Source: Asaia lannensis NBRC 102526 (lineage in GTDB: Bacteria; Pseudomonadota; Alphaproteobacteria; Acetobacterales; Acetobacteraceae). From it: a stretch of DNA of 64,000 nt. Below, in pieces: positions 1-64,000 of the stretch. The notes under the pieces were generated by a model, which worked only from the letters and a program-made list of their open reading frames with translations, ran no database searches and had not been told where the DNA came from. Made by a program: the position numbers and the translations under genes. The stretch lies in assembly GCF_024054035.1 (NCBI RefSeq), contig NZ_JAMXQU010000003.1:124001-188000 (forward strand), given 5' to 3'. Position 1 is the stretch's first letter. Each line of letters starts with the position of its first letter.

Positions 1-136
1 TCGTGGCCTTGTCGGTTTCGATCTCGGCGATCACATCGCCGGAACTGATCTTGTCACCTTCCTTGCGTGTCCACTTCGAAAGGGTTCCTTCTGTCATGGT
101 AGGCGAAAGAGCCGGCATGAGAACAGGAGCGGCCAT
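1..136 (-). CDS. pdhB: Pyruvate dehydrogenase E1 beta, N-terminal lipoyl domain (partial)
   Basis: Only the first 45 codons are in the window; the gene runs off the left edge. The fragment is a lipoyl domain ending in ETDKAT, whose lysine is the lipoylation site. A stand-alone E2 starts the same way, but directly behind pdhA in alphaproteobacteria the usual gene is pdhB, an E1-beta subunit carrying an N-terminal lipoyl domain. Its ATG lies three bases after the pdhA stop (TAA GTT ATG), so the two are surely cotranscribed. As part of the cytosolic pyruvate dehydrogenase complex it would help convert pyruvate to acetyl-CoA. The E1-beta assignment rests on gene order; the lipoyl domain itself is plain in the sequence. 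Confidence 0.8.
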
Positions 137-139
137 AAC

Positions 140-1162
140 TTACGCCTCCACCAGAATATCGGTCCAAAGTTCGGAGAGATCGGGCTCAGAGCTGTTCTGG
201 GCAAAATCGGCAGCATCGTTCACGATCTGCTTGACCTCGGCATCGATCGCCTTGAACGCCTCGTCGGTCGTGCCCTTTTCCGAAAGCAGCTTGTGCAGTG
301 CTTCGATCGGGTCGCGCGTGCGACGCATTTCCTCGACCTCCGAACGGTCGCGGTAACGCGCCGGATCGGACATCGAGTGACCGCGATAGCGATAGGTTTC
401 CATTTCGAGCAGGAACGGCCCCTTGCCGGCCCGGCAATGGGCGACGGCTTCCTGTGCAGCCTCATGAACGGCGAACAGATCCATACCGTCGACCTTGCGA
501 CCCGGAATTTTCCAAGGTGCGCCGATCTGCGAGAGATTATGGGCTGCTGCGCTCGAGCGCTCGACGCTCGTGCCCATACCGTAGCGGTTGTTCTCAATCA
601 CGTAGATGCAGGGCAGCTTGTGAAGGGCCGCGAGGTTGAAGCTCTCGTACACCTGCCCCTGCTGCGCGGCACCCTCGCCGAAATAGGCCACACCCACTTC
701 ATCGGTGCCGCGATACTTGTTGGCAAAGGCCAGCCCCGTGCCGATCGCAACCTGCGCACCGACGATGCCATGCCCGCCATAGAAATTCTTCTCGCGCGAG
801 AACATATGCATGGATCCGCCCTTGCCGTGCGAATACCCGTCCTTGCGTCCGGTCAGTTCCGCCATCACGCCACCGGGGCTCATGCCCATCATCAGCATAT
901 GGGCGTGATCGCGATACGAAGTCACGATCTTGTCACCGGGCTTCATGGCCAGTGACATGCCGACGATCACGGCCTCCTGACCAATATAGAGATGGCAGAA
1001 TCCGCCGATCAGCCCCATGCCGTAAAGCTGTCCGGCTTTTTCCTCGAAGCGACGAAGCAGAAGCATGTCGCGATAGGCCGTACGCACGGTTTCCAGAGGC
1101 AGGATGGGTCCGTTGTGATCAGCGAGCGGCTGAGCCGCCCCGTGATGGGCTTTGCCGGACAT
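140..1162 (-). CDS. pdhA: Pyruvate dehydrogenase E1 component, alpha subunit
   Basis: A 340-residue thiamine-diphosphate enzyme that decarboxylates pyruvate and passes the acetyl group to lipoyl domains. The ThDP-binding motif opens with GEGAA near residue 162 and closes with NN near 191. The SHGKGGSMH segment near 111 and the YRYRGHSMSDP phosphorylation-loop segment near 257 are typical of bacterial PdhA. Length is normal. It is followed at three bases by pdhB. Upstream, 104 bp separate it from trpC on the same strand; that gap holds a hairpin at 1207-1228. In relatives pdhA normally follows ftsB, so its place behind trpC is unusual and suggests a local inversion. Confidence 0.96.
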   Translation of the reverse strand: MSGKAHHGAAQPLADHNGPILPLETVRTAYRDMLLLRRFEEKAGQLYGMGLIGGFCHLYIGQEAVIVGMSLAMKPGDKIVTSYRDHAHMLMMGMSPGGVMAELTGRKDGYSHGKGGSMHMFSREKNFYGGHGIVGAQVAIGTGLAFANKYRGTDEVGVAYFGEGAAQQGQVYESFNLAALHKLPCIYVIENNRYGMGTSVERSSAAAHNLSQIGAPWKIPGRKVDGMDLFAVHEAAQEAVAHCRAGKGPFLLEMETYRYRGHSMSDPARYRDRSEVEEMRRTRDPIEALHKLLSEKGTTDEAFKAIDAEVKQIVNDAADFAQNSSEPDLSELWTDILVEA

Positions 1163-1206
1163 GGTGAGTATCTCCTGAGCCAGACAGTTGCGTCATGCGC
1201 GTTTCA

Positions 1207-1228
1207 GGGACCGGTATTTACCAGTCCC
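1207..1228 (-). terminator. Hairpin between trpC and pdhA, possible weak terminator
   Basis: A near-perfect inverted repeat with arms GGGACTGGT and ACCGGTCCC (one G-T pair, four-base loop) lies between the trpC stop and the pdhA start, read on the minus strand. No T-run follows, so strong intrinsic termination is unlikely. It may separate trp from pdh transcription or act only as an RNA structure. Confidence 0.35.
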
Positions 1229-1266
1229 GCTGAGCAAGTCCACAACCCGGAGTGTTAATATGTGCG

Positions 1267-2178
1267 TTAGAGCGTGCCGAGCAGACGACGGGCAGCCAGG
1301 CCCGGATCCTCTTCACGCAGCAGGCTCTCACCCACGAGAACGCCACTGGCGCCGACTTCACCCACGCGCTGCACATCGTCGAACGTGCGAATGCCGCTTT
1401 CGGAAACAAGGATACGATCGGGTGGAACGAGCGGCGCGAGGTTGGTCGTGGTGTCCAGATCGGTCACGAGCGTGCGCAGATTGCGGTTATTGATCCCGAT
1501 CAGCGAGGTATCGAGCGCCAGAGCCCGGTTCAGCTCTGCCTCGTCATGCACTTCGCACAGCACATCCAGATCGAGACCGCGCGCCAGGGCGATCAGATCG
1601 GCCGCTTCGGTATCGGTGAGAGCCGAGAGAATGATCAGAATGCAGTCCGCCCCGATCAGACGGCTCTCATGAACCTGCCAGGGCTCCAGAATGAAGTCCT
1701 TGCGCAGGATCGGCAGAGGCGTGACTTCCTTGACGGCCTTCAGATCCTCGATGGACCCGTGAAAGCACGGACCTTCGGTCAGGATCGAAAGACAGATCGC
1801 GCCCGCAGCCTCATAGGACTTGGCAATACCCACCGGATCGTAATCGGGACGCAGGATACCTGCCGAAGGTGAGGCCTTCTTGATTTCCGCGATCAGTCCC
1901 ACGCGACGATCGGCCGCCATCTGCTTGAGGGCCTGACCGAAACCGCGCGTCGGCACGGTGACCTCGCGTGCACGTGCCGTGATTTCCTTCAGCGGCATGA
2001 TCTGTGAGCGTTGCTCGACATCGATGCGCGTGCGGGCACAGATCCTTGCCAGCACATCCGGCATATCGCCCTCCGGAACAGGCAGAGGTGTCGTTTCCTG
2101 CACGACTGTCCCGGGCACCTGCACGTCGGGATAGCCTGAAGGCGTGTCGTGTGTGGAACTGGACGTGTGATCGGTCAT
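1267..2178 (-). CDS. trpC: Indole-3-glycerol phosphate synthase
   Basis: TIM-barrel enzyme that closes the indole ring in tryptophan synthesis, making indole-3-glycerol phosphate from CdRP. The AEIKKASPS phosphate/catalytic strand lies near residue 97, and the C-terminal SESGI...GVLVGESLL strands are also present. The protein is 303 residues, about 35-40 longer than usual. The family's normal start corresponds to Met39 (about 2064), so the first 38 residues, rich in Ser, Thr and Pro, are an extension. The longer start is kept because its ATG overlaps the trpD stop as ATGA, the usual sign of translational coupling. It is the last trp gene of the ppiD-trpEGDC run. Confidence 0.95.
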   Translation of the reverse strand: MTDHTSSSTHDTPSGYPDVQVPGTVVQETTPLPVPEGDMPDVLARICARTRIDVEQRSQIMPLKEITARAREVTVPTRGFGQALKQMAADRRVGLIAEIKKASPSAGILRPDYDPVGIAKSYEAAGAICLSILTEGPCFHGSIEDLKAVKEVTPLPILRKDFILEPWQVHESRLIGADCILIILSALTDTEAADLIALARGLDLDVLCEVHDEAELNRALALDTSLIGINNRNLRTLVTDLDTTTNLAPLVPPDRILVSESGIRTFDDVQRVGEVGASGVLVGESLLREEDPGLAARRLLGTL

Positions 2179-3293
2179 GTTAAGCCTGACGTCTGGATCA
2201 AAGGGGAAGAATGAACCGCCTCGACGGAAGAAGGCGCATCCTGCTGCGCCTGCACGAGAGCCGAGAGGGCCATCCCGCTATCGATGGCATGGGCAGCGAT
2301 CTCGACATTCCTGCGCAGAAGAATGGGGAGGATCGTCGCGTTTTCAAGAATGGGGAAACGTCCTGACACATGAAGCGCCACGGCCGCATTGAGCAGGACA
2401 GTATCGCGATAGGCTCCATCCTGCCCGGACAGCATGTCGAGCAGCTTGCCCGCATTATGCGAGGGATCGCCCCCGGCAATGGCCGCGATGGGGCGATGAG
2501 GCAGGCCTGCCATATCGGGTGTCAGGGTCAGGTCGAGAAAGCGCCCCTCATCCCAGGCCTGAATATGCGAGGCGCCCGCCAGCGTGATTTCGTCACTGCC
2601 GCCCAGATCGGTCTCACCATGCACGGCCCAGACACATTCTGCCCCGAGCGAGGCAAGTGTCTCGACCACGGGACGAAGCCAGCGTGAGTCGTAGATGCCG
2701 ATCATCTGCCGTCTGACCTGAGCCGGATTGCAGAGTGGCCCAATGAGATTGAATATCGTCCGGAAGCCAAGTGTCCCACGAACGGGAGCGGCATGACGCA
2801 TGGCCGGATGATGCAGGGGCGCGGCAAGAAAGGCCAGCTTCCCCTCACGCAGGCGTCGCGACTGCTCGTCCAGATCGTGACAGGGTTCAATGCCAAGCGC
2901 CATAAGTGTGTCGGTGGCACCGGCGCGTGAGGAAAGCGCCCGATTGCCGTGCTTTGCCACAGGCACGCCGAGACCGGCCAGAACGAAGGCAACTGCCGTG
3001 GATACGTTGAGCGTTCCGAGCCCGTCTCCGCCCGTCCCGCAAACATCCATCGCATCGGAGGGGGCGTCGGGCAGCGCGGTCATGCAGGCCCTTACGGCCC
3101 TGACCGCGCCGCTCAGCTCATCGACCGTCTCACCGCGCAAACGCAGAGCCATGAGAATGGCGGCAAGCTGTTCGGGCGGCACATCGCCCTGCATGATAAG
3201 GGTGAAGAGCTTCTCGGTCTCCTCCCCGGTCAATCGTCGCCCTTCGGCAAGACGCGTCAACACCTGTTTGAGACGACCTGACTGCATGTCCAT
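2175..3293 (-). CDS. trpD: Anthranilate phosphoribosyltransferase
   Basis: Transfers phosphoribose from PRPP to anthranilate, the second step of tryptophan synthesis. The glycine-rich PRPP motif CGTGGDG is at residues 85-91 and KHGNR follows near 114; both are hallmarks of the family. At 372 residues it is slightly longer than usual, with a C-terminal tail of about 25 residues. The stop overlaps the trpC start by 4 bp, and the gene starts directly after the trpG stop, so trpG, trpD and trpC form a tightly packed set. Confidence 0.96.
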   Translation of the reverse strand: MDMQSGRLKQVLTRLAEGRRLTGEETEKLFTLIMQGDVPPEQLAAILMALRLRGETVDELSGAVRAVRACMTALPDAPSDAMDVCGTGGDGLGTLNVSTAVAFVLAGLGVPVAKHGNRALSSRAGATDTLMALGIEPCHDLDEQSRRLREGKLAFLAAPLHHPAMRHAAPVRGTLGFRTIFNLIGPLCNPAQVRRQMIGIYDSRWLRPVVETLASLGAECVWAVHGETDLGGSDEITLAGASHIQAWDEGRFLDLTLTPDMAGLPHRPIAAIAGGDPSHNAGKLLDMLSGQDGAYRDTVLLNAAVALHVSGRFPILENATILPILLRRNVEIAAHAIDSGMALSALVQAQQDAPSSVEAVHSSPLIQTSGLT

Positions 3294-3890
3294 TCAGGCG
3301 GCTTGAGGTTTCTGACGCGCCGTTCGGGCAATGTTCAGGAAATTCGCCAGCATCATCTGCCCGTCTTCCGAGGCAATACTCTCGGGATGGAACTGTACAC
3401 CATGCACCGGCAGGTCACGATGCCTCACCCCCATAACCACGCCATCCTGGGCGCGGGCATTCACGATGAGCGTGTCAGGGATGGTCTCCGGGGCAAGCGT
3501 CAGACTGTGATAGCGCGTCGCCTGGCTTGGGCTTGCGAGGCCGTGAAACAGCCCCGTTCCGTCATGGAAAACAGCGTCCACCTTGCCATGCATGGGCTTC
3601 GGCGCGCGTACGACCGTCGCACCGAACACCTGCCCGATGGCCTGATGACCAAGACATACACCCAGTACGGGAATGTGCGGTGCAGCCGCTTCGATCAGGG
3701 CGCAACATATCCCGGCCTCGTTGGGCGAGCACGGACCGGGGGAAATGACGATGGCCTCGGGCCTGAGGGCGAGTGCCTCTTCGACCGTCAGCGCATCGTT
3801 CCGACGCACATCGCATGCCTCACCCAGTGCTCCGAAATGATGCACGAGGTTGAAGGTGAAACTGTCGTAATTGTCGATCAGCAATATCAT
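3294..3890 (-). CDS. trpG: Anthranilate/aminodeoxychorismate synthase glutamine amidotransferase subunit
   Basis: Class I glutamine amidotransferase that supplies ammonia to TrpE. The nucleophile Cys79 sits in GVCLGHQAIG, and the His and Glu of the triad are in VQFHPES near residue 168; the PGPCSPNEAG oxyanion segment is near 51. Length (198 residues) is normal. It lies between trpE (54 bp upstream) and trpD (adjacent). As in many bacteria it may also serve para-aminobenzoate synthesis (PabA role), which sequence alone cannot decide. Confidence 0.95.
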   Translation of the reverse strand: MILLIDNYDSFTFNLVHHFGALGEACDVRRNDALTVEEALALRPEAIVISPGPCSPNEAGICCALIEAAAPHIPVLGVCLGHQAIGQVFGATVVRAPKPMHGKVDAVFHDGTGLFHGLASPSQATRYHSLTLAPETIPDTLIVNARAQDGVVMGVRHRDLPVHGVQFHPESIASEDGQMMLANFLNIARTARQKPQAA

Positions 3891-3944
3891 GGCGCTAAGA
3901 TGGCGATGTCCGTTGAGAAGGTCAAATTCCGTTACACTGCCCGG

Positions 3945-5426
3945 CTAGGCCGTGCTGCTCTCGCTGGCCTGCTGGACCGCCAGTTCCGCAGCACGGAATA
4001 TGGCGCGCGACTTGTGACGCGTTTCCATTTCCTCGCTCGCCGGATCGCTATCCGCCACCACACCGCATCCGGCCTGCACGTACATACGCCCACGATGCAG
4101 AACCGCCATACGCAGACCGATGCAGGTATCCATATCCCCATCGACACCGATATAGCCGATACAGCCTGAATAGGGGCCACGACGCGTCACTTCGAGTTCG
4201 TCGATGATTTCCATCGCCCTGATCTTCGGCGCGCCGGTCAGTGTACCGGCCGGAAAAGCCGCGCTCAGCGCATCCAGTGCGTCGCATTCCGGCCTGATCG
4301 TACCCTGAACGGTCGACGAGATATGCATGACGTGACTGTAGCGCTCGACCACGAATGACGATGGCACCGTGACAGAGCCCATACGGGACACGCGACCCAC
4401 ATCGTTACGCCCGAGATCGATCAGCATCAGGTGTTCCGCGCGTTCTTTCCTGTCGGCCAGAAGCTCGGCTTCCAGACGCTCATCCGCCTCGCGATCCGCG
4501 CCTCTTGGCCGGGTTCCTGCAAGCGGACGCACGGTCACCACGCCTTCACGCAGACGAACCAGAATTTCGGGAGAGGAACCGACAAGCGAGAACCCGTCCA
4601 TCTCGACCAGAAACAGGAACGGCGCCGGGTTGACGCGACGCAGCGAGCGGTAGAGCGCCAGAGGCGGCAGAGGAAAACGCGCCTCGAAACGCTGGCTCGG
4701 CACGATCTGGAAGGCATCGCCCGCCGCGATATATTCCTGCGCCAGACGCACCTTGTTCATGAACGTTTCTGCCGACATCGTCGATACAGGGGCTTCGAGC
4801 TGCGTACCTCGGGGGAGCGAGGGAACCACGTCCAGCGGCGCCGTAACGAGCGCCCGACGCGCCCGCTCCAGCAGCGCCTGCCCGGCCTCCCGGCTCATTC
4901 CGCCATCACGCAGGGGCACAGCCAGATGCAGCTCGTCGCGCACGGAATCGAATACGGCGAACAGGCCGGGGCGCATCATCACGCCATCCGGAAGATGGAG
5001 ATCGTCCTCCGGCGCGTCAGGAAGCACCTCGATCTGACGCACCATGTCGTAGCCGAGATAACCGAACACACCACCGATCATGGTCGGCACAGAATCGGGC
5101 AGCTCCGCGCGACTCTCGGCCACGAGACGGCGCAGCGAAGCCAGCGGCGCCTCCTCGATCTCATGAAAGACCGAGCCCGGCTCGCAAGGAGCAGCGTTGA
5201 CGGACGCGACACCATGCGCACAACGCCAGACCAGATCGGGCAACATGGCGATGACGGAATACCTGCCACGCAATGCGCCACCTTCCACGCTCTCGAAAAG
5301 CAGCCTGTAGGGACGCGCCCCTTCCCCATCGCCACTCTCAGGAACGAGGGAGGAGAGCTTCATATAAGCCGAGACCGGTGTGAGGAGATCGGCTGCCTCG
5401 ATGCTGGTTAGAAACTCTGTCGTCAT
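3945..5426 (-). CDS. trpE: Anthranilate synthase component I
   Basis: Makes anthranilate from chorismate with the TrpG amidotransferase. It has the chorismate-binding C-terminal half, with LAGTRPRGADREAD, LIDLGRNDVGRVS and AGTLTGAPKIRAMEII, and a normal length of 493 residues. The start overlaps the stop of ppiD by 4 bp (ATGA), so it is translationally coupled to the chaperone gene. No Trp-rich leader peptide is visible directly in front, as expected if the promoter lies upstream of ppiD. Confidence 0.96.
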   Translation of the reverse strand: MTTEFLTSIEAADLLTPVSAYMKLSSLVPESGDGEGARPYRLLFESVEGGALRGRYSVIAMLPDLVWRCAHGVASVNAAPCEPGSVFHEIEEAPLASLRRLVAESRAELPDSVPTMIGGVFGYLGYDMVRQIEVLPDAPEDDLHLPDGVMMRPGLFAVFDSVRDELHLAVPLRDGGMSREAGQALLERARRALVTAPLDVVPSLPRGTQLEAPVSTMSAETFMNKVRLAQEYIAAGDAFQIVPSQRFEARFPLPPLALYRSLRRVNPAPFLFLVEMDGFSLVGSSPEILVRLREGVVTVRPLAGTRPRGADREADERLEAELLADRKERAEHLMLIDLGRNDVGRVSRMGSVTVPSSFVVERYSHVMHISSTVQGTIRPECDALDALSAAFPAGTLTGAPKIRAMEIIDELEVTRRGPYSGCIGYIGVDGDMDTCIGLRMAVLHRGRMYVQAGCGVVADSDPASEEMETRHKSRAIFRAAELAVQQASESSTA

Positions 5427-7342
5427 TCCTGTCCCGTCCCGGCTTTGAGTGCCTGCTGTAACACAGCCATATTGGGCTTGGGCTTGATCTGCCCTTCCAG
5501 CGAATGAACGAAGACGACGGGGACATCCGCCCGCATGGTCTCCTGCAGCTGGGACTGCATCGATTCACGCAGGGCTTTCGTGCTCTCGGCCGTCGCTGCA
5601 AGCGTACCGTTGACGGTGAACACATAAAGCGTATCGCCATCGGCAATCATGCCGGTCTCGCCAATGGGGGTGGAGAAGATCTGCGAAAGCAGCCCGGACG
5701 GCAGACCGCCATTCTGCATGCGCGACACCACGACGTTTTTCTGCAGGGCGTTCTCGTCGCCCGTTCCCGCCACAGCCTTGACGAGGCTGCCCGTCTTACG
5801 CGCTGCCTGCATGATCGTCGTCGCACGCTCGTCGGCGCCATGCATCTGACGCTCTCTGAGCCAGTCATGCCCGACCTGCTCACGCACTGCTTCATACGGC
5901 TTGACGTGACCGGGCTCGATCTCGTCCACGAGCACCGCAAAAGCGCTTCCCTCGGGACCGTTGACCAGAGACGGCTTCTCGCCTTTTTTCTGCGTGAAAA
6001 TGCGTGCAATGACGGCCTTGCGCACGGCATCGCTTCCGGGAAGCGGCGCGATCTCACCATCCTTCGTCATGCCCTGCGCGTCGAGCGAGCCCTGGGCAGG
6101 AACAGCACCGAGATCGGTCGGTATCTGCTCCAGATCGGCGCTGCCTGCGATCGCATCCTGCAGGGTCGCAACACGCGATCCAAGAAGCTGCGGAGCCTGA
6201 GAGCGCGCAACTTCATCGCGTATAGCCGCCTTTGCATGCTCGAAATCCGTCTTGTGCGGCGGCGTGATTGCCGTCACGCGGAACACGATCCAGCCCGCAG
6301 GACTTTCGACAGGCCCCTCGATTTCTCCCGAAGGCGCCACAAAGGCCGCCTTGGCCAGCTCCGGGCTGGGGATATCGGCCTGACGGGCACCAGGAAATGC
6401 CACTGCCGCCGCAGAAGGATCGCGCTTCTGTATTGCTGCCCAGTCGCCATCGGCCTTCCACGCCGAGACAAGCGCGTCGGCGGATTTGCGATCCGAGACG
6501 GTCAGGACCTCGAGATTGCGCGTCTCTGGCACATCGTATTTCTGCAGCTCGAATTCATAGAACCGCTTGAGATCCGCATCGGGAATGGTGAGCGTGCGCG
6601 CAATGCTGTCTGCGGTGAGCAGCACGATCTTGGCATGGCGGTATTCAGTGGAACGATACAGCCAGGGATGCAGATCGTAGAAGCGGCGCAGCTGAGCCTC
6701 TTCCGGGGCCACAGGAACAGCGACCGAAGCGCTATCGAGACGCAGCAGATCGACGCGATGTTCGAGCGTGTTGTATTTGATGAGCTGATCGAGCACCGAA
6801 GACGGCACCTTCATGCCATTCCCAAGTCCTTCGAGAAGATTACGTGCCCCGATATCGTCGCGCACCTTCGCAAGCAGATCGCGCTCGGTAAGATGTATCT
6901 GACGAAGCTTGCTGTCGAACAGCTTGCGGTCGAACTGGCCATTGGTGCCGTGAAACACGCTCATGGCGAAAATCTCGTTACGCACGAGCGCGTCGGGCAC
7001 TTTCATGCCGTTGCGGTCCGCCAGCGCCAGCGCCTCATTCTGAGCCAGCATACGCTGCAACACACCCTGTGCGACCTGCTGGCGCACATCCGGCGTCAGC
7101 TGGGCTGCGTTGCTCACACCCATCTGCTGCGCCACACGCGGCATCTCGTTCTGGATTGCGCTGGCAAGTTCTTCAGCGCCGATCTGACGGGTACCGATCT
7201 TCACGGCAATATTGGCCTGGTCGCCATTATAGCTGCCGACCATATCGCCGACGCCCCAGCCCACGAATGCCAGGAAAATAAGAAGCGCAATGATGCGCCC
7301 AAGCCAGGAATCGACAACAAGATGCCGCAAAGTCGAAATCAT
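5423..7342 (-). CDS. ppiD: PpiD/SurA-type peptidylprolyl isomerase, membrane-anchored periplasmic chaperone
   Basis: A 639-residue protein with one N-terminal membrane segment (about residues 13-35, IIALLIFLAFVGWGVG), then a SurA-like N-terminal domain and a PpiC-type rotamase region around residues 240-350. This layout is that of PpiD, an inner-membrane chaperone that meets newly translocated outer-membrane proteins. Its position directly before trpE, with a 4-bp overlap, and divergent from tpiA is a conserved alphaproteobacterial arrangement. Rotamase activity is not certain, since many PpiD parvulin domains are weak or inactive. Confidence 0.92.
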   Translation of the reverse strand: MISTLRHLVVDSWLGRIIALLIFLAFVGWGVGDMVGSYNGDQANIAVKIGTRQIGAEELASAIQNEMPRVAQQMGVSNAAQLTPDVRQQVAQGVLQRMLAQNEALALADRNGMKVPDALVRNEIFAMSVFHGTNGQFDRKLFDSKLRQIHLTERDLLAKVRDDIGARNLLEGLGNGMKVPSSVLDQLIKYNTLEHRVDLLRLDSASVAVPVAPEEAQLRRFYDLHPWLYRSTEYRHAKIVLLTADSIARTLTIPDADLKRFYEFELQKYDVPETRNLEVLTVSDRKSADALVSAWKADGDWAAIQKRDPSAAAVAFPGARQADIPSPELAKAAFVAPSGEIEGPVESPAGWIVFRVTAITPPHKTDFEHAKAAIRDEVARSQAPQLLGSRVATLQDAIAGSADLEQIPTDLGAVPAQGSLDAQGMTKDGEIAPLPGSDAVRKAVIARIFTQKKGEKPSLVNGPEGSAFAVLVDEIEPGHVKPYEAVREQVGHDWLRERQMHGADERATTIMQAARKTGSLVKAVAGTGDENALQKNVVVSRMQNGGLPSGLLSQIFSTPIGETGMIADGDTLYVFTVNGTLAATAESTKALRESMQSQLQETMRADVPVVFVHSLEGQIKPKPNMAVLQQALKAGTGQE

Positions 7343-7372
7343 ACGCGCTTCAGATCCGCAATTCGCAAAGGA

Positions 7373-7483
7373 TTATTCAGCAGGACCATAGTGCGACACG
7401 CCACGCTTGACCAGACGGCCGTCCTTATGCACCTGCAGGCGCGATGCCCTGCGCGCGATACAGGATGCGGCGCGGCGTGCCAT
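7373..7483 (-). CDS. Possible 36-residue basic protein upstream of ppiD
   Basis: A short reading frame with ATG at 7483 and TAA at 7373-7375, ending 30 bp before ppiD. The product is strongly basic (MARRAASCIARR at the start) and ends in a more ordered-looking RLVKRGVSHYGPAE. An AGGCG stretch stands a few bases before the ATG. It could be a small protein or a leader ORF in the ppiD-trp transcript. I do not recognise it, and a frame this short can arise by chance. Confidence 0.25.
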   Translation of the reverse strand: MARRAASCIARRASRLQVHKDGRLVKRGVSHYGPAE

Positions 7484-7610
7484 GCAACGCCTGTCATGGA
7501 TCTGACGATAAGATGATGCATAATGTTGCTGCTCCCCCTGTCTCGATCCGGAAAACTTCCGCTAAGCAGAAGCGTCGCACGTCGATAATTGCGGGTTCGG
7601 TGAAGGATAC

Positions 7611-8363
7611 ATGATGCGCCAGATGATTATGGGCAACTGGAAGATGCATGGCCTTCGCGGTCAGGGAAAAAGACTGGTCACAGATATCGCTGAGGCGATT
7701 GCCGGGATCAGGGAGACGCGCGAGGTCGTGCTCGCACCTCCCTTTACCCTGACAGGCTACCTTGCCCCCCTTCTCGAAACGCACGGGATCGGCCTAGGCG
7801 CGCAGGACTGCCATGCAGAGCCGGAAGGTGCTTTTACGGGCGATATCTCTGCGCCGATGCTCGCCGATCTGGGGGTGACCCATGTCATTCTCGGCCATTC
7901 CGAGCGACGCGAATATCATCATGAAAATAATGCCCTCATCCGCCGAAAGGCTGTGACGGCACGCCGTTACGGCCTTTGCCCCGTCATCTGCGTGGGTGAG
8001 AGCGGCAGTCAGAAAGAAGCAGGCGAAGCCGATCGCTGGCTGACACGCCAGATTACGGAGTGCGTGCCCGATAATTTCGACGGCATCGTGGCTTATGAAC
8101 CGATATGGGCCATCGGCACAGGCAAGGCCGCCACGGAAAGCGATATCGAATCACGCATGTCCCTTCTTCATGACGTGCTGCACCGTCATCTGGAAACGGA
8201 TGACAAATCGACACGGGTCCTGTATGGCGGCTCAGTCAAGCCCGAAGATGCCGCGTCCATCCTCGCTGTTTCCGGCGTGGGGGGCGTGCTCGTCGGCGGG
8301 GCCAGCCTGTCTGCCGAATCCTTTCTCGGCATTGCAAAGGCAGGTCTGCCGTCGGCGTCCTGA
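7611..8363 (+). CDS. tpiA: Triosephosphate isomerase
   Basis: Interconverts dihydroxyacetone phosphate and glyceraldehyde 3-phosphate. The three catalytic signatures are present: GNWKMHG (Lys), ILGHSERR (His) and [11 protein letters not shown] (Glu), with [10 protein letters not shown] and GGASL phosphate loops near the C-terminus. Length (250 residues) is normal. Two ATGs stand in a row (7611 and 7614) behind a GAAGGA ribosome site; either may be used. It opens a plus-strand run with secG, pyrG and kdsA and diverges from ppiD. Confidence 0.97.
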
Positions 8364-11285
<2,922 letters not shown>

Positions 11286-11296
<11 letters not shown>

Positions 11297-11759
11297 GCGC
11301 CATCTCTATGCCGTTCAGACCGAGTGGACAGGCAATCACGGTCTGGGCACGCAGTCATGGCATGTCTATGGCCGCAATCACGACATTGCGGCCGAAGGCA
11401 AGCCTGTCATTCGTGGCTCGGCCGATCCCAGTTTTCATGGCGATCCGACAGGCTGGAGCCCCGGCGAACTGCTGCTGGCTTCGCTGAGCGCCTGTCATAA
11501 GCTGTGGTATCTCGGGCTTTGCGCCGGAGCCGGTATCGTGGTCACCGCGTATCGCGACTCAGCAGAGGCCGTCATGATCGAAAGCCCGCAAGGCGGAGGC
11601 GAGTTCGAGAGCGTATTGCTGCGCCCCGTGATCACGCTGGCGGGCAGCAGCTCGATGGCACGTGCGCAGACCCTCCACGATCAGGCCCATGCACATTGCT
11701 TCATCGCGCGTTCGGTCAATTTTCCCGTGATTTACGAGCCCGTATTCCAGACTGCCTGA
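11286..11759 (+). CDS. OsmC family protein
   Basis: A 157-residue protein of the OsmC/Ohr fold. The two reactive cysteines are seen in [10 protein letters not shown] and [12 protein letters not shown], which would reduce organic or fatty-acid hydroperoxides with a thiol partner. It is closer to the general OsmC-like group than to Ohr. The ATG at 11286 is chosen because the [10 protein letters not shown] start suits the family; an in-frame start at 11274 would add four residues. It overlaps kdsA and is probably cotranscribed with it. The true substrate is unknown. Confidence 0.85.
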
Positions 11760-11825
11760 ACACGCACGAAACTTAGCCCCCGACAGGATGACGCAAGGGG
11801 GTCAGCGCGAGGAAATCGATCGACC

Positions 11826-12314
11826 TCAAATCGTGTAGGGCTGGAGCGGCGCACTCAGGCAGGCTGCGAGACAAAGCACGACGACTGCCGTCAGCAGCGC
11901 ACGGAACGGAAAATACCCAGCCGGCAAGGCGCCCTGACGATAGGCGGCACGCTCGGCACCGAGCACCAGAACAAAGCCGACCATTTCCATCAATATGCCA
12001 CCGCGAGGCGACCAGACGACACCGGCATAAATGGCAACCCAGCTCCAGAGCGAGGGCAGGACACCCAGGACCAGCCGGCGCCTGTTGATGGCCCCCATGC
12101 CCTGAGCAGGTATAATGGCAGGTTGCTCAAGAGCCAGCCCCCAATGCACCGCACCGAGGAAGGACAGAATGCAGCCGCCATAGGCCAGCATCGCCACACC
12201 TATATGGGTTACGGGGCCGAGACTACCCCAGAACAGGGCCGCCATGGCCAGGCCGACAAAGGGGATCAACCCAGCAATGCCAAGGAAAATCACGAGCGGT
12301 GACAGGGGTCTCAC
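11826..12314 (-). CDS. DUF3429 integral membrane protein
   Basis: A 162-residue inner-membrane protein with about five hydrophobic segments. The LAYGGCILSFLGAVHWGLAL segment is characteristic of DUF3429, a family common in proteobacteria with no known function. It stands alone on the minus strand between the kdsA-OsmC end and eno. The family call is fairly secure; no role can be given. Confidence 0.8.
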   Translation of the reverse strand: MRPLSPLVIFLGIAGLIPFVGLAMAALFWGSLGPVTHIGVAMLAYGGCILSFLGAVHWGLALEQPAIIPAQGMGAINRRRLVLGVLPSLWSWVAIYAGVVWSPRGGILMEMVGFVLVLGAERAAYRQGALPAGYFPFRALLTAVVVLCLAACLSAPLQPYTI

Positions 12315-12377
12315 GGAATATCCATCCTCATTTCACATTACGCCAGTTGACAGCGCCGGTGTCTCGACGCCTTGTGA

Positions 12378-13691
<1,314 letters not shown>

Positions 13692-13699
13692 GCACCACC

Positions 13700-13722
13700 G
13701 AGGGAGAGATTTTCTCTCCCTC
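13700..13722 (+). terminator. Stem-loop after eno
   Basis: A perfect 10-bp inverted repeat (GAGGGAGAGA, loop TTT, TCTCTCCCTC) begins nine bases after the eno stop. It has no following T-run and is rather G/A against C/T in its arms. It may stabilise the eno 3' end or end transcription weakly before ftsB. Confidence 0.45.
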
Positions 13723-13802
13723 ACCCCATTCCACGATTGTAAGCCATGCCGCGCCGGGGTTAGGATCGGTAACGCCAGCTTGACTGAATTCGTGGAGTTT
13801 CC

Positions 13803-14132
13803 GTGCAAATCGTCCGTGCCATCCGTCGCCTCGTGCGCGCTGTCGTTCCCCCTGCCCTGTTTCTTGGGTTAACGGCCTATTTCGGATGGAATGCCCTTCA
13901 GGGCGATCATGGCATCAAGGCCTATCACGAGCAGCTCAAGCTTATGGATCAGGCCGTTCAGGCCCAGAAAGACGCCGATGCCGAACAGGCCGTCTGGAAG
14001 CGTCGCATAGGCAGTCTGAATGAACGCGCACTCGATGCCGATATGCTCGACGAGCGCTCCAGGGCGATGCTCAATCTGGCGCGCAATGGCGATACCGTCA
14101 TTCCCTACGGTCCTCACGACAAGCTTTACTGA
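13803..14132 (+). CDS. ftsB: FtsB/DivIC-type septum formation initiator
   Basis: A 109-residue bitopic protein with one N-terminal membrane segment (about residues 13-30) and a coiled-coil stretch (about 35-65), then a short soluble tail ending in GDTVIPYGPHDKLY. This is the layout of FtsB, which joins FtsL and FtsQ in the divisome. The chosen start is GTG at 13803. It follows eno, as in most alphaproteobacteria, but is not followed by pdhA, which here is 13 kb away. Confidence 0.85.
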   Translation: MQIVRAIRRLVRAVVPPALFLGLTAYFGWNALQGDHGIKAYHEQLKLMDQAVQAQKDADAEQAVWKRRIGSLNERALDADMLDERSRAMLNLARNGDTVIPYGPHDKLY

Positions 14133-14570
14133 CCCGTGCCGTAAGTCGGCATCGGAGGTAATTATGGTCGCAAAGCCCGGGCGGGACTACGCCAGCCGCG
14201 CGTAGACCCTTCGCAGAACGTGCTTGCGAAACAGCGTCCCGTCGAAACAAACTCCACGCAATGGCAAAACCGAGCAAGCGCGCGCCTTACTGAATCAGGG
14301 GCGAGAGCCCGCCAGCGCTCTCGTTTATCCGCACGAAACATGCGCATAATGCGCCTTCATGATCCCTGCCTACAGGCTGGCAGTGATCGGGTGATGACGC
14401 GGCGCGAACGCTATCAGACAGGCACGCGCAAAGCAGTTTCTCTCCCGCCATTCGATGATGGCTCCAGCACGAAGACCGGCCAGAACGCGGCAATTCCACG
14501 ACGTCGCAAAACAGCATAAAAAAAGCGGCTCATGAGAGCCGCTTTTCCTTAACGTCGTCGAAGGCCGATC
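14133..14570. other. Gene-poor gap between ftsB and rpmG with possible pdhA relic
   Basis: No convincing long gene is seen in these 438 bp. A GGAGG ribosome site at about 14154 precedes an ATG at 14164 and a frame of only 13 codons (MVAKPGRDYASRA) ending in TAG. In relatives pdhA begins here, often with a short basic start, so this may be a broken leftover of a pdhA beginning or a stray mini-ORF. A plus-strand frame at 14220-14519 looks random in composition. The rpmG terminator lies at 14518-14546. Confidence 0.4.
14518..14546 (-). terminator. Rho-independent terminator of rpmG
   Basis: An 11-bp perfect stem (AAAAGCGGCTC / GAGCCGCTTTT, loop ATGA) stands 25 bp past the rpmG stop and ends in a run of Ts on the minus strand. 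Being A- and T-flanked it could also stop transcripts coming from ftsB. Confidence 0.88.
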
Positions 14571-14738
14571 TTACTTGATCTTGGCTTCGCGGAACGCAAC
14601 ATGCTTGCGCACGACGGGATCGTACTTGCGCACTTCCATCTTGCCGGTCGCCGAACGGGCGTTCTTCTTGGTGACATAGAAATATCCGGTATCCGCGGTC
14701 GAAACGAGACGGATCTGGATGACGTTGGTCTTGGCCAT
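14571..14738 (-). CDS. rpmG: 50S ribosomal protein L33
   Basis: A 55-residue ribosomal protein starting [20 protein letters not shown] and ending [13 protein letters not shown], clearly L33. It lacks the CxxC pairs, so it is the zinc-free form. It is a single-gene unit between ftsB and lexA on the opposite strand, with a candidate promoter upstream and a strong terminator downstream. Confidence 0.96.
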
Positions 14739-14804
14739 TGGGTCCTCGCAAACTGATCTGTCGCTGCGCGCGACATGAACGGCAGCGTTTTCAAGCTGGG
14801 CGCA

Positions 14805-14833
14805 TAAATGCTTGTATTACGCCTCCGGGTCAA
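14805..14833 (-). promoter_or_regulatory. Candidate rpmG promoter
   Basis: A -35 element TTGACC (14828-14833, minus strand) stands about 90 bp before the rpmG ATG. A weak -10 such as CATTTA follows at 17 bp. The -35 is convincing; the -10 is poor. Confidence 0.35.
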
Positions 14834-14901
14834 GTGTTTCCCGTAAAACGGTGGATTAATTTTGGGCATCCGGGGAAAAAATCTTGAAGGGACCGAAGCA
14901 A

Positions 14902-14916
14902 GAACTTAATAAGAAC
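14902..14916 (+). promoter_or_regulatory. LexA operator (SOS box) of lexA
   Basis: GAAC-TTAATAA-GAAC is the direct repeat GAAC-N7-GAAC (equally GTTC-N7-GTTC on the other strand), the SOS box of alphaproteobacteria. It lies 58 bp before the lexA ATG in AT-rich promoter-like sequence and points to autoregulation by LexA. Confidence 0.85.
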
Positions 14917-14974
14917 AGAATGATCCCGGGCTGTTACGGTGCTCTACCGTCCCGGCCACGGAGAGAGGGACCCC

Positions 14975-15679
14975 ATGCTGACACGCAAGCAACACCAGCT
15001 TCTGCTTTATATAGACGGTTATCTGAAGCGGACCGGTTTTTCACCCTCATTCGACGAAATGAAGGAAGCACTCGAGCTCCGCTCCAAATCGGGCATTCAC
15101 AGACTGATCTCCGCCCTTGAAGAGCGCGGCTTCCTGCGTCGTCATCATCATCGTGCGCGCGCTCTCGAGATTATCCGCCTTCCAGTCATGGAATCCGCGT
15201 CTCTCCCAACGGGCAGCGAGGGAACAGCGTTCCCTCGTCTCGTCGCGAGCCAGGAGAGCATCCCCGCACCGGTCACCGTAAATGGCGATAACTCGGTGGT
15301 CGGCGTTCCGCTTTACGGTCGAATTGCCGCAGGTCTGCCCATAGAAGCATTCCGCGATCAGGGTGAGCAGATCGACATTCCGGCAGCGCAGCTGACAAAA
15401 GGGCGCCATTACGCCCTTCAGGTTTCCGGCGAGTCCATGATCGAGGCTGGTATTCTCGATGGAGATACCGTCATCATACGGCAGAGCGAAACCGCCGAAA
15501 ACGGCCAGATCGTCGTTGCCCTCGTCGACGGGCAGGAAGTCACGCTCAAGCGGTTGCGCCAGAGAGGAAACTCGATCGCGCTCGAACCGGCCAATCCGGC
15601 CTTCGAGACACAGATCTTTCCTCAGAACAGGGTCCGCATCCAGGGCGTGCTCATCGGCCTGTATCGCCGTTACGACTGA
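14975..15679 (+). CDS. lexA: LexA repressor (self-cleaving S24 family)
   Basis: SOS-response repressor of 234 residues. An N-terminal winged helix (about 1-65, MLTRKQHQLLLYID...) is joined by a long linker to a serine-protease domain. The cleavage pair is Ala119-Gly120 in YGRIAAGLP, the nucleophile Ser154 is in SGESMIEAG and the base Lys192 is in VTLKRL. The ATG at 14975 is preferred over an upstream in-frame GTG because GAGAGAGGGA precedes it and the protein then begins like the family. A GAAC-N7-GAAC box upstream indicates autorepression. Its last 29 bp overlap the 3' end of the convergent MocR gene. Confidence 0.96.
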   Translation: MLTRKQHQLLLYIDGYLKRTGFSPSFDEMKEALELRSKSGIHRLISALEERGFLRRHHHRARALEIIRLPVMESASLPTGSEGTAFPRLVASQESIPAPVTVNGDNSVVGVPLYGRIAAGLPIEAFRDQGEQIDIPAAQLTKGRHYALQVSGESMIEAGILDGDTVIIRQSETAENGQIVVALVDGQEVTLKRLRQRGNSIALEPANPAFETQIFPQNRVRIQGVLIGLYRRYD

Positions 15680-17099
15680 ATGATGCACCCGGACAGGGCT
15701 GATATTCTTGCCAGCTCTCCCGGGTGCGCTCGATCAACGCAGCCAGACGGCGAAATATCTCAGGATCTCTCATCTGGGCGACATTGAAGCGCATGAAACG
15801 CGCCGCCTGCAGGGAATCGCTGAACACGGCACCGGGAGCGAGAAGCATTCCTTCCTTCGGGGCCAGTTGGGCTAGTCGCGATGCATCGCACCGGTCTGGT
15901 ATAACACACCACAGACTGAAGCCGCTCTTGAGGATAATCCAAGGCTGAACACCAAGTGTGGCGAGGCGTGAAATGCAATCGCGGCGTGCGCGAAACAATT
16001 TCGTGTTCAGCGCGTCCCTATGCCGTCGATACGCACCGCTTTCGATCACGTGCTGCACGATCTGCGCCGCAAGAGGACTCACTCCGGCGAAACCCGTGGC
16101 GATCTGGAGATCGACAAGGGCCTCGATCAGATCCGGATGGGCAGCGATATAGCCACAGCGTAGCGAGGCGGTAAGTGTCTTCGAGAATGAGCCAATCCTG
16201 ACGACACGATCCAGACCATCGAGAGGCGCAAAGCTTGCACTCGGCGGGGGCGCAAAATCAGCGAATATATCGTCCTCAATCACATAGGTTCCGCACTGCC
16301 GAGCCAGCATCAGAACCGCATGAGCATTTTTCAGGCTGAGAGTACCGCCAGTCGGATTTTGCAGGCCTGAGTTCGTAAGATAAAGGCGCGGCCGTTCCCG
16401 AGACAATATCTTCGCGAAGACCGCGAGATCCGGTCCTTCGGGCGTAAAGGGCACGCTGACAATCCTGACACCATGCACAGTAAGTAGCGCCCGGAAGTTG
16501 AAGTAACAGGGTTCGTCTATCAGCACGCAATCCCCGGATTTGAGGAGAATCCTGCATACAAGATCGAGAGCCTGCGTGCTCGACCCGGTCAACAATATCT
16601 GCTCCGGCGACACATAGAGCTGCGATTCCGCCCAGCGACGTGAGAGTAATGCGCGAAAACCCGGCGCCCCCATGGCAGGACCATACCCGGTCAAAACAGT
16701 CTCCGGCGAGCGCGCTGCGTCCCGCAGGGCAGTTTCAAGGAGCGCACGGGGCATCCATGCGGCCGGGAGCCAACCGCATCCCGGCTGCCACACTGTCGGA
16801 TCGGTTTCCAGCGCCTGACGAGAGACCCAGAATGGATCGATTGCATGATCACGGCGCATACGCGCCACTTCCGGATGAGCACGGACGTCATTTACGTAGT
16901 AGCCTGACCCCGGACGCGCGATAACACTGCCTTCTGCTACCAGTCGATCATAAGCCTCACTTACGGTGGAAGACGAGACGCAAAGCTGCGCCGCAAGGGT
17001 TCTGATCGAAGGCAAACGCTCTCCTCGCCCGAGGCCACCCGTGGAAATACGTTTACGCACAGTCTCAACAACAAGATCGTTCTTGGTCCGCAATTTCAT
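15651..17099 (-). CDS. MocR-type transcriptional regulator (GntR HTH fused to aminotransferase fold)
   Basis: An N-terminal GntR winged helix (ERLPSIRTLAAQL...VSEAYDRL) is followed by a fold-type I PLP-dependent aminotransferase-like domain with the PLP lysine in GSFSKTLTASLRCGY. Such MocR regulators sense PLP or amino-acid derivatives and often control a divergent gene. Here the divergent neighbour is a DMT exporter. The start is uncertain: ATG 17099 fits the family's short lead-in, but in-frame ATG 17165 and GTG 17189 would add 22 or 30 residues. The 3' end overlaps lexA by 29 bp. It is not obviously PdxR, because no pdxS/pdxT is nearby. Confidence 0.88.
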   Translation of the reverse strand: MKLRTKNDLVVETVRKRISTGGLGRGERLPSIRTLAAQLCVSSSTVSEAYDRLVAEGSVIARPGSGYYVNDVRAHPEVARMRRDHAIDPFWVSRQALETDPTVWQPGCGWLPAAWMPRALLETALRDAARSPETVLTGYGPAMGAPGFRALLSRRWAESQLYVSPEQILLTGSSTQALDLVCRILLKSGDCVLIDEPCYFNFRALLTVHGVRIVSVPFTPEGPDLAVFAKILSRERPRLYLTNSGLQNPTGGTLSLKNAHAVLMLARQCGTYVIEDDIFADFAPPPSASFAPLDGLDRVVRIGSFSKTLTASLRCGYIAAHPDLIEALVDLQIATGFAGVSPLAAQIVQHVIESGAYRRHRDALNTKLFRARRDCISRLATLGVQPWIILKSGFSLWCVIPDRCDASRLAQLAPKEGMLLAPGAVFSDSLQAARFMRFNVAQMRDPEIFRRLAALIERTRESWQEYQPCPGASFSRNGDTGR

Positions 17100-17228
17100 G
17101 TCGATATCGCAACTGTTCGTTTTCTCGATCGAACAGTCCTGCTGAGTCAGGCCCTCTTTGTCCATGGCGCAATCCGATGCCTTCTCCACAACTCTGCATC
17201 GCGTGAATCTTTGGAAAAGGCTGGATCG

Positions 17229-18101
17229 ATGTCCTTACCCCACAAACAACGTGCAAGCGGCACGCTCTGCGGAATTGCTGGAATTGTTATTTTCAGTGGC
17301 TCGCTTCCAGCGACCCTCATCGCCGAGACCGCTTTCGCTCCCATGTTCCTTACAGCGGCACGAACAATCATCGCAGCGATGTGCGGCCTCGCTCTGCTGA
17401 TCGTGCTCAAACGGCCGCGTCCCGGCCCCGGCGCCATGCGTCCGCTGATGGTTGTCGCTTCGGGCGTCGTCATTGGCTATCCGCTTCTCTCCGCCTGTGC
17501 TTTGCAGCATATCGAAGCAGTGCGCTCTGCTTTATGGACTGGAATCCTTCCGCTCAGCACCGCACTCTTCGCCGTGATCCGCAATGGAGAAAAGCCGTCG
17601 CGCATTTTCTGGCTTCTGTCTCTTTGCGGTGCGGGCGCTGTCCTGGTCTACGCAGCGATACAAACGCAGGGTGGGTCGCTTTTGGGCGACACTTTCATGT
17701 TGGCGGCAATTCTCGCATGTGGATTGGGATATGCAGAAGGTGCTGCCCTTTCCAGAACGCTGGGCGGCTGGCAGGTCATTTCCTGGGCATTGCTCATATC
17801 TTCACCCGTCATGCTGATCATTGCACTGCTTTGTCCTCCACAGACTCTGGCATACGTGCCGGCAGAGGCGTGGTGCTCGCTTGCTTACGTCGCGTTATTC
17901 AGCGGATTATTGGGCTTTGTCTTCTGGTACCGCGCTCTCGCGCTGGGCGGTGTTGCGCGTATCGGGCAATTGCAGCTCCTGCAGCCGCTCGGTGGCCTCG
18001 CACTATCGGCCATGCTGCTGCATGAGCGCGTACCGGCATCAATGCTCGTCGTTACGCTGATTGTACTTTTCTGCGTGTTCGGGGCAAGACGCGCCGCCTG
18101 A
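17229..18101 (+). CDS. EamA/DMT-family transporter
   Basis: A 290-residue inner-membrane protein with about ten hydrophobic segments in two EamA repeats; a conserved-looking ERVPASMLVVTLIVLFC pattern is near the C-terminus. Such proteins commonly export amino acids or other metabolites. The ATG at 17229 is preferred to an in-frame TTG at 17211. It diverges from the MocR regulator, which probably controls it. The substrate is unknown; an amine or amino acid is the reasonable guess from the pairing. Confidence 0.85.
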   Translation: MSLPHKQRASGTLCGIAGIVIFSGSLPATLIAETAFAPMFLTAARTIIAAMCGLALLIVLKRPRPGPGAMRPLMVVASGVVIGYPLLSACALQHIEAVRSALWTGILPLSTALFAVIRNGEKPSRIFWLLSLCGAGAVLVYAAIQTQGGSLLGDTFMLAAILACGLGYAEGAALSRTLGGWQVISWALLISSPVMLIIALLCPPQTLAYVPAEAWCSLAYVALFSGLLGFVFWYRALALGGVARIGQLQLLQPLGGLALSAMLLHERVPASMLVVTLIVLFCVFGARRAA

Positions 18102-18122
18102 GAAATCGGGCGGCGCATAGCC

Positions 18123-18686
18123 TCAATGGGCCGCCTTGTCCTTCGTGACACGAACTGTGCCATCCGGGGCGATCAGCGTGCTCGTTCCATCGCCATTGGG
18201 AATGACAATAGTCCCGTTCTGGGCAGGCTTGAGATATTTATGCGCGTTATCCTCAACCGAGGCGTTCAGTGAAGGCCGCGGTGTCGTATGAACACCATTG
18301 ACCACACCGTCATGCTCGCCCATTTCAAGAACGCCGCCGTCTCCCAGCTGAATGGCACTATCGCTGCCACTTCCATGGCTTTTGGTCATGGAGCCGAAAT
18401 AGCTGTTCGTGTCCTTGAGCGCGTCGCGCAGTCCGTTCGGCGAAGCTTCAACATCGCGCAAGGTCGGCAAAGGCTGCGGCGCACCGGGCCAGATATTCCC
18501 GCTTTCAGGCAGGATCGGCATGGCCATATAGGCATGCCCTCTCACCTTCTCCATATTTTCCGACGCGCCTTCCGGCATATTCGGATGCGCACCCGGGAGG
18601 GTCGCCGTATCGTGGATGGACTTCCCAAAGCCGGAACAGCCACTCAACAAAACAGGAATCGCTAAAAGAGCGGCCTTTCTCATCAT
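18123..18686 (-). CDS. Putative lipoprotein of unknown function
   Basis: A 187-residue protein with a lipoprotein signal peptide: basic start, hydrophobic core and lipobox LLSGC (Cys about residue 17). The mature part is rich in Gly, Asn, Pro and Asp and has no membrane segment; near the end, IVIPNGDGTSTLIAPDGTVRV has the look of a short beta-repeat with paired DGT turns. I recognise no domain. It lies convergent to the DMT transporter and 81 bp past the pgsA stop, so it may belong to the uvrC-pgsA unit. Confidence 0.7.
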   Translation of the reverse strand: MMRKAALLAIPVLLSGCSGFGKSIHDTATLPGAHPNMPEGASENMEKVRGHAYMAMPILPESGNIWPGAPQPLPTLRDVEASPNGLRDALKDTNSYFGSMTKSHGSGSDSAIQLGDGGVLEMGEHDGVVNGVHTTPRPSLNASVEDNAHKYLKPAQNGTIVIPNGDGTSTLIAPDGTVRVTKDKAAH

Positions 18687-18767
18687 CTACTCCAGGGATG
18701 TCATCGCCGCTCTTTTAAGACGGGACCGCGATCAACGCCAGATACAGAACATGTATAGCGTATAATA

Positions 18768-19373
18768 CTAGTGCGAAACCTTGGCCGAAGACCGGTTTGT
18801 GCCGCTCCCCATCATTCTCGAAAGTCCCGTTACCAGATACCCCCAGCCACTCATCACTGTCGGTATCACCGAAACCCACAGCATAAGGGCACCGACGCCG
18901 GTGAACGAGATCATGCCCAGCCCGATCATGCGCGGCATTTCATCACCAGCCAGCAGACAACCGATCGCCACCATCTGAATGCCGGTTTTCCATTTCGCAA
19001 GGCGCGTGGATGGCAGGGTCGCACGCTGGCTTGCCATGTATTCGCGCAAACCGCTGACCATGATCTCACGGATCAGGATGATGATCGCCGCAAAAAGTGC
19101 GCCATCCACCAGGCGCCCATAGCCAGCCAGTGCGAGCAGCAAAGACCCGACGAGGAGTTTGTCGGCAATCGGATCCATCATGCGCCCGAGCTCGGATCCC
19201 TGCTTCCAGCGTCTGGCCAGCATGCCATCGAGATAATCGGTGATGCAGGCCGCGATATAGAGCACGCAGGCTATGGCATCGCAGACCGGGTTCGACATGG
19301 CGATAAGCGCAATCAGCAACGGTATCGAGGCGATACGAAGCAGGGTCAGAATATTGGGCAGATCTGTCAGCAT
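18768..19373 (-). CDS. pgsA: CDP-diacylglycerol--glycerol-3-phosphate 3-phosphatidyltransferase
   Basis: Inner-membrane enzyme that makes phosphatidylglycerol phosphate. The CDP-alcohol phosphotransferase signature (DG-x2-AR-x8-G-x3-D-x3-D) is complete in DYLDGMLARR...GRMMDPIADK, near residues 68-92. Length is 201 residues with four to six hydrophobic segments. It follows uvrC by 100 bp on the same strand, a common pairing in proteobacteria. Confidence 0.94.
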   Translation of the reverse strand: MLTDLPNILTLLRIASIPLLIALIAMSNPVCDAIACVLYIAACITDYLDGMLARRWKQGSELGRMMDPIADKLLVGSLLLALAGYGRLVDGALFAAIIILIREIMVSGLREYMASQRATLPSTRLAKWKTGIQMVAIGCLLAGDEMPRMIGLGMISFTGVGALMLWVSVIPTVMSGWGYLVTGLSRMMGSGTNRSSAKVSH

Positions 19374-19473
19374 GAATCGTCCCCGGCGCTGCCATTAAGT
19401 CGATGGAGGCATAAGCATGATTTCATGCCTCATGATAGGGTGGTATTGTCCTGCGATCATAGCGTGTCTGCCC

Positions 19474-21369
19474 TCATTGGGGATGAAAAAAGGCATAAAT
19501 CGTACGGGCAATTTCCGAATTGATCCCGCCGACCGATGACAGCTCCTCCACGCTGGCGCTGCGCACCCCGCGCACGGACCCGAAACGCGTGAGAAGAGCC
19601 CGTTTGCGCACGGCACCGATTCCCGGAACGCTGTCGAGCTCGGAAGTCTTGATGGCTTTGCTCCGTCCGGCCCTGTGTGTGGTTATGGCAAAGCGATGCG
19701 CCTCGTCGCGCAGGCGTTGCAGATAGTAGAGAACCGGGTCGTTCGGTGGCATCTGGAAAGGTGACCTGCCTTCCTGAAAAAACCATTCCCGCCCGGCATC
19801 CCTGTCGGGTCCCTTTGCAATCGCCACGATCGGGATGTCGCGCACATTGAGTTCTTCCAGGACTGCACGCACGGCATTGAACTGACCCAGACCACCATCG
19901 ATCAGCAGAAGATCCGGCCAGTCCTGCGGGCGCTCATCGGGCGCATCCGGATCGCGCTTGCCAAAGCGTCTCTCCATGACCTCGCGCATCATGCCGAAAT
20001 CGTCGCCCGGCGTTACCGGTCCCTTGATGGCGAATTTGCGATAGGCCCGCTTGGTGAAACCCTCAGGTCCTGCAACCACCATCACACCATAGGCATGCTG
20101 CCCCATGATATGCGAATTATCATAGGTCTCGATACGCTGTGGCGGGGCCGGCAGGTCGAATGCCGCAGCAACACCATTCAGCAGCTTGCCGATCCCTGCA
20201 CTTTCCGCCAGTCGACGTTCCAGCGCCTCGCGGGCGTTGGTTTCAGCATGACGCACCACGTCGCGTCGCTCCCCGCGCTGGGGCTGCAACAGCTCCAGCT
20301 TGCGACCGCGCTTGAGCGTCAGGGCCTCCGATACCAGCTCCAGCTCGGAAGGGTCCGTATTGAGCAATATCTGTGGCGGCGGCGGTTTGTCGTCGTAGAA
20401 CTGGAGCAGGAACGCCGCCAGAATATCGGCCCTGTCGTCATCCTCCGCGTGATCGGGAAAAAACGCGCGGTTTCCGTTGTTGCGACTATTGCGGATAAAG
20501 AATACCTGAATGCAGCTTCGGCCTGCCTCCTGCCAGATCGCCACAATATCTGCATCGCCTATCGAGGCCGGATTGATAATACCGGATTCCTGCATGCTCG
20601 AAAAACCGCGTATACGGTCGCGTATGGCTGCCGCACGCTCGAATTCCAAAGCTTCCGAGGCCTTTTCCATCTCCTCGACAAGCGCCTTGTGCACATCACT
20701 GCTTTTGCCCGACAGGAACTGCTTCGTCTCCTCCACGAGTTCTGCATACTGACCCGGCGTCACACGGCCCACACAAGGGGCGGAACAACGCCTGATCTGA
20801 AATAGCAGGCAGGGGCGTGTACGCGACGTCAGGACCGCATCGCTGCATGACCTGAGCAGAAAGCTGCGCTGGATCAGGTTCAGGGTCTGATTAACCGCCC
20901 AGGCCGAAGCGAAAGGCCCCCAATAGGTCGCGTTCTTTACGGGGCGGCCGCGCTGCTTGGTGATCTGGGGAAACTCATGCCCCTCGGTCAGCATGATCCA
21001 GGGATAGGATTTGTCGTCACGCAACAGGATGTTGAAGCGCGGCTTCATCTTCTTGATGTAGTTCGCTTCAAGAAGCAGCGCCTCGGCTTCTGTCCGTGTG
21101 GTGACGATCTCCATCGATCTCGTAAGGCTCACCATCCGGCGCAATCGCTCCGGAAGCTGATTGAGACGCAGATAGGAAGAGACCCGTTTCTTCAGGCTGA
21201 GCGCTTTGCCGACATAAAGCACCTCACCTTTTTCCCCCAGCATTCGATACACGCCAGGGGTGAAGGGAATGGTCTTGAGCGCTTCACGGATAGCCTCCGC
21301 CCCCTCCTTGCGTGGCGCTCCAGAGAGGTCGGCCTCGACCGGGCCATCCGGTTTTGCGGGCGCGGTCAT
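19474..21369 (-). CDS. uvrC: Excinuclease ABC subunit C
   Basis: Makes the two incisions in nucleotide excision repair. In order it shows a GIY-YIG nuclease domain (PGVYRML...VLYVGKA), a UVR motif ([15 protein letters not shown]), the RNase H-like C-terminal nuclease region ([21 protein letters not shown]) and tandem helix-hairpin-helix motifs at the end ([22 protein letters not shown]). About 631 residues from the ATG at 21369; an in-frame GTG at 21381 would add four. A GTTC-N7-GAAC sequence and a perfect DnaA box lie just upstream. Confidence 0.97.
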
Positions 21370-21666
21370 CGTGACGCGCACCCGGGAGGACTGGATGGCA
21401 GTTCATCCACCGAACATGTGGATAACTCTGTGGGGTATCGCGTGACAAATTGATGACGGGCGCAGTTTCGCGCGCTTTGCGACGCTTTGCCTAAATTTTG
21501 TGCATACGATGCTAAGATGTTGAAACTAAACAATTTTGCCCATTCGCTCCTAGGAAACAGCGCGAAGACCTTGGAAATACAGGGAGTCAATCCCTGAACT
21601 GCTATGAGAGTGGACAAAATTTCCACTCTCGCAGTGAGAACGATCCTGTTTTGTTCGAAGTTGCCT
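21370..21666. other. Intergenic region upstream of uvrC with DnaA box and stem-loop
   Basis: No gene is seen in this 297-bp gap. A perfect DnaA box (TGTGGATAA, 21417-21425) overlaps the inverted repeat ATCCAC/GTGGAT, and GTTC-N7-GAAC is at 21401-21415. A stem-loop at 21606-21630 lies behind the dipeptidase gene. The middle is AT-richer than the genes and probably carries the uvrC promoter. Confidence 0.5.
21606..21630 (-). terminator. Stem-loop downstream of the membrane dipeptidase gene
   Basis: A perfect 8-bp stem (GAGAGTGG / CCACTCTC) with a nine-base A/T-rich loop lies 36 bp past the dipeptidase stop. No clear T-run follows on the minus strand, so termination may be partial. Confidence 0.45.
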
Positions 21667-22656
21667 TCAGCGTTGCTCCGCCTGAGCCAGAACGCGCAGG
21701 AAATTCTCGCCCCAGATCAGCGCGAGATCCCGATCCGAAAATCCTTCCTGCAGAAGGGCCTCCGTCACAGCCCTGCTCTGTGAGGCATCCCGCCATCCCT
21801 CGATCATCCCGCCGCCGTCGAAATCGGAGGATACGCCGACGTGTTCGACACCGATCAGATTGGCAACATGGCGTACATGGCGCGCCATGTCCCTGACGGA
21901 AGCCTTACCTTCGCGCGCCGGCTTGAGGAAGGACGACATGGCCGTGATCTGGATTACGCCCCCCGTGTCACGCAACAGGCGCAACTGCTCGTCATCGAGA
22001 TTGCGCGGGTGGTCGCACAAGGCGCGCGCGCAGGAATGGCTGGCGACAACAGGCATGGATGAATGCTCTGCCGCCTGCATCATCGTACTTTTCGCCGCGT
22101 GAGAGACATCGACCACAATGCCATGGGCGTTCATCTGCGCGATCGCTTCACGCCCGATCGCGGAAAGACCCCCGTGCAGCGTTTTTTCATTCCCCAGCGC
22201 CGGAAGCGGAATCGCAGCATCGGCAAGGTCGTTATGGCCGTTATGCGTCAGCGTCATGTAACGCACGCCCATCTGCGCCAGAGCCTGCACGCGAGACGGA
22301 TCGCCCCCAAGGGCGTGACCGTTCTCGACGGCCGGAACCACAACCTGATGGTGCTGCGCCGCCGCTTCGCGAATGGCGGCGACACTGGAGCAGACGGCAA
22401 CCTCGTCACTTTGTAGCTCCTTGATGACATGGAGCATGGCCTGTACCCGCTTCCAGGCATCGTGACGGCCCGTCTCGTCCAGCGCTGTCTGTGGGATATA
22501 GGCAGCAAGGCAAACAGCCCTCAGCCCCCCTTCACGCAGCTTGGGCAGATCGACCTGCCTGTCCGCAGAGCCGCTGGCGAAATCGCCACGGTCGGGCCAG
22601 GGAATATCGATATGGGAGTCGAGGGTCAGAATTCGGTCGTGAATCGCGGCTGTCAT
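21667..22656 (-). CDS. Membrane dipeptidase, peptidase family M19
   Basis: A 329-residue zinc dipeptidase of the renal-dipeptidase type. Zinc-ligand segments are visible: DSHIDIPW near residue 14, VDVSHAAKSTM and VVASHSCARAL in the middle, and VGVSSDFDGGG near the C-terminus. LTHNGHNDLADA is also typical. No signal peptide is seen, so it is probably cytosolic despite the family name. Members hydrolyse dipeptides, often with D-residues. It diverges from xthA with 76 bp between starts. Confidence 0.92.
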   Translation of the reverse strand: MTAAIHDRILTLDSHIDIPWPDRGDFASGSADRQVDLPKLREGGLRAVCLAAYIPQTALDETGRHDAWKRVQAMLHVIKELQSDEVAVCSSVAAIREAAAQHHQVVVPAVENGHALGGDPSRVQALAQMGVRYMTLTHNGHNDLADAAIPLPALGNEKTLHGGLSAIGREAIAQMNAHGIVVDVSHAAKSTMMQAAEHSSMPVVASHSCARALCDHPRNLDDEQLRLLRDTGGVIQITAMSSFLKPAREGKASVRDMARHVRHVANLIGVEHVGVSSDFDGGGMIEGWRDASQSRAVTEALLQEGFSDRDLALIWGENFLRVLAQAEQR

Positions 22657-22732
22657 GCCTGTGTAAATGGGCTATTCAGCCGGGGCGGCAAGAGGCACTA
22701 CCGCAGTTACCGTCAATTTGAAGGATCTTCGC

Positions 22733-23536
22733 ATGCGGCTGATGACGTGGAATATCAACTCGTTGCGTCTGAGGCTGCCGCTTCTCGCCCGTCTCGCACA
22801 AGCGCAGCGCCCGGACATTATCTGTCTGCAGGAGACGAAAGTGCCCGACGGGCTGTTCCCGGCCCAGCCCCTGCACGATCTCGGCTACGTGCATCAGCAT
22901 TATTGCGGCATGAAAGGTTATAACGGCGTGGCCATTCTTTCACGCCATCCGATGACCCGCCTGGAAGACACCCCTGACTGGTGCAAGAAGAGCGACACAC
23001 GCCATATCGGTGCCTTGCTGGAGACACGGGACGGACCGGTCACGGTTCATGATTTCTACGTTCCCGCCGGGGGCGACATTCCCGATCCGGCACTGAACGA
23101 GAAATTCGCCCACAAGCTCGCCTTTCTTGATGAGGTCACCGCCTGGTTCCGCAACACGCCGCCAGAGCGCACGATTCTTGTAGGTGATCTCAATATCGCC
23201 CCGCTCGAACACGACGTGTGGAGCCATAAGCAGCTGGCCAATACCGTCAGTCATACACCACCGGAAATCGAACGCCTCAACCACTGGCAGCGTACCGGCT
23301 TTATGGACGCTATGCGCCTTGAGGTGCCCCCGGAAGAAAAACTCTACACCTGGTGGTCGTACAGAAACCGCGACTGGAAAGCCTCCAACCGGGGCAGGCG
23401 TCTGGACCATATCTGGATCACACCCGATCTGCGCCCCTGCCTCGAACGTATCGAGATCCTACGCGATGTGCGCGATTGGGAAAGCCCGTCGGATCATGTG
23501 CCAGTCACGATAGATCTCGACCTGATAATTTCCTGA
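22733..23536 (+). CDS. xthA: Exodeoxyribonuclease III (AP endonuclease)
   Basis: Base-excision repair nuclease of 267 residues. It has WNINSLRLRLP at the start, CLQETK with the metal-binding Glu, GDLNIAPLEHDVWS, RRLDHIW and the catalytic SDHVPVT at the end. The ATG at 22733 is chosen because the family begins at M-R-L-x-TWN and a GAAGGA site precedes it; the longer upstream frame would add 22 unlike residues. It converges on a response-regulator gene with a shared terminator between. Confidence 0.96.
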   Translation: MRLMTWNINSLRLRLPLLARLAQAQRPDIICLQETKVPDGLFPAQPLHDLGYVHQHYCGMKGYNGVAILSRHPMTRLEDTPDWCKKSDTRHIGALLETRDGPVTVHDFYVPAGGDIPDPALNEKFAHKLAFLDEVTAWFRNTPPERTILVGDLNIAPLEHDVWSHKQLANTVSHTPPEIERLNHWQRTGFMDAMRLEVPPEEKLYTWWSYRNRDWKASNRGRRLDHIWITPDLRPCLERIEILRDVRDWESPSDHVPVTIDLDLIIS

Positions 23537-23657
23537 TCGACAGGCAACGCTTGTCCGGCCCGGTGCTCACCGGGCCAAAGACGATCCCCTGATCGACACC
23601 CCGGATCTGCGTCACCCTGAGAACCTTCGCCCCGTATCCTCCAGACACCGCAGACAC

Positions 23658-23690
23658 AAAAAACCCCGACCTGTTGCCAGATCGGGGCTT
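23658..23690. terminator. Bidirectional terminator between xthA and the response regulator
   Basis: CCCCGA/TCGGGG stem, extended inward by CTG/CAG, with A-run on the left and a T-rich right flank. Read on the minus strand it ends in a run of six Ts, serving the response-regulator gene; on the plus strand it may serve xthA. Confidence 0.85.
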
Positions 23691-23727
23691 CTTATTCCGA
23701 AATCGGATCACGCGAACGTGCCGTCGC

Positions 23728-24447
23728 TCAGCTCATCAGCGCGCTGCTTCCTTCTGGATTGAGGCGGTAACCACCCCCTTCCGTCAGCAGAAGTGAGGCA
23801 TTCGCCGGATCGGGCTCGATCTTCTGGCGGAGACGATAGATATGCGTCTCAAGCGTGTGCGTTGTGACGGCCGCGTTATAGCCCCAGACCTCGTTCAGCA
23901 GCACCTGACGGGCAATCGGACGATGCCCGGCGCGATACAGATATTTGAGGATCGCAGCTTCCTTTTCCGTCAGGCGGATACGGCGATTTTTCGCAGGCTC
24001 CTGAAGGATTTTGGAAGAAGGACGGAACAGATAAGGCCCGATCGGGAAAACCGCATCTTCGCTGTTTTCGAACAGGCGCAGCTGCGCACGCAGTCGGGCC
24101 AGCAGTTCCGCAATACGGAAAGGCTTCGCGACATAGTCGTTCGCCCCGGCATCCAGTCCGCGCACGACGTCGGCTTCGTCGTCCGAGCCGGTCAGGATGA
24201 TGATCGGCATACGCACACCCTGTCGGCGCAGCTCCGCACAGAAGTCGCGTCCGTCACCGTCAGGAAGGGTTACATCGAGCAGAATACCGTCGACGCGCAC
24301 ATCCGGTACTTCAAGCTTGGCTTTCGCATCGGCAACCGAAACAGCCTGGATGGGTTCGAACTCACCTTCGAGCTTGAGCTGTTCGACCAGGAGTTGGCGA
24401 AGCGTATCGTCATCGTCGACAATAAGGACAGGACGCGGACCAGGCAT
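23728..24447 (-). CDS. Orphan OmpR/PhoB-family response regulator
   Basis: A 239-residue two-domain regulator. The receiver has the acidic pocket VDDDD, the phospho-acceptor Asp in LLDVTLPDGDG, the Thr of ILTG and the Lys of AKPF. The C-terminal winged helix shows LTEKEAAILKYL and THTLETHIYRLRQKIEPDP. No histidine kinase gene is adjacent, so the partner must be elsewhere. It is not CtrA-like at its N-terminus. Target and signal are unknown. Confidence 0.9.
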   Translation of the reverse strand: MPGPRPVLIVDDDDTLRQLLVEQLKLEGEFEPIQAVSVADAKAKLEVPDVRVDGILLDVTLPDGDGRDFCAELRRQGVRMPIIILTGSDDEADVVRGLDAGANDYVAKPFRIAELLARLRAQLRLFENSEDAVFPIGPYLFRPSSKILQEPAKNRRIRLTEKEAAILKYLYRAGHRPIARQVLLNEVWGYNAAVTTHTLETHIYRLRQKIEPDPANASLLLTEGGGYRLNPEGSSALMS

Positions 24448-24648
24448 GTATAACCTTCTCTCACCAGCTGGGGACCAAGCCCCCGGGTACAGACCCGACT
24501 TCTCTAGGAAGAAAGAGCCTCGTTTTGCTTGTGAGCCTTACACCGATATCGTGATAACGCCAATCCGATCAGACCCTTCAGGCTGCCGGATACCGAGCTT
24601 TAGACGGTAATTACTCATAAATTAATGTTCAGATGTGAGGTTTGTGAC

Positions 24649-25152
24649 ATGACTGTCATTCTGCGACACAGAACAGGGCCTCTCGCGACCCTTTTCATTA
24701 ATCAGGAGCCTGTTCCGGCGATAATCGGAGCCGGCGGTATCAGAGGCGACAAGTCCGAAGGCGATCATGCGACCCCTCTCGGCTTTCTGCCGTTTCGCCA
24801 TGTTTTCTATCGTGCGGACCGGGTCTCCCGTCCCGCTACCGCCCTGCGTGTAGAAGCTTTGGCCCCCAATGATGGCTGGTGCGACGATCCAGCGCATCGC
24901 GATTACAATCGCCAGATCACGCTCCCTCATCCGGCGCGGCATGAAACATTATGGCGTGAGGATAACTGTTACGATCTCTGCGTGGTCCTCGGCTGGAACG
25001 ACGATCCGGTCATTCCCCACAGGGGATCGGCCATCTTTCTGCACCTGCCGCCCGCCAGCGGGGCGACGGAAGGATGTATTGCCCTGACAGAGCCCCTCCT
25101 GCGCCGACTGATCGCCTCACCAGCACAGGGCATCGAGGTGCGAGCCGACTGA
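24649..25152 (+). CDS. YkuD-domain L,D-transpeptidase family protein
   Basis: A 167-residue protein with the YkuD catalytic pattern: His in RGSAIFLHL and the nucleophile Cys in ATEGCIAL near residue 143. GWCDDPAHRDYNRQITLPHPARHE in the middle marks the short alphaproteobacterial YkuD group. Such enzymes form peptidoglycan cross-links, acting in the periplasm. No signal peptide or membrane segment is seen from ATG 24649, nor from the in-frame start at 24625, which is odd for a wall enzyme. Acetic acid bacteria are known for unusual L-Ala-mDAP (1,3) links made by a YkuD family; membership of this protein in that group is my inference. Confidence 0.82.
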   Translation: MTVILRHRTGPLATLFINQEPVPAIIGAGGIRGDKSEGDHATPLGFLPFRHVFYRADRVSRPATALRVEALAPNDGWCDDPAHRDYNRQITLPHPARHETLWREDNCYDLCVVLGWNDDPVIPHRGSAIFLHLPPASGATEGCIALTEPLLRRLIASPAQGIEVRAD

Positions 25153-25193
25153 AAGGCCCGACACCTCTGTCACCTCAACACGCCTTGGTTCGA

Positions 25194-27053
25194 TCAGGCC
25201 GATGCTTCCGCCTTCTCGTCTGCGCGCTCGGCTTTCTCAAAGGTCTCGATTTCCTCTGACAAGGGCGGTGCCATGAAGACCAGCATGTCACCTATGGCCG
25301 GCGAAACCGGAAACTCGTCTTCTGCCGAGCGGATCGTAATGGACTGCCCGCGTCGTATCGACAGGAAATCCAGACGGTTCGGCACTGACCCGAATGAGGC
25401 AGCACTCGCCTCATCTGCCATGGCCGTTGCAAAACGCCATCCCTTCTCGAACAGCATCTCGATCAGGGTGAAATTCCATGAGGGATCGCCCAGCAGCTTG
25501 CCGCGCGCGTCACGCGACAGGCCGTGATAGAAATCCAGTCTCGCCACACCGGGGCTGATCTGGAACACGCGCTGACGGCCCATATGCGGGGCCATGTGCG
25601 CGCAGACGAGCCCGTTATAGATCGCGTCGGTCGTGGTCGAAATCAGGTAATCCGCCGGACGCTCCTCGAGCGCCTCCTCGCCGTATTGCGACAGAAGCTC
25701 GGCACGCAATACAGGCACTCCCTGACGCATGGCCGGTATCAGCGTATTGGAGCGGTTATCGACCAGAAGAATGGGAATACCATTGCCGTTGAGACATTTG
25801 GCAAAATCGATGGACCAGGCCGAGGCGCCGACGATGGCCAGCGCGGGCTCGTTGGACAGGGTCAGTTTGAGATAACGCGCAATCGGTCGAAGGGAAAATC
25901 CATGGAAAATCATCGTTCCGCCGATAATGGCGAAGACGGCAGGCATGATGAGGTCTGCGCTATGATAGCCGGCATCCGTCATGCGATAGCCCGCAGCACC
26001 GGCCACAGCGGCGGCGACAATACCACGCGGTGCAATCCAGGCCACGAATAGCCTCTCCTGCCATTTGAGCCCTGTCCCGATCGTCGAAAGGAAGATCGCA
26101 AGAGGCCGCACCCCAAACATGACCGCTGCGGTCAGAAGGCAGATCGGCAGGGAGAGATGCGCCAGTACATCGCGATGCAGGTCAGCCGTCAGCATGATGA
26201 ACAACACTGCGACAACCAGAACGACCAGCGATTCCTTCATGCGCCGAAGCTCGGACAGGCCGGGAACATGCAGATTGGTGAGCGCCATACCGAACACGGT
26301 AGCACCCACGAGCCCCGCCCCTTCCATGCTCATATTGCACAGGCTGAAGATCAGGAGCGCAAGCGTCAGCAGGAGTGGCGTCTTGAGCGGCTCGGGCATG
26401 AGGTCGCGCACGAAAAGATAGCGGACCAGATAGGCAGGCAGAATGCCGACCGCGAGCGACTCAGCCGTAGAGGCCAGCAGGTCGGGCAGCACTGTGGTCA
26501 GGAAGACATCCGTCCCGATCGGTACCCGTGTCGCAACCACCTGCAGAACCACGGCTGCAAGAATGGCCCCAATCGGGTCATTGATAATCGCTTCCCACCG
26601 CAAAAAAGCGGCAACGCGCGGCTGGAGCTTGTTGTGACGGAGCAGAGGCAGCACGACCGTCGGTCCGGTCACGGTAATGATCGCACCGAAAAGGGCCGCC
26701 ACCCCCCATTCCATATGGGCAATATAATGTGCAGCCGCCCAGCCGAGCACCCACGAAATCGGTAGTGCCAGCATGGTGAGGCGCGTCACGCCCTCTCCTG
26801 CTTCGCGCAGCTGCCTGAAATCGAGCAGAAGCCCGCCTTCGAACACGATGATCGCAACCAGAAGCGAGACGAGCGGGCGGAAAATCCATCCCAGCGCGGC
26901 AGACGGATGAAGAATGCCCAGACCGGGACCGAAAATCAGCCCTAGTGCAAACAATATGACAATGGCTGGAAGACGGAACTTCCAGGCGACCCATTGCGCC
27001 CCGATACCCGCCCCAAGGGTCAGAAGAAGCCCGATAAATATTGCCAGCGCCAT
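25194..27053 (-). CDS. CPA-type cation:proton antiporter with C-terminal nucleotide-binding-like domain
   Basis: The first ~400 residues form about 12 membrane segments of the Na+/H+ exchanger type, including LVAIIVFEGGLLLDFRQLRE and AWIAPRGIVAAAVAGAA. A soluble C-terminal part begins ALAIVGASAWSIDFAKCLN and resembles a Rossmann/TrkA-N-like fold, then a final acidic segment rich in Glu. At 619 residues it resembles NhaP/KefC-like antiporters that control internal pH and K+ or Na+. The exchanged ion cannot be told. It is convergent with the L,D-transpeptidase gene, 41 bp apart. Confidence 0.88.
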   Translation of the reverse strand: MALAIFIGLLLTLGAGIGAQWVAWKFRLPAIVILFALGLIFGPGLGILHPSAALGWIFRPLVSLLVAIIVFEGGLLLDFRQLREAGEGVTRLTMLALPISWVLGWAAAHYIAHMEWGVAALFGAIITVTGPTVVLPLLRHNKLQPRVAAFLRWEAIINDPIGAILAAVVLQVVATRVPIGTDVFLTTVLPDLLASTAESLAVGILPAYLVRYLFVRDLMPEPLKTPLLLTLALLIFSLCNMSMEGAGLVGATVFGMALTNLHVPGLSELRRMKESLVVLVVAVLFIMLTADLHRDVLAHLSLPICLLTAAVMFGVRPLAIFLSTIGTGLKWQERLFVAWIAPRGIVAAAVAGAAGYRMTDAGYHSADLIMPAVFAIIGGTMIFHGFSLRPIARYLKLTLSNEPALAIVGASAWSIDFAKCLNGNGIPILLVDNRSNTLIPAMRQGVPVLRAELLSQYGEEALEERPADYLISTTTDAIYNGLVCAHMAPHMGRQRVFQISPGVARLDFYHGLSRDARGKLLGDPSWNFTLIEMLFEKGWRFATAMADEASAASFGSVPNRLDFLSIRRGQSITIRSAEDEFPVSPAIGDMLVFMAPPLSEEIETFEKAERADEKAEASA

Positions 27054-27102
27054 GATCGCGTGATTTTCCCTGCCCGGTTAGACGTTGCCCGTATTCAGCT
27101 GC

Positions 27103-28395
27103 TCAGTCGGCCTTGCGCTGCATGACAGCGGCGAAAAACCCATCCGTTTCATTACGCAAAGGCGTGAGCGCAAAACCGGACTCGCCACGCAATGCCTCAG
27201 GCAGCATTTCACTGCCTGCGGCGACACGCTCGAACCGGTCATTGTGCGCCAAGAACGCCGCGACCTGCTCTTCGTTTTCTTCGTTCAGCAGGGAGCAGGT
27301 TGCGTAAACCAGACGTCCACCCGGCTTGACCAGTGTCGAGGCACGATCGAGGATATCGGCCTGCTTGGCACGCAGCTCGATAATGTCCTGCTCGACAAGG
27401 CGTATGCGTGCGTCGGGGTTACGACGCCACGTGCCCGTGCCCGAGCAGGGTGCATCGACGAGCACACGATCGAACGCACCTGCACGACGCTTGACCCATT
27501 TGTCACCGCTTGTCAGGAGATGGCGCTCTACATTGTGCACCCCTGCCCGACGCAGCCGCTTGACTGCCCCTTCCAGACGCGGGGCAGAGACATCGCATGC
27601 GACAACCTGCCCCTTGTTCTCCATGCCCATGGCGATTGCGAGCGTCTTGCCTCCGGCGCCCGCACAGAAATCCACCACGCGTTCGCCAGGTTTCGCATCG
27701 AGCATGCCGACAATGAGCTGACTGCCCTCGTCCTGGATCTCGATGATACCTTCGCGAAAACTCTGCGTGGCGGTCACGTTTTGACGGCCCGGCAGACGCA
27801 ATCCCCATGGAGAGAGAGGCGTAGGCGATGCCATGATCTGCTCGTTGCGCAGCGAGCGGATCGCTTCGTCCCGATGCCCTTTGAGAAGATTGACCCTGAG
27901 ATCGAGAGGAGCCGCACTATCGAGCGCCCCCATCTCGGCTTCGAGCCGATCGCCGAAGGCACGTTCGAGATAGGGCTGCAGCCAGTCCGGAAACTCCAGA
28001 CGTACAGGCAGAGGCATATCAGGGTGGTTCAGTTCACGACCGGCAAGTGCAGCGAGAGCAGCATCCTCACGGCTGGTGAGATGGGACTGCGCGAAGCGCT
28101 CGCCATTGAACAGGTTGCGAACCGTGCCGATCTCTTCCCCACCCAGAATGAGCGAGGCCGCGCAAAGCGTGCGCGGTGACGGACCACCGGGGATGTCACG
28201 CAAATGCCAGTGCAGACGACGCCACTGACGCAGCACGTCCCAGATACGCGCGGAGATCACGCGCCGGTCGCCGCCGCCGATATAGCGGCGCTCGCGGAAA
28301 TAGTTATTGGCCGTCGCATCGGCAGGACGGCGGGGGGCTGCCTCGATGGCGCAGAGCAGATCGATGGCAGCAGAAAGTCGGGCAGCGGGAGTCAT
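27103..28395 (-). CDS. RsmB/NOP2-family RNA cytosine-C5 methyltransferase
   Basis: A 430-residue SAM-dependent methyltransferase. The SAM motif DFCAGAGGKTLAIA lies near residue 243; the two cysteines of the family are in VDAPCSGTGTWRRNPD and YATCSLL. An N-terminal region precedes the catalytic domain, as in RsmB (16S rRNA m5C967). It may equally be a related paralogue, so no symbol is given. It lies 23 bp downstream of guaB on the same strand, so cotranscription is likely. Confidence 0.9.
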   Translation of the reverse strand: MTPAARLSAAIDLLCAIEAAPRRPADATANNYFRERRYIGGGDRRVISARIWDVLRQWRRLHWHLRDIPGGPSPRTLCAASLILGGEEIGTVRNLFNGERFAQSHLTSREDAALAALAGRELNHPDMPLPVRLEFPDWLQPYLERAFGDRLEAEMGALDSAAPLDLRVNLLKGHRDEAIRSLRNEQIMASPTPLSPWGLRLPGRQNVTATQSFREGIIEIQDEGSQLIVGMLDAKPGERVVDFCAGAGGKTLAIAMGMENKGQVVACDVSAPRLEGAVKRLRRAGVHNVERHLLTSGDKWVKRRAGAFDRVLVDAPCSGTGTWRRNPDARIRLVEQDIIELRAKQADILDRASTLVKPGGRLVYATCSLLNEENEEQVAAFLAHNDRFERVAAGSEMLPEALRGESGFALTPLRNETDGFFAAVMQRKAD

Positions 28396-28418
28396 GCTCC
28401 CGCGCTTACAAGTTTTTG

Positions 28419-29978
<1,560 letters not shown>

Positions 29979-30194
29979 TCAATCAGGAAAGCCCGCGGCT
30001 TTCCTACCGTTGGCGCGTCCTCTTAGACCAAAGCAGTCCGTGTTGAAAACAGGAGATTGCGCAGGCCGGTGCGAATTTCACCGTTTTGCCATAACGCACG
30101 CCGCGGCCGGACAGTACGTAACGACATCGCAACAACGATCTGGCGGTAGGCAAGCTCGCACCTTTTTACGCCCTGCTTCACGCCGATTCCGGGT

Positions 30195-31346
30195 TCAGGC
30201 AGCGACAACCGAAGCTGACGAACGCCCCTCGCCCCGAAGGAAGTCACGAATGGTCTGGGCAGCCCGGAAAGAGGCCCCGCGTTTGGGCTGGGAACCAAAC
30301 GTCTCCTGGATCATGCGCTCCTGCCTTTCCCGATACAGGACATGACGCGACTCCGCCTGCGCAAGAGCGGGATAGATATCTTCGGCGTGCTCGACCACAT
30401 CTCCCAGGGTCCAGTGTCTGAAATGCGGGTTATTCCGCCATTCGACCTTGTGAGGATTGAGAAATATGCATGGCCGGGGGGTAATAAGGAACTCGTAAAC
30501 CTGTGAACTGACATCGCCGATATACAGAGACGCCCGCGCCGTATGAGTCATGTCGAGCATGGCCGAAGACGCCGCATCGAGCCGGACATGGTCCCCGACG
30601 ACTTTCTCGAACTGACGACGGCGACGACCGAAATCCTTGTGAAAGATCTTGATATGCGGGGCGATCAGCAGATCGTAGCGATCAAGACGGTTCACCGCCT
30701 CGACCAGTGGCTCGAGACAGGTCCGGTACGAAGAAAGTGCTTTTTTGTAATGCGGGTTATAAAGCGCAATCGGCCTGCTAGAATTTGCGGGCACGGCCTT
30801 CTGGACGTTCTGCTTCTCAACCGCATCGAATTTCGGATACCCGATTATGCGCGTCTGTGCGGCAGTCGCCAGCTTCTTGGCAAGGAAGGACTCCGCAATT
30901 TTCGGCCCCGATACCAGAGAGAGGTCGAACTGGCGTATCAGGTGCTCATCATTGACCTCCCGGTCTCCGGCACCGTGCTGGATCAGGATAAGAGCCGGCT
31001 TGCGCAGCCCCATCTCACGCAAGGCCCCGGCCGAATACTCCGTTGCCACCACCGCATCGAACTGCTCCAGACGCTCGATATTGGCACGCATGACGATTTC
31101 GCGCTCCGCATCGAGCCGCCGCATACGGCGCAGAAAGGACGCGCGAACGGGCATCTTCAGTTCACCACGTTCGATATGACCGGCCAAGCCGTTCCTGTGT
31201 CGGATACGATCCAGATGAAACGCCGTCTCGGGAAAACTCACGAACTCCGTCACCGAGACATTGGGAAGCTGAGCCAGAGCGGAAGAGACAGCGGCGACGT
31301 GATAACACTGATACGGTTCAGCCACGTACAAAAACGCGATTTTCAT
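30195..31346 (-). CDS. CDP-glycerol glycerophosphotransferase-like / GT-B glycosyltransferase
   Basis: A 383-residue protein with features of the CDP-glycerol:poly(glycerophosphate) glycerophosphotransferase family: LILIQHGAGD in the middle, LYNPHYKKALSSY, and the C-terminal YIGDVSSQVYEFL...PCIFLNPH donor-site pattern. No membrane segment or signal peptide is seen. In Gram-negative bacteria such proteins add glycerol phosphate or sugars to surface glycans. It stands alone between guaB and an AT-rich gap, with no other polysaccharide genes nearby. The fold family is fairly clear, the substrate is not. Confidence 0.7.
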   Translation of the reverse strand: MKIAFLYVAEPYQCYHVAAVSSALAQLPNVSVTEFVSFPETAFHLDRIRHRNGLAGHIERGELKMPVRASFLRRMRRLDAEREIVMRANIERLEQFDAVVATEYSAGALREMGLRKPALILIQHGAGDREVNDEHLIRQFDLSLVSGPKIAESFLAKKLATAAQTRIIGYPKFDAVEKQNVQKAVPANSSRPIALYNPHYKKALSSYRTCLEPLVEAVNRLDRYDLLIAPHIKIFHKDFGRRRRQFEKVVGDHVRLDAASSAMLDMTHTARASLYIGDVSSQVYEFLITPRPCIFLNPHKVEWRNNPHFRHWTLGDVVEHAEDIYPALAQAESRHVLYRERQERMIQETFGSQPKRGASFRAAQTIRDFLRGEGRSSASVVAA

Positions 31347-31796
31347 CCGGCTTGCCTGCTCCTAGGCCAATTCCAACACCAGACTCTTTTACGACAGAAC
31401 TTCATGACGATAAGTAACAATGCACAACACGACCCCGCAAGTCGGAAGCGCAACGCGCGAAGTTATTTTCCAATTATCGCAAATACGGGATTTATCCGGT
31501 CCATATTAATAAGGCAATTATCACTCATATAACAAACGTATTACCTATATTTAATCGTGTATATTATTCCGAACCAATAATAACCTCTCTAAATTCTGTT
31601 ATATACTCTGAAGAATGTATGAATTATGCGATGCATGGTCAGGATACATATCTTCCAACCAGCGGCATCCCGCATTTGGATCCATCTATGCGCGTCGCCA
31701 CCTTCGCAAACAGGCAAAGACCCCGCTGTCAGCGACAGATGTGTTACAATTCCGCATGTTCTCAGCCTCGGGACTCTCTCATTGCGCGCGCCATCC
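31347..31796. other. AT-rich intergenic region between recF and the glycosyltransferase gene
   Basis: No gene is seen in these 450 bp. The 140 bases 31481-31620 contain only about 40 G or C by direct count, against mostly G+C-rich flanking genes. No DnaA box (TTATNCACA) is found in it, so it cannot be called an origin. It probably holds the promoter of the minus-strand glycosyltransferase-like gene. The stretch from 31620 to 31796 is of normal composition and unrecognised. Confidence 0.5.
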
Positions 31797-32903
31797 TCAC
31801 CGAGGGCTGAGATCACCCGCCTCCACGTGTCGATAATCCGCGTCCGAACCCAGAATCGCAAACTGCTCTCTATCCGTGCCCGTCAGAAAGGCATCGAATC
31901 TACTCTGCCGGAGAAAGGTCAGAAGTGCCTCGCGCCTGCGCATATCGAGATGATTGAGCGGTTCATCCAGCAGGATAACCGGCGCTCTGCCCGTCTGCCT
32001 CTCGGTAAGGACGGCATGATTGAGAATGACATGGACGAGCATGGCCTTTTGCTGACCGCTGCTTGAAAGCGTCGCCTCCCGCCCAGTAAGCGCGTCGCTC
32101 AACAGAAAATCTGCCTTGTGGGCACCAAGGGATGTTGCGCCACGCTGCGCATCCTCCGCACGCGTGTTCGAAAGTGCTTCACGAAGACTATCTTCGACGG
32201 CAAGAGCGGGACTGCGCGCGAGATCGTTGGCGATTGCGCAGTCCAGTGCAATCCGCGCCACCGGAAAGCCCGTCTCATCCGTAAGCGGCGACGCATTCAT
32301 GGCCTCGACCAGCGCCATGCGGGCAGCCGTCAGTGCCACAGCATGGCGTGCAATGCTGTCTTCGATGGAAGCGAGCCAGACCGATTGATCGGGGCGCGTC
32401 GCGAGCAGACGATTGCGCTGGGCAACGGCCCGCTCATGCGCCGCGCTCTCACGGGCATGATGAGGATCGAGCGCGAGAACCAGGCGATCGAAAAAGCGTC
32501 GCCTCCCCGAGGCCGGATCACTGAAAAGGCGATCCATCTGGGGGGTAAGCCAGGTTGCCGAAAAATGGGGAGAGATCTGCGCCTGATTGCGTACAGCTTC
32601 GTTATCGAGCCTGAACACACGACGCACCGGATTGGTTGGGTCCATGCCGGTCGCCAGATCGACACAGTCGCCTCCACTCGCGATCCGCGTAGCGATCCCC
32701 CATGGACCGCCACCGTGGCGCTGGATCTGCGCATTGGGAGCCGCGCGCAGACCGCGGCCCGGCGCGAGAAGCGACATGGCTTCAAGCAGATTGGTCTTCC
32801 CTGCCCCGTTTTCGCCGGTCAGGACGGCAAGGCGGCTATGGGGCGTCCAGGCCAGACGCTCATAATTACGAAAATTCGTGAGGACGAGCCTGGATATACG
32901 CAA
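31797..32903 (-). CDS. recF: DNA replication and repair protein RecF
   Basis: SMC-like ATPase that helps load RecA at gapped DNA. Walker A is GENGAGKTN near residue 32; the ABC signature region is LSSGQQKAML near 280, and Walker B with D-loop is ILLDEPLNHLDMRRRE near 310. Length (368 residues) is normal. It follows dnaN at 20 bp, as in the classic dnaA-dnaN-recF cluster, but gyrB, often the next gene, is not present. Confidence 0.96.
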   Translation of the reverse strand: MRISRLVLTNFRNYERLAWTPHSRLAVLTGENGAGKTNLLEAMSLLAPGRGLRAAPNAQIQRHGGGPWGIATRIASGGDCVDLATGMDPTNPVRRVFRLDNEAVRNQAQISPHFSATWLTPQMDRLFSDPASGRRRFFDRLVLALDPHHARESAAHERAVAQRNRLLATRPDQSVWLASIEDSIARHAVALTAARMALVEAMNASPLTDETGFPVARIALDCAIANDLARSPALAVEDSLREALSNTRAEDAQRGATSLGAHKADFLLSDALTGREATLSSSGQQKAMLVHVILNHAVLTERQTGRAPVILLDEPLNHLDMRRREALLTFLRQSRFDAFLTGTDREQFAILGSDADYRHVEAGDLSPR

Positions 32904-32923
32904 AGATCTGACGTGACCCTGCG

Positions 32924-34048
32924 TCAGACGCGCATAGGCATGAGAACGTAAAGAGCCGTGGGCAGATTCGTGTCACGCACCAGCGTAGGCGCGGCACTAT
33001 CGGCAAACGCGAATTCTGCCTCGACATCGATCTGATCGGTGATGTCGTTCAGATAGCGCGCCTGAAAGCCGATTTCGAGCGACGGACCGTCATAGGATAC
33101 GCTCGTCTCGTCCAGCTCTTCCTTTGCCATGCCCTGATCGGGACTGATGGCGGAAAGCGTGAGCAGATTGGTCCGGACGGCAAGCTTTACCGGGCGCGAG
33201 CGCTCCTGACTGATCGCAGCAACACGCGCCACAGCATCGGCGAAGGCATGTTTGTTCACGCGCAGGAAGCGGTCGTTGTTTTTGGGAATGACACGCTCAT
33301 ATTCCGGGAACGTCCCGTCAATCAGCTTGGATGTCAGCATGACGGCCCCGACACGGAACTGGATACGCGTGTCAGACAGACTGACCTCGACGGCACCGGC
33401 GCCCTCATCGAGCAGCTTGCGCAGTTCGGCAACGGTTTTGCGCGGGATGATCACACCCGGCATGTCCGACGCGCCGGCAGGGAGATCGGTTTCGACGCGT
33501 GCAAGACGGTGCCCGTCCGTTGCCACGGCGCGCAGTCTGGCTGTGTCGCCGTCTTTCGCGACATGGAAATAGATGCCGTTCAGGTAATAGCGTGTCTCCT
33601 CCGTGGAGATCGCAAAACGTGTACGATCGACAAGACCACGCAGGACGGCAGCGGGTATGGAAAATGCACAGGGAAGATCCCCGGCAACCATCGAAGGGAA
33701 GTCCTCGACCGGCAGCACATTCAGGCTGGTCGCATAGCGGCCCGCACGCAGAGCCAGAGGGGCGTCGCCACCGCCGTGATCCAGCTCTACCACAGAACCG
33801 TCAGGCAGCTTGCGGACGATCTCATAAAGGACGCTTGCAGGTGCAGTGACGGCACCATCGCGTGCACCTTCTGCCGCCACTTCCTCGACAACCGCAATTT
33901 CCATATCCGTTGCGGTCAGGCGAAGCAGATTACCCTCGATGGAGAGCATCACGTTCGCCAGAATGGGGATCGTGTTGCGCTTTTCTGCAACACTCTGGAT
34001 ATGGGCAAGGGCACGGATCAGCGTTGTGCGGTCAGCCTTGAATTTCAT
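32924..34048 (-). CDS. dnaN: DNA polymerase III beta subunit (sliding clamp)
   Basis: Ring-shaped clamp that holds DNA polymerase on its template. It begins MKFKADRTTLIRALAHIQSV and ends in the family's LPTALYVLMPMRV, with three repeated clamp domains over 374 residues. The ATG at 34048 is used; the in-frame upstream start at 34081 adds 11 unlike residues. It lies between dnaA (70 bp) and recF (20 bp). Confidence 0.97.
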   Translation of the reverse strand: MKFKADRTTLIRALAHIQSVAEKRNTIPILANVMLSIEGNLLRLTATDMEIAVVEEVAAEGARDGAVTAPASVLYEIVRKLPDGSVVELDHGGGDAPLALRAGRYATSLNVLPVEDFPSMVAGDLPCAFSIPAAVLRGLVDRTRFAISTEETRYYLNGIYFHVAKDGDTARLRAVATDGHRLARVETDLPAGASDMPGVIIPRKTVAELRKLLDEGAGAVEVSLSDTRIQFRVGAVMLTSKLIDGTFPEYERVIPKNNDRFLRVNKHAFADAVARVAAISQERSRPVKLAVRTNLLTLSAISPDQGMAKEELDETSVSYDGPSLEIGFQARYLNDITDQIDVEAEFAFADSAAPTLVRDTNLPTALYVLMPMRV

Positions 34049-34118
34049 ATGATCGTAGACCCTCGAACACCCGAATAACAAAAAACCAGTCTAGCAGAGC
34101 CACTTGCCGTGGCAAAGA

Positions 34119-35567
34119 TCAGCCTTCGAGCATGCGTCGCAGCAGCTCGACATCCTCGGCAAAAGCCACGTCGCGCTCCATCAGCTCCTGAACGCGCGAA
34201 ACAGCATGCATGACCGTCGTATGATCGCGATTGCCGAATTTGCGTCCGATTTCCGGCAGGGAGCGGCTGGTGAGCTGCTTTGCAAGGAACATCGCCACCT
34301 GTCGAGGCCGCGCGACTGCACGGGCGCGACGGGCCGAAGACATGTCCGTCAGACGGATATTCCAGTGCTCCGAGACCTTGCGCTGGATTTCCTCGATGGT
34401 CACGCGCCTGTCATGCGCCTTGAGGATATCGTGCAGCACGTCCTGCGTGCTCTCCAGCGTGACGGGGCGACCGAACAGATTGGCATGAGCGATCAGGCGG
34501 TTCAGCGCCCCTTCGAGCTCACGCACGTTCGACGTGATCTTGTGCGCCAGAAATTCCAGTACCTTGGCAGGCACGGCAACGCCGGAAGCCTGTGCCTTGG
34601 CTTCGAGAATGGAAATACGCAGCTCGAACGTGGTGGCGTGAATATCGGCCACCATGCCACACCCCAGACGCGTGCGTAGCCGGTCTTCGAGACCCGACAG
34701 ATCGGAAGGGGATTTGTCAGCACTGACCACGATCTGACGACCGGCATCGACAAGGGCATTGAAGGTATGGAAGAACTCTTCCTGCGTATTGTCCTTGCCG
34801 ATCAGAAACTGGAGATCGTCGATCATCAGGACATCGACCGAACGCAGCTGTTCCTTGAACTCCATCGTCGATTGCGAGCGAATGGCCGCAATAAACCGGT
34901 ACATGAACTTCTCGGCCGACATATAGGCTACGGATACGCGCCCACCGCTCGTCAGTTCGGATCCAATGGCATGCATGAGATGCGTCTTGCCCAGACCGAC
35001 ACCACCATAGAGAAAAAGCGGGTTAAAACCGGGGCTGGACGGCTTTTCAGCCACACGGCGCGCGCAGGCATAGGCAAACTCGTTCGGCTTGCCCACAACG
35101 AAACTGTCGAATGTAAAACGCGGATCGAGCGGGGCAGCGAGATCGTGCCGCGCATCCTGCACACTCGCAGCCGGGGCCGCAGGGGCTTCGACCTCGACGA
35201 CCGGTGCTGCCGCTTTGACCGCTACCGGCGTTGCCAGACCGTCGCCCACACGCTGGACCTGCAGTTCGACATGATGGACAGCGCGATTTTCATTGCGCCA
35301 CAGTTCCTGCAGGCGATCGCCATACTGTCCACGCACCCAGTCGCGCAGAAAGCGCGTTGGCAGGAAGAGGGTAATTTCATCTTCTTCCAGCGGGCCGAGC
35401 ACGATCTGCTGCAGCCAGGTACGGTATTCGACGTCACCGACCTCGACACGCAATCTCTCGCGCACCTTGACCCATTGGGAAGCCAGAACCGGATCGGTTC
35501 CGTTTGTGCAGGAAACCGTTTCCGTCACTGCAGGAAGATCCGTATGAGACCCTTCGTCTGCCATCAC
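34119..35567 (-). CDS. dnaA: Chromosomal replication initiator DnaA
   Basis: AAA+ initiator of 482 residues. Domain I is at the N-terminus (WVKVRERLRVEVGDVEYRTWL), followed by an Ala/Val-rich linker, then the ATPase with Walker A GGVGLGKTH and Walker B VLMIDDLQF. Domain IV ends with the DnaA-box-binding motif RSLPEIGRKFGNRDHTTVMHA. It is followed by dnaN and recF on the same strand and lies downstream of rpsT and mutM, an arrangement seen in Acetobacteraceae. No cluster of DnaA boxes was found beside it. Confidence 0.98.
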   Translation of the reverse strand: MMADEGSHTDLPAVTETVSCTNGTDPVLASQWVKVRERLRVEVGDVEYRTWLQQIVLGPLEEDEITLFLPTRFLRDWVRGQYGDRLQELWRNENRAVHHVELQVQRVGDGLATPVAVKAAAPVVEVEAPAAPAASVQDARHDLAAPLDPRFTFDSFVVGKPNEFAYACARRVAEKPSSPGFNPLFLYGGVGLGKTHLMHAIGSELTSGGRVSVAYMSAEKFMYRFIAAIRSQSTMEFKEQLRSVDVLMIDDLQFLIGKDNTQEEFFHTFNALVDAGRQIVVSADKSPSDLSGLEDRLRTRLGCGMVADIHATTFELRISILEAKAQASGVAVPAKVLEFLAHKITSNVRELEGALNRLIAHANLFGRPVTLESTQDVLHDILKAHDRRVTIEEIQRKVSEHWNIRLTDMSSARRARAVARPRQVAMFLAKQLTSRSLPEIGRKFGNRDHTTVMHAVSRVQELMERDVAFAEDVELLRRMLEG

Positions 35568-35717
35568 TCCCCCGAGCTACAACAAAAGACACGACAGGAG
35601 CCATCACGAGCCGTGAAGCATGACCTTCCTGATCCCCGGTTAAAGGGCGCACAGAATAGGGCAAACAGTCCGTGAGAGGCAAGCTTAACCGGACGCCGGG
35701 AAGCCGGACGAGCGGCG

Positions 35718-35760
35718 AAAAAAAAGAACGGATATGGTCATGGGACCACACCCGTTCTTT
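35718..35760 (-). terminator. Rho-independent terminator of rpsT
   Basis: Outer stem AAAGAACGG / CCGTTCTTT with an inner TGGTC / GACCA stem, read on the minus strand and ending in a run of eight Ts. It lies about 54 bp past the rpsT stop and separates it from dnaA. Confidence 0.88.
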
Positions 35761-35813
35761 CTGTAGGCTCAGACCAGACAGAACCCCACTAAAGGCCCTG
35801 CCCTGTTATCCGA

Positions 35814-36083
35814 TCAGGCCGAAGCCAGAGCCTTGATGCGAGCCGAAAGGCGCGACAGCTTGCGGCTGACGGTGTTGGCGGCGAGAACGCCCTTGCCAAC
35901 AGCGCGCTGCATTTCCGGCTGGGCAGCGCGGAATGCGTCGTTTGCGGCAGCCTTGTCACCCGAAAGGATGGCCGTCTCGACCTTCTTCACGAAGGTGCGG
36001 ACGCGGGACATGCGGGAAACGTTACGCTCACGGCGACGCTCGTTCTGACGGATGCGCTTGCGCGCAGAGGCGGTGTTAGCCAT
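35814..36083 (-). CDS. rpsT: 30S ribosomal protein S20
   Basis: An 89-residue basic protein starting [20 protein letters not shown] and ending [13 protein letters not shown]-like in [14 protein letters not shown], clearly S20. It is a three-helix 16S rRNA binder assembled early into the small subunit. It lies between mutM (136 bp) and dnaA, with its own terminator; rpsT upstream of dnaA is common in alphaproteobacteria. Confidence 0.96.
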
Positions 36084-36218
36084 TTCTACTCTTCAGCCCT
36101 GTTCTGTTCGGCTTGTTAGGTTGCCTTGCGACAACAATAAAGCATGCCGGCCAATCGTCCCTGAAAGAGACGCAGAGCCAGCGGAGGGCTCGCCTTTAGT
36201 CCAGTTTCACGCTGGCCG

Positions 36219-37088
36219 TCAAGCGTCCTCTAAAGAAAGTGGTGGTTGTCGCCTCGGACAGAAGAAACTCGACCGTCCCGACTGCACCACACGACGAATG
36301 CCCCCGCAGGCCGGATAACCGGGGCATTCGGGACAAGGCTCGCCTTCGCGCCCATAGACGAGATGCAGATCCTGGAAAGCGCCGGGCTTTCCTTGCGCAT
36401 CCACATAATCGCGCAGTGTCGACCCCCCTGCACCGATCGCCTCGCGAAGCACCTCAGGCGTCACACGGGCAATCAGGGCGATCTCGTCCATACTGAGCGA
36501 CGAAGCCAGACGCTGCGGATTGATCGCTGCGCGATACAGAATTTCGCACACATATATATTGCCGAGCCCGGCGATGACGCGCTGGTCCAGAAGCGCGGTC
36601 TTGATCGGCGCGCGCTTGCGATTGAGCCTGGCATAAAGATAGGCCGCATCGAATTCGGGTCCGAGCGGGTCCGCTCCGAGCGATCTGAGCAGGACATGCT
36701 CGCGCTCCCTGCCTGCATCGGCCAGAAGCAGACAACCGAAGCGCCTTGGGTCCACAAGGCCGATATAGGTGCCGTTATCGAGCAGGATCGAGACGTGCTC
36801 ATGGGTCAGGGGGCGATAAGCCGGACCTTTTTCAGGCTTGGGGGTAATGCGTATACGCCCGCTCATGCCAAGATGAATCAGCAGGGTCGGCCCACGCATC
36901 AGGGAGATGAGCATGTATTTGCCCAGGCGCGTCGCGGCCCCGATCTTCTTGCCGTCCGCACGTATCGACAGATCGTCGGGCACGGGCCAGCGCAGGTCGC
37001 GCCGGACCTCCGTGCTGATGATACGTCGCCCGGCAAGCGCCGCGCTTAATCCGTTCAGGATGGTTTCAACTTCTGGTAGCTCTGGCAT
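36219..37088 (-). CDS. mutM: Formamidopyrimidine-DNA glycosylase
   Basis: Removes 8-oxoguanine and formamidopyrimidines. The start is set at ATG 37088 because the mature protein must begin PELPEVE: Pro2 is the Schiff-base nucleophile and Glu3 is catalytic. A start at 37103 would add five residues and block this. RLGKYMLI carries the catalytic Lys. The C-terminal zinc finger is unusual: EPCPEC, PACGG and FFCPRRQ supply four Cys, but the last Cys of the usual CPxC pair is Arg. It diverges from ubiE with 30 bp between starts. Confidence 0.93.
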   Translation of the reverse strand: MPELPEVETILNGLSAALAGRRIISTEVRRDLRWPVPDDLSIRADGKKIGAATRLGKYMLISLMRGPTLLIHLGMSGRIRITPKPEKGPAYRPLTHEHVSILLDNGTYIGLVDPRRFGCLLLADAGREREHVLLRSLGADPLGPEFDAAYLYARLNRKRAPIKTALLDQRVIAGLGNIYVCEILYRAAINPQRLASSLSMDEIALIARVTPEVLREAIGAGGSTLRDYVDAQGKPGAFQDLHLVYGREGEPCPECPGYPACGGIRRVVQSGRSSFFCPRRQPPLSLEDA

Positions 37089-37118
37089 CTTGGGTGCTGA
37101 CACTATATCCAGAGAGAC

Positions 37119-37904
37119 ATGACCGACAACGCATCATTTCCCCATACCGAATCAGTCCATGGCGACAGGGAGGAGACAACCGATTTCGGCTACCGCTCCG
37201 TCCCCAAGGCAGAAAAGAAGCCTCTGGTGCGCGCTGTGTTCGACAGTGTTGCAGGCCGCTACGATGTCATGAACGACGTCATGTCGCTCGGCATCCATCG
37301 CGTCTGGAAGCGTATTTTCATCAATGCGCTCGCCCCGAGGCGCGATCTCAAGCTGCTCGATCTTGCAGGCGGTACGGGCGATATCAGCTTCGGCTGGCTG
37401 CGCAACAATGGTGGCCCCGCAATCCTGACCGATATCAATGCTTCCATGCTCGAAGTGGGCCGCGCTCGCGCGGCAAGCAAGGGCTATCTGAGCGATATCG
37501 AGTTTTCGGTTGTGGATGCCGAAGCCATCCCCCTGCCGGATCGCAGTGTCGATCGTGTGTCGATCGCTTTCGGCCTGCGCAACTGCACGGACAAGGATGC
37601 CGTCCTGCGTGAAGCCCGCCGCGTCCTTCGCCCGGGTGGAAAATTCTGCTGCCTGGAGTTCTCGCGCGTTCAGGTTGCGGCCCTGGCCCCCGTCTATGAC
37701 GCCTGGTCGTTCGGCGTGCTGCCCAGAATGGGCCAGATCATCGCCAAGGATGCGGAGAGCTACCGTTATCTGGCTGAAAGCATACGCACCTTCCCCGAGC
37801 AGGAGGTTCTGGCCCAGATGATGCGCGATGCCGGTCTGGAAAAAGTCAGCTACCAGAATCTTTCAGGCGGCATTGCAGCCATCCATTCGGGCTGGAAGCT
37901 CTGA
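37119..37904 (+). CDS. ubiE: Ubiquinone/menaquinone C-methyltransferase UbiE
   Basis: A 261-residue SAM methyltransferase that methylates the quinone ring at C2 in ubiquinone synthesis. The family's signatures are present: FDSVAGRYDVMNDVMSLGIHR-type start near residue 45, LDLAGGTGDISF as SAM motif, AFGLRNCTD and RVLRPGGKFCCLEFS. It is followed at 6 bp by coaBC. Acetic acid bacteria respire through ubiquinone, so the menaquinone role is not expected. Confidence 0.96.
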   Translation: MTDNASFPHTESVHGDREETTDFGYRSVPKAEKKPLVRAVFDSVAGRYDVMNDVMSLGIHRVWKRIFINALAPRRDLKLLDLAGGTGDISFGWLRNNGGPAILTDINASMLEVGRARAASKGYLSDIEFSVVDAEAIPLPDRSVDRVSIAFGLRNCTDKDAVLREARRVLRPGGKFCCLEFSRVQVAALAPVYDAWSFGVLPRMGQIIAKDAESYRYLAESIRTFPEQEVLAQMMRDAGLEKVSYQNLSGGIAAIHSGWKL

Positions 37905-37910
37905 CACACC

Positions 37911-39134
37911 ATGCGTGCGCGGATCATCCTGATTATTGGCGGTGGCATAGCCGCCTATAAATCGCTGGAACTGATCCGGCTGCTGCGCAAACGCGCTATC
38001 GACGTCGAATGCGTCCTGACCGAATCGGCTACGCATTTCGTTACGCCGCTGTCTGTACAGGCCCTCTCGGGCCTTCCCGTGCATACGGAACTTCTGTCTC
38101 TCGCTGAAGACAGCCAGATGGACCATATTGCTCTCTCACGCAGCGCCGATCTGATTGTTGTCTGCCCTGCAACAGCCAATCTGATGGCACGTCTTGCCAA
38201 CGGTCTGGCCGACGATCTGGCGACGACCCTCCTTCTCGCGACGGATACTCCCGTTCTCCTCGCTCCGGCCATGAATGTCCGCATGTGGCAGCATCCTGCC
38301 ACACAGGACAATCTCGCCCGCCTGCGCGAGCGCGGCTGCCTGTTCATCGGACCGGATGAGGGAGAAATGGCCTGCGGGGAATTCGGTCCCGGTCGGCTGA
38401 GCGCACCCGAGCATATCGCCGAGGCAATCGAAACGGCTCTCTTTGCGCCTACTTCCCCAGAGCATCATCGCTCTGATCATACCCCCCTGGAGGGGCGGCA
38501 TGTACTGGTTACGGCGGGACCGACGCATGAGCCGATCGACCCGGTCCGCTTCATCGCAAACCATTCCTCCGGCAAGCAGGGCTACGCCATAGCCTCAGCC
38601 TGTGCACGGCTCGGTGCGCGCGTGACGCTTGTCAGTGGCCCTACAGCCCTACCCTGCCCGCCCGGCGTGACGCGTCACGACGTGCAGACCGCCGCTGAAA
38701 TGCTCACCGCCTGTGAAACGGCCCTTCCCGCAGATGTTGCTGTGTGCGCCGCCGCCGTGGGCGACTGGCGCGTAGCCGAACCGGTTACACAAAAGCGCAA
38801 GAAAACGCAGGGCGAGGTCTTTACGTTATCCCTCGTGGAAAATCCCGATATCCTCGCGACACTTTCAAGGCCCGGCGTTTTGCGTCCAGAGCTCGTCATA
38901 GGCTTTGCCGCCGAGACGGAGACGCTCGAAACCCATGCACGCGCCAAACATGCCCGCAAGGGATGCGACTGGCTCCTCGCCAACGATGTCGGTGCCGATG
39001 CCTCTATTTTCGGTGGCGATCATAATCGCATTCTTTTCGTCACGCATGAGGGTGCCACCCTGTGGCCCGACATGCCCAAATCCGGCGTGGCAGACAGGCT
39101 TGCAGCTCTGATTACCGACCGTTTCTCCTCCTGA
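37911..39134 (+). CDS. coaBC: Bifunctional phosphopantothenoylcysteine decarboxylase/phosphopantothenate-cysteine ligase
   Basis: Two consecutive steps of coenzyme A synthesis. The N-terminal FMN decarboxylase (CoaC, about 1-185) has the active-site Asn in PAMNVRMW and the Cys in GEMACGEFGPGR. The C-terminal ligase (CoaB) begins with HVLVTAGPTHEPIDPVRFIAN and shows VCAAAVGDWR. Length is 407 residues, normal for the fusion. It lies between ubiE and dut in one plus-strand run; coaBC-dut is a widespread pair. Confidence 0.96.
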   Translation: MRARIILIIGGGIAAYKSLELIRLLRKRAIDVECVLTESATHFVTPLSVQALSGLPVHTELLSLAEDSQMDHIALSRSADLIVVCPATANLMARLANGLADDLATTLLLATDTPVLLAPAMNVRMWQHPATQDNLARLRERGCLFIGPDEGEMACGEFGPGRLSAPEHIAEAIETALFAPTSPEHHRSDHTPLEGRHVLVTAGPTHEPIDPVRFIANHSSGKQGYAIASACARLGARVTLVSGPTALPCPPGVTRHDVQTAAEMLTACETALPADVAVCAAAVGDWRVAEPVTQKRKKTQGEVFTLSLVENPDILATLSRPGVLRPELVIGFAAETETLETHARAKHARKGCDWLLANDVGADASIFGGDHNRILFVTHEGATLWPDMPKSGVADRLAALITDRFSS

Positions 39135-39149
39135 TCTAAGGTAAGGTTC

Positions 39150-39611
39150 ATGTCTCCGCTTCCCGTCGAACTCGTCAGGCTTCCTCATGCCGAAGGGCTC
39201 GATCTCCCCCATTACGCCAGCAGCGGTGCCGCCGGCATGGATCTGCTTGCCGCCATCGAAGGCGAGATGGTTGTCAGAGCCGGAGAACGTGCCCTCGTGC
39301 CGACCGGGCTGAAAATCGGCCTGCCTGCCGGCTACGAACTCCAGATACGCCCACGCTCCGGCCTTGCGCTGAAACATGGCATCACCCTGCCCAACACGCC
39401 CGGCACCATCGACGAGGATTATCGCGGTGAGATCGGTGTGATCATTCTCAATACGGGCAAGGAAGATTTCGTGATCACGCGCGGCATGCGCATCGCCCAG
39501 GCCGTTCTTGCCCCGGTCATTCGTTTGACATGGGTCGAGGTTTCCGAGTTGGATGAGACCGCACGCGGTACCGGTGGCTTTGGCAGTACGGGCCTGTCCC
39601 GCCCGGGCTGA
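39150..39611 (+). CDS. dut: Deoxyuridine 5'-triphosphate nucleotidohydrolase
   Basis: Hydrolyses dUTP to dUMP, keeping uracil out of DNA. The five dUTPase motifs are seen: [25 protein letters not shown] with the catalytic Asp region, RIAQAV and [10 protein letters not shown]. Length (153 residues) is normal for the homotrimeric type. It follows coaBC by 15 bp; the ABC permease gene starts 38 bp later. Confidence 0.97.
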
Positions 39612-39648
39612 CGCGGCTGAAACGCTTCTGACACGAGGTAAGGAGAGC

Positions 39649-41376
39649 ATGTCGCCATTTCGGGCGAGACGCGGCACACGCGGGCCGGACAGGAAAGCGG
39701 GGCTGACAGCGTCGCTTGTGGGCACGCTGCTCGTCGTGGCCGCCCTGGCGCTGCTCTCACGCTTTCTGCCTGCCCAGCTCACACCATTCCACCACCATGC
39801 ACACATCGCACCGCATCTGCGCTCTCTTGCGGGGGTGGGCGTGCTGCCGGGGGATTTCGGTCATACCGCGCTCCGCATGGCGAGCGCCACGCTGATCGGT
39901 GCATGCATCGGATCCATCCTGGCACTGGGTGCCGCCAGGATACCGCTCCTGACCGGTGCCATACGCACGCTCCTGGGTGGGCTGCATATGGTGCCGCTTC
40001 TGTGCCTCCTGCCCTTCTTGCATCTGCTCGGCTTCGAGGTTTCGGCCATCGGCGTTACAGCGCTGGCCCTTGCTGCGCCCGTCGCAAGCGCGACCCTCAC
40101 GGCTTGGGAGAGCGTCCCGCGCGCCTTCGACGAGGCTGCCCGTGCACTTGGCCTGACAGGCTGGCAGAGACTATGGCGTCTTGAGGCGCCCTTTGCGATT
40201 CCGGACAGCGTCACTGCGCTTGCTCGCGCCATGCCCATGGCCTGGTGCCTGCTGATCGCCGCCGAAATGCTGCCGGTCAACGGGGCGATACCGGTACGGC
40301 CCGGGCTTGGTACCCACGCTGCCCAGGCCGCTGCCATCGGGTCGATCGGCCAGACGGGCATCGCCGCATTGCTGATCGGCCTGCTCGCATGGCTGTACGA
40401 CACCTGCTTCGTGTTTCCGTGGCAGATCTGGGCTGACCGTTATCGCATGATCCCGCTTTTCGATCAGGCGACCGATCCGTGGATGCTGAAACTCTGGCGT
40501 CGCACACGAGTGCTCAAACGTTCGGGCGAACGTCTCAGGCGCGTTCTGGCCTGGTTGGGCGATCTGCGGCTTGGCAGTAACGGCTTCAGACCTGTCAGGA
40601 TCGCACGGGGTTCTTCCCCCCTGATCGGTCTTGGCTGCGGTGCGATTATCCTGCTGATCGTCGTGGCATTTTTCTGGCGTCATCACGCGCTGGATATGCG
40701 CGATCTGCTCATCGTTACCGAACAGAGCCTGGTCTCGGCGCTACGTATGACCCTCGCCCTCGCTCTTGCGATTGCGCTCTGGGTACCGCTCGGCGTCTGG
40801 TTGGGTCTGTCGAGCCGTCGTGCGGGGCCTGCGCGTGTCATTACGCGTTTCCTGACCCTTTATCCCAAGAACATTCTTTTTCCCTTCCTGTGCATGGTCA
40901 TGATGCTTGCAGGCGCGGCGCCTTTCCTCTGGCCTCTTTTCCTGTGTTTTTTCTTCATGCAGTGGCTTTTGCTGGCACAGATCCTGCGTGGCATGAGAGG
41001 CTTCCCGCTCGATCTGTTGCAGGCCGCGCGCAATCTCCAGATCAAGGGGTGGCTATGGTGGCGCCGTGTTCTGCTCCCCGGCCTCGCACTCGTGATCGTC
41101 GAGGCCATCAGTGCGGCCTCCATGGCTGGATGGACGATCCTTATTCTGGCCGAGCGCAGCTCGTGGAAGCTTCATGGCCAGGATTGCGGTGGCATCGGAG
41201 CCTATGTCGCACGCGCCATGGAAGCTGGCGATCTGCCACGCGTCGTTCTGGGGGCCGCCGTTCTCACGTTATGCATAGCGCTGGGTGAGATCATGGTCTG
41301 GCATCCTCTGCGCCTGCAGATCGGACGACGCATCCAGTCTTCGCCAGCTACATCCTCGACCCGGTCCCAAAGCTAA
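39649..41376 (+). CDS. ABC transporter permease, two fused BPD transmembrane domains
   Basis: A 575-residue membrane protein holding two successive permease units of the nitrate/sulfonate/taurine type. The first (about 60-265) carries the EAA-like loop DEAARALGLTGWQRLWRLEAP; the second (about 355-565) carries DLLQAARNLQIKGWLWWRRVLLP. About 12 hydrophobic segments are visible. The ATG at 39649 is used because AAGGAGAG stands just before it; the longer frame overlaps dut. Its ATPase gene follows at 7 bp. No solute-binding protein is near, so the substrate is unknown. Confidence 0.88.
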   Translation: MSPFRARRGTRGPDRKAGLTASLVGTLLVVAALALLSRFLPAQLTPFHHHAHIAPHLRSLAGVGVLPGDFGHTALRMASATLIGACIGSILALGAARIPLLTGAIRTLLGGLHMVPLLCLLPFLHLLGFEVSAIGVTALALAAPVASATLTAWESVPRAFDEAARALGLTGWQRLWRLEAPFAIPDSVTALARAMPMAWCLLIAAEMLPVNGAIPVRPGLGTHAAQAAAIGSIGQTGIAALLIGLLAWLYDTCFVFPWQIWADRYRMIPLFDQATDPWMLKLWRRTRVLKRSGERLRRVLAWLGDLRLGSNGFRPVRIARGSSPLIGLGCGAIILLIVVAFFWRHHALDMRDLLIVTEQSLVSALRMTLALALAIALWVPLGVWLGLSSRRAGPARVITRFLTLYPKNILFPFLCMVMMLAGAAPFLWPLFLCFFFMQWLLLAQILRGMRGFPLDLLQAARNLQIKGWLWWRRVLLPGLALVIVEAISAASMAGWTILILAERSSWKLHGQDCGGIGAYVARAMEAGDLPRVVLGAAVLTLCIALGEIMVWHPLRLQIGRRIQSSPATSSTRSQS

Positions 41377-41383
41377 AACGACC

Positions 41384-42712
41384 ATGGAGCCCGTCATGCA
41401 GGAAGTCCTGCTCTCGATACGCAACTGTCTTCAGGTCTATCAGAAGGAAAGCAGTACCGATCTGCCGGTACTCGAAGATGTCAGTCTCGATCTGCATGCC
41501 GGCGAGATCGTGGGCCTTGTCGGACGTTCCGGCTCCGGCAAATCCACGTTGCTGCGTATCGCATCCGGGCTCATTCCCCCAAGCGCAGGCGAAATCATCT
41601 GGAAGCAGGCGCCCCTCGGCGGACCGACACCCGACATCGCGATGGTCTTTCAGTCTTTCGCCCTGTTTCCATGGCTCACGGTCGAACAGAATATTGCGCT
41701 CGGACTGGAAGCCAAACGTCTGCCGCGCCTCGATATCGAACAGCGCTGTGATGACATGATCGATCTCATCGGATTGAGCGGCTACGAAAACGCCTTTCCC
41801 AAGGAGCTTTCAGGCGCCATGCAGCAGCGTGTCGGTCTGGCACGCGCACTGGTCATGCAGCCAGACCTGCTTCTGATGGATGAGCCTTTTGCCGCGCTGG
41901 ATATGCTCACGGCCGAAAACCTGCGCACGGATCTGATCGAGCTCTGGTCGGAAAAACGACTGCCGACACGGGCCATGATGCTTGCCACGCATAACGTGGA
42001 AGAGGCCGTGCTGATGTGCGACCGCATTCTGCTTTTCTCGTCCAATCCGGGTCGCGTCTCGCACGAACTCGACGTTCCGTTTCCGCACCCGCGCAATCGC
42101 GACGATGCAGAATTCCGCCGCTTCGTGGATCACATCTATACCCTCATGACCAGACGCGCTCCGATCGTCTCGGAAGCCAGTCTGGATAGCGGTAGCGCCC
42201 CCCCACCCAATCCGATGGCCCTGGTATTGCCTTCGATCCCTATCAACGTTCTGGTGGGACTGCTCGAAACCCTCGCGGCATCGCCGCTGAACGGGCGCGC
42301 CGACCTCCCCCATCTTGCAGAGCGTCTCCAGATGGCGCTGGACGATCTTTTCCCGCTTGGTGAATCGCTTCAGCTTCTTGAGCTGGCCGAGCTTGAAGAT
42401 GGCGATATTCTCATGACCGAGGCCGGTCAGCGCTTCGTGCAGGGCGATCAAGATGAGCGTCGCGAGATCATGCGTGCAGCGCTGCTGCATCATATCCCGC
42501 TGATCCGCTCCATACGCGCCGTGCTGGATGAGCGCTCGGGCCATCGCACCGGCGCCGATCGATTCCGTGAGGAGCTCGAAGCTACTATGTCACCCGGCTA
42601 TGCCGAACAGACGCTGATGACCGCTACCAACTGGGCACGTTACACTGAATTATTCGATTTCGATGAGGAAGCCGACCAGTTCATGCTGGACCATGAGGGA
42701 ACCGGTTACTGA
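41384..42712 (+). CDS. ABC transporter ATP-binding protein with C-terminal AAA-associated domain
   Basis: The N-terminal ~270 residues are an ABC ATPase close to the nitrate/sulfonate/taurine group: Walker A GRSGSGKST, Q-loop MVFQSFALFPWLTV, signature LSGAMQQRVGLARAL and Walker B LLLMDEPFAALD. The last ~165 residues match the AAA-associated C-terminal domain (AAA_assoc_C) found on a subset of such ATPases. ATG 41384 is used; ATG 41396, with GGAG before it, is equally possible. It is the partner of the fused permease. Confidence 0.9.
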   Translation: MEPVMQEVLLSIRNCLQVYQKESSTDLPVLEDVSLDLHAGEIVGLVGRSGSGKSTLLRIASGLIPPSAGEIIWKQAPLGGPTPDIAMVFQSFALFPWLTVEQNIALGLEAKRLPRLDIEQRCDDMIDLIGLSGYENAFPKELSGAMQQRVGLARALVMQPDLLLMDEPFAALDMLTAENLRTDLIELWSEKRLPTRAMMLATHNVEEAVLMCDRILLFSSNPGRVSHELDVPFPHPRNRDDAEFRRFVDHIYTLMTRRAPIVSEASLDSGSAPPPNPMALVLPSIPINVLVGLLETLAASPLNGRADLPHLAERLQMALDDLFPLGESLQLLELAELEDGDILMTEAGQRFVQGDQDERREIMRAALLHHIPLIRSIRAVLDERSGHRTGADRFREELEATMSPGYAEQTLMTATNWARYTELFDFDEEADQFMLDHEGTGY

Positions 42713-42819
42713 GGCAGACCGGCGTAAAGCCGCTTATCGTGACGAAATTGTTTCGGCAACAAGCCGTTTCTCATCCAGCGCCCCTGAAACCTGAGAAGCA
42801 GAAAAGACATCACAGAAAA

Positions 42820-42837
42820 GGGGCGCAAAAGCGCCCC
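42820..42837 (-). terminator. Rho-independent terminator of msrA
   Basis: A perfect 7-bp stem (GGGGCGC / GCGCCCC, loop of four) is followed on the minus strand by TTTTC. It lies about 57 bp past the msrA stop and between two convergent genes, so it may also serve the ABC operon. Confidence 0.8.
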
Positions 42838-42893
42838 CTCCCGGTGATTTCAACAAGCAAGCGGTCTTGGCTCGCTTGAGCTGAACGCTGTTA

Positions 42894-43439
42894 TCAGGCC
42901 TTCAGTCGGTCACGATACATCTTGCGCGCCTTGGCGACTTTCGGCGCCACAACCGCGCTGCAATAAGCCGTTTCCGGATTACGCGCGAAATAATCGTGAT
43001 GCTTTTCCTCGGCCTCCCAGAACACGGCCGGTCCGGCAATTTCCGTTACGATGGGGGCAGGCCAGATCCCTGAGGCCGCGATCTCCTGCGTCACTTCACG
43101 TGCAATCGCATCCTGCGCCGGATCGGCAGCGAAAATGACGGAACGGTACTGCGTACCGACATCGTTGCCCTGACGATTGAGCTGCGTCGGATCATGCGTA
43201 GTGTAGAAAACACGCAGGATGTCGCCATAGCTGATCTCGGCCGGGTCGAACACGACTTCGACCACTTCGGCATGGCCCGTTGCCCCTGAGCATACCTGCT
43301 CATAGCTCGGGTTCTCACGCCGACCGCCCGCATAGCCCGGCTGGGCGGATTTGACACCGCGAAGCCCGGTAAAGATGGCCTCGGTGCACCAGAAACATCC
43401 GCCCCCGATCAGGGCCTTTTCAAGAACTGCCTCGCTCAT
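42894..43439 (-). CDS. msrA: Peptide-methionine (S)-S-oxide reductase
   Basis: Repairs oxidised methionine residues. The active-site GGGCFWCTEAIF is near residue 13, followed by VKSAQPGYAGG and HAEVVEVVFDP, all typical of MsrA; 181 residues is normal. It lies 7 bp downstream of the ester hydrolase gene on the same strand, so the two may be cotranscribed, though no shared function is evident. Confidence 0.96.
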   Translation of the reverse strand: MSEAVLEKALIGGGCFWCTEAIFTGLRGVKSAQPGYAGGRRENPSYEQVCSGATGHAEVVEVVFDPAEISYGDILRVFYTTHDPTQLNRQGNDVGTQYRSVIFAADPAQDAIAREVTQEIAASGIWPAPIVTEIAGPAVFWEAEEKHHDYFARNPETAYCSAVVAPKVAKARKMYRDRLKA

Positions 43440-43446
43440 ACGTGCC

Positions 43447-45399
43447 TCACTGGTTTACGACGGGGAGATAGATGCTGCTGGCCTGCGCACCGCCGAGAGA
43501 GATCGACTGGGTCGCGCTTTTGTAATCGGCGGCCTTGGCATCGAAGATATTGGACACATAGGTTTGCGGATTACGGTCGTAAAGGGGGAACCACGACGAC
43601 TGGATCTGCACCATGATGCGATGGCCGGGCAGGAAGACATGGTTCATCGCAGGCAGGGTGAATTTGTATTCCTCGACCTTGTTCGCCGGAATGGCTTCGG
43701 GGTGCGCGAAATCGTGGCGATAGCGTCCGCGGAAGATATCCATCGACAAGGGCAGTTCGTAACCGCCCATTTCGGGACGATCTGCCGTCATACCGGGATA
43801 CACGTCGATAACCTTCACCACCCAGTCGGCATCCGTCCCTGTCGTTGCAGCGAACAGGTCGGCTGTCGGTACGCCCGACACGCGCACAGGGTGATCGAGC
43901 ACCGGTGTCTGATAGGTCAGGACATCGGGACGTGATTCAGCAAAACGCTGATCGCTCACCAGCCACGGCTTCCAGCGCTTGCCATCGGCAAAGCTGTAAG
44001 GACGTGTCACGAACGGCACCGGATGCGCCGGATCGGACACGTAGCTGTCGGTGCCCGGCTTGGCACGCTCGAAACTCAGCCCGTTGCCTTCGCGCAGGTA
44101 AAGCCGCTCGCCCGTGCCCAGGCAGGTGTCGCCGCAATTACCCAGCCAGCCGCGCAGATGGTCCCAGCGGTTATCGCCGGTATTATAGATGATGGCGTCA
44201 TCGAAATTGACCTTGGCACTCCCCGGTTTCAGATACTGATCGAAGAACGGGCGCATGACATGGCTGCGATACCAGAGCGCGGTGTCACCATTGAAATTGA
44301 TCGGCCCGAGCGAGGAGCCGTCATAATTCACACCGCTATGACGCCAGGGCCCCATGACCAGAATATTGGGTACCTTGGGGTGATCCTTGCGCAGTGCCAT
44401 CCAGCTGTGAATGGCGCCCCACATATCCTCCTGGTCCCAAAGCCCCTGCTCCCAGATGGTTGGGACGGTGAGCGGACGTTTTGCCAGAAGCCTGTCCAGC
44501 GCCTGATCCTGCCAGAAGGCATCATAGGCCGGATGCGCCTTGGTGCGTTGCCACCACGGAAACTGGTCGAGACCCGCCTTGGTCGCGAAGTCACCGGCAG
44601 AGCCGGCTTCGAGGAAATTGGTGTAGTCATCCAGACCATGGCGGGGGATGGCATCTCCCTCGCCTTTCCTGGTCATCTGCATGGTGAAATAATCGAAGCT
44701 GCCCTGTCGGAATGCGCCGTAATGGAACCAGTCATCGCCCATCCAGCCATCGACCATGGGGCTTTCGGGGGCAGCGACCTTGAGCGCAGGATGCGGGTTG
44801 AGCAGCGCCATGACCACAGTCCAGCCCTCATAGGACGACCCTGTCATGCCTACGCGGCCGTTGCTCTGCTTCACGTTCTTGACGAGCCAGTCGATCGTGT
44901 CCCAGGCATCGGTCGTATCGTCGGTCTTGCTGGGGTTGAGCGGCCCGATGGGAGGGCGCGTCATCACGTAATCGCCTTCCGAACCGAACTTGCCGCGCAC
45001 ATCCTGAAACACACGTATATAGCCAGCTTCGACGAACACGCCGTCGCCCTGCGGCAGAACGTTGCGCATGGTGAAGGCGCCCGGCGTGCGGTCTGCCCGC
45101 TCTGAGGCATGATAGGGCGTGCGCGTCAGGAGTATCGGCGCTTCGTGATCCTTTGCCGTCTTCGGGATCACGATCACGGTATGAAGTTTCACGCCATCGC
45201 GCATCGGGATCATGACATCCTGCTTGATGTAGTCCCGCCCGGCTTCAGGCAGCTGCACATGGGCAGGAATATCGGAGCCGCGCTGCACCATGTCGGGTGT
45301 AACGGGCAGGCCATTGCCAGCCTGGGCCAGAGCCTGCGACGCCCCCAGCAGACAGGAGGTGACAAGCAACAGAGATCGGGTCAGATGTCCTACGCGCAC
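43447..45399 (-). CDS. Alpha-amino acid ester hydrolase (CocE/NonD family), exported
   Basis: A 650-residue secreted serine hydrolase that cleaves or transfers the acyl group of alpha-amino acid esters and amides, including beta-lactam side chains. A signal peptide (about 1-26, ending ALAQAG) precedes the alpha/beta-hydrolase domain with the nucleophile Ser189 in GSSYEG. LWDQEDMWG carries acidic residues of the carboxylate cluster that binds the substrate's amino group, and GPWRHSGVNY the catalytic His. The C-terminal jelly-roll domain ends LPVVNQ. The protein agrees closely along its length with what I remember of the Acetobacter turbidans enzyme. The physiological substrate is not known. 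Confidence 0.93.
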   Translation of the reverse strand: MRVGHLTRSLLLVTSCLLGASQALAQAGNGLPVTPDMVQRGSDIPAHVQLPEAGRDYIKQDVMIPMRDGVKLHTVIVIPKTAKDHEAPILLTRTPYHASERADRTPGAFTMRNVLPQGDGVFVEAGYIRVFQDVRGKFGSEGDYVMTRPPIGPLNPSKTDDTTDAWDTIDWLVKNVKQSNGRVGMTGSSYEGWTVVMALLNPHPALKVAAPESPMVDGWMGDDWFHYGAFRQGSFDYFTMQMTRKGEGDAIPRHGLDDYTNFLEAGSAGDFATKAGLDQFPWWQRTKAHPAYDAFWQDQALDRLLAKRPLTVPTIWEQGLWDQEDMWGAIHSWMALRKDHPKVPNILVMGPWRHSGVNYDGSSLGPINFNGDTALWYRSHVMRPFFDQYLKPGSAKVNFDDAIIYNTGDNRWDHLRGWLGNCGDTCLGTGERLYLREGNGLSFERAKPGTDSYVSDPAHPVPFVTRPYSFADGKRWKPWLVSDQRFAESRPDVLTYQTPVLDHPVRVSGVPTADLFAATTGTDADWVVKVIDVYPGMTADRPEMGGYELPLSMDIFRGRYRHDFAHPEAIPANKVEEYKFTLPAMNHVFLPGHRIMVQIQSSWFPLYDRNPQTYVSNIFDAKAADYKSATQSISLGGAQASSIYLPVVNQ

Positions 45400-45576
45400 G
45401 CGGTCATATTCCTTGAACGTCCTAACAATGCATGGATGATTGAACAGTCTTCCCCTTGCGGCAAGCGATCCACCACGTTATTTCGCACAGGGTAATAAAA
45501 ATACGCCTATGGGCGGGTTGCTATTGCATTTCATGCGCAACATGCCCTTTTCCTCCAGCAATCCCGGATCAGTCTC

Positions 45577-47427
45577 ATGCCTGCCTATCGCTCCCGCACT
45601 ACCACCCACGGTCGCAACATGGCCGGTGCCCGCGCCCTGTGGCGCGCCACGGGCATGACGGACAAGGATTTCGGCAAACCCATTATTGCGGTCGCCAATT
45701 CCTTCACCCAGTTCGTGCCGGGTCATGTCCATCTCAAGGATATGGGCGCTCTGGTGGGCGACGCGATTGCCGAAGCCGGGGGCATTGCGCGCGAGTTCAA
45801 TACAATCGCTGTCGATGACGGGATCGCCATGGGTCATGGCGGTATGCTGTACAGCCTGCCGTCACGCGAACTGATTGCTGACTCCATCGAATATATGGTC
45901 AATGCCCATTGCGCCGATGCGCTGGTCTGCATCAGCAACTGCGACAAGATCACGCCTGGCATGCTCATGGCCTCCCTGCGCCTGAATATTCCTGTCGTGT
46001 TCGTCTCTGGCGGCCCGATGGAGGCAGGCAAGCTCGACGGTCCCGGGATCAATCGCAAGCTGGATCTGGTCGACTCAATGGTGGCTGCGGCCAACCCGAA
46101 GGTGACGGATGCGGAATCGGAGGCCATCGAACGTTCGGCCTGCCCGACCTGCGGATCGTGCTCCGGCATGTTCACTGCCAACTCCATGAACTGCCTGACC
46201 GAAGCGCTGGGCCTGTCCCTGCCGGGGAATGGCAGCCTTCTGGCCACCCATGCAGACCGACGCGAGCTGTTCCTCGAAGCCGGACGTCTGGTGGTTTCGC
46301 TCGCCCGACGGTGGTACGAGCAGGACGATGCAACCGCATTGCCGCGCAGCATCGCCACCAAGGCGGCTTTCGAAAATGCCATGACGCTCGATATCGCCAT
46401 GGGCGGCTCGACGAATACCGTGCTTCATCTTCTGGCTGCGGCGCGCGAGGCCGGTGTCGATTTCCATATGGCCGATATCGACCGCCTTTCGCGCAAGGTC
46501 CCCAATCTGTGCAAGGTCGCGCCTGCCAAGGCCGATGTGCATATGGAAGACGTGCATCGTGCAGGCGGTATCCCGGCCATTCTGGCCGAGCTCGATCGCT
46601 GCGGCCTGATCGATACCGCCGCCCATACCGTTCATGCACCGACCATGAAGGACGCCCTGGCTAAATGGGACGTGCTCGAAGGCGATGAACAGGCACGCGA
46701 CCGGTTCCTCGCGGCCCCCGGTGGGGTACGCACGACCGAGGCGTTCTCGCAATCCAGCCGCTATTACGAACTCGATACCGACCGCGAAAACGGCGTGCTG
46801 CGCGACCGCGCCCATGCCTTTTCGCAGGACGGCGGTCTGGCTGTGCTTTACGGCAATCTGGCCGAAGCCGGTGCCATCGTAAAAACCGCAGGTGTGGTCG
46901 ATAATCTGCTGACCTTTACTGGGCGCGCACGCGTGTTCGAAAGCCAGGAAGACGCTGTAGCCGGTATTCTGGGCAACAAGATCGTCGATGGCGATGTGGT
47001 GGTGATCCGCTACGAGGGCCCCAAGGGCGGTCCAGGCATGCAGGAGATGCTCTACCCGACGAGCTATCTGAAATCGAAGGGCCTTGCCGAAACCTGCGCC
47101 CTGATCACGGATGGTCGCTTCTCAGGTGGAAGTTCGGGTCTCTCCATCGGTCATATCTCGCCCGAGGCGGCTGAAGGCGGTCTGATCGGCCTGCTGGAAG
47201 ACGGCGACCGGATCGAGATCGATATTCCAAACCGCATTCTGCGCGCGCTGGTCGACGATGCCGTATTGGCCGAGCGCCGTGAAGTCATGGAGGCCAGAGG
47301 TGCTGAGGCCTGGATGCCGGATCGTGTTCGCGAGGTCTCGCCTGCACTACGCGCCTATGGCCTTCTGACCACAAGCGCAGCCAATGGGGCCGTACGCGAC
47401 CTGAGCCAGATCACCCGTCGCAACTAA
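45577..47427 (+). CDS. ilvD: Dihydroxy-acid dehydratase
   Basis: Dehydrates dihydroxy acids in valine, isoleucine and leucine synthesis. It carries the Fe-S cluster and metal-site motifs [10 protein letters not shown] and [16 protein letters not shown], and [14 protein letters not shown] near the C-terminus; 616 residues is normal. It diverges from the ester hydrolase with 177 bp between starts. No leader peptide rich in branched-chain residues is evident in that gap. A weak hairpin (CGGTCT/AGACCG) lies about 65 bp past the stop. Confidence 0.97.
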
Positions 47428-47647
47428 GTGGACAGGGTCGGGGGACCATCGCCCCCGGCCCGATCTCCCTCACGATATCATGACCAAAACGTAACGGTCT
47501 CCTGAGACCGCTACGACCTTTCCCCTCTTTTCAATTCTGCGGTTGTCATCGACAATTCACGCTCAGATACATTTCGCCATGAGATGAGAGACTTCGCCAT
47601 GATGCGGTTGCAGCATGGCAAGGGCGAGACGATCCAGAGGGATGACA

Positions 47648-48481
47648 ATGCGTTCGATACGACCGGTCCGGTCCAACTGCCCCACCGGCCGTCGCGCCAT
47701 TCTCTCAGGCGGTATTGCCAGCCTTGCCGCGCTGCTCACGCTCGGGGCCGCGCCCGATCCGCATGAGGGGGAAGACGCCCATTGCGCCCCGGAACCCGAG
47801 CCCGGTCATGGCGACCGACAGGGCAAGTTCGATGAAAACGGCAGAATGCGTATCTGGCCGGGCAATACGACGATATGCCCGTTTCCTGTCACGCATCCCC
47901 TGGCGCAGGCCATGCTCGAGATGAACCGTCTTGTGACGACGCAGTACGCCGCTTATATCGCGCCGACGCCTCCCTCTAGCTACCATATGACCATTCTGGG
48001 CGGCGTCGATCCCGAGCAGATACAGAGAGGGACTCTTCCGGTCGGTATCGCGCCTTCCATGCCCCTCGATACGATCAACAGGATTCTGTGCGAGCGCCTT
48101 GCCAGGGAGCGGTTCGACATCCCGGAGAAGATCGAGATGGAGATCGATCCCGACAGGCACCATGCGCCTCTGGTCGGCGCGCCCTTGCGTCCTGCCAATG
48201 CGGCGATCGCAACGGCCCTCTACGATCTGCGCCGTCAGATTGCGGAATGCATGCAGTTCCATCCGGACGACCTGATGCGCTACATGTTTCACGCAACCTA
48301 TGGCTATAAATACCGCCATCTCCCCTATCATCTGAAACCCGGATTACGCAGCGCGGTGCATGAATGGCGACGCGAGGCGAGCGAGAGGCTCGGGGTGTTT
48401 ACAGTCCCCGCGCCTGTATTCTGCAGCTTCGAGACCATGGGCGCATTCACCCCACTTCTCGCGCTGCAAGGGCGGGCCTGA
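47648..48481 (+). CDS. Exported 2H-phosphoesterase-like protein (DUF1868-like)
   Basis: A 277-residue protein whose body begins GKFDENGRMRIWPGNTTICPF and holds two H-x-T motifs, SYHMTILGG near residue 116 and FHATYGY near 216, the hallmark of 2H phosphoesterases. The spacing and start resemble DUF1868. A twin-arginine signal is suggested by GRRAILSGG followed by a hydrophobic stretch ending LGAAP. ATG 47648 is preferred because GAGGG stands 7-11 bp before it; ATG 47615 and 47642 are in frame. 2H enzymes act on cyclic phosphates or RNA ends; the role of an exported one is unknown. Confidence 0.7.
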   Translation: MRSIRPVRSNCPTGRRAILSGGIASLAALLTLGAAPDPHEGEDAHCAPEPEPGHGDRQGKFDENGRMRIWPGNTTICPFPVTHPLAQAMLEMNRLVTTQYAAYIAPTPPSSYHMTILGGVDPEQIQRGTLPVGIAPSMPLDTINRILCERLARERFDIPEKIEMEIDPDRHHAPLVGAPLRPANAAIATALYDLRRQIAECMQFHPDDLMRYMFHATYGYKYRHLPYHLKPGLRSAVHEWRREASERLGVFTVPAPVFCSFETMGAFTPLLALQGRA

Positions 48482-48492
48482 GCATACCTCCT

Positions 48493-49413
48493 TCACGGCA
48501 GGCAAATGGGCTCATGCGGGGCATTTGAGTCGAGACAGAGTTTTTTCAGAATGCTCTCGAAAGCCTCCACAGCCTGGGTCGCGCGGGTTCCAGCCAGTGC
48601 CATAGCAATCGTGGCGCGGGGCATGGGTCCTATGATAGGGTGAAAACTGACGCCCGGCGCATGGATCTGGCTGAGATAGGCGGGCACGATCGTCACGCCC
48701 ATACCCGCGGCGACCATAGGAATGGTCGCCGCCACCTGAGGTGCATGCTGACCCAGATGGGGGGAGAACCCGGCCTCCAGGCAGGCCGAGATAATCGTAT
48801 CGTAAAATCCCGGGCCGAGATGACGTTCGAACAGGATGAGCGGATCTTCAGCAATATCGCGCAGCTGAAGCCCCGATGCGCCTGCCAGTCGGTGTGAGAA
48901 AGGCAGGGCAATCATCGTAGGCTCGTCCATGAGCGGTCGAAGCACGATCTGCGGATCCGGCGCGGGTGGGCGAACGATGGCCACATCCACCTGACCGTTA
49001 CGCAGTGCCGCGCAGAGCGCAGGCGTATTACTCTCCTCCAGCGTGACCATGACATCGGGCCGTGCCTGACGGAATGTCTGGATGGCAGCCGGTATGAGCG
49101 GCAGCAGTGTCACCCCTCCGGCCATGCCGATCCGCAGGCTTCCTTCGTACCCGTCAGCCAGACCACGGGCGAAAGAGCGGAATTCCTCGGACAAGGCGAG
49201 TATGGCACGTGCGCGATCCGCGAGAAGTCGGCCCGCAGCCGTCAGGCTGGCCCCCTGACGCGAACGGTCGAACAGACGCACCCCCAATTCATCTTCGAGA
49301 CGGTGTATCTGCTGACTCAGAGGAGGCTGGGCCATATGCAGTTGTTCGGACGCGCGTGTGAACGACCCGCATTCGGCAATCGTGACCAGATAACGCAGAT
49401 GCCGCAGATCCAT
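48493..49413 (-). CDS. LysR-family transcriptional regulator, divergent from pdc
   Basis: An N-terminal winged helix (MDLRHLRYLVTIAE, then QLHMAQPPLSQQIHRLEDELGVRLFDR) is followed by a periplasmic-binding-like effector domain; about 306 residues. ATG 49413 fits the family; 49419 is two codons upstream, and the in-frame start at 49446 would fall inside a 17-bp inverted repeat and is unlikely. It diverges from pdc with about 100 bp between them. LysR proteins commonly control the divergent gene, so control of pdc-lldD by lactate, pyruvate or a related acid is a reasonable guess. Confidence 0.9.
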   Translation of the reverse strand: MDLRHLRYLVTIAECGSFTRASEQLHMAQPPLSQQIHRLEDELGVRLFDRSRQGASLTAAGRLLADRARAILALSEEFRSFARGLADGYEGSLRIGMAGGVTLLPLIPAAIQTFRQARPDVMVTLEESNTPALCAALRNGQVDVAIVRPPAPDPQIVLRPLMDEPTMIALPFSHRLAGASGLQLRDIAEDPLILFERHLGPGFYDTIISACLEAGFSPHLGQHAPQVAATIPMVAAGMGVTIVPAYLSQIHAPGVSFHPIIGPMPRATIAMALAGTRATQAVEAFESILKKLCLDSNAPHEPICLP

Positions 49414-49435
49414 CGTCATATCTTTCAGGTATGGA

Positions 49436-49452
49436 ATATGTTCCAAACATAT
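49436..49452. promoter_or_regulatory. Inverted repeat between lysR and pdc, candidate operator
   Basis: ATATGTT-CCA-AACATAT is a perfect inverted repeat with 7-bp arms in the short AT-rich gap between the divergent lysR-type gene and pdc. It overlaps a second near-palindrome (GGAATATGTTCC). It is the right place for a LysR operator, although it does not have a centred T-N11-A. Confidence 0.6.
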
Positions 49453-49517
49453 ATTGGAAGTCTGTTCCGGTCATCCCTACCATCGCTCCGACAACTTGAT
49501 TTTCTCGAACGGGATCG

Positions 49518-51197
49518 ATGACAATGACCTATACGGTGGGACAGTATCTTGCAGAACGGCTCGTGCAGATCGGTCTCGACAGGCATTTTGCCGTCGCAGG
49601 TGATTATAATCTGGTCCTGCTGGACCAGCTTCTCACAGAAAAAAAGATGGAGCAGGTCTATTGCTGCAATGAACTCAATTGCGGCTTCTCAGCTGAGGGC
49701 TATGCCCGCGCCAGAGGCGCAGCCGCAGCAGTCGTGACATTCGGCGTAGGCGCCATATCCGCCATGAACGCGCTGGGCGGCGCCTTTGCGGAAAACCTGC
49801 CCGTAATCCTCATTTCCGGTGGTCCCAACTCGAACGATCGTGGTTCGGGGCGCATTCTTCATCATACGCTGGGCACCACGAATCTCGATTTCCAGCTCAA
49901 TATGGCGCGTGAGGTGACCTGTGCGGCCGAGAGCATCAACGACGCTGCCTCCGCACCTGCCAAGATCGATCACGTCATACGCACGGCGCTGCGCGAGCAG
50001 AAACCCGCTTATCTCGATATCGCCTGCAATGTGGCCAATGCGGAGTGCACCCGACCGGGCCCGATTACCGCCCTGCTCGCCCCTGAAAGCGATGCGACGA
50101 GCCTCAATGCTGCACTCGATAGAACCATTGCATGGCTGGCGGACAAAAAGGATGTGGTCGTCCTTGTCGGCAGTCGTATACGCGCAGCCCATGCGCAAAA
50201 GGCGGCCGAGCACCTTGCCGGTCATACCAGCTGGCCTGTTGCCATCATGGCAGCCGCCAAGAGCTTCTTTCCCGAAACCCATCCGTCTTTCAGAGGTCTC
50301 TACTGGGGCGAGGTCAGCGATCCGGGCGTGCAGGATCTGGTCGAAAAAGCCGATGCCGTGCTGTGCCTTGGCGCTATCTTCAACGATTACAGCACCGTAG
50401 GGTGGACCGCCTGGCCCAAAGCTCCGCGGGCGCTGATTGCCGATAAGGACAGCGTGACTGTCGATGGCGTGACATTCGCCGATGTCACGCTTCCGTCCTT
50501 CCTCGAAGGGCTGACCAGTCGCCTGCCTCATGCCTCGGTCAAGCCGCCCCAACAGATCGAACGCCGCTTCGCACCTGCTCCAACCCAGCCCGATGCCGCT
50601 CTGACCAATGACGAGATGATGCGTCAGATCCAGAAGCTGGTCACCTCGAACACGACACTTTCAGCCGAGACCGGCGATTCATGGTTCAACGCGATGCGTC
50701 TTGGCCTCCCTGAAGGCGCGCGCGTCGAGGTCGAGATGCAATGGGGACATATCGGCTGGTCTGTCCCGAGCGCTTTCGGCAACGCCATCGGCTCGCCTGA
50801 GCGACGCCATATCGTCATGGTTGGCGATGGGTCTTTTCAGCTGACGGCACAGGAAGTGGCGCAGATGGTCCGTCACAACCTGCCTGTTATTATCTTCCTG
50901 ATCAATAATCGTGGTTATGTGATTGAAATCGCCATCCATGATGGCCCGTATAACTATATACAGAACTGGGATTACGCCGGCCTTATGGAGGTATTCAATG
51001 GCGGAACCGGTCACGCTCTCGGTCTTCATGCCAAAACCGGGGGCGAGCTGGAAGCAGCAATCCTGAAAGCCGTTGCCAACACCGGAGGTCCGACGCTGAT
51101 CGAATGTACTCTGGACCGTGATGACTGCACCGCAGCCCTGCGCAAATGGGGCAAGGTCGTTGCGGCTACCAATGCACGGGCACCCCGTACGGCCTGA
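49518..51197 (+). CDS. pdc: Pyruvate decarboxylase
   Basis: ThDP enzyme converting pyruvate to acetaldehyde and CO2. The sequence follows the Acetobacter type closely: [17 protein letters not shown] at the start, the catalytic Glu in [17 protein letters not shown], the active-site His pair in GRILHHTLG, and the ThDP motif [12 protein letters not shown]...NNRGYVIE near residue 435. Length is 559 residues. Two starts are close, ATG 49518 and ATG 49524; the second gives the usual MTYTVG beginning. It is followed by lldD at 115 bp. Bacterial PDC is rare outside acetic acid bacteria, Zymomonas and a few others. Confidence 0.96.
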
Positions 51198-51312
51198 TCT
51201 CCGTACAGACTGGTATCCATGTCGATATCAGAGGCAACATCTGCACAAACACAATACGGGAGCCGGTTATGACCGCTCCCGTTCATCCGATGCTGAGGAA
51301 CGGGACCGCTAT

Positions 51313-52467
51313 ATGATCATTTCTGCACCGACCGACTACCGCAAGGCCGCAAAGCGCGCCCTGCCCCGCTTCCTTTTCGATTACATCGATGGCGGCGCGG
51401 TCACGGAAAGCACGATGCGTGACAACCAGCGCGCACTACAGCAGATCAGATTTCGCCAGCGTGTTCTGTCCGGTGTTGGCACGCCGAGTTTTGCGACCGA
51501 AATTCTCGGGCAGCGCTGGTCGCTGCCTTTTGCCCTTGGGCCCGTTGGCGCAACCGGCATGTATGCCAGACGCGGTGAGGTCCAGGCCGCGAAAGCGGCG
51601 AAACGCGCTGGCATTCCCTATACCCTCTCGACCGTCTCGGTCTGTTCGATCGAGGAAGTCGCGCGTGACGCCGGGGGCGATCTCTGGTCACAGCTTTATG
51701 TCCTGAAAGACAGGGGCTATATGCAGAATTCGCTCGACCGGGCATGGAAGGCCGGCATGAAAACGCTGGTTTTCACGGTCGACATGCCGGTACCCGGCTC
51801 GCGCTATCGCGACCGTCATTCCGGCATGTCTGGCCCACTGGCCTCACTGCGCCAATATGCGCAGGCCATCGCCCATCCGCGCTGGGCGCTCGACGTCGGG
51901 CTGGCGGGGCGTCCTCTCTCTTTCGGCAATATCGAGGCCTATACCGGCCATCGTATGACCATGTCCGATTATATGGGCTTTATCGGCACGAACTTCGATC
52001 CTTCCATACGCTGGCAGGATCTCGAATGGATACGCGAAAGCTGGAAGGGTTCGCTGATCATCAAGGGTATTCTCGACCCTGAAGACGCACGCGATGCGCT
52101 ACGCATGGGTGCGGATGGCATCATCGTATCCAATCACGGTGGACGCCAGCTCGACGGTGCTGCCCCGACGGCCTGGGCGCTTCCGGCCATTGCAGAAGCC
52201 GTGGGCGACCGCATGACCGTGCTGGCCGACTCAGGAATACGTTCTGGGCTCGATGTCGCGCGAATGATCGCTCTGGGCGCCAAGGGCGTACTTCTCGGAC
52301 GCTCCTACATCTACGCGCTTGCAGCAGACGGAGAACGCGGTGTGCGACGCCTGATGAGCCTGATTGCCGCCGATCTCAAGGTCACCATGACCCTTATCGG
52401 TGCCAGAACGATCGAGGAAATCACACGCGACAAACTCGACGAACTGGACCGCGGCGCGCAGCGCTGA
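51313..52467 (+). CDS. lldD: FMN-dependent L-lactate dehydrogenase
   Basis: Membrane-associated enzyme that oxidises L-lactate to pyruvate and feeds electrons to quinone. It begins [20 protein letters not shown] like E. coli LldD and carries LFDYIDGGA, the [13 protein letters not shown] and [14 protein letters not shown] stretches, and the active-site His in [17 protein letters not shown] 51313 is chosen for this match and for the AGGAACGGGA site upstream; the long upstream frame overlaps pdc. With pdc it would turn L-lactate into acetaldehyde, which AAB oxidise to acetate. Length (384 residues) is normal. Confidence 0.96.
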
Positions 52468-52550
52468 CGATCTGGCCGCCCGCGAGAGCCGAAAACGCCG
52501 CGACGTTGTTTTTACTTCAGGGAATCTTCAGCCCTGGCCGTTCCCGGCTC

Positions 52551-52582
52551 AGCCCCGTCCCTCACTGGGAGCGGGGCTTTTT
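52551..52582 (+). terminator. Rho-independent terminator of lldD
   Basis: AGCCCCG / CGGGGCT stem with further CCC/GGG pairing and a run of five Ts, about 85 bp past the lldD stop. It ends the pdc-lldD transcript before the convergent valS gene. Confidence 0.85.
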
Positions 52583-52723
52583 GTATCGGAAAATGCTTTT
52601 ACGATGGCATGATCTATGGCCAGCCCCGTACTTTCAGCTTCACGCTGCGCGGTCACTACTGAAGTCCGCCAATAACCGGGACTGGCGCCCGTTTCGAGCG
52701 CCACTCTTGGAAATGGAGCTCTC

Positions 52724-55411
52724 TCAGGCAGCAGAGAGACGGGACAGGGCGGCTTCGAGACGTGCCTTGTCGTGGCTGAAGCTGGTCAGACGGTCCCGGT
52801 TTTCCTCAACCACTTCCGGTTTGGCGCGCGCCACGAAATCGGCATTACCCAGCTTGCGCTCGACCTTCTCGATTTCCTTGGCCAGACGATCGATTTCCTT
52901 CCCGAGACGCTGGATCTCGGCCGTGATGTCGATCAGCCCTTCGAGAGGCAGAACGAGCGTGGCTTCATCGATAACGGTCAAGGCCGCCGCTTTGGGTGGC
53001 TCGCCAGCGAGAGCCGAAACCGACGCCACACGTGCCATACGTCCGATAACAGCTGCCCAGCGTTCCGCGCGCTTCAGTGTCTCGGGGGCAGCGTCACGCA
53101 GCTGCACCGGCACCATCTGTGCTGGCGGAATATTCATCTCCGAGCGGATCGTACGTATCTCCCCGATCAGACGTATGACCCAGTCCATTTCCGCTGAAGC
53201 AATCCGGGCATCCCGCGGCTCGACCGCTTCCGGCCAGGAGGATTGCGCTACGCAATCGCCATAACCGAAAGACTGCCAGAGCTCTTCGGTCACGAATGGG
53301 ATGACAGGATGCATGATTTGCAGGATCGTGCCGAGCACATGTGCGGTAACGGCACGGATTTCATCCTGCTCCGGCGTGTTTTCTGCCGCGAACGCCGGTT
53401 TCGCCAGTTCGAGGAACCAGTCGCAGAACACATTCCAGACAAAGCGATAACACGTGCCCGCATACTCGTCGAAACGATAGACATCGAGCGCGGCCTTTGC
53501 AGACGTCACAGCCTTGGCGGTTTCATCCAGAATCCAGCGTCCCAGAACGCTTTTCACGTTCGCTGGCTCGAACCCTGCTACAGGCTTGACGCCGTTCATC
53601 TCGCAGAAACGCGCAGCGTTCCAGATCTTGGTGATGAAGGTGCGATAATCCTCGACGCGCTTACGGCCGAACTTGATATCGCGCCCCGGGCCCGTCAGGG
53701 CGCAGATTGCCATGCGCGTGGCATCGGCACCGAACTCGGCCACGAGGTCGAGCGGATCGAGACCGTTGCCCTTGCTTTTGGACATTTTCTGGCCGCGCTC
53801 GTCACGTACGAGCCCATGGATCAGCACCGTGCGGAACGGAACGTCATCCATGAAATGCAGACCCATCATCATCATCCGGGCTACCCAGAAGAAAATGATG
53901 TCGAACCCGGTAACAAGCACGCTCGTGGGATAGTAGCGCGCGAGCTCGGCCGTCTTGTCGGGCCAGCCGAGCGTTGTGAAAGGCCAGAGCGCGGAGCTGA
54001 ACCACGTGTCCAGCACGTCCTCATCACGGGTCAGGCTGACATCGTCACCGAATTTCTGCCTTGCTTCAGCGAGGGCTTCTTCCTCGCTGCGTGCAACGAA
54101 AACGCTGCCTTCGGGGCCGTACCAGGCCGGAATACGATGCCCCCACCAGAGCTGACGGCTGATACACCAGGGCTGGATGTCACGCATCCAGGCAAAATAG
54201 GTGTTCTCCCACTGCTGCGGCTCGAAACGGATACGTCCCTCTTCGACGGCCTTGATGGCCGGCTGGGCGAGCGTTGCCGCGTCGCAATACCACTGCTCCG
54301 TCAGACGCGGTTCGACAATGGCACCACCACGTTCCGCGTAGGGCACCTGAAGCGTATGGGGCTCGATCTTTTCGATATGTTCGAGGCGCTCGAGTTCCTC
54401 AACGATACGCTTGCGGGCCTCGAGACGGTCCATGCCTTCAAGCGAGCGCACAAACGCAATAGATGACAGACCGTCGATATCCTGAAGCTCGTCAGCGATT
54501 TCATCCAGCCAGATCGCGGCAGACTCATCGAGAATGCTCGGCATCGGCAGATCGTGACGCTTGCCGACTTCGAAATCGTTGAAATCATGACCAGGGGTGA
54601 TCTTGACCGCACCACTGCCTTTTTCGGGGTCCGAATAGGTGTCGGCAACGATCGGGATACGGCGTCCGGTAAGGGGCAATGTGACGTATTTGCCAACGAG
54701 AGCGGTGTAGCGCTCGTCTTCCGGATGTACGGCCACGGCCATATCGCCAAGCATGGTTTCAGGCCGCGTGGTTCCTACGACGATGGTTCCGCCCCCTTCA
54801 ACCGGGTAGCGCAGATACCACATCGAACCCTTGGTCTCCTTATTCTCGACCTCGAGATCGGAGATGGCCGAGCGGAATGACGGATCCCAGTTGACCAGCC
54901 GCTTGGCGCGGAAAATCAGCCCCTGCTGATGCAGCGTGACAAACACATCGCGCACGGCATGCGACAGACCCTCGTCCATGGTGAAGCGCTCACGCTCCCA
55001 GTCCGCCGAGGCGCCCAGCGTGCGCAGCTGCTGGATGATCTGTCCGCCAGACTGCTCTTTCCAAGCCCAGACGCGCTCAAGGAATTTCTCGCGCCCCATT
55101 TCCTTGCGGCTGAGGCCTTCCTTGTCGAGCACACGCTCGACCACCATCTGCGTGGCAATGCCCGCATGGTCGGTGCCGGGCTGCCAGAGCACATTGCAGC
55201 CTTCGAGACGCTTCCAGCGGATGAGAATATCCTGAAGCACGAAATCGAGTGCGTGGCCGAAATGGAGCGTCCCCGTGACATTCGGCGGCGGGAACATGAT
55301 CGAGAACGCATCCCCGCCCTTTTCAGGATGGGCTGCAAAAAGACCGGCTGCCTCCCACTGGGCGTAAAGGCGGGTTTCACATGCCGCGGGGTCGAAGGTC
55401 TTTTCGAGCAT
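52724..55411 (-). CDS. valS: Valyl-tRNA synthetase
   Basis: Class I aminoacyl-tRNA synthetase of about 895 residues. HIGH-type motif PPNVTGTLHFGHA is near residue 45, the editing domain (with TTRPETMLGD) in the middle, and KMSKSKGNGLDP near 555; a C-terminal coiled coil (LGKEIDRLAKEIEKVERKL) binds tRNA. ATG 55411 is chosen because AGGAAG precedes it and it gives the family's MLEKTFDPAACE start; ATG 55447 and 55459 upstream would add 12 or 16 unlike residues. It is convergent with lldD. Confidence 0.97.
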   Translation of the reverse strand: MLEKTFDPAACETRLYAQWEAAGLFAAHPEKGGDAFSIMFPPPNVTGTLHFGHALDFVLQDILIRWKRLEGCNVLWQPGTDHAGIATQMVVERVLDKEGLSRKEMGREKFLERVWAWKEQSGGQIIQQLRTLGASADWERERFTMDEGLSHAVRDVFVTLHQQGLIFRAKRLVNWDPSFRSAISDLEVENKETKGSMWYLRYPVEGGGTIVVGTTRPETMLGDMAVAVHPEDERYTALVGKYVTLPLTGRRIPIVADTYSDPEKGSGAVKITPGHDFNDFEVGKRHDLPMPSILDESAAIWLDEIADELQDIDGLSSIAFVRSLEGMDRLEARKRIVEELERLEHIEKIEPHTLQVPYAERGGAIVEPRLTEQWYCDAATLAQPAIKAVEEGRIRFEPQQWENTYFAWMRDIQPWCISRQLWWGHRIPAWYGPEGSVFVARSEEEALAEARQKFGDDVSLTRDEDVLDTWFSSALWPFTTLGWPDKTAELARYYPTSVLVTGFDIIFFWVARMMMMGLHFMDDVPFRTVLIHGLVRDERGQKMSKSKGNGLDPLDLVAEFGADATRMAICALTGPGRDIKFGRKRVEDYRTFITKIWNAARFCEMNGVKPVAGFEPANVKSVLGRWILDETAKAVTSAKAALDVYRFDEYAGTCYRFVWNVFCDWFLELAKPAFAAENTPEQDEIRAVTAHVLGTILQIMHPVIPFVTEELWQSFGYGDCVAQSSWPEAVEPRDARIASAEMDWVIRLIGEIRTIRSEMNIPPAQMVPVQLRDAAPETLKRAERWAAVIGRMARVASVSALAGEPPKAAALTVIDEATLVLPLEGLIDITAEIQRLGKEIDRLAKEIEKVERKLGNADFVARAKPEVVEENRDRLTSFSHDKARLEAALSRLSAA

Positions 55412-55680
55412 CGTCTTCCTGTCACCTGTCTTGTCATGCCACGGCATGAAATGGCCCACGGCATGGATCTGTCTGTCTTTGGCTTCCTTTACCGTTTCCG
55501 GTGAGCGCCGCCAAATCCTGCTTCATCGCGAAACATCGACAGGAATGCCCGGCCTGTCCGCAAACCTAGAGAACTGGTGTGAGCGAACCGGCAGGATCGC
55601 TCAGGGCCAGACAGAAATGCGCCGGTTCGGCAAGCGGGGCTCGGATCCGCCATCCCTAGAACCCGGCGCGCGCACAACAA

Positions 55681-57150
55681 TCAGCGACCGGGCTGGTTGA
55701 CCGCGTAATCGTTGATCCCCCACAGACGGTCTTTGACCGCTTTGTAATAGGCTTTCTCGTCATATAGCGGCACATCGAGCTTCAGATCGGCGGCTGTCAG
55801 ACGCCCCATGGCCGCAGCGACCGCATAGGAGGCCTGAACGAGGCCACTCAGATTCTGCACCAGGGCTGTCTGGGCCTGGAGCAGGGTCTGCTGCTGCTGG
55901 AGAACTTCAAGTGTGGAGCTCGTTCCAACAATGGCCTGACGTTCGACACCGTCGAGTGCGATCACGTTGGCTGCGATAGCGGTGCGGTTGCTGGTAATCG
56001 AATCGTTATAGGAGCGGAGTTGCTGCCAGTTTGCCGATGCCGTCTGGGCTGCCGATCGACGGGCAATATCAGTGCCACGCCTTGCAGCAAGATATTGCTG
56101 ACGGGCCTGACGAACAGCGGCGTATTCAGAACCACCCTGATAGATCGGCACATTGAAATTGATCATGCCGTATTTGTTATCCGTCACCATTTTACCGTAA
56201 CCCTGGTTCTTGATGTAGGAATAACCGAGGGTGGCGGAAATTTTGGGAAGAATTGCCGCGATCTGTACAGAAAAATTGTCTTTCTGCTGAGCTTCGGTGA
56301 ACAGCGCGCTGATGATGGACGGGTTATTCCGCATCGCCTCCGCCACCGCATCTTTCTCTGCTTTTACCGGCAGGGCCAAAGGCTGAGGAGCCACAAGGTT
56401 CGGAGCTGGAGGCACCCCGACAACCTGCAAATAGGTTGCCTGTGCAGCACGCAACGTGCCCTCACCCTGCTGTCGTGCGGCTTTGGCGCTGGCCAGAGCT
56501 GCCTGCGCCTGCGCGACGTCCGTTCGGGTGATTTCCCCCTGCTGGAATCGGTCCTGCGTTGCCTTGAGCTGTTCTTCCAGAACATGTTCGTTATTCATAT
56601 TGATCTGCAAAAGCTGCTCGCTTCGCACAACGCCGAGATACGCGTTGACGACATCGGTGAAGACCTGTTGTTCAGTCTCGATGAGCTGAGCACGCTCTGC
56701 CATGACAGCATTGACAGCCTGATGCGTCTGAGCCGTCGTCTTGCCACCTGTGTAGAGATTCTCGTTGATCGTTACACCACCCTGATACCCAGGCGTGGAG
56801 TAAGAGCGGCTATAGGCAGGAGTACCGAAATTCGATCCCGGTTCCGGCCCCTGCGCGCCATAGGCATTTATACCCTTATAATAGGTCAGCGCAGCTTGTC
56901 CCTGGATCTGCGGGCGCCAACCAGCGAGCGCTGAGGGGACCTGCTCATCAACGGCACGCAGCTTTGCCCGCTCCTGCTGAAGCGTGGGGTTGGTCAGATA
57001 AGCCGTTGCCAAAGCTTCTTGCAGGGTGTGGGGGATGAACTCAGGAGATCCCTTCCCGTCATATGTCTGAGCAAGAACAGTCGTACTTTTCAGAAGGACG
57101 ATCAGACCCACACTGAAAGAAGTATAGGTTTTGATGTGATCCGATTTCAT
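55681..57150 (-). CDS. TolC-family outer-membrane efflux protein
   Basis: A 489-residue outer-membrane channel protein. An N-terminal signal-like hydrophobic stretch (SFSVGLIVLLKSTTVLAQ) precedes two TolC/OEP repeats rich in long helices (VYLQ-free coiled coils with DVVNAYLGVVRSEQLLQ and TRTDVAQAQAALASAKA) and LQQQQTLLQAQTALVQNLSG near the end. Such trimers span the outer membrane and periplasm for type I secretion or RND/MFS efflux. No membrane-fusion or pump gene is adjacent, so the partner is encoded elsewhere. Confidence 0.92.
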   Translation of the reverse strand: MKSDHIKTYTSFSVGLIVLLKSTTVLAQTYDGKGSPEFIPHTLQEALATAYLTNPTLQQERAKLRAVDEQVPSALAGWRPQIQGQAALTYYKGINAYGAQGPEPGSNFGTPAYSRSYSTPGYQGGVTINENLYTGGKTTAQTHQAVNAVMAERAQLIETEQQVFTDVVNAYLGVVRSEQLLQINMNNEHVLEEQLKATQDRFQQGEITRTDVAQAQAALASAKAARQQGEGTLRAAQATYLQVVGVPPAPNLVAPQPLALPVKAEKDAVAEAMRNNPSIISALFTEAQQKDNFSVQIAAILPKISATLGYSYIKNQGYGKMVTDNKYGMINFNVPIYQGGSEYAAVRQARQQYLAARRGTDIARRSAAQTASANWQQLRSYNDSITSNRTAIAANVIALDGVERQAIVGTSSTLEVLQQQQTLLQAQTALVQNLSGLVQASYAVAAAMGRLTAADLKLDVPLYDEKAYYKAVKDRLWGINDYAVNQPGR

Positions 57151-57299
57151 GGATGCCCTTTCGAATGACGACGGCGCTGCGAAGACATGATGGCTTTTCT
57201 TTATGGGACCGGTTTCAGACGTCCCTTGAAGTCCCTATGCCATATTTACCGCCAGCGCGAAATTTCTTCTTATTTCTGAATTTTGACGCAGTTCCCCAC

Positions 57300-57328
57300 T
57301 TGACCCCGAGGCCATAGAAAGAGATATA
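57300..57328 (+). promoter_or_regulatory. Candidate promoter of tRNA-Cys
   Basis: TTGACC (57300-57305), 17-bp spacer and GATATA (57323-57328), ending 15 bp before the mature tRNA. Both the hexamers and the spacing suit a sigma-70-type promoter. Confidence 0.55.
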
Positions 57329-57343
57329 GCCCACACACCAGCC

Positions 57344-57417
57344 GGTCCGGTGGCAGAATGGTGATGCAGCGGACTGCAAATCCGCGTACGTGGGTTCGAT
57401 TCCCGCCCGGACCTCCA
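57344..57417 (+). tRNA. tRNA-Cys (GCA)
   Basis: A full cloverleaf can be folded: acceptor GGTCCGG / CCGGACC, anticodon arm GCGGA-CTGCAAA-TCCGC with anticodon GCA, T arm with GGTTCGATTCC, discriminator T and an encoded CCA. It has its own candidate promoter and is a single tRNA gene. Confidence 0.96.
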
Positions 57418-58163
57418 TACCCCCCAAAATCCGTTCTATGAGTTCTATCCTCTCGATAGCCCATGGCTAAGGCAGCGTCTCTGCGAACAAGCTTCTGGAT
57501 TGCTGCGATATCCAGATCAGGCACGAAGCCCTGCTCTCACGATATGCATCATGTTTGCAAAAAACGCCTTGTCGATCCGATTGGCTCAGCCAGCTAACCA
57601 AGGCCTGCTTCAATCAAAAAGAAGTATATTGTAAATAGATAGGTAATACCAAAAAGAATGCTTTCCATGATTAACGAAAGCATTCGCGGCCGGGCGATAT
57701 CCTGATTTCGTCAGTGATACGGCTGACGTGCCTCGCCTCGCGGCAAAACGTTTAGGATGATAACTAGCGCTCGCACCGCGTCTTTCCCGACAATCCTATG
57801 GCTGCCACAGGAGACGATAGCTGCGGACTTATGAAAATAATCCCGCTGCTACAGGAGATATTTTAAGTATTTTCTGATTGCTTGCTTGATGATCACATTC
57901 GACGCAAATTTAAATCCGTCAGGCACTGGATATAAAGCCGCAGAAAACCAGTCATCCCGGATAGTCAAGACGCTCCCGAAAACGCAAGGTCATGCTCGGA
58001 GAAGTGTCTGCCCATTGTGTGATCATTCAATGATTGTCGCAAGGATGAGTGTATCCCGACACACGCGCAACTAACAGCACGATCGAAAGGAATTCTGGCC
58101 ATCAACGTTTGGGCATATCAACACCCAACAATGCACGACAGACAATAGGATAGACGGGAAAAA
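57418..58163. other. Gene-poor region between tRNA-Cys and tRNA-Ser
   Basis: These 746 bp hold no convincing gene. The stretch around 57610-57690 and 57830-57960 is AT-rich compared with the neighbours. A perfect 10-bp inverted repeat GAATGCTTTC / GAAAGCATTC with a ten-base loop lies at 57656-57685. No copy of the 3' end of either tRNA, integrase or transposase fragment was seen. A 62-residue frame at 57886-58074 lacks a ribosome site. Confidence 0.5.
57656..57685. repeat. Perfect 10-bp inverted repeat in gene-poor region
   Basis: GAATGCTTTC, ten-base loop, GAAAGCATTC. It has no T-run and no adjacent gene end, so it is not an ordinary terminator; it may be a protein-binding site or part of a small RNA. 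Confidence 0.5.
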
Positions 58164-58256
58164 TGGCGGAGGGGATGGGATTCGAACCCACGGTACGGCT
58201 TGACACCGTACAACGGTTTAGCAAACCGCCGCCTTCAGCCTCTCGGCCACCCCTCC
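58164..58256 (-). tRNA. tRNA-Ser (GCU)
   Basis: On the minus strand a long-variable-arm tRNA folds with acceptor GGAGGGG / CCCCTCC, D-arm start GGCCGAGAGGCTGAAGG, anticodon loop TTGCTAA (anticodon GCT), a variable-arm stem GTACGGT/ACCGTAC type and T arm GGTTCGAATCC; discriminator G and CCA are encoded. A run of Ts follows directly. It lies downstream of gatB on the same strand. Confidence 0.96.
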
Positions 58257-58295
58257 GCCTAGAGGGACGCAGTTTTCACGGCGTTTGCAGAACTG

Positions 58296-58324
58296 CTTCT
58301 AGGGGGATTTGCGGCTTGCGTCAA
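58296..58324 (-). promoter_or_regulatory. Candidate promoter of tRNA-Ser
   Basis: On the minus strand TTGACG (58319-58324), 17-bp spacer, TAGAAG (58296-58301), about 40 bp before the tRNA and just after the gatB stop. The -35 is strong, the -10 moderate. It suggests separate transcription from gatCAB. Confidence 0.5.
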
Positions 58325-58343
58325 ACCCCCCTCGTGCAGATTT

Positions 58344-59801
58344 TTACTCTGCCAGAAGTTTCTGCAGCAACTCGTTGACCATGGCAGGATTGGCCTTGCC
58401 TTTCATGGCCTTCATGGTCTGCCCCACAAAGAACCCGAACAGCTTGTCCTTGCCGCTCTTGTATTCGGCAAGCTTGTCCGCGTGGGTCTGAAGAATGCCC
58501 CGAATCTCGGCTTCGATGGCGCCCGTGTCGGTCACCTGCCGCAATCCCTTGCGCTCCACGATCGCCGAGGCCGATTCACCGGTCTCGAACATGTCTTCGA
58601 GCACTTCCTTCGCGATTTTGCCGTTGATTGTCGAATCGGAAATCAGCGCCAGAAGCTCACGCAAGCCGTCAGCCTTGACGGGGCTTGTCTCGATGCTCGC
58701 ACCGGTGCGGTTCAGGGCACCGAAGAAGTCACCAAGCATCCAGTTCACGGCAAGACGGGCATCGCTGCCCTGTGCGACCGTTTCATAGAAATCGGCAATA
58801 GCCTGCTCAGCTGCAAGCACACCCGATTCATAGCGCGAAACGCCGTAGGTCTTTTCCAGACGCTCGCGCTTGGCTTCGGGGAGTTCCGGCAAGGCAGCCT
58901 TGAGACCATCAACCCAGTCCTGTTCGATCAGAAGCGGCAGCAGATCGGGATCGGGGAAGTAGCGATAGTCATGCGCATCTTCCTTCGAACGCAGTGAGCG
59001 CGTTTCGCCGCGAACATGATCGAGAAGACGCGTTTCCTGATCGACCGTACCGCCGGACTCCCAGATCTCGACCTGACGCTGTGCCTCGATCTCGATAGCC
59101 TGCATGACATAGCGGATCGAGTTGACGTTCTTGATTTCGCAACGCGTGCGATACTCTTCACCCGCCTTGCGCACCGAAACGTTCACGTCGGCACGCATCG
59201 AGCCTTCTTCCATGTTTCCGTCACAGGTACCGAGATAGCGCAGGATCTGACGCAGTTTGCGCAGATAGGCGCCAGCCTCTTCGGGCGAGCGGATATCGGG
59301 CTCGCTTACGATTTCCATCAACGCAACGCCGGAACGATTCAGGTCGATGAAGGAACGGGTGGGATCCTGATCGTGCATCGACTTGCCCGCATCCTGCTCA
59401 AGATGCAGACGCGTAACACCGATATGGCGCACAGTGCCATCGGCCAGCTCGATCTCGACCTTACCCTCACCGACGATGGGATGAGCGAACTGGCTGATCT
59501 GATATCCCTGAGGAAGATCGGCATAGAAATAATTCTTGCGATCGAACCGGCTCATCAGATTGATCTGTGCGTTAAGGCCCAGACCCGTGCGCACCGCCTG
59601 CGCCACGCATTCGCGGTTGAGAACCGGCAGCATGCCGGGGAAGCCAGCGTCGATCAGGCTCACATGCGTATTCGGCTCACCACCGTACGAGGCTGAAGCG
59701 CCTGAAAACAGCTTGGCGTTGCTGATGACCTGCGCGTGGACTTCAAGACCTACAACGATTTCCCAGGCACCCGTTGTGCCTTCGATACGATAGCTGCTCA
59801 T
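58344..59801 (-). CDS. gatB: Asp-tRNA(Asn)/Glu-tRNA(Gln) amidotransferase subunit B
   Basis: Kinase/tRNA-binding subunit of the GatCAB complex that makes Gln-tRNA(Gln) and/or Asn-tRNA(Asn) from the misacylated forms. It has VGLEVHAQV at the start, [19 protein letters not shown], the RADVNVS segment and the C-terminal YqeY-like tail. Length is 485 residues. Its start overlaps the end of gatA by 4 bp (ATGA). Confidence 0.97.
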
Positions 59802-61276
59802 GCGATCGCTCCCGCATGCAGGGCAGGCCTGTGCGTAAAGCCTGCTGCCTTTTCCATAACGCGTCCTGCGGCGAACAGCGTCTCTTCCTCGAAATAGCGG
59901 CCGATCAGCTGCAGGCCGAGCGGCAGACCGTCATGGTCGAGCCCCGCAGGCAGGGAAAGCGCCGGTACGCCCGCCATGCTGGCCGGCACGGTGAAGATAT
60001 CGTTCAGATAGATCTGCACCGGATCGGTGGGACGCTCCGACTGGGCAAACGCCGCAGAAGGTGCAGTCGGCGTCAACAGCACGTCCACGTTCTCGAACGC
60101 ATTAAGGAAGTCGCGCTGGATCAGCGTACGTACCTTCTGCGCACGCAGATAATAGGCATCGTAATAGCCCGAAGAGAGCACATAGGTGCCCATCATGATG
60201 CGGCGACGCACTTCCTCACCGAACCCGGCATGACGCGTCGCTTCATAGAGTTCATCGAGAGTCGGCGCTTCGACGCGCTCACCGAAACGCACACCATCAT
60301 ACCGTGCAAGGTTGGACGATGCCTCGGCCAGCGCCACGATATAATAGGTCGGCAAGCCGTATTTCGTGTGAGGCAGCGATACATCGACAATTTCCGCGCC
60401 GGCATCGCGCAGCCAGGCGATACCCTGATCCCACAAGGCAGCAATATCGGCAGGCAGGGTATCGGGGCGATACTCGCGGGGAATACCCACTTTCAGCCCC
60501 TTCACGCCGCGCTCCAGAGACTCCTCATAGCGTGGCACCGGACGATCGACAGAGGTGCTGTCCTTCGCGTCGAAGCTTGCCATGGATTCAAGCAGGATCG
60601 CGCAATCTTCCATCGTGCGCGCCATCGGCCCTGCCTGATCGAGCGAGCTTGCAAAGGCAATGGTGCCAAAGCGCGAACAACGCCCATAGGTCGGCTTGAT
60701 GCCGGTAATACCGCAGAAGGCAGCAGGCTGACGGATGGAGCCTCCGGTGTCGGTACCAGTCGTTCCGAGCGCCAGACCGGCGGCTACAGCCGCAGCGGAT
60801 CCGCCCGAAGAGCCACCGGGCACGAGCTTGACGTCCGAGCCGTTGCGACGCCACGGGTTTGTCACCGCTCCGAACGCCGACGTCATGTTGGTCGAGCCCA
60901 TTGCGAATTCGTCGAGATTGGTCTTGCCGAGGAAAATCGCCCCATCGGCCAACAGATTGGACGTCACCGTGCTCTCATAAGGCGGCACGAAGTTGCGCAG
61001 GATATTGCTCGACGCTGTGGTGCGCACACCATTGGTGCAGAACAGATCCTTGATGCCCAGAGGCAGCCCGCACAGAGCGGGGGCTTCGCCGGTCGCCAGC
61101 AGGGCATCTGCAGCGCGGGCCGAGGCGCGGGCCTGATCCGCCGTAACCGTCACGAAGCTGTTGATCTCGCTGTCGAGCCTGCCGATAGCCGCAAGGAAAT
61201 GATCGGTCAGTTCGACGGCCGACAGACGGCGCTCCCTGAGGGCCTTTCGCGCTGAGGCGAGGGTCAGATCATGCAT
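59798..61276 (-). CDS. gatA: Asp-tRNA(Asn)/Glu-tRNA(Gln) amidotransferase subunit A
   Basis: Amidase subunit that frees ammonia from glutamine. The Ser-cisSer-Lys triad lies in [10 protein letters not shown] (Lys), [15 protein letters not shown] and [15 protein letters not shown] (Ser residues), as in all amidase-signature enzymes. Length is 492 residues. Its ATG overlaps the gatC stop by 1 bp (TAATG), and its stop overlaps gatB. Confidence 0.97.
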
Positions 61277-61563
61277 TACTCAACAACCTTGGGCACAGTG
61301 AAATAAGGACCGACACGGTCGGGTGCGTTTGACAGAACGGCATCACGCTTGTCGCCGTCGGTCACCACATCGTCACGCAGGCGCGGCGTGGCCAGTCCCG
61401 TACCGATCATGGGCGGCACGTCGCTGATATCGACCTCGTTCAGCTGCTCCACCCAGCCCAGAATACCACTGAGCTCCTGGCGCATGGCCTCGCATTCCTG
61501 GTCACTCAGGCCAATTCTGGCCAGTTTTGCTATGCGCCTGACCGTGCGCGTTTCCAACGACAT
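61276..61563 (-). CDS. gatC: Asp-tRNA(Asn)/Glu-tRNA(Gln) amidotransferase subunit C
   Basis: A 95-residue linker subunit that holds GatA and GatB together. It starts [20 protein letters not shown] and contains the family's helical segment with [15 protein letters not shown] and the end [15 protein letters not shown] 61563 is chosen; an in-frame upstream start at 61626 would add 21 unlike residues and approach ruvX. It is the first gene of gatCAB and diverges from ruvX with 74 bp between. Confidence 0.95.
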
Positions 61564-61637
61564 AAAGGATCGACTTTCCTGAAAGTGAGCGGATAATCCC
61601 GAAGGTCCAGAATTTCGCGAGATCATAACGCTTTCCC

Positions 61638-62105
61638 ATGACTCTGTTCAATCCATACGCCCTGCGCGACGCCCTTCCCTCCGGCTTGCGGCTGCTCGGC
61701 CTCGACCCCGGTCAGAAAACGATCGGCCTCGCTCTAAGCGACGTCACGCTCATGCTCGCCTCACCCTATCTGAGCCTGAAGCGCCGCAAATTCGGCGAAA
61801 CAGCTGATGAAATCGGGCGCATTGTCAGAAAGGAGGGGATCGGTGGCCTGATCTGCGGATTGCCGCTCTCTCTCGACGGCTCGTTCGGTCCCGCAGCCCG
61901 CTCCGCACAGGACTGGATGACGGAACTCTCCAACCGTCTGGATCTGCCTGCCTGCTGCTGGGATGAGCGCCTGTCATCCAGCGCGGTCAATCGCTTCCTG
62001 ATTCAGGAAGCGGACATGACACGCAAAAGACGTGCCGAGGTCGTGGATAAAATGGCTGCCGCCTATACGCTGCAATCCTGGCTGGACGCCACCGCGCCAG
62101 CCTGA
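61638..62105 (+). CDS. ruvX: RuvX/YqgF-type Holliday junction resolvase-like protein
   Basis: A 155-residue RNase H-fold nuclease linked to 16S rRNA 5'-end processing. Catalytic positions are visible: Asp in LGLDPGQKTIGLALSD, the GLPLSLDGSFGPAA loop, Glu in CWDERLSSSAVNRFL and Asp in DKMAAAYTLQSWLD. Its position divergent from gatC fits the gene order of many alphaproteobacteria. Confidence 0.93.
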   Translation: MTLFNPYALRDALPSGLRLLGLDPGQKTIGLALSDVTLMLASPYLSLKRRKFGETADEIGRIVRKEGIGGLICGLPLSLDGSFGPAARSAQDWMTELSNRLDLPACCWDERLSSSAVNRFLIQEADMTRKRRAEVVDKMAAAYTLQSWLDATAPA

Positions 62106-62582
62106 GAGGGCGGATTTCGTCCCCAAATCCAGTCCAGCGCAGGTGAGTGGTATAAATGTGAAACGGAGCGTCTGCATCCGGCTCGCGTTAGTCAGCCGCG
62201 CACGAAAGCTCATGATCATTGATCCCGCCGGGGCCGTAAAGAGGCGTGGGGGTGCCCCCCAGAGACAATTACAGTGGAGCCTGGCGCTTGCCCGGCGTCA
62301 TCATGACCGGCAACGGGATCTCCTCGATAGTTGCCCCAAACCGCTTTTGCCAATCCGCACGACAACGGGGGATATTGCAGCACCGGCCACCTGATCCGCG
62401 CGGACGGCCCAGCTTGCCGAATCAATTCACTCGCGCACGGTCCGATGCGAGAAACATGCAGTCAGATAACCGCGATCGGTAACGCAGCTCAGGTACCCTC
62501 AGGCCAATGACGGTTTCCACCGTGTCCGCTGTCGCGCTTCACGCATTCTGTAATCCTGGCCGCCCCTCATCCGCTGGGCAGA
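62106..62582. other. Gap between ruvX and mqo without a clear gene
   Basis: No supported gene is seen in these 477 bp. On the minus strand, about 62424-62269, a frame reads like a protein tail (RCCNIPRCRADWQKRFG, then IEEIPLPVMMTPG) but has an in-frame stop before it and no start codon, so it may be a decayed gene fragment. Composition is like the neighbouring genes. Confidence 0.4.
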
Positions 62583-64000
62583 TCAGATCTTGAGTTTCGC
62601 ACCCGTGTCGGCACGGATCGTACGACATGCGGCTTCGTCACTGCGCAGATCGAGACCGTAACTCGGGATAATGGTGCGAAGACGCTCGCTCCATTCAGGC
62701 AGACGATCGGCAAAATTCTGTTGCACCACCTTGAGCGCAACGGATGCTGCAATCGACGCGCCGGGTGATGCACCGAGCACGGCGGCCAGACTATGGTCCT
62801 TTGTGCTCAGAACCTCTGTCCCGAATTTCAGCGTTCCACGCCCGTTTTCCGTCTTGATGATCTGAACACGCTGGCCGGCAACCGCGACACGCCAGTCATG
62901 AGAGCGGGCGGAGGGGTAAAATTCCTGAAGCGCCCTGAACCGTGCCGAAGGCTTCTGCATGACCTGTCCGATCAGGTAACGCACCAGATCGCGGTTATCG
63001 ACCATCACGTCGAACATTGCCTTCGCATTATCTGTCGTGATCGAGCGCGGAAGATCGCTCCACCGGCCGGATTTCAGGAATTTGGTCGTAAACCCTGCAT
63101 AAGGACCGAAAAGAAGATAAGGCCGCCCACCGATAATGCGCGTATCGAGATGAGGCACAGACATCGGGGGCGAACCCACCGCAGCCTTGCCATAAACCTT
63201 TGCCGTATGGCGCTGGCACAGATCGAGGTTGTCGGCATGGAGAAAGAGGCCACTGACCGGGAAGCCTGCATAGCCATGCGCCTCAGGCAGGTCCGCGCTT
63301 TTCAGCAGATCGAGCGCAGCACCACCCGCCCCCACGAACACAAATCCGGCCGAAACGGTCTTGGCCTCACCCGTCTCACGGTTCAGCACACTCACGCGCC
63401 AGCGACCGCCAGGCTCGCGGTCGAGTGCCGTGACCTTGTGACGATAATGCAGCGCAACGCCGCTCTCCTGGCGGAGTCTTGCAAACAGCTTGCGCGTCAG
63501 TGTCCCGAAATCGACATCCGTACCCTGCTCGACCCGCGTCGCTGCAACGGGCACACCCGGTCGACGACGCGCCATCATGAGCGGCGCCCATTGTGCGATC
63601 ACGGACGGGTCTTCGGAATAGCTCATGGTGTCAAAGCAGTGATGGCGCACCATGGCATCGTAGCGGGCGCGCAGGAACGCGACGTTCTCCTCACCCTGCA
63701 CAAAGCTCATATGGGGGCAGCGCCGTATGAATGCCGCCGGGTCGTCAATCCATCCTGCCGTGACCAGATGCGCCCAGAGCTGACGCGACAGATCGAACTC
63801 CGTATTGACGTCCAGCGCCTTGGCAATATCGATGCTGCCATCCTTGCGTCGGGACGTGTAGTTCAGCTCGCAATAGGCCGCATGTCCCGTGCCGGCGTTA
63901 TTCCATGCCTCGGAACTCTCCTTCGCGCAGGATTCGAGCGATTCGAACATCGTGATGGACAAGGAAGGATCCAGCGATCGTATGAGCGCCGCAAAGCTCG
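62583..64000 (-). CDS. mqo: Malate:quinone oxidoreductase (N-terminus cut by the window edge)
   Basis: FAD enzyme of the inner membrane that oxidises malate to oxaloacetate with quinone as acceptor, replacing or aiding NAD malate dehydrogenase. The visible part holds SITMFESLESCAKESSEAWNNAGTGHAAYCELNYT near the amino end, VGAGGAALDLLKSADLPEA and the C-terminal GASPGASIAASVALKVVQQNF. The frame stays open to the right edge (SFAALIRSLDPSLSITMF reads through), so the true start with the FAD-binding GxGxxS lies outside. TTG 63962 is not a start. Confidence 0.94.
   Translation of the reverse strand, partial: SFAALIRSLDPSLSITMFESLESCAKESSEAWNNAGTGHAAYCELNYTSRRKDGSIDIAKALDVNTEFDLSRQLWAHLVTAGWIDDPAAFIRRCPHMSFVQGEENVAFLRARYDAMVRHHCFDTMSYSEDPSVIAQWAPLMMARRRPGVPVAATRVEQGTDVDFGTLTRKLFARLRQESGVALHYRHKVTALDREPGGRWRVSVLNRETGEAKTVSAGFVFVGAGGAALDLLKSADLPEAHGYAGFPVSGLFLHADNLDLCQRHTAKVYGKAAVGSPPMSVPHLDTRIIGGRPYLLFGPYAGFTTKFLKSGRWSDLPRSITTDNAKAMFDVMVDNRDLVRYLIGQVMQKPSARFRALQEFYPSARSHDWRVAVAGQRVQIIKTENGRGTLKFGTEVLSTKDHSLAAVLGASPGASIAASVALKVVQQNFADRLPEWSERLRTIIPSYGLDLRSDEAACRTIRADTGAKLKI

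What the first reader, a model, noticed from the sequence alone, without database searches (positions are those of the whole stretch)
47648..48481. 2H-phosphoesterase-like protein with a twin-arginine export signal
HMT and HAT motifs in a DUF1868-like frame mark a 2H phosphoesterase, a family that usually acts on RNA or cyclic nucleotides inside cells. A GRRAILSGG signal suggests Tat export here. A periplasmic cyclic phosphodiesterase would point to nucleotide scavenging or to modification of a phosphorylated envelope component.
Basis: partly seen in the sequence, partly recalled or inferred. Interest (0 to 1): 0.5.

Follow-up and report, generated by a model that had tools for sequence, protein, structure and literature searches.

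The report
Exported XanP-like sugar-phosphodiester enzyme
This gene of an Asaia-type acetic acid bacterium encodes an enzyme that carries an export signal and most likely cuts phosphate links in unusual sugar compounds outside the cytoplasm, like an enzyme recently found to feed the plant pathogen Xanthomonas.

Summary
ORF 47648-48478 (277 aa) is a DUF1868 (PF08975, E 2.9e-18) 2H phosphoesterase with both HxT motifs and a twin-arginine signal. RR is present in 9 of 9 Asaia genomes. The model matches Atu0111 (2fsq, Z 25) and other 2H enzymes.

The nucleotide idea is not what the relatives suggest. Signal-bearing relatives often sit directly behind a TonB-dependent receptor (24 of 54 loci; 0 of 35 without signal; control ORFs 11 of 383), many with ROK/LacI regulators, some with an acid phosphatase, GDPD or sugar transporter. 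This is the layout of Xanthomonas xanR-xanT-xanP (PMC12807533), where the 2H enzyme XanP cuts the sugar phosphodiester xanthosan to Gal-1-P. A genomic protein with motifs exactly at XanP's published positions is DUF1868 and carries an RR signal.

Best reading: a periplasmic sugar phosphodiesterase that works like XanP. Against calling it XanP: no XanT-type receptor or galT found in this genome, no ROK/LacI hit nearby, 28% identity, and Pro in place of a His that 75 of 104 relatives have. Export and substrate are inferred, not shown.

The parts
47636..47641 (+). AGAGGG, likely ribosome-binding site, 6 nt before ATG47648
   Evidence: sequence
47648..48481 (+). DUF1868 2H phosphoesterase gene, 277 aa plus stop
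47648..47752 (+). twin-arginine signal region (residues 1-35); RR at 47690-47695; cleavage place not determined
   Evidence: RR in 9 of 9 Asaia genomes
47825..48478 (+). 2H phosphoesterase domain (residues 60-277)
   Evidence: Pfam match (residues 71-179 of the 288-aa frame), model, fold match
47984..47992 (+). first catalytic motif H113-M-T115
48290..48298 (+). second catalytic motif H215-A-T217
47879..47881 (+). Pro78, where 75 of 104 relatives have His

Best explanation
The protein is a Tat-exported DUF1868 2H phosphoesterase that works in the periplasm. By the two-histidine mechanism it hydrolyses a small phosphodiester, most likely a sugar phosphodiester, to a sugar phosphate that other enzymes use for carbon or phosphate. 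It works like Xanthomonas XanP, but here it has no XanT receptor beside it, so its substrate may differ from xanthosan or may enter by another receptor or a porin. Shown here: family, motifs, fold match, conserved RR signal, and many relatives in TonB-receptor operons. Inferred: actual export, mechanism, substrate class, product and role.
For: PF08975 and the 2H fold. RR signal in 9 of 9 Asaia genomes, TatC present. Third codon positions differ most in 21 of 21 pairs of seven intact Asaia copies, so the protein is under selection. A TonB receptor directly upstream in 24 of 54 signal-bearing relatives, 0 of 35 without signal, control ORFs 11 of 383 and 0 of 242. ROK or LacI hits within 6.5 kb in 30 of 54 and 13 of 35, PAP2 phosphatase in 6 of 54 and 0 of 35, IMPase family in 0 of 54 and 7 of 35 (counted). 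Galactose links: galactofuranose permeases YtfT/YjfF upstream in a Pantoea, GalT beside a form without signal in L118. XanP hydrolyses xanthosan and lies with xanT and a ROK gene (PMC12807533); L140, with motifs at exactly XanP's positions 99/101 and 204/206, is PF08975 with an RR signal and has a receptor upstream 48% identical over 836 aa to the one beside DUF1868 in Duganella.
Against: No TonB receptor directly upstream of the window gene, and no ROK or LacI hit within 6.5 kb; its neighbours are ilvD and a LysR gene. No XanT-type receptor in this genome (0 matches; 4 of 9 Asaia genomes have some, one long) and no galT_1 match. Identity to L140 is only 28% over 178 columns; 12 of 38 positions conserved in 13 XanP-like or receptor-linked members differ. 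30 of 54 signal-bearing loci do not have the receptor directly upstream. No assay exists for any protein of this branch that I could find.
Confidence: 0.55

Rival explanations
1. Nucleotide scavenging: an exported 2',3'-cyclic nucleotide phosphodiesterase that opens cyclic ends left by RNA breakdown outside the cytoplasm.
For: Several solved fold relatives act on cyclic nucleotides or RNA ends (LigT, CPDase, Usb1; activities recalled).
Against: I did not search systematically for RNase or nucleotidase neighbours.
Confidence: 0.15
2. It opens cyclic phosphates or diesters left by phospholipase C or glycerophosphodiesterase action, for example inositol 1,2-cyclic phosphate, and a monophosphatase then frees the phosphate.
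For: PI-PLC-C1 gene divergent from the receptor-DUF1868 pair in L057, one of the closest relatives outside Asaia; GDPD gene within 1 kb in L058, L069 and L091 and beside DUF1868 in Kosakonia; inositol monophosphatase family genes beside forms without signal.
Against: PI-PLC was found in 1 of 89 loci; GDPD-type enzymes also fit sugar phosphodiester pathways; no such gene is next to the window gene.
Confidence: 0.15
3. It edits a phosphorylated component of the cell's own envelope, with no uptake system.
For: No XanT-type receptor in this genome; the gene is in 9 of 9 Asaia genomes but in 11 of 244 genomes outside the genus in the family sample.
Against: Close neighbours in the window are ilvD, LysR and other metabolic genes, not envelope genes; relatives sit with uptake genes.
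Confidence: 0.08
4. The N-terminal stretch is a membrane anchor or chance, and the enzyme acts inside the cell.
For: No trained predictor was run; rows without any signal exist in the same half of the tree, for example Komagataeibacter.
Against: RR and a hydrophobic stretch in 9 of 9 Asaia genomes and in Neokomagataea and L057; signal and receptor operons go together.
Confidence: 0.07

Closest known systems
XanP of Xanthomonas (xanthosan phosphodiesterase, PMC12807533)
   Same: DUF1868 family if L140 is XanP, two HxT/S motifs 102 (window) and 105 (XanP) residues apart, RR signal.
   Different: 28% identity; no XanT-type receptor in this genome and none upstream; no ROK hit nearby; Pro at position 78; last motif residue T, not S; substrate unknown.
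Atu0111 (PDB 2fsq), unknown function
   Same: Same fold over 219 residues, Z 25.0, rmsd 2.1; both motifs aligned.
   Different: 22% identity; the phmmer alignment to it covers only residues 70-285 of the 288-aa frame, so the signal is not part of the match.
LigT/ThpR, CPDase, Usb1, AKAP18 and other 2H enzymes
   Same: 2H fold, Z 8.6-12.7.
   Different: 7-14% identity; RNA- or nucleotide-linked; not exported (the last two recalled).
Agrocinopine system AccA-AccF of Agrobacterium
   Same: Same logic: a sugar phosphodiester is taken up and cut to a sugar phosphate; forms of DUF1868 without signal lie in ROK-ABC-DUF1868-inositol monophosphatase operons.
   Different: AccF is a glycerophosphodiesterase-type enzyme (recalled) acting after import by the periplasmic binding protein AccA (abstract of PMC7356202 in the listing).

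Membership tests
2H phosphoesterase superfamily | two HxT/S motifs | tested here: met
   HMT and HAT
2H phosphoesterase superfamily | 2H fold | tested here: met
   model pLDDT 83.7, 2fsq Z 25.0, several 2H enzymes Z above 10
DUF1868 (PF08975) | score above the curated cut-off | tested here: met
   66.4 bits, cut-off 21
Tat substrate | RR motif, hydrophobic stretch, start codon upstream | tested here: met
   own rule; RR in 9 of 9 Asaia genomes; RRAIL fits only part of the full consensus (consensus recalled)
Tat substrate | Tat-dependent export | not testable with these tools
   TatC present in the genome
XanP | DUF1868 with two HxT/S motifs and RR signal | tested here: met
   that XanP itself has these rests on L140
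XanP | xanT receptor gene directly upstream | tested here: not met
   XanT-type receptor 0 matches in the genome
XanP | xanR-like ROK gene nearby (absent in some Xanthomonas too, per the paper) | tested here: not met
   no ROK or LacI hit within 6.5 kb
XanP | residues conserved in XanP-like and receptor-linked members | tested here: inconclusive
   26 of 38 kept, His78 is Pro
XanP | hydrolyses xanthosan to Gal-1-P | not testable with these tools
   needs an enzyme assay

The most novel reading that the evidence does not exclude
Tat-exported DUF1868 enzymes are a widespread periplasmic class that digests sugar phosphodiesters. XanT-XanP-like pairs outside Xanthomonas (for example Sphingomonas, Novosphingobium, Azospirillum, Nitrospirillum, Duganella, Janthinobacterium) would mean that xanthosan-like compounds are common in nature and are not only made by an effector of Xanthomonas. 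In Asaia and its kin the enzyme would have turned to another phosphodiester, perhaps from flowers or insects, with the pocket-side His replaced by Pro.
Probability: 0.35. Interest if true: 0.75.

Novelty: new variant of a known kind. Interest (0 to 1): 0.55.

Why it matters
DUF1868 is still called a domain of unknown function, and no paper in the held library uses that name or PF08975. Linking it to XanP gives the family a testable chemistry. The XanP paper speaks of xanthosan use inside bacteria, and its main text has no occurrence of 'periplasm' or 'signal peptide' (the supplement was not seen); RR signals on XanP-type proteins suggest that the cut happens in the periplasm. Receptors 40-50% identical to the XanT-type one lie beside DUF1868 genes at 11 loci of 8 genus labels outside Xanthomonas, so use of such compounds may reach well beyond one group of plant pathogens. 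The paper appears to be the only one in the held library on xanthosan.

Tried and rejected
Phage records gave no tblastn match. NCBIfam gave one match to the window protein with E 2, far below its cut-off. No sigma-70-like promoter was found around the gene, and one terminator-like site on the minus strand is near chance (1 found, shuffle mean 0.6). The receptor gene downstream of DUF1868 in other Asaia species was first taken for a XanT partner; it is closest to siderophore receptors (5fok, E 2e-86) and gave no match to the XanT-type set, so I rejected it. Some apparent neighbour ORFs in GC-rich loci are antisense artefacts (cluster 109 in L058 and L091; the L058 one has no Pfam match, and the tblastn GDPD hit there is on the other strand). 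Of two XanP-type genes whose upstream stretch I took, one (L153) has a XanT-type receptor and one (L154, 2.9 kb) has none. Acb1, poxvirus cGAMP phosphodiesterases and CNPase are weak fold matches (Z 5.2-7.1).

Limits. The 80 named loci are the best of 106 by similarity to the window protein, so class proportions are biased towards it. Of 16 plasmid hits I looked at 8, one of them without annotation. Signal classes: 85 of 89 sequences fitted the rule (51 TAT, 28 none, 6 weak); the 4 others and the 6 weak ones were set by eye, 3 of these 10 to TAT and 7 to none. Neighbour counts rest on tblastn at 1e-5 with 15 chosen queries, most taken from the same loci; the control leaves out the window and the plasmid loci. 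The tree is the quick kind with long branches. Papers: 8 searches. Of PMC12807533 I saw the abstract, passages and sections 7 and 11; of PMC3840354 and PMC3290555 passages; of PMC7356202 and PMC4526662 the search listing. A 2002 paper classifying 2H enzymes was not held.

Full report
What is there. ORF 47648-48478 encodes 277 aa. PF08975 (DUF1868, 2H-phosphodiest) matches with E 2.9e-18. The only PDB sequence relative at E up to 1 is Atu0111 (2fsq), E 7e-8, aligned across both HxT motifs. The AlphaFold2 model has mean pLDDT 83.7; the first 55 residues are mostly below 50 and 204 residues are at 90 or more. Its best fold match is 2fsq (Foldseek E 1.5e-16; Z 25.0), followed by LigT-like, AKAP18, CPDase and Usb1 entries of the 2H superfamily.

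Start and signal. AGAGGG stands 6 nt before ATG47648. All three possible starts keep the N-terminus with GRRAILSGGIASLAALLTLGAA. In 9 of 9 Asaia genomes RR and a hydrophobic stretch stand at this place while residues around them differ. TatC is encoded in the genome.

Spread. DUF1868 is in 9 of 9 genomes of the genus, 16 of 249 of the family sample, 21 of 299 of the order, 4 of 385 of the class, 16 of 398 of the phylum, 8 of 250 of the order that holds Luteibacter, and 0 of 14 control genomes. These samples overlap. In seven Asaia copies with intact frames, third codon positions differ most in 21 of 21 pairs, so the protein is under selection. Two further copies (G001, G006, in genomes 88 and 95% complete) have a frame that breaks off early; I did not find out whether these are real.

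Neighbours of relatives. I surveyed 89 loci: 80 named ones, the window, and 8 plasmid hits. 54 have an RR signal and 35 do not. A TonB-dependent receptor ends directly upstream on the same strand in 24 of 54 with signal, spread over 13 of 24 genus labels, and in 0 of 35 without; other ORFs of the same loci show this in 11 of 383 and 0 of 242 cases. Counted, within 6.5 kb: ROK or LacI near 30 of 54 and 13 of 35, PAP2 phosphatase near 6 of 54 and 0 of 35, inositol-monophosphatase family near 0 of 54 and 7 of 35. Pfam and NCBIfam name representatives: TonB receptors, PAP2 (PhoC-like, below cut-off), MFS_2, ROK, LacI, IMPase family; TonB, ExbB and ExbD in a Pseudomonas, PI-PLC-C1 in L057, PhoD in L096; GDPD in L069; galactofuranose permeases YtfT and YjfF above cut-off just upstream in a Pantoea; GalT above cut-off and a Na/Pi cotransporter around a form without signal in L118. 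Annotated plasmids show ROK, solute-binding protein, permeases, UgpC, DUF1868, inositol monophosphatase in Rhizobium etli and Alloyangia, ROK, ABC genes and DUF1868 in another Rhizobium, LacI, ABC genes and DUF1868 in Deinococcus, and ABC genes, GDPD, ROK, DUF1868 in Kosakonia. Other plasmid loci show none of this.

Link to a known system. PMC12807533 (December 2025; abstract, passages, sections 7 and 11 seen) describes Xanthomonas xanR (ROK), xanT (TonB-dependent transporter) and xanP (2H phosphoesterase, H99/T101 and H204/S206). XanP cleaves xanthosan, a cyclic dimer of galactose phosphate, to Gal-1-P. In the Xanthomonadales sample, L140 read from its ATG has H99-V-T101 and H204-I-S206; L141 and L142 have the second motif at 204. 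L140 is PF08975 with E 1.2e-31 and begins MSSLLDTRISRRHLMAAAG. The receptor upstream of it (L153) is 48% identical over 836 aa to the one beside DUF1868 in a Duganella and 40-50% identical to receptors beside DUF1868 at 11 loci of 8 genus labels. The other genome checked (L154) had no such receptor in 2.9 kb upstream.

Where the window stands. In a quick tree of 104 rows, the Asaia proteins group with Neokomagataea and an Acetobacteraceae isolate (SH-aLRT 97), and the window and L140-L142 fall on the same side of a split of 48 against 56 rows (98). The signal label needs 7 changes against a shuffled mean of 34. Long branches make details unsure. Identity to L140 is 28%. The window keeps 26 of 38 positions conserved in 13 XanP-like or receptor-linked members. 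At position 78 it has Pro, as have 14 of 104 rows, while 75 have His. The genome has no XanT-type receptor match (0; 4 of the 9 Asaia genomes have some), 16 match places of another receptor type, some of them pieces of one gene, and no galT_1 match. The window gene's own neighbours, ilvD upstream and a LysR gene downstream, say nothing about sugars.

Judgement. Enzyme class is well supported and export is well supported by sequence. The substrate class is inferred from neighbours of relatives and from XanP. I do not file the protein as XanP, since the neighbour features of that system were tested and not met. I hold that it most likely works like XanP, on a sugar phosphodiester in the periplasm. 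Nucleotides and inositol or glycerol cyclic phosphates remain open as substrates.

Noticed in passing
L131 (NZ_CP070073.1, 50282-64977): An E. coli IncFIA plasmid carries a DUF1868 gene with an RR signal near pemIK and microcin B17 genes; three more E. coli plasmid records gave similar hits that were not opened.
   Followed up: no
L118:5473-10344: Solute-binding protein, galT, DUF1868 without signal, Na/Pi cotransporter in a row.
   Followed up: partly
L072:5801-8759 (L082 has the same cluster): YtfT- and YjfF-type galactofuranose permeases directly upstream of a signal-bearing DUF1868 gene in a Pantoea.
   Followed up: partly
L009, L010 (G001, G006): Two Asaia copies of the gene have a frame that breaks off within the domain; draft error or decay not resolved.
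   Followed up: no
L067, L070, L073, L075, L083 and L096, L099: Komagataeibacter DUF1868 genes have no signal and lie beside a secretory-lipase-like gene; Novacetimonas and Gluconacetobacter entanii ones lie behind a PhoD phosphatase gene.
   Followed up: no
L114 (Gluconacetobacter liquefaciens): The RR signal ends in LPAC, like a lipoprotein signal; receptor upstream and ROK downstream.
   Followed up: no
L062, L065: In two Pseudomonas loci a TonB-ExbB-ExbD-type set stands between DUF1868 and its receptor (Pfam on L062 only).
   Followed up: partly
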